The translations under genes were made by a program, and so were the position numbers. From a virus: a stretch of DNA of 38,493 bases. The DNA is taken from IMG/VR virus record IMGVR_UViG_3300013372_003230, positions 1-38,493 of that record; one strand, given 5' to 3'. Positions within the stretch are counted from its first letter, which is position 1; every line of letters begins with the position of its first letter. Shown piece after piece: positions 1 through 38,493 of the stretch. Below the pieces are notes generated by a model. It was not told the origin of the DNA and did no database searches. It was given only the letters and a program-made list of their open reading frames with translations.

Positions 1-1
1 T

Positions 2-232
2 AAGTCCTACGCTGATCTCTCCAACCGTTTGGCTAAGTCCCTTGGTCAGTCGGCTCCAATGTCACGTGCTATTGAAGAAGAGGCAGAGGAAGAGGATGCT
101 CCTGTCTACCGTCCTAAGGCGGCACCTGCCAAGCAGGAAAAGGAAGCATGGAATTCTGATGATGAGGCATTCACGCCATCTGACTCGGAAGATGATCTTC
201 CAAACTTCTTTAAGAAGCTAGCTGAAGAATAA
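2..232 (+). CDS. gp32: 3' end of gp32-like single-stranded DNA-binding protein (partial)
   Basis: The frame is open from the left edge of the window to TAA at 230-232, giving the last 76 residues of a protein that starts outside. What is visible is a short basic/polar helix (SYADLSNRLAKSLG), a stretch rich in Ala, Pro, Lys and Glu, and a strongly acidic end that finishes DDLPNFFKKLAEE. T4 gp32 proteins end in a flexible acidic tail that recruits replication partners, and marine T4-like homologues have similar ends, so this is my best assignment. The OB-fold core and its zinc site lie outside the window, so the call rests on the tail alone. A strong terminator follows 43 bases after the stop. 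Another acidic-tailed phage protein cannot be excluded. Confidence 0.55.
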   Translation, partial: KSYADLSNRLAKSLGQSAPMSRAIEEEAEEEDAPVYRPKAAPAKQEKEAWNSDDEAFTPSDSEDDLPNFFKKLAEE

Positions 233-274
233 ACGTCACTTATAAGCACGGAGTGCGTTCCATAGTGATGTTTG

Positions 275-301
275 GGGGGCCAGGAAACTGGCCCCCTTTT
301 T
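275..301 (+). terminator. Rho-independent terminator after the gp32-like gene
   Basis: A perfect 9-bp GC-rich stem, GGGGGCCAG (275-283) with CTGGCCCCC (288-296), closes on a GAAA tetraloop (284-287) and is followed by TTTTT (297-301). The U-tract is on the plus strand only. The reverse direction has an A-tract before the stem and no T-run after it, so the element should act mainly on rightward transcription. The stop codon of the opposing leftward gene (300-302) lies in the T-tract. Confidence 0.93.
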
Positions 302-2939
302 ACCAACTATGAACGACTCTATTCTCGCGGCCTCGTCTTTCACCGCTATAGTAACCTTCTGTTGAAGGTTTACTATTCATAACTGAAGTTGAATTGTTGA
401 TTGTGCTTTGACTACTGTTATTAGGAGCAACAACTGTTGCTCCCCCTTTCCCGGAACCTTGCTGTAAAGCAACAGCTTGAGAATCTTGCATAATGCGCTC
501 ACCTGGTGCGGCAGTTTGTACTGGTTGAACCCTTCTACCTTCAACTACTGCAGCTCTTTGTTCTGGGGTTGCTTGGGCTGATGCTTCGGCAACTTTATTA
601 AGACTTTCCATTTTCTGTAGCTGAGCTTCTGCAGTTCTTCTACCAGCAGACCCCTCTGGCATCTTTGCAGCTAGCTCACGCTGCTTCTGAATGTCAGCTG
701 CATTATATGGACCTTGGGCACCTTGGGTTTGGGCAGGAGGTGGAGTTGCTCCACGAACTGCTGCTGCAGCTGTACGGTCAAGAACATTACCTTGTGGGGC
801 TGGTTGTGGACCAGGTACTGCTGGTCTACCTTCAGCTATTGCTAATTTTTGTTCTTCTGTTAATGGACGCCCCTTTGAATCAACAGGATCTCGTACCTGT
901 CGAGCAAAGCGGCGGTCGGCGGCTGCTTGAGACTCCAACCTTTTAGCCTCTTTTTCATTACCAGACTTACGGAAATTGGCCGCTAGCTGTTCTTTCTTAG
1001 CTGCTCTGTCTTCGTATCCTTCAGCCTCTTTTTCAACTTCAGGAGTTACTTGTCTACCAGGGGCAGTTTGCGGCTTACCTGCTGCTAGATCAGGAGCAGG
1101 TTGTCCACCAGTTGGTTTAGTAGCTGGACCTGCTGCTGGCTTACCTGGAGCAGGTTGTCCACCAGCTGGTTTGGCTTCTGTTGACTTACCACTTCCTGGA
1201 GCTGGCCTATTCAGGGCTTCGGCAATCCTAGCAAGTGCTGTTAGAGCATCTCCTGAATCCTCAAAGCCTTCAGCTGCCTCGGCAATCTTCTCTAATCCCT
1301 CAGCTAGCAAATCCACATTGGCCATAAAGTTACTAGAAACTTTGAAGTTGGATAGCTTACCTAGAGCTTCAATTGTTGTTGGCAGCTGATTAAGATCACC
1401 AGCTACTTTACCTAAGTTTGTAAGTTTTGTGAAAATGTCATCTTCACCAAAGCTTAGAATCTTGCCAACAAAATTACCAATGGCACCAATAACGCTTCCT
1501 GCTCCAAGCGCAGCAAGCGCCACACTGATTGCTGTTATACCTGCGGCGGCGCTTATTAATTGTCCACCATCTAAAGTGCTAAGTACTTTTAAAAATTCAC
1601 TGAATGATGGCAGCGCTGCTCCAATAACATTTAGAGCAGCGCCAAACGCTAATAGACCAACGCTCATTACTGTTAGAGCTGCTGAACCAGCTGCGAGTAA
1701 TGGAAGTATTAATCCCATACCAGCAATAGCTGCTGTCAATCCTATAATACCAACAGCAGCTACGGCTAGTGTCTTCCAATCAACTTCCGCAAATTGTTGG
1801 AATGCCTTACCGGCAATAAACAATGCGGCAGACATAATAGTTAAGGCTGCGGCACCCTTAATTAAACTTGTTTTACTTTTATCTAGTAGCTTTGCTACTC
1901 CAACTAGACCAAGTATACCTGCGGCAGCCATACCAAGAGCTTTTAAATCAACTTTTGAAAACTCTTGGAATGCCTTACCGGCAATAAACAATGCACCAGA
2001 TAAAATTACAAGAGCGGCTGCACCTTTCAATACACTTGTTGTACCAAAGCGCGAAATACCTTGAGCTATATTTGTTAATATTGATTTTAAACCCTGTCCA
2101 ATCTTTGTCACAAACTGCTTAATGCCATTGCCCAGCTTGCCAAGAATCTTACTTACTGTATCAGCAATACCAACAAACAAATCTTTAATAGATTTGCCAA
2201 CTTTCCGAGAGCCTTCTAAAAACTTCTCAAGACGGGATGGTCCTTTAGGTTGTTCTGGTGTTCCTGGAGGTCCTGGAGGTCCTGGAGGTGATCCTGGAGG
2301 TCCTGGAGGTGATCCTGGAGGTCCAACTGGTCCAGCTATTCCACCAGTTCCCGGTGCTTCAGGTTTCCTGCCACCAAAACCAAACAAAGACTTGAAGGCT
2401 TTAGAAACTAACGAACCTAAGGTCTGTCTAAGATTTTTAGATACTAAAAGAAAGATTGCAGCAACTGTTCCTAGTATGCCAGCAGTACTTTCAAGGAGTC
2501 CAAGCGCACTTGCTAAGCCTAGAACAAATCCACCTATTACTGGTATTAAGACTTTTTCAAAAAATTCAAAAATTCTTTCTAGAGCTGATTTTTGTTTAGG
2601 TGGTTCTTTTTCTTTTGGCTTATCCCTTTGCTTTTTTTCTCTTTCTTCCTCAACTTTCATTGCTTCTTCATCAGCGCCCAGTTTGGGTTTCAACATCATG
2701 TTATCTTCAAGTACTTTTTTTGTTTCCTTCAATGAAGTAACCTGGGCATCCATCTTGGCAGCTATGTTATAGAGATTATCTGCCGATTGAGCAGTAAAAA
2801 CTAACATTTGCTGTAGAGTATCTTCCTGGCTTACTTTATCCAGCTTCTTCAATACGTCAACATGCATAAGGTCAAGTTTAGCAATAACCTCAACGCCTTG
2901 CTTTTCTAATTGTGTGTTGTCTAATTTAGGTAAGGCCAT
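300..2939 (-). CDS. Candidate tail tape-measure / gp29-like protein (879 aa)
   Basis: This large hydrophobic protein is the last gene of the leftward tail cluster. Residues 1-115 look helical and charged, ending in a Lys/Glu-rich segment. They are followed by hydrophobic segments near 130-165, a Gly/Pro collagen-like tract near 203-230, amphipathic helices, and hydrophobic helices over about 305-510 that include a tandem 56-residue duplication (ALFIAGKAFQ occurs twice). The last 290 residues are Ala/Gln/Pro/Lys-rich and probably disordered. Tape-measure proteins are long, helical, carry membrane-active segments and lie just after the frameshifted chaperone gene, as here. T4 gp29 has 590 aa; at about 0.15 nm per residue 879 aa would fit a tail of roughly 130 nm. 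The start ATG overlaps the stop of the 51-like frame (TAATG). The assignment rests on position and composition, not on recognised sequence similarity. Confidence 0.6.
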   Translation of the reverse strand: MALPKLDNTQLEKQGVEVIAKLDLMHVDVLKKLDKVSQEDTLQQMLVFTAQSADNLYNIAAKMDAQVTSLKETKKVLEDNMMLKPKLGADEEAMKVEEEREKKQRDKPKEKEPPKQKSALERIFEFFEKVLIPVIGGFVLGLASALGLLESTAGILGTVAAIFLLVSKNLRQTLGSLVSKAFKSLFGFGGRKPEAPGTGGIAGPVGPPGSPPGPPGSPPGPPGPPGTPEQPKGPSRLEKFLEGSRKVGKSIKDLFVGIADTVSKILGKLGNGIKQFVTKIGQGLKSILTNIAQGISRFGTTSVLKGAAALVILSGALFIAGKAFQEFSKVDLKALGMAAAGILGLVGVAKLLDKSKTSLIKGAAALTIMSAALFIAGKAFQQFAEVDWKTLAVAAVGIIGLTAAIAGMGLILPLLAAGSAALTVMSVGLLAFGAALNVIGAALPSFSEFLKVLSTLDGGQLISAAAGITAISVALAALGAGSVIGAIGNFVGKILSFGEDDIFTKLTNLGKVAGDLNQLPTTIEALGKLSNFKVSSNFMANVDLLAEGLEKIAEAAEGFEDSGDALTALARIAEALNRPAPGSGKSTEAKPAGGQPAPGKPAAGPATKPTGGQPAPDLAAGKPQTAPGRQVTPEVEKEAEGYEDRAAKKEQLAANFRKSGNEKEAKRLESQAAADRRFARQVRDPVDSKGRPLTEEQKLAIAEGRPAVPGPQPAPQGNVLDRTAAAAVRGATPPPAQTQGAQGPYNAADIQKQRELAAKMPEGSAGRRTAEAQLQKMESLNKVAEASAQATPEQRAAVVEGRRVQPVQTAAPGERIMQDSQAVALQQGSGKGGATVVAPNNSSQSTINNSTSVMNSKPSTEGYYSGERRGRENRVVHSW
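1797..1994 (-). repeat. Tandem 168-bp (56-aa) duplication inside the candidate tape-measure gene
   Basis: An exact 30-base string occurs at 1797-1826 and again at 1965-1994, a spacing of 168 bp. On the coding strand both copies encode ALFIAGKAFQ. The protein around them repeats as KGAAAL..(S)ALFIAGKAFQ.F..VD.K.L..AA.GI.GL. The rest of the unit has diverged, so this looks like an old in-frame duplication with one conserved block. Confidence 0.85.
2263..2322 (-). repeat. Nonamer repeats encoding a collagen-like Gly-Pro-Pro tract
   Basis: Six copies of CCTGGAGGT (plus strand) start at 2263, 2272, 2281, 2293, 2302 and 2314, with GAT triplets between copies 3/4 and 5/6. On the coding strand they read as GPP, GSPP, GPP, GSPP, GPP, GPP. 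Gly is therefore not strictly every third residue: an extra Pro at each GSPP breaks the collagen register. The tract connects the first hydrophobic block to the rest of the candidate tape-measure protein. Confidence 0.85.
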
Positions 2940-3825
2940 TATACGTCTTTATATCCTGCTTTCCGTAATCGTTCTTTCTCTTTCTCGAGATAATCAATCA
3001 ATAAGGCAACATAAATGTCACGTTCAAATGGCAAAAGTTCCTCTACATCACTAATAGAATATTTATGATGTTGACATAATGCAAAAACCGTTTGGTAGTA
3101 ATTGGCTAGGTTGCTATACCCAGCCAGTACTAGAAAAAATTCTCGAGGCCCTCAATCTTTAGGTCTTTTACAACCTGGTCCTTTGTTACATACTTTGCAT
3201 TATAGACAAGTTTTGGCATTGCTTCAAAGAACTTCTGAATCTGTTCAACATGGGTTTTGTTGAGAGATAAAATAAAGTCATCCATTTCTTGTGATGTGTA
3301 ATTAGCTGTTTCAAATACTTCTTCACCTTCATAGATCTGATGGATACAGCCTCTTAGAATTGCAAAGGTTGCATTCATCTGGTCAGATTCTTCAATTTTG
3401 GATAAAAGGCTAAATGTTGGAAAATGTAAAATCACCCCAACAGTTTCTGTTAGCTTAATGTTGTTAGGAATATTATCTTTTTTCTGAATTTCTACCTTAT
3501 CTAAATTGATCTCTACTTCATAATTTTGTTCGTCTTCAGGATCCTTAACAATGACCTTAGAAATATTAGATACAGACTTTGATCTTAGGCAAAGAAAGAA
3601 GTATTCTAAGTCAACTGCAGCCATACTATCAACATCAATTGGATCAATAGCGCAGTTGTTGATTATTTGCTTATAGACATTAATAATGTCCTTCCTCTCG
3701 CCAGACTCCTGAGCCATAAGGAGAAGCTTCTCCTCTCTGACCGTAAATGGTCTATAGTGAACAACCTTACCGTTAGATGGTTGAGTTAGTTGAAAGATTG
3801 GTTGGTTAATTTTTGGTAGTGGCAT
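2939..3825 (-). CDS. gp26-gp51 fusion made by -1 ribosomal frameshifting (about 295 aa)
   Basis: After the gp26 stop, a second leftward frame stays open to TAA at 2939-2941. It encodes 64 residues beginning LVLAGYSNLANYYQ, with the motif VEELLPFERDIYVALL and the end KERLRKAGYKDV. It has no ATG or GTG. Its first TTG falls inside ELLPFERD, so it cannot be expressed alone. The frame is -1 relative to gp26, and the two frames join exactly at a T TTT TTC heptamer. The predicted product is 231 residues of gp26 plus 64. T4 genes 26 and 51 are adjacent, separate hub-assembly genes. Lambda G/GT shows the same logic: a tail chaperone extended by a -1 shift just before the tape measure. The 51 label rests on position and the PFERD motif. 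Expression is inferred. Confidence 0.82.
3104..3125 (-). promoter_or_regulatory. Frameshift-stimulating stem-loop
   Basis: On the minus strand GGCTGGGT (3125-3118) can pair with ACCTAGCC (3111-3104) around a 6-nt ATAGCA loop. The 8-bp stem contains one G-U pair. It begins 7 nt after the slippery heptamer (spacer TAGTACT, which includes the gp26 stop), inside the 5-9 nt spacing typical of -1 frameshift stimulators. I did not find a convincing pseudoknot partner by eye. Confidence 0.75.
3130..3825 (-). CDS. gp26: Baseplate hub assembly protein gp26-like (tail assembly chaperone)
   Basis: The 231-aa protein resembles the T4 baseplate protein family that includes gp26 (208 aa in T4). Visible family features are the N-terminal PFTVREEKLLLMAQES block and, after it, the region NCAIDPIDVDSMAAVDLEYF with FLCLRSKSVS. 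gp26 helps build the central hub before the tape measure and tube are added. The start ATG (3823-3825) has a good Shine-Dalgarno sequence, GAGGTGA (minus strand 3835-3829). The gene lies 13 bases downstream of the gp54-like gene. Its last codons contain the frameshift heptamer, so a fraction of ribosomes should continue into the 51-like extension. Confidence 0.85.
   Translation of the reverse strand: MPLPKINQPIFQLTQPSNGKVVHYRPFTVREEKLLLMAQESGERKDIINVYKQIINNCAIDPIDVDSMAAVDLEYFFLCLRSKSVSNISKVIVKDPEDEQNYEVEINLDKVEIQKKDNIPNNIKLTETVGVILHFPTFSLLSKIEESDQMNATFAILRGCIHQIYEGEEVFETANYTSQEMDDFILSLNKTHVEQIQKFFEAMPKLVYNAKYVTKDQVVKDLKIEGLENFF
3133..3139 (-). promoter_or_regulatory. Slippery heptamer T TTT TTC for -1 frameshifting
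   Basis: In the gp26 frame the end reads GAG AAT TTT TTC TAG. The heptamer T TTT TTC fits X XXY YYZ and is in the correct phase. After a -1 slip the ribosome reads TTT TTT CTA GTA and enters the 51-like frame, bypassing the TAG. Confidence 0.82.
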
Positions 3826-3838
3826 GATTCACCTCACG

Positions 3839-4909
3839 TTATATTTTAAAGAAATTTTTTGGACTGCGTCCGCCTAGGGCAGTTTTTAATTCTTGTTTTA
3901 GTTCATTCTTGAATGAAGAGTTGAGACCCTTTAGTGTACCTAGTGTTTTTCTGACATCATTAGCAGCTAGTAAGGCATTTCTGCCTGATTGAATATATTT
4001 ATTACCGTATATGTTTGATTCAAGATTCTCTTTCAAAGACACAGCTTCAGTGCGAATTGATTTAGATGCATCTCTTACATTTAAAGCGTATTGATTCATT
4101 GATTGAACTGCTGTTGGTCTATATGGACCAGCACTCACTGGCTCTTTAAAGTCAGCCAGATTGGTAGGAGGAGCAGTTAAGTTTGGTTGACCTGGTAGTT
4201 TTGTAGGTGGAAGACTATCAAAACCATTAACACCTCTTGCAGCATTTTCATTGGCTGCAGGAGTAAATGATGGAGGAATAGGAATTCTAATATTAGATGG
4301 CCCTGGTCTTGGTTGATCAAACTTCTGATATTCAAATGACTTGTATGTAAATGTTACAGTAAATGTAAGGATGTCATTACCTGATTGCCAATCCAATCCT
4401 GGCTCGCCAATCTGTAATGGATAGGCATCCTGTAGTGAAAAAATTAGGACCGAGCCATCTTGGGGATCTGCGCCGGCAGTTCTTAATTTGCTTCCAAATA
4501 ACATAATGTCAATCTTTGTTGTATATTCTGATCTATATGACAGCTGGTTACTAAATGCACCTGATCTTGGTTCATCTTGAACATGGCTTAGATTGACAAT
4601 ATTTTTTAACCAATCATAGAAGTATGTCAATGAATCTCCATCACCATCAACATAAAACTTTAATGTAATGTCAGTGGCACCAATATCATAAGCCATCTTA
4701 ACATTTGGGCCTTGGCCATAAATTTTACTTTCTGTTGTAAGAATTTGGAGGCCTGGTAATGAAGTTGCAGCCGCCAGATAAGCAAGATCTGGTGTATCTG
4801 CTCCCGATCTTGTTACCCAATTTGGAGGATAGATATACACAAGAAAGTTAGAAGGTTTCAGGAACCCCATTTGTGTATTGAATTTAAAATTTTCGATGTC
4901 AAATGCCAT
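3839..4909 (-). CDS. gp54: Baseplate tail-tube initiator, gp54-like (356 aa)
   Basis: The N-terminal 200 residues look like a tail-tube fold. They have a hydrophobic start (FLKPSNFLVYIYPP), a SLPGLQILT segment, a strand run ending ITLKFYVDGDGDS, and a final LTFTVTFTYKSFEYQKF strand like the tube-family ending. A Pro-rich linker follows, then a C-terminal helical stretch. T4 gp54 (320 aa) is a tube-like protein that starts tube polymerisation on the hub, and its length and layout match. It lies between the 203-aa gene (4913) and gp26. The main alternative is gp48, but a better gp48 candidate starts at 5964. A tail-tube gp19 paralogue is the other possibility. Confidence 0.6.
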   Translation of the reverse strand: MAFDIENFKFNTQMGFLKPSNFLVYIYPPNWVTRSGADTPDLAYLAAATSLPGLQILTTESKIYGQGPNVKMAYDIGATDITLKFYVDGDGDSLTYFYDWLKNIVNLSHVQDEPRSGAFSNQLSYRSEYTTKIDIMLFGSKLRTAGADPQDGSVLIFSLQDAYPLQIGEPGLDWQSGNDILTFTVTFTYKSFEYQKFDQPRPGPSNIRIPIPPSFTPAANENAARGVNGFDSLPPTKLPGQPNLTAPPTNLADFKEPVSAGPYRPTAVQSMNQYALNVRDASKSIRTEAVSLKENLESNIYGNKYIQSGRNALLAANDVRKTLGTLKGLNSSFKNELKQELKTALGGRSPKNFFKI

Positions 4910-4912
4910 TAG

Positions 4913-5524
4913 TTAAAACCTGCTTCTAGAATCTTGCCATACATTTCTTTTTGTATCCTTTCTAAACTGTTCGGATGGTACAAATAATGCTAAATTCCAT
5001 TCCGTGGGCTCAATGTAAATTAATGTGGATCGCATACCCTCAGTCAAGTAATGTTTAAAGCATGGCTTGAACCATCTATATTTAGATGAATTGTTAAGAA
5101 TATTATACGTCATTCGAAGTCTAGTTGTCTCGTCAAAATCTGTATTGTTAAGAAGATTGTATAACTGGTCCATTAGTATTGCCCTGAATTTGGGCGGCAA
5201 GTAATGAAGGTTGATTCCATTAAAGCCATCTGCAACTCTTCTTAGTGGAAAGACAAGAGGGAATGCATCATAGAAAGGAAGTGTATCCTTATGGATAGGT
5301 GTATAAAGAAACATATACATGCGTCCAAGAAGAGGAATCTTGCGTCTTCTTTCAGATTCTCTCAAAAATGTTCTTGGAATAACATCAGCAGGTCTTAATG
5401 TTTCGTATTTTGCTTTAAGCCACTGAAGAGATTGCATTGAATTATCGAGCTCTATGCCCTGCTCTTCTGCCATTTGTAGAAGCCGGACAAAGCCAGGAAT
5501 GTTGGAATTAGTATTGGTAACCAT
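4913..5524 (-). CDS. Conserved-looking phage protein of unknown function (203 aa)
   Basis: I do not recognise a specific function. The protein is soluble-looking, with a helical N-terminus and a central block: GRMYMFLYTPIHKDTLPFYD, then FPLVFPLRR and GINLHYLPPKFRAILMDQL. The C-terminus is Lys/Arg- and Trp-containing (YRWFKPCFKHYLTEGMRSTL). I associate this central block with T4-like phages, but cannot name it. The gene overlaps gp4 by 17 bases and ends 3 bases before the gp54-like start, so it is translated with structural genes. In T4 the neighbours of gene 4 are gene 2 (DNA end protector) and 53; 53 is elsewhere in this window, so a head-completion or DNA-end role is a guess from position only. 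Confidence 0.8.
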   Translation of the reverse strand: MVTNTNSNIPGFVRLLQMAEEQGIELDNSMQSLQWLKAKYETLRPADVIPRTFLRESERRRKIPLLGRMYMFLYTPIHKDTLPFYDAFPLVFPLRRVADGFNGINLHYLPPKFRAILMDQLYNLLNNTDFDETTRLRMTYNILNNSSKYRWFKPCFKHYLTEGMRSTLIYIEPTEWNLALFVPSEQFRKDTKRNVWQDSRSRF

Positions 5525-5951
5525 TGATCTCTCGTTCAGTTAGGATCTGAAACTTCCATTTCCTCTCGTTACAAAACTCTTGACAGGCCTTCCATTTGGC
5601 GTTGTTAATGCCCCAGTTCTTAACATCATTGATATATCTTGGTGTTATTCTACTCTTTTTCTCAGGCGGCTTTGTTTGAGAAGATGGTTTAATCTCTATA
5701 ACAATTCTATCAACATTACCATTCTTATCTCGTCTCTTCACACTAAAGTCAGGAAAGTATCTATGGTACCTACCGTCAATTGGCGATAGATATGGTACAA
5801 AGAACTCCTCACTTGACCACTCTAATACATCTGGGTGTGTATCTAAATAGTTCATCAATTTAAGTTCCAGAGATGAACGATAAATAACATTGGTGGGGTC
5901 ACCATTGTATTTTTGTGGATTTTTAACTTTATAACGCCCCTTATAACTCAT
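5508..5951 (-). CDS. gp4: Head completion protein gp4-like
   Basis: The protein matches T4 gp4 (150 aa) closely in layout: MSYKGRYKVKNPQKYNGDPT, YRSSLELKLMNYLD, WSSEEFFVPY, RYFPDFSV, IVIEIKPSSQTKPP, and NNAKWKACQEFCNERKWKFQILTE. gp4 works on the packaged head before tail joining. Its fold resembles PD-(D/E)xK nucleases; the Asp in FPDF and the Glu and Lys in EIK are the expected active-site-type residues. I chose the ATG at 5951-5949 because T4 gp4 begins at the equivalent point. A longer reading from 5984 would add 11 unrelated residues and run into the promoter box. No Shine-Dalgarno sequence precedes this ATG, and a late promoter box ends only 5 bases upstream. Confidence 0.92.
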   Translation of the reverse strand: MSYKGRYKVKNPQKYNGDPTNVIYRSSLELKLMNYLDTHPDVLEWSSEEFFVPYLSPIDGRYHRYFPDFSVKRRDKNGNVDRIVIEIKPSSQTKPPEKKSRITPRYINDVKNWGINNAKWKACQEFCNERKWKFQILTEREINGYQY

Positions 5952-5956
5952 ATAGG

Positions 5957-5964
5957 TATTTATA
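5957..5964 (-). promoter_or_regulatory. T4-type late promoter box (TATAAATA) for the leftward tail cluster
   Basis: The minus strand reads TATAAATACC just before the gp4 ATG. By T4 spacing (box at about -13 to -6) transcription would start at about 5951, the A of the gp4 start codon. The box overlaps the first base of the divergent gp48 ATG. Confidence 0.7.
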
Positions 5965-7361
5965 TGGCAAAAGGAACAAACCATCCATCTGTTGCAATAA
6001 GTAAAAACAAGAATTCTAGATCATTAGCCACAGATGTATTTCCTGCTGGCGATAATAAACTTAATATGGGTATGTTATTTAGGTTTGTAAAGTATGAAGT
6101 TAATTATGGCCAAGGCACGAAGGCTATCCAAACAAGGAATATTACAGGTGGCCACGTTGCACTTCCTCTTCCAGATGGATTATCAGATAAACTAGATGTC
6201 AACTATGACATCACTGATTTAGGTTCCGCAGCATTTGCCGCAAATGCAGGAAAGGATACCGTTAATGCCTTCAAAAATGAGGGCGCTATATCTGCTTTAG
6301 GTACGTTGGGCAGTGCTGCAGCGGGCGCCACAGAGTATTTGGCAAGATCGGCACTGAATGCAGTGGGTAGTACTGGGGCAATTGCAAGCCTAGAAACTGG
6401 AAATGTTCCTAATCCATTTACTACAGCTGTTTTTAAAAATGTTACTCTAAAAACTCATACACTAAACTGGACATTGACCCCAGAGACTCCTGAAGACTCT
6501 ATGGCAATTAAAAAAATTGTCAACCTCTTTAGAATGCATGCTCTACCAGGCGTCACACCAGGCAAACCATTCTTGACAATGCCTAATGAAGTTCAGGTTG
6601 TCTTTTTTGGCACAAATGCTCTATACGGATTTGGCAGATGTGTTATTACTAATGTGACAGTAAATTATAATCCAAGAAGTGGTCCAGCGTTTTATAAAAA
6701 TGTGGGACAAGGATTAATTAGTGCACCTCAGCAAGTAGAACTTCAAGTTCAATTAAATGAAGTTGAGGCACTAACAAAAGCCTCATTTGATCCAACTGTT
6801 GGTGGCGATGGTTCAACAGCAGTATCTCAATCCCTTGGTTCAACTACTACTTCTCCCCAGCAGGCAGAAAGACCTGGTAATAAACTAGTTAATCAAAACG
6901 AAAAACAAGATACGCAACATCAAGCAGCTGTTGCAGCAGCAACAACAGAATCAGAAGTACAAGATGAGACTGATAAATTCTTGGCTGGCGCAGATACCAC
7001 AACAAACATAAACAACCCAGCTAAAACATTTGCAGCCGGCAGTGCTTCAGAAAGTTCAGGAGAGGGTAGTGAACAGGTAACACCTGCTACAACTGCCCAA
7101 AGCTCAAATACGGCGGTTAGACAAACATCGTTTAAGGGTACAATTAATGGACCCTTTCAAGCTGTTTATGCTACTGAAATTCAAGCAGAACAAAAAAGAC
7201 TTGGAGATGACCCAAGCTTGCCTGCAAATAAGAGACCATCTCCAGCTAAAAGAAGGATCATTGAAGCACAAGCTAAACAGAATATTGGAGCTAAGCTCAT
7301 TAACGGCACATTGGCGCCAAGAGGCAATGTCACTGTTTCAAATGTAGAACCAGGCGGCTAG
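5964..7361 (+). CDS. gp48: Baseplate tail-tube cap protein gp48-like (465 aa)
   Basis: The protein has a gp48-type core: the N-terminal MGMLFRFVKYEVNY, an LPLPDGLSDKLDVNYD segment, an Ala/Gly-rich helical middle, and a C-terminal tube-like domain with NPFTTAVFKNVTLKTHTLNW, LTPETPEDSMAIKKIVNLFR and VVFFGTNALYGFGRCVITNV. gp48 caps the hub and, with gp54, forms the platform from which the tube grows. T4 gp48 is 364 aa; the extra length is a Gln/Thr/Ala-rich tail after about residue 290 that looks disordered. I start it at ATG 5964, which has AGG seven bases upstream; an in-frame TTG at 5913 lies inside gp4 and is less likely. The gene is divergent from gp4, with 12 bp between the start codons. 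Confidence 0.82.
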   Translation: MAKGTNHPSVAISKNKNSRSLATDVFPAGDNKLNMGMLFRFVKYEVNYGQGTKAIQTRNITGGHVALPLPDGLSDKLDVNYDITDLGSAAFAANAGKDTVNAFKNEGAISALGTLGSAAAGATEYLARSALNAVGSTGAIASLETGNVPNPFTTAVFKNVTLKTHTLNWTLTPETPEDSMAIKKIVNLFRMHALPGVTPGKPFLTMPNEVQVVFFGTNALYGFGRCVITNVTVNYNPRSGPAFYKNVGQGLISAPQQVELQVQLNEVEALTKASFDPTVGGDGSTAVSQSLGSTTTSPQQAERPGNKLVNQNEKQDTQHQAAVAAATTESEVQDETDKFLAGADTTTNINNPAKTFAAGSASESSGEGSEQVTPATTAQSSNTAVRQTSFKGTINGPFQAVYATEIQAEQKRLGDDPSLPANKRPSPAKRRIIEAQAKQNIGAKLINGTLAPRGNVTVSNVEPGG

Positions 7362-7371
7362 GTAATTACTA

Positions 7372-7929
7372 ATGTCAAACAAATATTTTAAAAACTTTCC
7401 TCTTGTAAAATATGGCCAGCATGATGTTAGAAACATTATGCTTAAAGTTGCAGCTGGTAAAAGACTATTTGAAAATTTTGATAACTTCTATCCCTATACG
7501 GTCAAGGAAGGGGAAACATTGACAGAAGTATCATTTAATTATTATGGTTCTGTTGATTATGTTTGGGTTATTGCTTTGTCTAATAATATAATTGATCCTG
7601 TATACGACTGGCCACTATCCCTACAAGATTTTGAAAATTTTATTATTCAGAAATATGGTAGTATAGAAGAAGCATTGAGACCATCCAAGGCAAATTACTA
7701 TTCAAGTTCAGGCTATTCATATTATATGACTAAAACAACATATGAAAATATTGATGAGGTGGACAGAATTGGATGGTCACCAATTGACAACTACACATAC
7801 GAATTTATTAAAAATGAAGAAAAAAGAAAGATTAGATTAATTGATAATTCAATTGTAGTTGATCTAGGTAATGAAATAGAAAAATTACTTAGAAAAGTTA
7901 ATAGACTAAACCAAGAGACTACTGAATAA
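7372..7929 (+). CDS. gp53: Baseplate wedge protein gp53-like
   Basis: The 185-aa protein is close to T4 gp53 (196 aa). It shows a LysM-like N-terminal part (YPYTVKEGETLTEVSFNYYG), the family signature VDYVWVIALSNNIIDPVYDW, and a C-terminal helix. gp53 joins the wedge last and links wedges around the hub. A Shine-Dalgarno-like AGGT lies before the ATG, and the stop overlaps the next start as TAATG. Confidence 0.9.
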   Translation: MSNKYFKNFPLVKYGQHDVRNIMLKVAAGKRLFENFDNFYPYTVKEGETLTEVSFNYYGSVDYVWVIALSNNIIDPVYDWPLSLQDFENFIIQKYGSIEEALRPSKANYYSSSGYSYYMTKTTYENIDEVDRIGWSPIDNYTYEFIKNEEKRKIRLIDNSIVVDLGNEIEKLLRKVNRLNQETTE

Positions 7930-9275
7930 TGTCAACTTTAACAACTGGTGCCCTCATTAAAGATGGGCAGGTTAGCCAATTTGGTTATAAAATTGTATTA
8001 GTTAAGCAGGGTGGCGGCCGCGTTTCTTTGAACACATATGTTAGGTCTTTCAGAATTTTTGAATCTATATTTACTAAATTCACATACATGGAAGGATTAA
8101 TTTTAGATGGTATGAATATTACTCAACGTTTTGGGTTTCAGCCTGGTGATAAATTTGAAGTTGAAATTTATAAGGACCCAAGTGATTCTCCACCAATTGA
8201 AAGACTAGTAAAAAGCTTTATTATTGAAGAGCTTGGTGGTCAAAATAGACCAGATGGCAACAAGGCTGCTAATTATACGTTTAGAGCAGTATCAGAACTT
8301 GGCCATAAAGGTCTCAATGCTAAAGTTAAAAGAAGCTATAGGGGTAAAGCTTCTGCAATTGTTGACAAAATTAATAGTACATTTTTAGATCAAAGTCTAA
8401 AATTTCAAAAAACACCATCTTATGGCAACATAAGATACGTGACAACAGATAATAAGTCAGTGTTAGATGTAATAGAAGATATATCTAAACATTGTATATC
8501 AGCAAGTAACCCTAAAGATGGCAACTATCTATTTTATGAAGCAAGGGATACATGCTTCTTCAAGGCATTAAAGCACATCAGAGCAACAGGTGTTGATCAC
8601 AAGTATAAGCTCGTGGCTAATAAAAATAGAGCTGAACAAACTGAGGATAACTTATTCAGAATAGAGACATTTGTTCACCATGAGTCTATTGACCAGCGTA
8701 AAAACTATTTGGATGGTACTTTAAATAATGTAGTTAGATCGTTTGATTTTATTACTAGAGAAGTAAAAGATACTGATTATGCCATTATAGCTGATAGTAG
8801 ACATGGTAACTTATTTGGGGACAATCTCTTAATGGAGCCTGAAGAAATAAACTTTTTTAGAGCAGATCTTGGCGATGCAGGTCCTAGTGTCTTTTTAAGA
8901 TGTAGTCAAAAAAGTTATAAAGACGGTGAAAAGGACAGCACAGAGGAATTGCTGTCTAAGATTAGACCATATGCAGTTGGCCAGATGGGCTTGCTTAACC
9001 AAACAAGACTAACAATCTCTGTCCTTGGTAACCCAAAAATTTTACCGGGAGATGTAATTGAAATTGAGATGGCCCAGGCTTCAGGTGACTCAACTGTTGA
9101 AGAAAAAGATTTTGTTCTTGGTGGTAAATTTTTAGTAGGAACAGTTGTTCATGCAATAACTGATTCTGATGATTACACATCAATTATAGATTTATATAAA
9201 GATAGTTATGAAAGAAATATTAATTCTTTTAGAAAAGATATTAATAGTTTAGGATTGAGTGAATTGGGAGATTGA
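7929..9275 (+). CDS. gp27: Baseplate hub protein gp27-like (448 aa)
   Basis: The protein lies directly before gp5 and has the layout of a gp27/gpD-type hub. An N-terminal tube-like domain (FGYKIVLVKQGGGRVSLNTY, FRIFESIFTKFTYMEGLILD, FGFQPGDKFEVEIY) is followed by a middle region with LDVIEDISKHCISASNPKDG and GNYLFYEARD, and a second tube-like domain (LTISVLGNPKILPGDVIEIE). In T4, gp27 (391 aa) forms a trimer with two stacked pseudo-hexameric tube domains that bind the gp5 trimer. The TAATG junction with gp53 and the near-overlap with gp5 (ATG three bases after the TGA) suggest coupled translation, fitting a 1:1 gp27-gp5 complex. Confidence 0.8.
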   Translation: MSTLTTGALIKDGQVSQFGYKIVLVKQGGGRVSLNTYVRSFRIFESIFTKFTYMEGLILDGMNITQRFGFQPGDKFEVEIYKDPSDSPPIERLVKSFIIEELGGQNRPDGNKAANYTFRAVSELGHKGLNAKVKRSYRGKASAIVDKINSTFLDQSLKFQKTPSYGNIRYVTTDNKSVLDVIEDISKHCISASNPKDGNYLFYEARDTCFFKALKHIRATGVDHKYKLVANKNRAEQTEDNLFRIETFVHHESIDQRKNYLDGTLNNVVRSFDFITREVKDTDYAIIADSRHGNLFGDNLLMEPEEINFFRADLGDAGPSVFLRCSQKSYKDGEKDSTEELLSKIRPYAVGQMGLLNQTRLTISVLGNPKILPGDVIEIEMAQASGDSTVEEKDFVLGGKFLVGTVVHAITDSDDYTSIIDLYKDSYERNINSFRKDINSLGLSELGD

Positions 9276-9277
9276 CA

Positions 9278-11158
9278 ATGGAAAGCGGCGAAGCAAATTT
9301 TGAATCAATGGTTTGGTTTATTGGAGTTGTTGAGGATGTTAATGATCCATTAAAGATCAATAGAGTCCGTGTGCGATGTCTCAAAATACATAATGCCGAT
9401 AAAAATTTAACTAAAACAGGTGATCTTCCTTGGGCGCCTTTCCTTTCATCTACTGCCCAAATGTCAGCCCCCATGGTCAATCAGGGTGACTGGGTAATAG
9501 GATTTTTTATAGACGGTGCCGCATACCAACAACCAGTTGTTATTGGTTCATTTGTTAGTATTCCTGCAACAAAAGCATTTCCAGCTAAAGGATTTTATGA
9601 CCCATCTGGTGTATATCCTAAGCCAGAGCAGCTTCAAAATCATCCACTTGGGGGTGGAACAAACTCTAGACATGCAAGAGGTCTAGAGGGCGAGGCCGAT
9701 AAAAATGCTATTGCATATTCAAAATCAAGCGTAACAACCAATATTCCAACTGCCGATGGTTCAACATTTGCAGAACCAGAATCTAAATTTGCTGCTGTGT
9801 ATCCAGATAACCACGTGATGGAAACAAATGCCGGTCACGTATTTGAATTGGACGATACTGCTGGTGCAGAGAGGGTACATATTTTTCATATGAAAGGTTC
9901 GTTCATAGAGTTTCATCCGGATGGATCTATTGTTCATAGAGGGGCTGAAAATCGTTACCAAGTTATATTGAAGGATGATAATTTATATGTTGGCGGGACA
10001 TTGAATATGTCAGTGTCGGGTACTGTTAATATTCTGGCTGGCAATAATACAAACATATCAACCGTTGGTGATGCAACATGGAAGGTTGGTGGCAATCTAA
10101 GATTAGATGTTGCCAAGAATTTTGATGTAGCTGTGGGAGGTGAGGTTAATATCGACTCAAGTGGTAAAATGCAATTAGATTCCCAAGGTAGTTTTGGTAT
10201 TGCCTCTGGCGGTTCAGTTGGCATTGATGCAGCTAGCTCAGCAACTTTATATGCTGGTAATCAGTGTGGTATTCGTGGCAGTAAGGTTCAGTTGGATGGT
10301 AGTACAGTACTAGCTAAACCTAAGATTGATATTGGAGGCGGTCCTGTATCCAAACCTTCAAGTGGTCCAACAATTATTATACCAAAAGCCCCTATACCAG
10401 TTTCTGTCAATGGTCCGGGAGCCAGACAAGGTTTTGTGTACGACGGTGTGTTTATTGAAAATAGCCCAAGTATTTTATTACCTGACGCTATTACATCTTA
10501 CAATGTACAACGATCCCAAGAGTATATTGAAAACCCTGATAAATTTAGAAATCCAGCTGCGGCCGAATCTGGTGTTAAGGAAAATTATCCTGGCACGCCA
10601 GAATCAGGCGGTTCGGGGGAGAGTATAATTGTTGACCCAAAAAATGTGCCGCCGTCGGCAGCCGACATATGTGGCTTCTTAAACGAACAATTAAAACTAG
10701 CCGCTAGTGGATATTGGTCTGAGACTGGTATGGGTGGCCGTAGATCAAATCCAAACATTATAAGAATCTGGGAGACACTTGGTATTGACAAAGCGCGATC
10801 TGCATATTGGAGAACTGACCAAACACCATGGTGCATGGGATTTGTTAATTACTGTTTAAAGATATGTGGATATAGATTTGTCCAAACTGCTAGGGCTTAT
10901 GATGCAATCGACGAGCAGAAGCGATATAAGTCAATTCAGATTCCACTAAGCCAAGCTCAATGTGGTGATATTGCTGTCTGGAATTTTTCCCATGTGAATT
11001 TTGTGTTAGGTAAAGAAGGTGGCCGATATGCATTTGTTGGCGGCAACCAGAGTGAAAGGGGCAGGAGAAATGACAATAATCCATCACAAGGCTCTGTAAC
11101 CAAATCTTATGGTCCCCCTAGCAAGATTATTGCTGTTTATAGACCTGTTAAAAAATAA
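9278..11158 (+). CDS. gp5: Baseplate hub spike gp5-like with C-terminal NlpC/P60-CHAP-type peptidase (626 aa)
   Basis: Residues about 10-95 form the gp5 OB-fold (FIGVVEDVNDPLKINRVRVR, GDWVIGFFIDGAAYQQPVVI). After a linker, residues about 225-345 form a beta-helix needle with short Val/Gly repeats (VGGTLNMSVSGTVNILAG, VGGEVNIDSSGKM). T4 gp5 has a lysozyme domain between OB-fold and needle; here it is absent. Instead a C-terminal domain (about 455-626) carries TPWCMGFVNYCL and SHVNFVLG, then FVGGNQS. This resembles TIGR02594/CHAP-type cysteine peptidases, with Cys519 and His572 as likely catalytic residues. It would cleave peptidoglycan cross-links or amide bonds during injection. I chose ATG 9278 (GGGAG seven bases upstream) over an in-frame TTG at 9272. 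Confidence 0.85.
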   Translation: MESGEANFESMVWFIGVVEDVNDPLKINRVRVRCLKIHNADKNLTKTGDLPWAPFLSSTAQMSAPMVNQGDWVIGFFIDGAAYQQPVVIGSFVSIPATKAFPAKGFYDPSGVYPKPEQLQNHPLGGGTNSRHARGLEGEADKNAIAYSKSSVTTNIPTADGSTFAEPESKFAAVYPDNHVMETNAGHVFELDDTAGAERVHIFHMKGSFIEFHPDGSIVHRGAENRYQVILKDDNLYVGGTLNMSVSGTVNILAGNNTNISTVGDATWKVGGNLRLDVAKNFDVAVGGEVNIDSSGKMQLDSQGSFGIASGGSVGIDAASSATLYAGNQCGIRGSKVQLDGSTVLAKPKIDIGGGPVSKPSSGPTIIIPKAPIPVSVNGPGARQGFVYDGVFIENSPSILLPDAITSYNVQRSQEYIENPDKFRNPAAAESGVKENYPGTPESGGSGESIIVDPKNVPPSAADICGFLNEQLKLAASGYWSETGMGGRRSNPNIIRIWETLGIDKARSAYWRTDQTPWCMGFVNYCLKICGYRFVQTARAYDAIDEQKRYKSIQIPLSQAQCGDIAVWNFSHVNFVLGKEGGRYAFVGGNQSERGRRNDNNPSQGSVTKSYGPPSKIIAVYRPVKK

Positions 11159-11171
11159 TGTTAATAGTTAA

Positions 11172-11179
11172 TATAAATA
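11172..11179 (+). promoter_or_regulatory. T4-type late promoter box before gp25
   Basis: TATAAATA lies in the 39-bp gap between gp5 and gp25. Transcription would begin near 11185, giving a leader of about 13 nt that contains the AAAGAGAG ribosome binding site. It should drive the wedge genes 25-6-7 and onward. Confidence 0.8.
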
Positions 11180-11197
11180 ATCATAAAGAGAGTATCT

Positions 11198-11620
11198 ATG
11201 CCTAGCTACACAAAAACAACATCTGCATTTATTAAGAAAAATGCAAGATATTCTGATCTAAGCATTGCACTTGGGTTCAACCCATTCTCTGGCGACCTCA
11301 ACAGAGTGACAGATGTTGATGCTGTAAAGAGATCAGTGAAAAACTTGGTTCTCACTGATAAGTTTGAAAGATTATTAGATCCAAATATTGGCGGTAATGT
11401 AAGGGCAACACTATTTGAGCCAATGTCTGCCCTCACGGAAACAACATTAAAAGATTATATAACTGAAGTAATTGAAAACTATGAGCCAAGAGCTATTTTA
11501 CAAGATGTTATTATTGAAGGAAACTACGATCTAAACCTTTATAATGTCACTATTATGTTTAGAATTGATACTTCAGAAGATCCACAAGCATTAACATTTG
11601 CACTAGAAAGAGTAAGATAA
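11198..11620 (+). CDS. gp25: Baseplate wedge protein gp25-like
   Basis: The 140-aa protein is near the T4 gp25 length (132 aa). It shows the gp25/GPW layout: a LALGFNPFSGDL-like N-terminus (SIALGFNPFSGDLNRV), VKRSVKNLVLTDKFERLLDP, NVRATLFEPMS, and the conserved EPR (NYEPRAIL) near the end. gp25 sits at the inner ring of the baseplate and is proposed to start sheath assembly. It leads an operon, with its own late promoter and an AAAGAGAG ribosome site; gp6 begins 1 base after its stop. Confidence 0.93.
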   Translation: MPSYTKTTSAFIKKNARYSDLSIALGFNPFSGDLNRVTDVDAVKRSVKNLVLTDKFERLLDPNIGGNVRATLFEPMSALTETTLKDYITEVIENYEPRAILQDVIIEGNYDLNLYNVTIMFRIDTSEDPQALTFALERVR

Positions 11621-11621
11621 T

Positions 11622-13421
11622 ATGGCCAATGGATTCCTTACAACCACAGAACTAGATTTTGACAATTACAAAGCTAGTCTTAGAACATTTTTAGGCCAGC
11701 AGGATATCTTCAAGGATTACAACTTTGAAGGATCTAATATGGCTGTGTTACTTGATGTTCTTGCCTATAACACCTACTTAAATGGTGTATATCTTAATAT
11801 GGTTGGTAGTGAAATGTTTTTAGATACAGCGGCACTAAGAGAATCTATTGTATCCCATGCTAAGGAATTAAACTATACGCCACGTTCAAGAACGGCGGCG
11901 GTTGCCTATGTGGATATCATAATTAATCCAGACGACAATCCTGATTCTATTACAATTCCAAAGTATTATGAAATAAATGGTGAAACAAAAGATAACACAA
12001 CATTCTTTTTTACTACAGATGAGACAATTATTGTTAGACCAGTTGGTGGTGTCTATGAGGCATCTAACGTTGCCGTCTATGAAGGTAATATTGTAAAAGA
12101 AGTGTTTATTGCTAATTCATCAACACGTTATCTACTACAGTCAGCAAACGTAGATATTCAATCATTAAATGTAACAGTTAGAGATTCAAACACAGCAACT
12201 ACAGAAACAAAGTGGAATAAAGAAACATTCCTATTTGGCTTAGATAATACAGATAACGTATACTTCATTCAAGGTGCAGAAGACCATCTTTACGAGGTTG
12301 TATTTGGTAATGGAGATATTGGTAAAGCTCTTATTGATGGTAATATTGTAACAATTACCTATAGAGAAACAAATGGGTTAGATGCAAATGGTGTTGAATT
12401 ATTTTCAGCCCCTAATGGTATTGAAACATATGATAATATAGAGCTAGCAACTGTTAGTGCATCTTCTCAAGGATCAGAACACGAAACTGACGAAGAAATC
12501 AAGTTCAACGCACCTCGCTACTTCCCTACACAAAATAGAGCCGTTACAGTAGAAGATTATATTGCTCTAACCAAGCAAGCATTCCCATCCCTAGAAATTG
12601 TTACAGCGTATGGTGGTGAAGAGACAGAACCTAAGCAATATGGTAAGGTAATTGTTGCGGCTAAACCAATTGGTGGTACTAAGTTACCTACACCACTAAA
12701 GACACAAATTTTTAACTTCTTAAAGGAAAGATCTGCTATCTCTATTGACCCAGTTGTTATAGACCCAGAATACTTCTTTGCAGAAGTTGTGACAGAAGTA
12801 CTCTACAATATTAATGAAACAACAAGATCTGAAAGAGATATTGAAGCTCTTGTTGAATCAACCATTCTTGATTTTGGTGATGCCAATCTCGCTAAGTTTG
12901 GTTCTGATCTTAGATACTCAAAACTTGTCAAAGCAATTGATGATTCAGAAGCTGCTATTATTAGTAATAATACAGAACTAAGAATTATTAAGAATGTTGA
13001 GGTTGATACAGGTATTCCATTTAGAATTGCATTCTCCTTTGAAAATGAATTAAAAAAAGAAGTGTCAACAACAAGAAAAATTTATGAAGACACAACATCC
13101 ACAATTGAGTCTTCGTTGTTTACATTCAATTTAAATGATATAGATTACCTTGCCAAAATTAAAGATGATACCCAAGGCAATCTAATGATTGTATCTGTTG
13201 TCAATGGAGTTGTACAGTTATTGAAAGATAAAGTTGGTACGGTTGATTATACCAATGGTACAATATCTATTGGTGCTATTGTATACGATGATGTTGGTTT
13301 AGATAATGAATTAGAAATTTATGGTAGAACAAAAAAGTTAGATATAGAAACAAATGCTAATAAGGTCCTTCAGGTTGTATCTGGAAACCTTGTTGTGTCA
13401 GCCCGCGGCATTAGAGCATAA
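11622..13421 (+). CDS. gp6: Baseplate wedge protein gp6-like (599 aa)
   Basis: The N-terminal region (LTTTELDFDNYKASLRTFL, GSNMAVLLDVLAYNTYLNG, DTAALRESIVSHAKELNYTP) is characteristic of the gp6/gpJ wedge family. The middle has VFGNGDIGKAL and APRYFPTQNRAVTVEDYIAL, also family hallmarks. T4 gp6 is 660 aa and forms the continuous inner ring that changes shape on contraction. It is joined to gp7 by a TAATG overlap, fitting the (gp6)2-gp7 core wedge complex. Confidence 0.95.
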   Translation: MANGFLTTTELDFDNYKASLRTFLGQQDIFKDYNFEGSNMAVLLDVLAYNTYLNGVYLNMVGSEMFLDTAALRESIVSHAKELNYTPRSRTAAVAYVDIIINPDDNPDSITIPKYYEINGETKDNTTFFFTTDETIIVRPVGGVYEASNVAVYEGNIVKEVFIANSSTRYLLQSANVDIQSLNVTVRDSNTATTETKWNKETFLFGLDNTDNVYFIQGAEDHLYEVVFGNGDIGKALIDGNIVTITYRETNGLDANGVELFSAPNGIETYDNIELATVSASSQGSEHETDEEIKFNAPRYFPTQNRAVTVEDYIALTKQAFPSLEIVTAYGGEETEPKQYGKVIVAAKPIGGTKLPTPLKTQIFNFLKERSAISIDPVVIDPEYFFAEVVTEVLYNINETTRSERDIEALVESTILDFGDANLAKFGSDLRYSKLVKAIDDSEAAIISNNTELRIIKNVEVDTGIPFRIAFSFENELKKEVSTTRKIYEDTTSTIESSLFTFNLNDIDYLAKIKDDTQGNLMIVSVVNGVVQLLKDKVGTVDYTNGTISIGAIVYDDVGLDNELEIYGRTKKLDIETNANKVLQVVSGNLVVSARGIRA

Positions 13422-15418
13422 TGAAAGAACTAGAAAAGTTTATATCTCCATTCATTGCTAGTCAATTTCCCTCTATCTATAAAGAAGAGGGTCCTCTATT
13501 CATTGCATTTGTAAAAGCATATTTTGAGTGGCTTGAATCAGAAAACCAAGTTATTTACGATTCTAGAAGATTACTAGAATATAGAGATATTGATAAAACA
13601 GTGGATGTCTTTATCAATAATTTTAAAAAGAAATATATGTTCCCTATCCCAGAGGATATTGCTGGTGATAAGGTTTTACTACAAAAGCACATTAAAGAAG
13701 TATACGGGTCTAAGGGTACAGAGCGTGGTTTAAAACTTTTGTTCCAGCTTTTGTTTGCTGACAACATTAGCGTTTATAAGCCAGGTGACGATGTCTTTAG
13801 ATTATCGGATGGTGATTGGAATAGAGACATTTATCTTGAAGTATCCTTTAAACCTTTCAATAGTTTATTTGTTGGTGAGTTTATTAGAGGCCGTATATCT
13901 GGCGCAAGGGCCTATGTTGAAAGCTTTCAGACAAAATTTGTTAATAATAAAAACATAAACATTTTTTATCTAACGGATGTTGTTGGCAACTTTAGACATG
14001 ATGAAGTTGTTCTAATTGATGAATCCAAATTACCAGAAGGCGAGGTTCCATCCGTAACAGCAATTAATTCACCAAAGATTATTGGTTCAATGACAGAAGT
14101 TGATGTTTCAAATAGAAGCTCACCATTTGGTTATACAGTTGGTGACATACTAGAAGTTCAGGGTAAAGGTTCTCGTGGTAAGGTAGTTGTAACAAAATTA
14201 AAAGAACTTGATGGTACAATTTCCTTCAATCTAGAAGATGGTGGCTCAGGTTATACTGTTAATAATACTGTTTTCTTAATCAAAGGTCCTGTTACGGGAG
14301 TCGTTGTAGAAGATGGTGGTACTGGATATTCAAATAGTGATTTTATAATTTTCTCTAACGGAACAGCTAATGCAACCGCTAACCTTGTGACAGATGGGTC
14401 GGGTGTAATTTTAAATAATACGGCCGGCGGCGAAACAAATTTTACAATAACAAATGGTGGTAACGGATTCTTAACAACAAATGCATTTACTGTAACAGTC
14501 ACAATAGCTAACTCAACTGGTGGGTCTTCGGCTGGCTCTAGTGCAAACCTTGTACCAACAATTGCTGGTGGTGGCGACCAGGCAGGCCTGAGAATTGGCG
14601 CTTTGACCAATGTTAAATTTCTTTTTTCATCTGCTGTAAAAATTAATACAATTGGCAAGACACTAAATTATATTGTCACTGCTAATAATGTTGATAATAC
14701 ACTTATTGGTCAATTATCATATCCAACTGGAAATGGTTATGGTCTTGCTTCAAATGTCGCAGCAGGATTTGATACAATCCTCAGGGATGCCCTGAGCTAT
14801 CAAAACTATGAAGTTGGTACAATATCTAAAATCTTTACAACCAATCCTGGCCAAGATTATACAACCAATGTACAAATTACAGTCACAGATACTGTAATAG
14901 GACTAATGGAATTACCTGATAGAGAACATCCAGCTGGCCGTGGCGAGCAAGGTAATGGGCAACTTGGCAACAATGCCGTTGTAACTGGCGTTGCTGGGTT
15001 TGGCGATGATGCTTTGGGAGAGGTGAAAGTTATTGACTCAGGCTTAGGTTATGAACAAAGAGAAGAAGCTCTCCTTGTTTCATTATCTAACACAAACCTA
15101 ATAACATCTGGTACTGTATTACTAACAAGACAGGGTCAGGGTGAGGGTAATTTCAAATCAACTCGTGGTTTCTTAAACTCAGACAAGTTCATTCATGATA
15201 GTTTTTATTATCAAGACTATTCTTATGAAGTAAGATCATCAATTGTATTCGACAAATATAGTGACCTTCTAAGAAAGCTTTGGCATCCAGCCGGGGTCGA
15301 AAAGTTTGGTAGAGTTCTTGTAAGTAATGAAGTCACCTCTGCAACACCAGACGTTACACAGCAAGCATATATAGGGGATGGGTCAACGACAACGTTTGCT
15401 ATCCCGGGTGGAGCATGA
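13421..15418 (+). CDS. gp7: Baseplate wedge protein gp7-like (665 aa), ending in half of a fibre beta-domain
   Basis: The N-terminal 130 residues correspond to the C-terminal helical part of T4 gp7: FPSIYKEEGPLFIAFVKAYF, then LLEYRDIDKTVDVFINNF, YGSKGTERGLKLLFQLLFA and YKPGDD. The segment SDLLRKLWHPAGVEKFGRVL near residues 620-640 matches the T4 FVHPVGFGF region. Between them are beta-rich inserts, including GGSGY and GGTGYSNSD motifs. T4 gp7 is 1032 aa; its N-terminal domains have no equivalent here. The last 18 residues (YIGDGSTTTFAIPGGA and nearby) are the first half of a common phage fibre domain, completed in the next frame. gp7 binds the gp6 dimer in the wedge core. Confidence 0.85.
   Translation: MKELEKFISPFIASQFPSIYKEEGPLFIAFVKAYFEWLESENQVIYDSRRLLEYRDIDKTVDVFINNFKKKYMFPIPEDIAGDKVLLQKHIKEVYGSKGTERGLKLLFQLLFADNISVYKPGDDVFRLSDGDWNRDIYLEVSFKPFNSLFVGEFIRGRISGARAYVESFQTKFVNNKNINIFYLTDVVGNFRHDEVVLIDESKLPEGEVPSVTAINSPKIIGSMTEVDVSNRSSPFGYTVGDILEVQGKGSRGKVVVTKLKELDGTISFNLEDGGSGYTVNNTVFLIKGPVTGVVVEDGGTGYSNSDFIIFSNGTANATANLVTDGSGVILNNTAGGETNFTITNGGNGFLTTNAFTVTVTIANSTGGSSAGSSANLVPTIAGGGDQAGLRIGALTNVKFLFSSAVKINTIGKTLNYIVTANNVDNTLIGQLSYPTGNGYGLASNVAAGFDTILRDALSYQNYEVGTISKIFTTNPGQDYTTNVQITVTDTVIGLMELPDREHPAGRGEQGNGQLGNNAVVTGVAGFGDDALGEVKVIDSGLGYEQREEALLVSLSNTNLITSGTVLLTRQGQGEGNFKSTRGFLNSDKFIHDSFYYQDYSYEVRSSIVFDKYSDLLRKLWHPAGVEKFGRVLVSNEVTSATPDVTQQAYIGDGSTTTFAIPGGA
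15403..15418 (+). other. gp7 / giant-protein junction: ATGA overlap with an upstream CCCGGGT heptamer
   Basis: gp7 ends GGA GCA TGA (stop 15416-15418) and the giant gene's ATG is 15415-15417, a -1 frame relation. Six bases before the TGA lies C CCG GGT (15403-15409), which formally fits X XXY YYZ in the gp7 phase. A -1 slip there would read through in the giant-gene frame. I know of no efficient frameshift at this heptamer and see no strong downstream stem, so stop-start reinitiation is the simpler reading. Confidence 0.5.
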
Positions 15419-18400
15419 GTACACTAACAGTTAAAGTAAATGGAGTATTGCAGGTACTAGGTACCGATTATACCATTTCTGGTGGTAGTGTTGTATTCAC
15501 TAAAGCCCCTGGTGCCGATGCCTCTGTTGAGATTAGAAAAGAAATACCACGAAGTATTCTTGAGACTAGTTTCAAGATTGAACAAATTAGACTAACAGAG
15601 CTAACTACTGCCTATAGCACTCAGACCATTGTATCTTCCACATTCAACACAAGTATTGGAACAGGTACAACGACAACGTTTGTTACTGCATACTCTACTT
15701 CTAAATCTACCGATACAACTAAAACAACATCCAAGAGTACGACAACAGCGTACATTTCAATATTTGACACAGTGATTGGTACATCCAAGAACACCACATC
15801 TCATTATGTTACAGCTTATCAAACAGTATTTAATACAGTATCTGTGTTTGATACAGTTATTGTTACATCCTATGCCACGACAAAAACAACATCAACAGTA
15901 TTTGAAACAACTGGTGTAACAAACAAATCAACAACCACTGTTTATAACACAACAATAACAACAATCTTTGATAGTAATAGAACAACTACAACAGTTTATA
16001 GTACTGCTTATACAACAATTTACGCTACTGATACTGCTTACAATACAAATAGAAATACTGTCTATGAGACAAATATAGCTACCTCAACAAGTAAGAGTAC
16101 TGATACATCTAAGACAACTTCTACTGTTTTTGATACATTCTATGCCTCATCGTATGGAACAACAACTACATTTGATACATCAAAAAATACAAACCTAGCT
16201 ACTTCTAAATCAACCGATACAGTTATTAACACATCAAAGGCAACAAACACAACAACTACGTTTGCTACAATTTTTGATACTGCTGGTTCAACAACTAGAA
16301 GCACAACATCTCTTTATGTCACTGTATTTAATACATCTAAGTCAACAGCTACTGTCTTTAGTACAGCATTTGATACTTTCTTTAATACAAACAAATTAAC
16401 ATCAACTAGTAAGTCAACAACTTCTGTATTCAATACTTCAACTACATTTGTTACAACATTTGATACTGGTTACGATACTAGTAAGTCAACCACATCGTTG
16501 TTTAATACGACAACAACATTTGACACAGCATTTGCAACATCAAAAGCAACAACAACAGCATTTGAAACAAGTGCTGCGACTCAAACTACTGTATCACAAA
16601 ATACTGCCAGAAATACAACTACAATATTTGCTACAGCTACAAGTGTTATAACAACAACTGCGTTTAATACAACAACCACATTTAACACAACGTATGCAAC
16701 TAACTTTGCAACGACAACAGCATTTGATACAAATGTTTTGACAGAAACAAATCGTGCAACAAGTAGAGCAACTGAAAAAACAATTGGTACAAGTAGAGCC
16801 ACAGCAACCTCAAGAGCAACAACCACTGTATTTGATACAACGACAACGTTTGATACAACAACATCATCTTTAAGGAATACTGTCTTTATTACAAGTTTTA
16901 ACAATCCAACTTTTTTTGGAACAAATTACGACACAACTTTTGATACTACAACTACATTTGCAACATCGTCAGCTCAAACAATACTTTCTACAGTTGATTT
17001 TTTAAATTGCAGTGCAAGAAATACACAATATTATGCTTTTTTCAACACAACTCGAGCAACAGCTACATCTAGAGGAACTGGCGTAGAAACATTCCGACAG
17101 ACAGCTACTAGCATAAACACATTTCGCACTACTGCTACCTCTAAATCAACAGCCACGTCTAGAGCCACTGCCACATCCAATTCTACTACAACTGCATTCA
17201 ACACAACAACTGCATTTAATACAACATATCAAACTACAACAACGTTTGTTACTGGATTCCAGACAACTACTATATTTGGTACCTCTAAAGGTACCACAAC
17301 AGTCTTTGATACTGCAAGAAGTACTGCAGCAGTCACTGGTACAAGTAGAACTACCACATCTGTATTTGATACAGCAACATCAGCCGTAACATCTACAACT
17401 TTTGTTACTACCTTTTTATCAGCTACAACAACTGTATTTGTAACATCTAAGGGTACAACAACTGTATTTGATACAGCAAGAAGTACTAGTTCTTCCACTG
17501 GCACAAGTAAATCAACCACAACTGCATATAACACATTAGTTGCTACAGCTCTATCAACAAGTAAGGCAACTGCTACAAGCGTTGCTACAACAACTGTATT
17601 TGATACAACTACTACATTTGATACTAACTCTGGTACAGCTAGAAATACATCAAAGGCTACAGATACTACGTTTGAAACCAACTTTGGTACATCCAAGGCA
17701 ACAGACACAACATTTAGTACTCTATTTAATACAGCTGCTGCAACATCAAAAAGTACTGCAACAACAACAGTGTTTGGTACTGCATATGCAACAACCACTT
17801 CATATGATACTGTTTATGGTACAGTATTTGCAACAAACAAAACAACGGATACTTCTACTGCAACATCTAAGTCAACATCTAAGTCAACAACCTCTGTGTT
17901 TCAGACAACAACAGTCTTTAATACAGATACTACATTTGAAACAAATAGAAACACAATATTTGATACTGTAATAGCAACAGACACTTCCCGCGATACTGTA
18001 ATCCTAACTTCAAAGGGTACCTCAACATTATTTGAAACTGCTATTGATACTGTATACGAAACAAATAAGTCAACAACGTCTGTATTCAATACAGTATTCA
18101 ATACAGCAAAAAATACTACAAGTGTATTTGATACAATAATTGATACAGCGTATGCAACCAACATTGCAACAGCTACATCAAGATTTACTACAAAAGATAC
18201 AGAGATTGTAACATCTACAGCTTATGAGACTGGTTATGCAACCCAGATCTTAACATCCAAGAGTACCTCAACTGTATTTGATACTGTATATACAACAACT
18301 ACCGTATTTGATACAGGACCAAATACAACAAGAAATACAACTACGCAATCTGTCTATAGTACATCATCATCAACATTAAGGGGTACAGACACATCTATCC

Positions 18401-21400
18401 TAACAGAGTATAGAATTGTTGTTACTCAAACATTGTTTAGCACTAATATTGAAACAACATACGAAACGATTGCTGGTGTTCTAACAACTATTGCAACAGA
18501 TGTATTAACTAATAAAACTACTGATACAACATTTGCTCTTGAAACTAGAAATACTTTAAGAGATACAGCATTCCAAACAACTAACCCAACGTTAATTGCA
18601 ACTACAACATTATTCCAAACATCTTATAATACAAACCAAGTTACGCGTTATGTAACATTCAATACAGCGTTTGAAACAAGTAAAAATACATCCACTGTAT
18701 TTGGTAAGGCAACGACAACCGTATTCAACACAACAAGCACATTTAATACATTAACAGTTGTATCATCCTCAACTTCTCGCAATACATTAGTAACTTCTTC
18801 AACTGTATTTGACACAAGTAGGTCTACAATATTTGCTACTGGTACATCTAGAACTACAACATCATCATACCAGACAAATACAACAACAATATTTGCTACT
18901 GGATATAATACTAGTAAGTCAACAACATCAGTATTTGTAACAGCATTCTTAACTGTGTCAACATTTGACACAAGCCAGACTACATCTAGAAATACAACTC
19001 TGTCAAAGGGTACAGAGATCATTACATTCTTTGGTACATCACAATTAACATTTAAACCAACAAGTACGTCACGCGGCACGGTTTATGTTAGTGACTTCAC
19101 TACTGTATCTCGCACAACAGAATTTAATACTTCAACAACACAATCAACAGCGTTTGATACAAGAAGAGGTACAAACCAGACAACTGTGTTTGATAGCTCA
19201 ACTTCATTCCTAACTAGCTTCGCCACAACGCTAAACAAAACAACTACAACAATTACTAATAAGAGCACTCTGAGTGCCTATAACACATTAGTTGACACAT
19301 CAAAAGTTACTGACATAGCAACATCTAGAGATACTACAACTGCATTCGACACTTTGACGGCGCGCAGTACATCATATGAAACTACTAGGACAACACAAAG
19401 CACTCTAGCAACAACATTTGTTACAATGTTTAATTCTACATTTGCCACATCAAAGGCAACGTCTACAAGTAAGAGTACCGATACATCTACATCATCTGTC
19501 ATTACAACATCTTATGACACATCAAAGAGTAGTGTTAATAATACTAGTACCACATATCAAACAGTATTCAATACAACAACATCATTCCAGACCGACTACG
19601 GCGCTGGTACAATGGTGGCGACCTCTAAGTCCACTAGTACATCTGCTCTGATAACAAAATTGACAGGAACATTAACATCAACCGTTACTGCCAAGCTGAC
19701 AACAATTGATACAACTGAGAGCACCGAAACCCAATACTTAATGTCAAGTAGTTTTGGTACAGAGACTGTGTTTGAAACTGTGGTGGGTACTGCATATGAT
19801 ACAACTACTACATTTAATACACAAACAATATTCCAAACATCTTCTGTATTTAACACAACAACATCATTCCAGACCGACTCCGGTGCTGGTACATTGATTG
19901 GCACATCTAAGACAACTGCAACTGGCATATCAACAAATACAAATAAGACAACTGCAACTTCAAGAGTTACAGTAACAGCAAGTGGAACATACTATGTAAC
20001 ATCTAAGACAACAGCTTCAATGTATGATACTACAAAAAATACGGTGGCTGGTCAAACCATTGCTCTAACAAGTACTTCTAAGAATACTACAACGGTATAT
20101 TTGTCTCAATATCAATCAACAATTAATACTACAACAGCATATCTATCTTCTTACTCAACTGTTATTGCTACAAGCAGACAGACCCAAGCTCTAACAACAT
20201 TTGGTACATCTAAGACAACAGAAACAATATTCCAGACAGCTGCTGGTGGTGGTACATTATTTAACACAACAAAGAATACTACAACAGCATTTGACACTGT
20301 CTACCTAATCACTCAGTCTGTTGCCTCAACAGCTACCACATTCCAGACTGATTCAGGTGCTGGCACATTAAAGAATACTTCTCAAAATACAATTACAACT
20401 TACACAAGATACCTGAGTGGTAAGCAAACATCTACTGTGTTTACGACAGCATTTGCCACAGATCCATTTGTAACAACAACCTTTGGTACATCTAGAAGCA
20501 CACTGACTGTTTATCCAACTGTATTCACTCAATTTGGTACCTCTAAAGATACGACAACAACATACCAGACAGATTCAGGTGCTGGTACAATGAAAAATAC
20601 AACACAAAGTACAACTACTGCATTTGATACAGTATATGCAACTGGTGCATTGACCCAGAAGTCAACTACTACAGCATTTGATACAGTTTATAGCACTGGT
20701 CTTGCAACAACAAGAGATACTGCTACATTCTTAACTACATCAACTGCATATGTTACAGAGACAGCCAAAATTACTGGCTCAAGCAAGATTACACAGTTTG
20801 CCACTACAACAACCATCAACACAGATACAGCAAGAGGTACCTCAACTACATTCCAGACTGATTCTGGCGCAGGTACATTAATTAACACATCAAGAAACAC
20901 ATTCACTGGTACTATTACATCATTCAATACTACCACTGTAACTATAAGTGATATCTTAACAAGCAAGTCAACAGCTACGCAGACTAACCAGGGTACGTTG
21001 ATTAATACATCAACAGCTACATCATATAGTACGGAAACACAGTATACCACATCAAGTGGTGCAACGGTATTTTTAACATCTGTTAATACAACAACTGTAA
21101 TTGACTTTAGTATTAGAAATACTCAATATCAGACTCTCACATCCGTAGAAACTGGAACAGTGTTTGAATCAGGTGACAGACAAACAACACGATTAACACA
21201 ATTACTAACAAATACCGAAACCTCTCAGTTGGTAATTGATACAACTAGAACAACATCTGTTGCTACAACATTTAATACATCTACGGCTTACTTGACAGAT
21301 TCTGGAGCTGGTACAATGGTTGCTACATCTAAGTCAACCTCAACATCTAGAATAACAGATAAGGCAACTGACACGAATTATGATACAGCCATTCAAACAA

Positions 21401-21429
21401 CATATGAAACTGTTATTATAAATAACTAG
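15415..21429 (+). CDS. Giant Thr-rich repeat fibre-like protein (2004 aa)
   Basis: Residues 1-45 (VKVNGVLQVLGTDYTISGG, then VVFTKAPGADASVEI) are the second half of a fibre beta-domain. A short linker follows. From about residue 65 to the end the protein is almost entirely short repeats of the type FDTS, KSTT, TVFD, TTTT. Thr plus an aromatic, Ile, Lys or Arg occupy every second residue, with large residues 4 or 6 apart; 27 of 78 residues in positions 65-142 are Thr. This two-residue alternation implies a long beta structure with one Thr/aromatic face. From about residue 1391 a DSGAGT motif recurs. I see no C-terminal domain, signal peptide or membrane segment and only one Cys motif (FLNCS). 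It lies between gp7 and gp8, adjacent genes in T4, so a wedge-attached fibre is the best inference. Confidence 0.88.
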   Translation: MSTLTVKVNGVLQVLGTDYTISGGSVVFTKAPGADASVEIRKEIPRSILETSFKIEQIRLTELTTAYSTQTIVSSTFNTSIGTGTTTTFVTAYSTSKSTDTTKTTSKSTTTAYISIFDTVIGTSKNTTSHYVTAYQTVFNTVSVFDTVIVTSYATTKTTSTVFETTGVTNKSTTTVYNTTITTIFDSNRTTTTVYSTAYTTIYATDTAYNTNRNTVYETNIATSTSKSTDTSKTTSTVFDTFYASSYGTTTTFDTSKNTNLATSKSTDTVINTSKATNTTTTFATIFDTAGSTTRSTTSLYVTVFNTSKSTATVFSTAFDTFFNTNKLTSTSKSTTSVFNTSTTFVTTFDTGYDTSKSTTSLFNTTTTFDTAFATSKATTTAFETSAATQTTVSQNTARNTTTIFATATSVITTTAFNTTTTFNTTYATNFATTTAFDTNVLTETNRATSRATEKTIGTSRATATSRATTTVFDTTTTFDTTTSSLRNTVFITSFNNPTFFGTNYDTTFDTTTTFATSSAQTILSTVDFLNCSARNTQYYAFFNTTRATATSRGTGVETFRQTATSINTFRTTATSKSTATSRATATSNSTTTAFNTTTAFNTTYQTTTTFVTGFQTTTIFGTSKGTTTVFDTARSTAAVTGTSRTTTSVFDTATSAVTSTTFVTTFLSATTTVFVTSKGTTTVFDTARSTSSSTGTSKSTTTAYNTLVATALSTSKATATSVATTTVFDTTTTFDTNSGTARNTSKATDTTFETNFGTSKATDTTFSTLFNTAAATSKSTATTTVFGTAYATTTSYDTVYGTVFATNKTTDTSTATSKSTSKSTTSVFQTTTVFNTDTTFETNRNTIFDTVIATDTSRDTVILTSKGTSTLFETAIDTVYETNKSTTSVFNTVFNTAKNTTSVFDTIIDTAYATNIATATSRFTTKDTEIVTSTAYETGYATQILTSKSTSTVFDTVYTTTTVFDTGPNTTRNTTTQSVYSTSSSTLRGTDTSILTEYRIVVTQTLFSTNIETTYETIAGVLTTIATDVLTNKTTDTTFALETRNTLRDTAFQTTNPTLIATTTLFQTSYNTNQVTRYVTFNTAFETSKNTSTVFGKATTTVFNTTSTFNTLTVVSSSTSRNTLVTSSTVFDTSRSTIFATGTSRTTTSSYQTNTTTIFATGYNTSKSTTSVFVTAFLTVSTFDTSQTTSRNTTLSKGTEIITFFGTSQLTFKPTSTSRGTVYVSDFTTVSRTTEFNTSTTQSTAFDTRRGTNQTTVFDSSTSFLTSFATTLNKTTTTITNKSTLSAYNTLVDTSKVTDIATSRDTTTAFDTLTARSTSYETTRTTQSTLATTFVTMFNSTFATSKATSTSKSTDTSTSSVITTSYDTSKSSVNNTSTTYQTVFNTTTSFQTDYGAGTMVATSKSTSTSALITKLTGTLTSTVTAKLTTIDTTESTETQYLMSSSFGTETVFETVVGTAYDTTTTFNTQTIFQTSSVFNTTTSFQTDSGAGTLIGTSKTTATGISTNTNKTTATSRVTVTASGTYYVTSKTTASMYDTTKNTVAGQTIALTSTSKNTTTVYLSQYQSTINTTTAYLSSYSTVIATSRQTQALTTFGTSKTTETIFQTAAGGGTLFNTTKNTTTAFDTVYLITQSVASTATTFQTDSGAGTLKNTSQNTITTYTRYLSGKQTSTVFTTAFATDPFVTTTFGTSRSTLTVYPTVFTQFGTSKDTTTTYQTDSGAGTMKNTTQSTTTAFDTVYATGALTQKSTTTAFDTVYSTGLATTRDTATFLTTSTAYVTETAKITGSSKITQFATTTTINTDTARGTSTTFQTDSGAGTLINTSRNTFTGTITSFNTTTVTISDILTSKSTATQTNQGTLINTSTATSYSTETQYTTSSGATVFLTSVNTTTVIDFSIRNTQYQTLTSVETGTVFESGDRQTTRLTQLLTNTETSQLVIDTTRTTSVATTFNTSTAYLTDSGAGTMVATSKSTSTSRITDKATDTNYDTAIQTTYETVIINN
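19585..21330 (+). repeat. Seven DSGAGT-type motif repeats in the C-terminal part of the giant protein
   Basis: A motif with consensus FQTDSGAGT, L or M, two residues, then TS occurs at about 19585, 19867, 20230 (degenerate: FQTAAGGGT), 20341, 20563, 20851 and 21292 (YLTDSGAGT). Spacings are irregular (about 110-440 bp). It is absent from the first two thirds of the gene and is more conserved than the surrounding Thr repeats. The Gly-rich segment probably forms a turn or loop. Confidence 0.82.
21417..21424 (+). promoter_or_regulatory. T4-type late promoter box before gp8, inside the end of the giant gene
   Basis: TATAAATA overlaps the last codons of the giant protein, whose stop is 21427-21429. 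Predicted initiation near 21430 gives a leader of about 22 nt carrying AGGATTTAGGA, a good ribosome binding site for gp8 at 21452. Confidence 0.78.
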
Positions 21430-21451
21430 AGCATAGGATTTAGGACACGTA

Positions 21452-23503
21452 ATGTTAACCAAATTTAAGCGAAATGTAGTTGACCTTTTTATAGATTCTG
21501 TTGCTAATACTCTAAGCACGGATCTTTCTGGTACCGTAACAGTCAACAACTCGTCTGCAAATGTTACAGGTTCAGGTACAAACTTTACTGTTGATTTTAC
21601 AGTGGACGACCGCTTGTTTATTGGTTCTGAATCAAGACAAATTATCTCTATTGTTAATAATACATTAATGACAGTTGGCTCAGCTTACTCAGCCAACGCT
21701 TCTGCAAACACATACAAGAAAGGTAGACTAAAAAACGATAGTTATTATGTCTTTGCTGCAAGACAGTCACCATATGACAATGAAGCTATAGCAGCAAATA
21801 CAATTGACGACGATTATGAGTCTCAAATTTTTCTTCAAGATGAATTAATGTTTGGTATGAAGATTACAGATAGTGATGTTCTGCCAATGGCAACAAAAAG
21901 AGAATGGCAATCAAATACAGCATATGCCATTTATGATGATAAGGATAGTGAACTATCAGCAAAAGCTTTCTATGTTATAACATCTGAGAATAAAGTATAT
22001 AAATGTATTAATAATGATCTTGGAGGCGTTTCAGTAGTTGAACCATCCCATACAGAGGTTGGCTATCCACCTGTTGAATCTGATGGTTATAGATGGTTGT
22101 ATTTGTATACAATTAATAACATTGATTATTTAACATATGCGACAGAAAATTTTATTCCAATAATTGAAGATGCCAATGTAAGAAGCTCAGCAATTGATGG
22201 TTCTATTTTTAATATTATTGTAGAGGCAAATGGATCTTCATATCCCGCTGATAGTGGTAATATTAGAACTGATCCAAATGGTAATAATTATATTATCCAA
22301 ATAAGAACTGGCACATCTACTTCAAATGATTTTTTTGCTAATTGTGCTATCACAATTACCAATGATTCAACAAACTTGACGTTTGTTAAAGAAATTAGAG
22401 ATTATGTTTCAAACGGAGCTGGTAACTTTGTTATTCTAAAGGTTCCATTCTCTGCAGGCCAAGTATCAAACAACAATCCTTATTCAATTGGCCCATTCAT
22501 CAAGATTGATTCTAAGACAGGCTCAAACTGTATAGCATCAGCAGTAATGCAAAACATCTCAAATACTAACTTCACTGGCAGTGTCGAGATGATTGATATT
22601 ATCAATCCTGGCAGAAACTATAAGCAAGCAAATGTTTCTGTTCAAACATCAGTAGGTTTTGGTAGCGGTGCCCAGGTTAGAGCTATTATGTCACCACCTG
22701 GTGGCCATGGATCAAATGTTAAGGATGAATTATACTGTCAGTCAGTTGGTATTGGTGTTGTATTCTCAAATACAGCAACATTCTCGTTCTCTTCAGATGT
22801 TGAGTTCAGAACAATAGGTATATTGAAGAATCCTCTATCTTCCACAACATCTGATGGTACAGGAACTATAGATCTTGTTGCTAATAGCCTGAGTGTAACG
22901 GGTCTTGGTACAAAGTTTACAACAGAATTGAATATTGGCGATAATATTATCTATCTTGATGAAGAAAAAGAAGTAACATCTATTGCCAATAATACAAGCC
23001 TAATACTAAAAAATCCATTTTCATATACTGTTGTTGCAGAAACATTTGATATTAGAAAAAGATTCTTCAACGCTTTTTTTAATCAAACAGTAGCTATTAC
23101 TGCTTCTAATACTACCCCTGCTTTATTTGAGCCAGGTGAATTCATTCTTGGTTCTGATGGCGCAGGTGGCGGTTCCCAGATACAAGCTAAGGTTGCATTT
23201 GCCAATACATCTAAGGTAATATTAACTGGACTTGACAGATCACAAGCACGTGGTAATAATAGTGTAATCACATTTGTAAATGATGTCGTGATGGATGGTG
23301 TTGGCTATATTGTAAATGGCGCCGATACATCAGAAATAGTTGCATCGGGAGCTAAATACTCTAAGGCAGCTGGTAATACAGCTATTACAACAGTTCCTGA
23401 TCTGAAGTTGTATTCAGGCGAGGTTTTGTATTTACAGAATCTGTTACCAATACAAAGATCAAACACAACAAACGAACAAATTAGACTAGTAGTTAAGTTC
23501 TAG
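21452..23503 (+). CDS. gp8: Baseplate wedge protein gp8-like with inserted beta-domains (683 aa)
   Basis: The T4 gp8 core (334 aa) is visible in order: YYVFAARQSPYD, MKITDSDVLPMATKREWQ, SENKVYKCINNDLGG, YPPVESDGYRWLYLYTI, and the C-terminal SGEVLYLQNLLPIQRS with a final EQIRLVVKF. gp8 is a dimer in the wedge that bridges gp7 and gp10. The protein is twice the T4 length because of insertions. These are a 65-residue beta-domain at 26-90 (VTGSGTNFTVDFTVDDRLFI), a second copy near 467-537 (VTGLGTKFTTELNIGDNIIY), and a NPGRNYKQANVSVQT region. It has its own late promoter and ribosome site. Confidence 0.88.
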   Translation: MLTKFKRNVVDLFIDSVANTLSTDLSGTVTVNNSSANVTGSGTNFTVDFTVDDRLFIGSESRQIISIVNNTLMTVGSAYSANASANTYKKGRLKNDSYYVFAARQSPYDNEAIAANTIDDDYESQIFLQDELMFGMKITDSDVLPMATKREWQSNTAYAIYDDKDSELSAKAFYVITSENKVYKCINNDLGGVSVVEPSHTEVGYPPVESDGYRWLYLYTINNIDYLTYATENFIPIIEDANVRSSAIDGSIFNIIVEANGSSYPADSGNIRTDPNGNNYIIQIRTGTSTSNDFFANCAITITNDSTNLTFVKEIRDYVSNGAGNFVILKVPFSAGQVSNNNPYSIGPFIKIDSKTGSNCIASAVMQNISNTNFTGSVEMIDIINPGRNYKQANVSVQTSVGFGSGAQVRAIMSPPGGHGSNVKDELYCQSVGIGVVFSNTATFSFSSDVEFRTIGILKNPLSSTTSDGTGTIDLVANSLSVTGLGTKFTTELNIGDNIIYLDEEKEVTSIANNTSLILKNPFSYTVVAETFDIRKRFFNAFFNQTVAITASNTTPALFEPGEFILGSDGAGGGSQIQAKVAFANTSKVILTGLDRSQARGNNSVITFVNDVVMDGVGYIVNGADTSEIVASGAKYSKAAGNTAITTVPDLKLYSGEVLYLQNLLPIQRSNTTNEQIRLVVKF

Positions 23504-23514
23504 AGGTTCTAAGA

Positions 23515-26500
23515 ATGGCTCTTGATATCGCAAACACAGTATTGAATGCATCCCCATATTTTGATGACTTTAATGAAGATAAGAACTTCCATAGAGTTCT
23601 CTTCAGACCATCCGTTGCCGTCCAGGCTCGCGAACTAAACCAGGTTCAGTCTATTCTTCAGAACCAAATTGAGAGATTTGGCCAGCATATTTTTAAAGAT
23701 GGTACAATTATCAAGGGTTGTGGTCTTTCTTATCTTAATAGAATTGATTATGTCTCTATTAATGACCAGTTTGATAGTAACACATCTTTATCATCTACAA
23801 ATAGTCAGTTTGTTAATGCTATTGCCGTAGGTGCAAATTCTGGTGTAGTTGCCCAGATTATTTCAGCAAGAGAAGGCTTTAAGGCTTCTTCCAACCCAGC
23901 TAGATTCTTTATTCAGTATACCCAACCTGGTTTCAATAATCAAAGAACATTTGATCAAAATGAAACTATCAGCATTTACCAGCCAGGTAAATCATACATC
24001 GATAAAGTTATTGTTCAAGTTAATACTGTAATTACTGTTAACACAACAAACTTCCCTGTTGGCTCAAAGTTAATTAATAATGTAAACCAGGCTCGTGGCT
24101 TTGTTGTTAATGCCTATGCTAACACATTAGGTAACTATGTTGAATTGAGAAATGTAAGAAAGACATTTGCAGCTAGTGACACATTAGTACTTTCAACAGA
24201 CGCAGCAGTAACTGCAAATGTTGTCAGCGTAGATTATGAGAGCTATGCTAACTCCCTGATTGATACAGTATCAACTCTTACAAACAATACAGAGCTTGGT
24301 TATACATCTCTTGGCTTTGCGCACGGCGTTGTTGTATCGCCTGGTATTATTTTCCACAAAGGCCACTTTGTAAAGGTTGATGCCCATACAACAATTACTA
24401 ATGAAGATACACCAGACCCAAGCGGTAAAATTCTATATTTCAAGACAGAAGAAACAGTTATCAAAGAGACAGATGATTCATCTCTATATGACAATGCTTC
24501 TGGTACAACAAACATTAATGCACCTGGTGCCCACAGATTAAAACTTACATCAACATTAATTGCAAGAAATAAGAATGGTGCCAATACCATTTCTAATACA
24601 GATATTGCATTCCCTATTGTTGAGTTTGGTAACAATGGTCCTATTTTCCAGAAAACAAATACAGAATATAACATTATTGGCGATGAACTAGCAAAGAGAA
24701 CATACGAAGAGTCAGGCCATTATGTTGTTAAGCCATTTACAATATTAACAAAGCCACATGGCAGTGACCCAGATAAGTTTGTATATGAAGTTGGCCAAGG
24801 CTTATCTTATGTTAAGGGTAAGAGAATTGAATTCCTAAACAATCAAAACGTTGAAGGAAGAAAGGGTGTCGACACTGTATCTGAATCAGAGCAGCCAATC
24901 ACAATGGCGTATGGTAATTACGTTATTGTTGATGATTTGAGAGGTTATTTTCCAGTTGACCAGTCAGTAGAAGTAAGATTCTACAATGCAGCTCAGGATG
25001 CTGTATCTGGAGAAAGATTGCCTGTAGCTAATACAGCAACAGGTACAATTGTTGGCCGTGCAAACATTAGAGCAGTTACTTATATTGATTCAAGCACTGC
25101 ATTGAAGGGTTCACACCTAGCACAATATAGACTATACATCTTTAACTATAGACCAGTTGGCACGTTTACATTCCAGGATGCGAGATCAGTTGTCTACAAT
25201 GATGGCACAAATGACCAAGCATTTGCTGATCTAGTATTAACTGGCGGTGTTCCTGTACTACAAGAGAGTACACAAACTCCTCTATTCTTTAGTCTAAATG
25301 CAAAGGCTGTAAAGAATTTAAGAAATAGTAATAATGTTTCTGATACAGACTATTTCTACACAGCTGCTAATACAGCTGGCGCTCAGCTTCAATCAACTGG
25401 TCTATTAACATTTGGTATTGGTGCGCTCAAGGGTATTCTTGGATTCACTGGTAGCTCTAATACTGATGAACTAAAGGTTGATGTTATAGTAGCAGACGCC
25501 AATGCTCAATGTGGGAGTACATTAGTTGGTACAGTTGCAGCATCAGCTACAAATGTCATTACTGGCACAAGTACACTATTTACTGAGGACTTTGTACCTG
25601 GTGAGTGTATTAGATTCACAGGCCTACCTTCAGCTAACACACACAGAATCGTATCAATTACTAATTCCACATCTATGACCATCAACACAGCCGTCACAGC
25701 TGTGGCTAACACCTATACAAGAGTACACTTGAGGGGTTCAGCAATTGCATTGAATCCAGCTGCTGGCAACAAGAGAACAATGGTTGTTAACCCAGGTACC
25801 GAGACTGCAACAATTAATCTTGGTAATACCTATGTTGGTACAACAAATGTGGTTGTTAGATTCCAAGCTCTCAATAATGAAGCCAACCCAATATTGAAAG
25901 TTATTAATAGAAATTCAGTAGTCATTATTAACACTGCCAATAATGTTGGCGGAAATACAGGCCCATGGTCACTTGGTATACCTGATGTATTAAGACTAAC
26001 TGGTGTTTATATTGGTTCAAACTCATCAAACTTTGCTACACAAATAAACAGAGTAAATGATTTTATTCTTGACAATGGTCAAAGAGATACCCACTATGAC
26101 CATGCTAAGATTTCTTCGTCACCAGCATCATCACTTACAACATTAGCCAATACATTTCTATTGGTACAATTTGATTGCTTTACAGCAAATGTTACAGCCG
26201 GCGAAGGATTTTTCTCAGTAGAATCATATCAGGCAAATGATTCATCCACTGCTAATACACAGCTAACACTAAGAACATATGAAATTCCATCATACACCTC
26301 AACTGTTGCCAACACAACAGTTACATATGACCTTAGAGATGTAATTGATTTTAGACCATATAAGTCTAATACAGCCAACATTACATCATCGTTTACATCT
26401 GCTACAGTAAACCCACCTATAACAAATACGTTTAATTCAAACACAACTACTTATATTCCATATCCTGGTTCAACGCTAACAACAAATTTCACATACTATC

Positions 26501-29337
26501 TTGGCAGAAAGGATAGATTGATTCTTACACCTGAAGGTGTGTTTAAGGTTGAGGAAGGCTTGCCTGGCATTAATCCAAGATTGTCACCAATGCTACCAGA
26601 TGTGCTAAACGTGGCTGAGGTATCAGTCCCTGCCTATCCATCTCTTTCTGATACAGAAAAGCAACTAGTAAATAAACTAGATAATTTTATTCAGATTGAT
26701 ATCTTAACTAACAAGCGCTTTACAATGAGAGATATTTCAGTTCTTGAAAAAAGAATTGAAAGATTAGAATACTACACCACTCTCAATATGCTAGAAAGCA
26801 TTGCTCTATCAACAATGATTGCTGATCAAAATGGCGACCAGAGATTCCAAAATGGATTCTTTGTTGATCCATTCAACAGCCACGCATTTGGTAGAACAGA
26901 AGATCCAGATTACAAGATTGCAATCGATGAGCAAAATGGCTTACTACGACCATTGTTTGAGCCACAAGTTATTGAAATGGAATTTGATACAAACCAGGAT
27001 TCATTTAGTAATGTTCAGATAACAGGCAACATGATCACATTGCCATATGTGCATGAGGTGTATATTGATCAACCGCATGCTTCTGACCCTGTTAACGTAT
27101 CAGGTACTCCAATTGCCTTTAGAGGCACAATTGATGTAAGACCAACAGTAAGAAATGATGTTGAGTTCTTAGCAAGACCAGCTTCAGTTGGTAGTACATC
27201 TAAGGTTGCCCAAGCCTATAGTTCAATGGCTTCCGTCACTGCTGGCATAACAAACTATGGTTGGTGGAGAGAGGGTATTCAGAATAATGATGATTATAAT
27301 ATTAAGTCTGGACCAAACGATGCAAGAAATGCTACCTCAATACCAATTGAATCAAATAAATCTGTAACGACCCAGAGTGGTGAGAAGGTACAGACTGGTG
27401 TTGTATATCTTTCAAAGGAAAGAGTATATGCCTTCAAGGCCGTTGGCTTAAAGCCAAATACAATACATTTCTTGTTTATCAATGACAACAATAACTCTGA
27501 ATATGCAGCTCTTGGTGAGCTAAGCGGAACACCTAATGCAGGTGATGAAACATTTGTTACAAGATCAACCCCATGGGGCACTATCCTAGAGACTGACTCA
27601 CGTGGTGAAATGATAGGTAAGTTTGTTGTGCCAGCACTTGCATTAAAATCAGGTACCCATAAGCTAACAATTAGAAACAGAAACACATTGAATCGTGGTA
27701 TTGATGAGTCTTATGCTGATGCATACTTTACAGTAGACATCGCACTACAGCAGCCACCTATTATTGTTGATCCTCCTGTACCTCCACCACCAGATGCAAA
27801 TACACCACCAGTCAAGCCGCCGCCTGCAAATACACCTGCAAATACACCTGTTGAAACACTACCAGAGGCGTTTGCAAGATTTACATTCACAGGTAACACA
27901 ACTGTTGTGGCTACTCGTGATGCAAATGGCTATATCAGCAATGGTGTGTTTACACTGACATTTACAGATGATAGCTTTGTTAAGAACGGAAGCATTACTG
28001 CATATGAGTGGAATTTCAATACTGGTAATTTCCCAGAAATTGGGATCCTAAATGTTAATACAACTCTAACAGGTGTTGGTCCTCATACAATTCCATTTAC
28101 TACTGATAGATCGGTATTAGATGTTCTTGTAACATTAACAATTACAGACTCCGCTAATCAGAAGAAGAGTAATAATCAGCAGATTAGATTAACCAAATTA
28201 AATCCTCCACCATTGATTGTTGATCCACCTGCGCAACCGCCTGCTGTACCAAATGTGGCATTAACGTTTGTTACATCAGAGGTAAATCAAATATCTGATC
28301 CATTTATCTATGCAAACTGGAGCACAGATGCATATCTACCAGCCTTTGCCGGAGAGAGCCTACCTTATTTGAGTTTAGCATATGACACAGGCGTGTCTCT
28401 AGGCACAAATACAGTTATCAGAATCATTGCTAAGCCAACAATAGATTATCAAGGCTATATTGGTTGGACTGTCACACCAGTATCAGCCACATCATTGAGA
28501 ACATTTACTCAAGCCAACCTGACCCAAGTTTATGTTGAGACAGGTGGTAGTGGATATTCAAACAACGATACAATTAGATTCTCAAATGGCCAGGTTGATG
28601 CCTTTGCTACACTTTTCACAGATGACGCTGGTAGCATTAAATTTATTGAGTTGGCATCACGCGGTAACTTCTCTGATGGTACACCAGTAACACAGCAGAC
28701 ATTTACTGCTAATAGTACTATCTTCAATAACTTTACATTATCAACTTCAAGTACAAACACAAGCATCCAAGTTACAGTCAATGGTCTTTTACAATCACCA
28801 GGTGTTGATTACCAAGTAACAGGTGGTGGTACAACTCTAAACTTTACAACAAATCTTGACTTTGCTGTAAGTCCTGATGTTGCTGTCGTTTCGTATAATG
28901 TAACAGGCGTTACCCCTGGTACAGGATTCAAGCCAGCGGAACAAATTAGAGTACAGATTGCAAACACTACCAACCCAGCTAATAGCACCAATGGCAATAC
29001 CTCTGGTGGTACTGGAGCAGTGTTGACGCTAGTACCAGGTGTTGTATTTAATTCAACGCCAACTGACTCACCAAGATGCGCAAACGACTCTATTACACTA
29101 TATTCAAACACAGGTCCTGATTCAGAGACAGTTGTGCTTGTCAAGGCTGATTTCTATCTATCCAACGGTTATGCAAACTCAATTGGTAACACATCACAGC
29201 ACTTCACGCTGAAGACAACATCTGCTGTTCCAGTACGAGAACCACGTTCAGGAACTCCTGGAGGTACTCATGGTGGCACCGGAAATCTCAAAGATGGTGG
29301 TGAATATCTGAATAGAGGATATGTGAAGGTCAAGTAA
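23515..29337 (+). CDS. DUF4815-type large virion/baseplate structural protein (1940 aa)
   Basis: The N-terminus (YFDDFNEDKNFHRVLFRPSV, AVQARELNQVQSILQNQIER, FGQHIFKDGTIIKG) is typical of DUF4815 proteins common in marine T4-like phages. These are virion components, probably baseplate periphery or fibre attachment. The helical segment ISVLEKRIERLEYYTTLNML near residue 1080 and DPFNSHAFGRTEDPDYKIAI belong to the same family. A beta-domain shared with gp8 lies near residues 670-742. After about 1405 there are Pro-rich linkers (IIVDPPVPPPP and LIVDPPAQPPA) around a PKD-like domain, then a GGSGYSNND repeat and a complete fibre beta-domain (VTVNGLLQSPGVDYQVTGGG). It starts 11 bases after gp8. Exact position in the particle is unknown. 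Confidence 0.82.
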   Translation: MALDIANTVLNASPYFDDFNEDKNFHRVLFRPSVAVQARELNQVQSILQNQIERFGQHIFKDGTIIKGCGLSYLNRIDYVSINDQFDSNTSLSSTNSQFVNAIAVGANSGVVAQIISAREGFKASSNPARFFIQYTQPGFNNQRTFDQNETISIYQPGKSYIDKVIVQVNTVITVNTTNFPVGSKLINNVNQARGFVVNAYANTLGNYVELRNVRKTFAASDTLVLSTDAAVTANVVSVDYESYANSLIDTVSTLTNNTELGYTSLGFAHGVVVSPGIIFHKGHFVKVDAHTTITNEDTPDPSGKILYFKTEETVIKETDDSSLYDNASGTTNINAPGAHRLKLTSTLIARNKNGANTISNTDIAFPIVEFGNNGPIFQKTNTEYNIIGDELAKRTYEESGHYVVKPFTILTKPHGSDPDKFVYEVGQGLSYVKGKRIEFLNNQNVEGRKGVDTVSESEQPITMAYGNYVIVDDLRGYFPVDQSVEVRFYNAAQDAVSGERLPVANTATGTIVGRANIRAVTYIDSSTALKGSHLAQYRLYIFNYRPVGTFTFQDARSVVYNDGTNDQAFADLVLTGGVPVLQESTQTPLFFSLNAKAVKNLRNSNNVSDTDYFYTAANTAGAQLQSTGLLTFGIGALKGILGFTGSSNTDELKVDVIVADANAQCGSTLVGTVAASATNVITGTSTLFTEDFVPGECIRFTGLPSANTHRIVSITNSTSMTINTAVTAVANTYTRVHLRGSAIALNPAAGNKRTMVVNPGTETATINLGNTYVGTTNVVVRFQALNNEANPILKVINRNSVVIINTANNVGGNTGPWSLGIPDVLRLTGVYIGSNSSNFATQINRVNDFILDNGQRDTHYDHAKISSSPASSLTTLANTFLLVQFDCFTANVTAGEGFFSVESYQANDSSTANTQLTLRTYEIPSYTSTVANTTVTYDLRDVIDFRPYKSNTANITSSFTSATVNPPITNTFNSNTTTYIPYPGSTLTTNFTYYLGRKDRLILTPEGVFKVEEGLPGINPRLSPMLPDVLNVAEVSVPAYPSLSDTEKQLVNKLDNFIQIDILTNKRFTMRDISVLEKRIERLEYYTTLNMLESIALSTMIADQNGDQRFQNGFFVDPFNSHAFGRTEDPDYKIAIDEQNGLLRPLFEPQVIEMEFDTNQDSFSNVQITGNMITLPYVHEVYIDQPHASDPVNVSGTPIAFRGTIDVRPTVRNDVEFLARPASVGSTSKVAQAYSSMASVTAGITNYGWWREGIQNNDDYNIKSGPNDARNATSIPIESNKSVTTQSGEKVQTGVVYLSKERVYAFKAVGLKPNTIHFLFINDNNNSEYAALGELSGTPNAGDETFVTRSTPWGTILETDSRGEMIGKFVVPALALKSGTHKLTIRNRNTLNRGIDESYADAYFTVDIALQQPPIIVDPPVPPPPDANTPPVKPPPANTPANTPVETLPEAFARFTFTGNTTVVATRDANGYISNGVFTLTFTDDSFVKNGSITAYEWNFNTGNFPEIGILNVNTTLTGVGPHTIPFTTDRSVLDVLVTLTITDSANQKKSNNQQIRLTKLNPPPLIVDPPAQPPAVPNVALTFVTSEVNQISDPFIYANWSTDAYLPAFAGESLPYLSLAYDTGVSLGTNTVIRIIAKPTIDYQGYIGWTVTPVSATSLRTFTQANLTQVYVETGGSGYSNNDTIRFSNGQVDAFATLFTDDAGSIKFIELASRGNFSDGTPVTQQTFTANSTIFNNFTLSTSSTNTSIQVTVNGLLQSPGVDYQVTGGGTTLNFTTNLDFAVSPDVAVVSYNVTGVTPGTGFKPAEQIRVQIANTTNPANSTNGNTSGGTGAVLTLVPGVVFNSTPTDSPRCANDSITLYSNTGPDSETVVLVKADFYLSNGYANSIGNTSQHFTLKTTSAVPVREPRSGTPGGTHGGTGNLKDGGEYLNRGYVKVK

Positions 29338-29348
29338 GGAATAAAAAA

Positions 29349-31058
29349 ATGACAGATGCAATAAAATATACAAGTCTTTCACAAACATTTAGGGTAACAG
29401 CTCCACCAGGAGTCCCTGGTGTTTATGTTTCAAAGCTTGGTTTATTCTTTAAGAAGAAATCCGATTCATTAGGCGTACAAGCATTTTTGATGCAAGTTAC
29501 CAACAATCTACCTGATCAAGATAAGATTATTCCAAACTCTCTTGTGACAATTGATACAGAGAATGTTGCCATATCAACTGATGGATCATCCGAAACACAA
29601 TTTGTTTTTCCTCAGCTAGTTTACCTAAATGCTGGAGAAACTTATGCATTTGGTATCAAGGCTATTGGCAACTCTCCTGACTATGAGGTTTGGGTTGGTG
29701 AGCTAGGAAGAAGAGACCTAGCTACTGATAAGCCAATTGGTTCAAACCCAGTCGTCGAAACAGCTTACTTTGCAGGTAACAAGCAAAAGTATGCTGACTT
29801 AATTAACCAGGATATTAAGTTTAATCTTTATAGAGCTAGATTTACAGCCACAAGTGGCACTGCAGCATTAAGAAATAATAATACAGAAATTATTTCATTC
29901 TATAATCTATCTAATATTACAGGTACAATTGATATTAGAGCAGGAGACCACATTTATGCCTGGTCTAATGCATATGTTAATACATCCGCAAATGCTGTGG
30001 TAACTAAACTAGATACAGTCAATAAATTATTATATGTAAAGAATTCTTCAGGTAACTTCACGGCAAACACAGATATTGTATTTGTAAGAACTGGTGAAGA
30101 AGGTAACCCATCATCAAACAATTCTGGCATACTTGGTGTAGCAAGAATTGATAGCACAGCAAATAATGGTCTAACCAAGTTTGCCTACCATGCAATTGTA
30201 CCAAAACTAGCTATAAACAAGATTCCATTTACTGGCGTTACACTTACATATAAGGGTGCAAAGTATAATGGAACAAAGTATGTCCAAGATGATAATAAGC
30301 TAATTGATAATAATACTGAATTAGAATTTAGGGATAGAACCAGGTTCTGGCTTGGTGAGACAGATGAAAGAGATGCAACCAATGAATTTAGAACAGGTGT
30401 AACGCCATCTGGCAAGCAGTGTTCAAATTCCTCTATTATTATTGAAGCTGCAATTAGCTCTGATAATGATTATATTTCTCCAGCCATTGACTTAACTCGT
30501 AATAATGTTATTCTATTGCGCAACATTATTAATGCCAATACAACAAATGAGCATAAAGATGGTGGTGCAGCTAAATCAAGATACATCTCTAAGGTTATTA
30601 CTCTAGAGGATGAGCAGGAAGCAGAAGATCTAAGAATCTTTATTACTGCTAATAAACCAGCCAATACAGAAATTCATGTCTATACAAAGATATTGAGCGA
30701 CACAGATCCAGAACCATTTGATACAAAGGTCTGGTCTAAGATGACATATGAGAATCCAGCCACAGTTAGAAACACTAATGCTCCAGAAGAGTATCTAGAA
30801 TATGTTTATTCTTTTGCAACAAGTGCAGCTCTTGCTGGTAATGCATTAGCTGCATTCCAGGCAAGCAACACTGTACCTGTTTCATATCTTGGAGCTAACT
30901 CAACAGGTGGTGTAACTGGTGGTCCAGTATATGGTGGCAGTGGTTATAATAAAGTTATTAAGAAGTTTGCTGTCAAATTAGTATTAACTTCTGATACCGG
31001 TTTAGAATACATTTATCCTAAAGTTAATGATTTAAGAGTTATTGCTCTACAGATGTAA
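29349..31058 (+). CDS. Virion structural protein, companion of the DUF4815 protein (569 aa)
   Basis: The N-terminal 165 residues (LSQTFRVTAPPGVPGVYVSK, LGLFFKKKSDSLGVQAFLMQ, LVYLNAGETYAFGIKA, WVGELGRRDLATDKPIG, IKFNLYRARFT) form a beta-sandwich that I recall as the C-terminal part of DUF4815 proteins in other phages. The remainder is beta-rich with a Gly-rich turn (TGGPVYGGSGYNKVIKKFAV). It starts 11 bases after the DUF4815 stop with TAAGGA as ribosome site. It may be the detached C-terminal half of that protein. The exact role is unknown. Confidence 0.75.
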   Translation: MTDAIKYTSLSQTFRVTAPPGVPGVYVSKLGLFFKKKSDSLGVQAFLMQVTNNLPDQDKIIPNSLVTIDTENVAISTDGSSETQFVFPQLVYLNAGETYAFGIKAIGNSPDYEVWVGELGRRDLATDKPIGSNPVVETAYFAGNKQKYADLINQDIKFNLYRARFTATSGTAALRNNNTEIISFYNLSNITGTIDIRAGDHIYAWSNAYVNTSANAVVTKLDTVNKLLYVKNSSGNFTANTDIVFVRTGEEGNPSSNNSGILGVARIDSTANNGLTKFAYHAIVPKLAINKIPFTGVTLTYKGAKYNGTKYVQDDNKLIDNNTELEFRDRTRFWLGETDERDATNEFRTGVTPSGKQCSNSSIIIEAAISSDNDYISPAIDLTRNNVILLRNIINANTTNEHKDGGAAKSRYISKVITLEDEQEAEDLRIFITANKPANTEIHVYTKILSDTDPEPFDTKVWSKMTYENPATVRNTNAPEEYLEYVYSFATSAALAGNALAAFQASNTVPVSYLGANSTGGVTGGPVYGGSGYNKVIKKFAVKLVLTSDTGLEYIYPKVNDLRVIALQM

Positions 31059-31059
31059 T

Positions 31060-31269
31060 ATGGAAAGAGATGTAATTTACAGAGTCCAGGAAAATCCTGA
31101 CTATATAAGAGATATAGAAACAAATGCTGTGTTAAATACTAATACAGCTAAGTTGAGAGATTATAAACTTAGAAAGAAACAGAATAAAAAAATACAGGAC
31201 CTACAAAGTGAAGTTGCAGAGCTAAAGGCACTTCTCCAAGCAGTCCTTGAGGAAAGAAAATGTCAGTAA
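31060..31269 (+). CDS. Small coiled-coil protein (69 aa)
   Basis: I start this at ATG 31060, one base after the previous stop; an in-frame TTG 18 bases upstream lies in the preceding gene. The N-terminal half has YRVQENPDYIRDIETNAVLN. The C-terminal half is a charged heptad-type helix (KKIQDLQSEVAELKALLQAV). Its stop overlaps the next fibre start by 10 bases. A small coiled-coil oligomerisation or fibre-assembly factor is plausible; I do not recognise the family. Confidence 0.72.
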   Translation: MERDVIYRVQENPDYIRDIETNAVLNTNTAKLRDYKLRKKQNKKIQDLQSEVAELKALLQAVLEERKCQ

Positions 31270-32384
31270 CAATTAATTCAATTGATGCAAATTCAGATAC
31301 ATTTGCAAGTTGGGTTGCCATCACTAATCAGATGGCACAAACAATTAGTAATTCTGTTGTTACTGCTAACACAACAGAAGGGGTTACAGGTAACTCAACT
31401 GTAAACTTTAATGCAAAGTTGTTTGGTAAGTTTGCCGCAAACACAATATTAATTGGCAATACTATTACCTCAAATGTTACTGGCGCTAATGTTGGTATTG
31501 AGGCCAATCTAGAACTTAAATCAGCTTTCAAGTTCTATACAGTTGGTGACCTAAACGTCAAGGGCAACATTATTATTGATACAACTTCTAAACTAAGATT
31601 TGTCGATAGATCAACAACATACTCTTCTAATACTGGTTGGCTGAAGGCCAACTCAACAGGTTATGTTTTGATTGCTAATTTAGAAGTAAAAGGCACAGAT
31701 CTAGATCCAGACGAGTTTGTACTAACATCAAATCTTGGTCCATATACAACAGCAACTAACACCACATATGATGTTATTGCTTATGACTCATCTGCCAGCA
31801 AGTTTGTAAGAACAAGACTGACGCATCTTCTTACGCAAGAAATTGATGCTCTAACACTTGGCTTGGTTACAGCCAATGCTGCAAGTGGCCAGGTAAGAGT
31901 TAACGCTAATACAAACTTTGGTGGCACAACATCTTCACTATTTGTTTCAAACACAGTAGCAAGAATTGGTGTCGGTGGTATTACAAACCCACAGGCTCCA
32001 TTGCATGTCCAAGGTGCAGTTTACGCTACCGGTGATGTTACAGCATTCTATACATCAGACCAAAGACTAAAGAAGGATGTTGTTAGGATTGATAATGCAT
32101 TAGAAAGAGTTAGATGGTTAAATGGTGTAGAATTTACTTGGGACAAAGAAGCCATTGAAAAGCTAGAAAATGTTGGTCCAAAGCCAGACAAGGATATTGG
32201 CTTGATTGCCCAGGATGTGGAAAGAGTATTTCCACAAGCCGTAACGCTTAGAGAAGATGGTTATAAAGCTGTGGATTATAGTAAACTTGTTCCTGTGTTA
32301 ATTGAGGCTATCAAGGAACTCAGCTATAGACTCAATATAGTAGAAGCTGAGCTAGAAGACAAATACCGCAGTAGTAGTAGGTAA
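31260..32384 (+). CDS. Tail fibre protein with S74 intramolecular chaperone domain (374 aa)
   Basis: Residues 1-255 are beta-rich fibre with Asn/Thr repeats and LHVQGAVYATGDVTAFYT leading into the chaperone. The C-terminal 109 residues are a Peptidase_S74 (endosialidase-type) domain: TSDQRLKKDVVRIDNAL, IGLIAQDVERVFPQAV, and YKAVDYSKLVPVLIEAIKEL with a final coiled coil. In this family the domain trimerises the fibre and then cleaves itself off at the conserved Ser, here Ser266 of TSDQRLK. The mature fibre would be about 265 aa. The start ATG overlaps the preceding gene. Confidence 0.9.
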   Translation: MSVTINSIDANSDTFASWVAITNQMAQTISNSVVTANTTEGVTGNSTVNFNAKLFGKFAANTILIGNTITSNVTGANVGIEANLELKSAFKFYTVGDLNVKGNIIIDTTSKLRFVDRSTTYSSNTGWLKANSTGYVLIANLEVKGTDLDPDEFVLTSNLGPYTTATNTTYDVIAYDSSASKFVRTRLTHLLTQEIDALTLGLVTANAASGQVRVNANTNFGGTTSSLFVSNTVARIGVGGITNPQAPLHVQGAVYATGDVTAFYTSDQRLKKDVVRIDNALERVRWLNGVEFTWDKEAIEKLENVGPKPDKDIGLIAQDVERVFPQAVTLREDGYKAVDYSKLVPVLIEAIKELSYRLNIVEAELEDKYRSSSR

Positions 32385-32385
32385 A

Positions 32386-32712
32386 ATGGCAACAAAAGTT
32401 AATTTGGTCGTCGACCAAGGTTCAACATTCCAGACTTCTGTTACTTTCAACGATGAAAACGGTAACACGATTAACTTTTCTACCTATTCTGGTGCTGCCC
32501 AGATGCGGAAGCATTTTACATCCTCTAACTCAGTAAGCTTTTCAGTTAACATGACATCCAATGGTGTTATTACTCTAGGGCTAACAGCTAACCAAACAGC
32601 CAATTTAACATCTGGCCGCTATGTTTATGACCTTGAAGTTACGGACTCATCCAACCTAATTTCAAGATTGATTGAGGGCATAGTAACTGTAACGCCAAAC
32701 GTAACTCGATAG
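32386..32712 (+). CDS. Small tail-associated beta-sandwich protein (108 aa)
   Basis: The sequence MATKVNLVVDQGSTFQTSVT, the AAQMRKHFTSS block and GRYVYDLEVTD, ending EGIVTVTPNVTR, matches a small protein often found beside tail-fibre genes in marine T4-like phages. It looks like a single Ig- or BppU-N-like beta-sandwich that could serve as an adaptor. It begins one base after the S74 fibre stop, with an AGG ribosome site. Function is not known to me. Confidence 0.8.
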   Translation: MATKVNLVVDQGSTFQTSVTFNDENGNTINFSTYSGAAQMRKHFTSSNSVSFSVNMTSNGVITLGLTANQTANLTSGRYVYDLEVTDSSNLISRLIEGIVTVTPNVTR

Positions 32713-32715
32713 AAA

Positions 32716-32723
32716 TATAAATA
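32716..32723 (+). promoter_or_regulatory. T4-type late promoter box abutting the 94-aa gene
   Basis: TATAAATA ends 3 bases before the ATG at 32727. By T4 spacing transcription would start at about 32729, in or beside the start codon. No Shine-Dalgarno sequence is visible upstream. Either the message is leaderless or this promoter mainly serves the tail fibre at 33011. Confidence 0.68.
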
Positions 32724-32726
32724 GAA

Positions 32727-33011
32727 ATGGCAATTTTAAGTAAAGTTACAGTAAACCAAAACAAGTTAGCGGCTGCTGTAACAGTTAAAAATGTTAGCGG
32801 TGGGTTGCAGCAAACCAATAAGGTAAACCCTGTTAGTTTGATAGCATCCACTAGTGCTGGTGGCGGCGTTGGTAGATTTGATGAACTCCTCGATGTCACA
32901 GAAGGGACTCCTTCAAATGGTGATATTGTCGTATATAATGCTTCAAATGATAAGTACGAAGTAAAAAGCTTAAGCAATACGTCAATAACACTTGACGGAG
33001 GAACATTCTGA
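32727..33011 (+). CDS. Short tail-fibre-related protein ending in LDGGTF (94 aa)
   Basis: The C-terminal half (GRFDELLDVTEGTPSNGDIV, VYNASNDKYEV) is a common phage-fibre motif, and the last six residues LDGGTF are identical to those of the next gene. The N-terminal half (ILSKVTVNQNKLAAAVTVKN) is polar and unrecognised. Its TGA overlaps the next ATG by one base. A small fibre cap, adaptor or relic of a larger fibre is possible. Confidence 0.75.
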   Translation: MAILSKVTVNQNKLAAAVTVKNVSGGLQQTNKVNPVSLIASTSAGGGVGRFDELLDVTEGTPSNGDIVVYNASNDKYEVKSLSNTSITLDGGTF

Positions 33012-34942
33012 TGGCTAATCTAATTAAAATTAAAAGAAGTAGCAGCACTGCTGCACCTACATCACTGAATGAAGGCGAGCTAGCGGTCTCGTTTCTATCT
33101 GGTAAATTGTTTGTTGGTAACAGTACAGCAGTAATACCAATTGGCGGTGTCCATAGTCCTGGTACACTAACTGCTAACCAAGCCCTTGTTGCCAATGCCA
33201 CAAGTGGTATTGATAAAGTAATTGTCGCCAATCTCGTACCAACATTTGTATATGCAAATGGCGCGTTTGGTACAGATGGGCAAGTGCTATCCTCAAATTC
33301 AACTGGTGGCGTATTTTGGTCGGCGCCGGTTTCCAATCTAGATTCTCTAACAGATGTAACTCTTACATCCACTGCTAATAACCAACTATTAGTTTATGAC
33401 AATACTGCTGGCCAGTGGGAAAACCACTCAATAAGCGGCACAGCAAGTCAGGTTAATGTTGCCTTTACATCTCAAGACATTACCATATCTTTACCAGCTG
33501 ATGTAATTGTTAATACAACATTAACTGTCGGCAACTCTACAGTCAACTCAGTTGTTAACTCAACATTTGTAACAACAACAAATATAACAACAAATACGGC
33601 TAATGTAACTGGTAGTATAACTGTTGGCTCAAACGTATCAATCAATACGTCAACAATTTTTGTTGGCAACTCAACTGTCAATACAACTATCCAAGCTGGT
33701 AATATTGCTCTACGTGGTACACAGCTATTAGTTGGTAATACATTATTTGATGGTAATGCAATTGTTGTTGGTAACTCAACAATCAACACAGTAATCAATT
33801 CAACATCGATTAGTGTCGATGGTGAGATTACATCTGGCAATACAAACATTACTGGCTTCATTAATGTATCTTCAACAGCTAATGTTGGTGGTGACATTAC
33901 AGCAAGAGCCAATGTAACAGTTAATGGCGCATTTGTTGTTGCCAACACAGCTACACTTGGTAATACAACAGTTGCTGCACTATTAACAATTGGTAACTCA
34001 ACTGTTAACTCTGTAGTCAATTCAACAGCAGTAACAACCTCGCTGGTGTCTGTAGGTTCAAACGTTTCATTGTCAACTGGTGTATTGTCAATTGGCAATT
34101 CAACCGTTAATACGACAATTAACTCTACAAGTGTTTCAACTGGCGGGTTATCAATAGCTAACCTATCTGTATCCGGCGATACAGATCTACAGGGTAATGT
34201 TAAGCTAGGTAATGCTACCTCTGATGTTGTATCAGTTATTGGTACAGTCAACACAAGTATCATTCCAACTTCTAACGTAACCTTTAGTCTAGGTAACAAT
34301 ACATTATATTGGGCTGAAGTCCATGCTGGCAATGTCCATGCCGATTTTGGTTACTTTAACCAAGATGTTGCTATCTATGGTGACTTGACAGTAACAGGCA
34401 ATCTTGTTACAACAAATGTTCAGTCAGTAGTAATTTCTGACCCAATGATCTACCTAGCTGGTAACAATACATCCAGTGACCTAGTAGATATTGGTTTTGT
34501 TGGTAACTACTTCCAGAGTGCCACAAGCAAGCATGCTGGTTTGATTAGAGATGCATCTGTTGATCAGTTCTTCTTGTTCAGAGGTTTAACTCAAGACCTA
34601 GAAGCACAACTAACAGTCAACACAGCAGACCCAACATTTGTTGTAGCCGACTTGAATGCCTTCCTAATATCTGGTGCATTGGTATCTAACAGCCTAGCAG
34701 TCACGATTACCGCTAACTCAACTGTCAACGTTAATATTACAGCCAACAGCTTATCACTGTCAACTGCTCTTGCAGTCGGTTCAGGTGGCACGGGGCTAAC
34801 AACTGTAACAGCCAGAGGTATCTTGTATGGCAATACAGCAGGTCCACTAGGTGTAACAGCAGCTGGTACAGATGGCCAGGTTCTCCAAGCAAACTCAACT
34901 GGCTTCCCAGTGTTTGCTGATCTTGATGGAGGCACATTCTAA
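33011..34942 (+). CDS. Long repetitive tail fibre protein (643 aa)
   Basis: The N-terminus (IKIKRSSSTAAPTSLNEGEL, AVSFLSGKLFVGN) is the widespread start of phage fibre proteins. After a LDSLTDVT motif comes a shaft of GNSTVN-type repeats (residues about 170-375), then a more complex domain (YWAEVHAGNVHADFGYFNQD, ISDPMIYLAGNN, FVGNYFQSATSKHAGLIRDA). The C-terminal part has SGGTGLTTVTARGILYGNT and GTDGQVLQANSTGFPVF, ending LDGGTF. It has no S74 domain. It is probably a side or long fibre that contacts the host. Confidence 0.85.
   Translation: MANLIKIKRSSSTAAPTSLNEGELAVSFLSGKLFVGNSTAVIPIGGVHSPGTLTANQALVANATSGIDKVIVANLVPTFVYANGAFGTDGQVLSSNSTGGVFWSAPVSNLDSLTDVTLTSTANNQLLVYDNTAGQWENHSISGTASQVNVAFTSQDITISLPADVIVNTTLTVGNSTVNSVVNSTFVTTTNITTNTANVTGSITVGSNVSINTSTIFVGNSTVNTTIQAGNIALRGTQLLVGNTLFDGNAIVVGNSTINTVINSTSISVDGEITSGNTNITGFINVSSTANVGGDITARANVTVNGAFVVANTATLGNTTVAALLTIGNSTVNSVVNSTAVTTSLVSVGSNVSLSTGVLSIGNSTVNTTINSTSVSTGGLSIANLSVSGDTDLQGNVKLGNATSDVVSVIGTVNTSIIPTSNVTFSLGNNTLYWAEVHAGNVHADFGYFNQDVAIYGDLTVTGNLVTTNVQSVVISDPMIYLAGNNTSSDLVDIGFVGNYFQSATSKHAGLIRDASVDQFFLFRGLTQDLEAQLTVNTADPTFVVADLNAFLISGALVSNSLAVTITANSTVNVNITANSLSLSTALAVGSGGTGLTTVTARGILYGNTAGPLGVTAAGTDGQVLQANSTGFPVFADLDGGTF
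33523..34129 (+). repeat. GNSTVN repeats in the tail fibre shaft
   Basis: Five copies of a 30-36 base unit encoding GNSTVNSVVNST-like sequences begin near 33523, 33665, 33770, 33992 and 34094. Copies 1 and 4 encode the same peptide with different synonymous codons; the others vary at a few residues. Confidence 0.85.
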
Positions 34943-34953
34943 GAGGTAATATA

Positions 34954-35190
34954 ATGGAAAATAATGACTTAGTTGAAAAAGTATTCAATAATTATAGAAA
35001 CGCATGGATAGAAGCTTCAAGTTTAAATATAGTTCAAAAATCGCAGTTAGAAATAGCAAACGAAAATACTAAAAAACTAGAAGAAAAAATACAAGAACAA
35101 GAAAATACAATACAAAACTTGAAGAAGCAGATAGAAGCCATTAGAAGTCAAAAGCCAGTTCAACAGGCACAAAAACAAGAACAGAAGTAG
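34954..35190 (+). CDS. Small coiled-coil protein (78 aa)
   Basis: The N-terminal third (LVEKVFNNYRNAWIEASSLN) precedes a long charged helix (ANENTKKLEEKIQEQENTIQ, NLKKQIEAIRSQ) and a Gln/Lys-rich tail. AAGAGGT gives a good ribosome site. It is the last gene before a terminator. A fibre-assembly or trimerisation helper is possible from its position; I do not recognise the family. Confidence 0.78.
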   Translation: MENNDLVEKVFNNYRNAWIEASSLNIVQKSQLEIANENTKKLEEKIQEQENTIQNLKKQIEAIRSQKPVQQAQKQEQK

Positions 35191-35208
35191 GCTTCAAATC
35201 TCAACTGG

Positions 35209-35241
35209 GGCTACGTATAAATAGATACGTAGCCTTTTTTT
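35209..35241 (+). terminator. Rho-independent terminator containing a late promoter
   Basis: GGCTACGTAT (35209-35218) pairs perfectly with ATACGTAGCC (35225-35234) around the 6-nt loop AAATAG, followed by seven T (35235-35241). It ends the operon from the fibre genes. The stem and loop include a TATAAATA box. Confidence 0.9.
35216..35223 (+). promoter_or_regulatory. T4-type late promoter box within the terminator hairpin
   Basis: TATAAATA spans the top of the ascending arm and most of the loop. Predicted initiation near 35229 lies in the descending arm, so new transcripts would lack the ascending arm. The leader to the next ATG (35254) is about 25 nt and has AGGG as ribosome site. Confidence 0.75.
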
Positions 35242-35253
35242 ATAGGGTTTGAA

Positions 35254-38200
35254 ATGACCACCCCACAAGTACCAGCAAATGCACTAGATGTCTCCGATAT
35301 ATCGGATGAAATTAATCCTGCCAGCTATACCCAGGGACAGCAGGATATTGGGGCAAATAACTCTGTAAGACAATTAGCTGGCACTGCTGCTAAAACTGTA
35401 GCTGGTAGTGAAATTCTCTTTAGTGATCTAAGCAATAAAGTTGGTTTCTCAGAGATTTTTACCACGTCAACATCAAATACCCAGGGTGGTATCGCCGTTG
35501 TAGGTTCTCCTATAACAGCTGAGTTGACACTCCAGGCAAACAGCGATATGTATGATCCATTATTGACATGGACATATAATTTTAATAATGGATCATCTGA
35601 TGTAACAGCAAGCGACATAACAGTAACAAAAACTAATAGTAAAACTGCTGTTATTAAACTAGCCTCAGCTAGTGGCACTAAAGTTGCCAACCTGACCGTG
35701 ACAGGTGTAATGACTGTTAGTGGTCATACAATCAACACATGTACTAAAAATATCTTATTAACTGTCAATGCTGTCAATACAGCTTTCCAAGTTATAGCCA
35801 CCCCCGCATTTGTTATTAACTCTACTGGCGTTACTGCCCAGACGGCATTTGTAACAATCACAGCAACATCAAATGCATCTTTGACAGGCACAACATATAG
35901 ATTTACACCAAAATATTTGTCAGGTACTGGAGAGATAACCCCAACATTTACCTTTGACGGTGTTCTTCCAGGAATTGGTGATAGCATATCTTTTGGTGTC
36001 TCAGCCCCAAGACCATCAACAAATGCTGTTGTGTATTCTCTACTCTCAGAGATGATTAATGATGGTAAGGTAGTTGCATCTAATACATCTACTATTGACA
36101 TTAAAGCACAGTTTATTGATAGGCAGATTACTTCTCTCACGCCAGCTGCATTATCAAATAATCAATTTTCAAATTCTGTAAGCCAATATTCTACAATTGA
36201 TATTACAGCAGTACATAATTCAGTTGCTCCAGACTACGCCCAAGGTACAATTACATTTACGCTTGAAACAACTGGTGATACAGTTACACAGCAAACATTA
36301 TCATCTAATACCTCGGCTAAGGTAGAAAGAATTAGCTTATATCACAATAAAGATACTGATGGGTTTGGATTTAAGAAAGCATCTGTTGTTGTAGTTGCCA
36401 CATTAAGATCTCCTGATAATACGATACTTGATCAGAAGAGATCTCAGCCAATAACTCTTAGAGCAGGCACCTATGGTCTAACAATAACTCCTCCACCATC
36501 TAACACCCAGAGTGGTTATATTGCCCAGACTGCCACTTCAAGTGGCTCAGCTACATGGGGTGCTGGTGACTTTGCTTGGACAACCAGACAGTTTGACGGT
36601 TCTGGACCAAACTTAACAATTGATACACAAGCAAGAACAGCAACAGTTAATATTATAGCAAAAACAAAGAGTGGTAGGGATGCAGCGGCCGCAGTTGCAA
36701 ATACATGCAGATATGATTTAACTGGTGTAATGTCCTATGATGGTATTACAATTACAGAAACAAGAGTTAATGATATCCTAATTAAGGCAGAGTCTCTACC
36801 TTATTCATATTCTATATCTGTGCCAGCTACTTCAAATGTACAGATGGAAATTGATCAAATTGCTTATGCAAGAATTATTGTTAACGCAACGAAGTCAGTT
36901 GGCACAATCACATGGGCAGTTGATAATGGGGATGTTTCACTCACAAGCAACCCAACATCAGCATTGCTTGAAGTTGCTTCACCATTACTTGGTGGTTCAA
37001 ACACTCAAACAGTGACATTATCTGGCACATTGTTTGACCCTAGCGCAAGACCAATTCAGGCACTATTCTCTCAACCAATCACACTTGACGCAGCAACAAC
37101 AAGATTAGCAATTACTGGTGAAAGCGTAAGTATTAATAGTGATCAAAGAATAGCATCAGCAACTGGTGTTTATGAATCAACTGCAGTAGTTGGTGACCAC
37201 TCATTAGTGTTCCCACCTATCAAACAATCAGGTCAAGACTTGAATCTGACGCAAGATTCAGATAAAAAAATTACTATTGTTTCAACAGCTACACAGAGCT
37301 CAAAATCTGGCGTATATAGAATAACAGCAAGAGTTGATTATAAGGGTATTGTTAAGCAGACTACAAAAGATGTTACAGTATCTGTCAGTGCCCTTGCTCC
37401 AACGTTAGTTGCTACAAAATTTCCAGTTACCTATGACACAGTTTCACTCATAGGTAGCTTTAGTGGTATTGGTTTACCTGGTACAGGTGGCGGCGCTATC
37501 TATATTACAAATAGATACGAGGATATAGTAGTAGAGTCAGACTATCCTGGGACAATTAATGTTGATTATGAAATTAGAAGAGTAATTAATTTCCTTCCTA
37601 AATTTAATGAGGTTGAGACTGTAGAAGTAACTGGTCCATTTTACAATCAAGCAGCTAATACTAACGCTCCACCAGCACAACATCCAGCATCATCTAATAA
37701 GAGAAGAGATAGAGCAACTCTAGTTCCTTTTTTAGGGGTTTTCTTGAGCTACGATATCACTTATGAATTGTATGATAAGCCTGGTGGAAAGTTCTTGAGA
37801 GATTTAAGAGTAACATCTGACATACAAGTACCAAAACCGGGTGCTGCTGTAACTCTGACACAAGATAATATTACATCCAAAACATTTACAATTACAAATA
37901 AGTCAAATAATGGATCTGGTTATCCAGAGCCTCATCCACTTGAAGTTAACCACGAGCAGAGAGTTGATTTTACAGCATCTTATGTGTCAGAAACTTCAAT
38001 AACAACTCCAAGATTTTCATTTGCTACAAGTAGTGAGACACCTGATGCTGTCGTGACAGCTGTAACAAATCCAGTTAATGGCCAGGCCAATGTAACAGTA
38101 AAGTCTGTTTATTATGATTCAAGCGTTAACTTTAGTGGTACACTACCAACTGTAACTCAATCATCGGGTAAAGTTAATATTAGTGCCCAGTTAACAAGTA

Positions 38201-38493
38201 CTCTTGACGGCACAACATATAATATTGGGGATCAAGCAACAAAATCAGTTAATTTAGATTTACCAATACCTTCAGGTAGATGTTATAGATTATCCACATA
38301 CTCTTATGGTCCAAGAATGTACCACACAAGAGATGTCTTTAGTAATAGTAGTGAACAAATTGATTATAGTAGAATACCTTTTGAAAATGGTCTCAATGGT
38401 CCAGAGACAAAGTTTGTTGGATTCCATAATGGCAGTACGATATACGCTTTATCTGGTAGACCACTTTATGCAGGTAAATTCCCAAACGCTACA
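35254..38493 (+). CDS. Large beta-rich, Ig-like virion protein (5' 1080 codons, open at the window edge)
   Basis: The frame runs from ATG 35254, with AGGG upstream and a late promoter, to the end of the window without a stop. The N-terminus is short and polar (VPANALDVSDISDEINPASY). The rest is a chain of beta-sandwich-like segments with repeated patterns such as TAELTLQANSD, VTGVMTVSG, TLSGTLFDPSARPIQALFSQ and ITARVDYKGIVKQTT, reminiscent of bacterial Ig-like domains. Near residues 745-850 there is a different segment (GAIYITNRYEDIVVESDYPG, NVDYEIRRVINFLPKF, VPFLGVFLSYDITYELYDKP). I see no signal peptide or enzyme motif. A surface decoration or fibre protein is the best guess; the end is missing. 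Confidence 0.85.
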   Translation, partial: MTTPQVPANALDVSDISDEINPASYTQGQQDIGANNSVRQLAGTAAKTVAGSEILFSDLSNKVGFSEIFTTSTSNTQGGIAVVGSPITAELTLQANSDMYDPLLTWTYNFNNGSSDVTASDITVTKTNSKTAVIKLASASGTKVANLTVTGVMTVSGHTINTCTKNILLTVNAVNTAFQVIATPAFVINSTGVTAQTAFVTITATSNASLTGTTYRFTPKYLSGTGEITPTFTFDGVLPGIGDSISFGVSAPRPSTNAVVYSLLSEMINDGKVVASNTSTIDIKAQFIDRQITSLTPAALSNNQFSNSVSQYSTIDITAVHNSVAPDYAQGTITFTLETTGDTVTQQTLSSNTSAKVERISLYHNKDTDGFGFKKASVVVVATLRSPDNTILDQKRSQPITLRAGTYGLTITPPPSNTQSGYIAQTATSSGSATWGAGDFAWTTRQFDGSGPNLTIDTQARTATVNIIAKTKSGRDAAAAVANTCRYDLTGVMSYDGITITETRVNDILIKAESLPYSYSISVPATSNVQMEIDQIAYARIIVNATKSVGTITWAVDNGDVSLTSNPTSALLEVASPLLGGSNTQTVTLSGTLFDPSARPIQALFSQPITLDAATTRLAITGESVSINSDQRIASATGVYESTAVVGDHSLVFPPIKQSGQDLNLTQDSDKKITIVSTATQSSKSGVYRITARVDYKGIVKQTTKDVTVSVSALAPTLVATKFPVTYDTVSLIGSFSGIGLPGTGGGAIYITNRYEDIVVESDYPGTINVDYEIRRVINFLPKFNEVETVEVTGPFYNQAANTNAPPAQHPASSNKRRDRATLVPFLGVFLSYDITYELYDKPGGKFLRDLRVTSDIQVPKPGAAVTLTQDNITSKTFTITNKSNNGSGYPEPHPLEVNHEQRVDFTASYVSETSITTPRFSFATSSETPDAVVTAVTNPVNGQANVTVKSVYYDSSVNFSGTLPTVTQSSGKVNISAQLTSTLDGTTYNIGDQATKSVNLDLPIPSGRCYRLSTYSYGPRMYHTRDVFSNSSEQIDYSRIPFENGLNGPETKFVGFHNGSTIYALSGRPLYAGKFPNAT

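Follow-up and report, generated by a model that had tools for sequence, protein, structure and literature searches.

Genes 26 and 51 of bacteriophage T4 encode proteins listed as hub assembly chaperones (PMC3004832), and a 2016 review described the tail chaperone frameshift as conserved "except T4" (PMC5009743). The tail assembly chaperone (TAC) genes of T4-like phages were identified by Vladimirov, Gautam and Davidson (Virology 2022, 566:9-15), whose work is cited in two later papers. As cited in the PRFect paper (PMC10885494), some T4-like phages, instead of frameshifting, encode the short TAC and the fused long TAC in a gene each; as cited in the 2025 paper on phage Adele (PMC12846349), poly-T slippery sequences are found in the TAC-N genes of T4-like phages. 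Because the two-gene layout reported in these citations matches the profile results for T4 gp26 and gp51 described below, we infer that the TAC genes in question are genes 26 and 51. Here, we describe a locus of an uncultured T4-type phage that, judging from its sequence, is very probably a single gene from which a −1 programmed frameshift produces both a TAC-N and a TAC-NC protein.

Results

A gp26-type gene ends in a slippery heptamer that opens a gp51-like frame

The window, that is, the whole 38,493-nt stretch of viral DNA that was analyzed, carries on its minus strand a gene (3130-3825) whose zero-frame product is a 231-aa gp26-type protein. This protein matched PF12322 (T4_baseplate; E 2.4e-48, 165.1 bits against a curated cut-off of 24.5) and phrog_150 (baseplate hub; E 3.7e-54). 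The gene adjoins, and lies directly upstream of, a minus-strand gene (300-2939) for an 879-aa protein matching phrog_4372 (tail length tape measure protein; E 1.1e-9). Upstream of gp26 are relatives of the T4-type tail tube protein, gp2 and gp4, and beyond the gp4 relative, in divergent orientation, relatives of gp48, gp53, gp5, gp25, and gp6, these gene numbers being our reading of the matched family names. By its gene content, this neighborhood is a T4-type baseplate module. The original prediction had labeled the phage marine, which was not borne out; the nearest annotated cultured relative by identity (44%) is the Stenotrophomonas soil phage DLP6.

Other features of the window were recorded in passing. 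The tape-measure protein contains a collagen-like Gly-Pro-Pro repeat (2239-2324), with tandem repeats of period 9 and 21. The divergent ORF calls for the gp4-type gene (5984-5508, minus strand) and the gp48-type gene (plus strand, from TTG 5913) overlap at 5913-5984; the gp48 gene probably begins at an ATG deeper within the ORF. Between the baseplate and fiber genes lies a 2004-aa Thr/Ser-rich repetitive protein (15415-21429) with 18-nt and 54-nt repeat units, for which no PHROG match was found.

Direct reading of the minus strand from 3825 to 3130 gave AAT TTT TTC TAG as the last codons of gp26. Within them, T TTT TTC (3139-3133) forms a heptamer whose zero-frame phase is X XXY YYZ, with the TAG stop codon (3132-3130) directly after it. 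As predicted, a −1 slip on this heptamer opens 64 further codons (minus strand, 2939-3133 with the stop): the −1 frame is open from 3133 to 2942 and ends with a TAA at 2941-2939. The final A of this TAA is the first base of the tape-measure ATG, a 1-base overlap (TAATG), in agreement with the predicted junction to what was then a candidate tape-measure gene. Translated in −1 starting with the heptamer's final base, the sequence yields the 64 residues LVLAGYSNLANYYQTVFALCQHHKYSISDVEELLPFERDIYVALLIDYLEKEKERLRKAGYKDV; the fused product would be 295 aa long, and the junction peptide expected from slippage is ENFFLVLAGYSN... The relationship to T4 gp51 that had been suggested for the extension was seen in a match to positions 56-114 of 121 of phrog_634 (baseplate hub assembly catalyst, the gp51 family; E 1.9e-22), while searches of Pfam and NCBIfam with the extension returned no significant model. 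Also as predicted, neither ATG nor GTG occurs in the extension, whose first TTG lies mid-motif, inside VEELLPFER.

The heptamer is conserved among relatives beyond the constraint of the protein

Relatives were gathered by scanning viral contigs and phage records, which yielded 118 usable loci, among which 94 different junctions occurred; clustering of gp26 at 80% identity gave 85 clusters. A T TTT TTY/A heptamer was present at the end of gp26 in 84 of the 85 (47 with T TTT TTC, 36 with T TTT TTT, and one with T TTT TTA). Without exception, the gp51-like frame of these 84 was the −1 frame and was unbroken through the gp51-like domain. This set includes the Synechococcus phages S-PM2 and S-WAM1, Prochlorococcus phage P-HM2, Stenotrophomonas phage DLP6, Caulobacter phage Cr30, Rhizobium phage IC12, the Vibrio phages ValKK3 and D484, and Aeromonas phage Aswh_1; later additions, beyond the 84, were Sinorhizobium phage phiM9 (T TTT TTG), phiN3, and Aeromonas phage 65. 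The genes of the window contain 44 in-frame canonical heptamers, and each of the others opens at most 37 codons in −1 within its gene. Given this, and its recurrence in 84 of 85 gp26 clusters, the heptamer at 3139-3133 is not a chance occurrence.

The heptamer is kept at the level of codon choice. The first Phe codon at the slip was TTT in 84 of 84 clusters, as against 67% TTT elsewhere (log10 P −14.5), and the base preceding it was T in all 84 although the preceding residue varies (log10 P −18.7), both P values being nominal, with the relatedness of the sequences ignored. The heptamer is, therefore, conserved among relatives beyond what the protein requires. Downstream of the slip, differences within the extension were distributed over the three codon positions of the −1 frame as 312:152:684, and this frame is under purifying selection, as for a translated frame. 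Selection is observed on both frames.

Since homopolymers are error-prone in sequencing, and one is present at this site, we considered that a sequencing or assembly error in the A-run at 3134-3139 had split what is really one in-frame gene, a possibility already raised with the original prediction. L002, L003, and L042 are separate assemblies, and all three have this T6C; cultured phages of several families share the site. These independent sequences refute the error reading, to which we give practically no credence.

A fused product could also arise if the RNA polymerase, rather than the ribosome, slipped on the T run. Runs of T6-T7 are indeed found at the site in every cluster with the heptamer; about half of the sites, however, are a mere T6 followed by C, and T6 is short for polymerase slippage. 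In every case, moreover, the run keeps to the X XXY YYZ phase, and folding is enriched downstream of it (see below), which makes transcriptional slippage very improbable and leaves the ribosomal −1 frameshift as the preferred explanation.

Candidate stimulatory elements flank the slip site

The predicted 7-nt spacer and 8-bp stem-loop (3104-3125) downstream of the heptamer were present: the stem pairs 3125-3118 with 3111-3104 on the minus strand, or is of 9 bp (3126-3118 with 3111-3103; 3103-3126) with a 6-nt loop if an outer U-A pair is counted. Its distance of 6-7 nt from the heptamer is within the 5-9 nt downstream that are expected of a stimulatory structure. The 59-nt fold in the window had a free energy of −18.3 kcal/mol (z −3.07; 3 of 200 shuffles were equally good). 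Across the 84 clusters, the 42 nt downstream of the slip folded with a mean of −6.8 kcal/mol, compared with −4.2 kcal/mol in control windows from the same loci (p 2.7e-7). The near-clade stem occurs in two registers one base apart, which were counted separately; paired changes were found at 3 of 9 pairs among three sequences and at 4 of 9 pairs among seven, and slid controls were lower in both cases. A universal stem was looked for among the 84 clusters and was not found, strong stems being present only in some clades. Conservation of the structure was, thus, seen as enriched folding and as covariation in the near clade, but since many distant relatives lack a strong stem, it is not a feature of every locus.

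Nine nucleotides 5′ of the heptamer lies the Shine-Dalgarno-like sequence GAGGG (3153-3149, minus strand). A Shine-Dalgarno-like sequence upstream of the slip is a stimulator in dnaX, and the resemblance is suggestive of GAGGG as a possible stimulator here. The Glu codon of the E-G motif at this position was GAG in 25 of 41 clusters, compared with 560 of 1898 elsewhere in gp26.

Reinitiation is not the common route to the gp51-like frame

In a further scenario, the T run is a coding coincidence, and termination-reinitiation immediately past the gp26 stop codon yields gp51 as a small protein of its own. Separate gp51 genes are annotated in S-PM2, DLP6, ValKK3, D484, and phiM9, and at the gp26 stop there is a one-base overlap between the annotated ORFs of the Vibrio phages and of phiM9. 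Against this, in 36 of the 84 clusters, the window included, the stretch reaching from 12 codons upstream of the slip to 14 codons downstream of it lacks ATG, GTG, and TTG, and no ordinary separate start is therefore available there. An ATG within 10 codons past the slip, the finding that was expected to speak for a separate gene, did occur in 19 of the 84, yet these clusters retain the heptamer too, and the heptamer is kept at the codon level with or without an available start. T4 gp51 itself is, as shown below, a full-length fused form. Reinitiation could add free gp51 in some phages, but because start codons are missing near the junction in 36 of 84 clusters, it is not the common mechanism, and as the explanation of the locus it has a slim chance of being right. 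We therefore retain the −1 frameshift.

T4 carries the short and the long form as genes 26 and 51

As stated with the original prediction, T4 has separate genes 26 and 51, which are divergently transcribed; they are divergent in Aeromonas phage 31 and a Krischvirus as well, and adjacent and in the same direction in RB43. The relation between T4 gp26 and gp51 was weak in BLAST and was resolved by profiles. Residues 1-201 of T4 gp51 matched PF12322 (E 3.9e-52), followed by phrog_634. We built a fusion profile from the 84 fused products; T4 gp26 aligned to positions 11-235 of 294, i.e., up to the slip point, and the alignment of Krischvirus gp26 also ended at position 235. The long gp51s crossed the slip point (22-278 for T4, 20-286 for Aeromonas phage 31, and 22-289 for the Krischvirus), and shuffled controls scored far lower than the gp26 and gp51 matches. 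By these alignments, T4 gp51 is a full-length gp26-like protein plus the extension. As T4 gp26 stops at the slip point and T4 gp51 runs across it, T4 has a gene for each of the two forms.

In a tree of the shared domain, the T-even 26 and T-even 51 clades were joined, apart from the single-gene lineages (split support 98/93; unrooted, with long branches). Other Straboviridae (Schizotequatrovirus and Ishigurovirus) keep the frameshift form. Because the tree is unrooted and has long branches, the direction of change is read mainly from taxonomy; the results suggest that T4 is a derived exception, its two hub chaperones matching the two products of a single gene in its relatives.

The N-terminal domain of gp26 resembles known tail assembly chaperones

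We obtained AlphaFold models of gp26 from the window (pLDDT 85.7) and of a divergent gp26 (L111; pLDDT 91.9). Residues 1-95 of both were closest to 3fgx (Z 7.8 for the window and 7.9 for L111). The next solved match was HK97 gp13 (2ob9; Z 7.5 for both), and YqbN (3klu; Z 7.0) was a match for the window model only. These matches spanned 83-85 residues with an rmsd of 4.0-4.4 Å, and the rows below them had Z-scores of 5.0-5.3 and 4.1-4.7. The best solved matches of the gp26 model are named HK97 gp13, YqbN, and rbstp2171, and 3fgx, 2ob9, and 3klu are all phage tail assembly chaperones (PMC9603447). Foldseek alone ranked 2ob9 first, at E 0.18. Given this E value, and with all Z-scores below 8, the models support, but do not prove, a TAC-like fold for the N-terminal domain of gp26. 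At the sequence level, the short and long forms share this N part. TACs are highly diverged in sequence, and an hhalign comparison of the fusion profile with single sequences of lambda G, P2 E, and Mu 41 gave no match.

Ackermannviridae and related phages carry a gp51-related −1 frame without the heptamer

Seven Ackermannviridae or related phages (L129, L130, L134-L136, L128, and L037) lacked the heptamer and had an open −1 frame downstream of gp26. In five of the seven, this frame matched the gp51-extension profile (E 8.1e-10 for 2050H1 and 2.4e-7 to 1.2e-6 for the others); the −1 frames of VAP7 and K397 matched it weakly. In Maynard, XDRKpn-1, and 2050H1, no start codon occurs upstream of mid-extension. 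An [A/G]TT TTC AT junction was common to five of the seven, the Ackermannviridae junction being ATTTTCAT. In some of these phages, the gp51-related −1 frame is unannotated.

These start-less extensions, together with the joined T-even 26 and 51 clades in the unrooted, long-branched tree, led us to a tentative proposal, which we rate at somewhat below even chances: one-gene TAC frameshifting may be ancestral to the T4 superfamily, Ackermannviridae included, with slippage there on [A/G]TT TTC, and the two-gene system of the T-even phages may be a one-time replacement by gene duplication. The variant lacking the heptamer is the freshest lead to come out of this analysis.

Discussion

We infer slippage in cells, its rate, and the binding roles of the products as follows. 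Most ribosomes would stop at the TAG and produce the 231-aa short form (gp26, TAC-N), and a minority would slip −1 on T TTT TTC and produce the 295-aa long form with its gp51-type C-terminal domain (TAC-NC). Slippage would be helped by the stem-loop and perhaps also by the upstream GAGGG. By analogy with lambda gpG and gpGT (PMC5009743), many copies of the short form, through the N part that both forms share, would cover the tape-measure protein from the neighboring gene, and the long form, present in few copies, would use its extension to bring in subunits of the tail tube or hub.

The original prediction was right that such a locus unifies T4-type hub assembly proteins with tail assembly chaperones, but this had already been published, which answers the question of novelty that it had left open. 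As Vladimirov et al. are cited in PMC10885494 and PMC12846349, the identity of the T4-like TACs and their poly-T slippery sites are in the literature; the locus itself is new and is a well-supported additional case. With the main idea published in 2022, the practical gain lies in annotation, range, and a clean test set. Across many public phage records, gp51 is mis-annotated: it is a separate ORF in S-PM2 and DLP6, a 31-aa stub as annotated in P-HM2 (L041, 3789-3881; 93 bases including the stop, so 30 codons), a 27-codon ORF in Aeromonas phage 65 (L132, 2316-2396), and absent from the record of S-WAM1 (L031, 3493-3682). Stub, missing, or short gp51 ORFs are the pattern expected of a missed frameshift.

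Among described systems, T4 genes 26 and 51 correspond to the locus in that gp26 matches its short product and gp51 its long product; they differ in being two separate, divergent genes for which no frameshift is needed. The T4-like TACs of Vladimirov et al., as cited in the two later papers, have the same role in the same phage group, whereas here the phage is uncultured and both forms would come from one gene. Both the gene order and the gp26 fold support the predicted likeness to lambda G/GT; the slippery sequence is different, the protein sequences have no detectable similarity, and gp26 is larger here (231 aa compared with 140). In P2, −1 frameshifting at a T TTT TTG-type run likewise extends E to E+E′, and the extended ORF ends at the start of the tape-measure gene T, although gpE has 91 aa and is unrelated by sequence at the sensitivity of single-sequence hhalign. 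Phage Adele (Vandenendeviridae/Andersonviridae; PMC12846349) belongs to other phage families and uses a GTTTTT motif, but there, too, a −1 frameshift ahead of the tape-measure gene is conserved and had been overlooked in annotation, and the shorter motif of Adele finds a possible parallel in the candidate [A/G]TT TTC AT of the Ackermannviridae.
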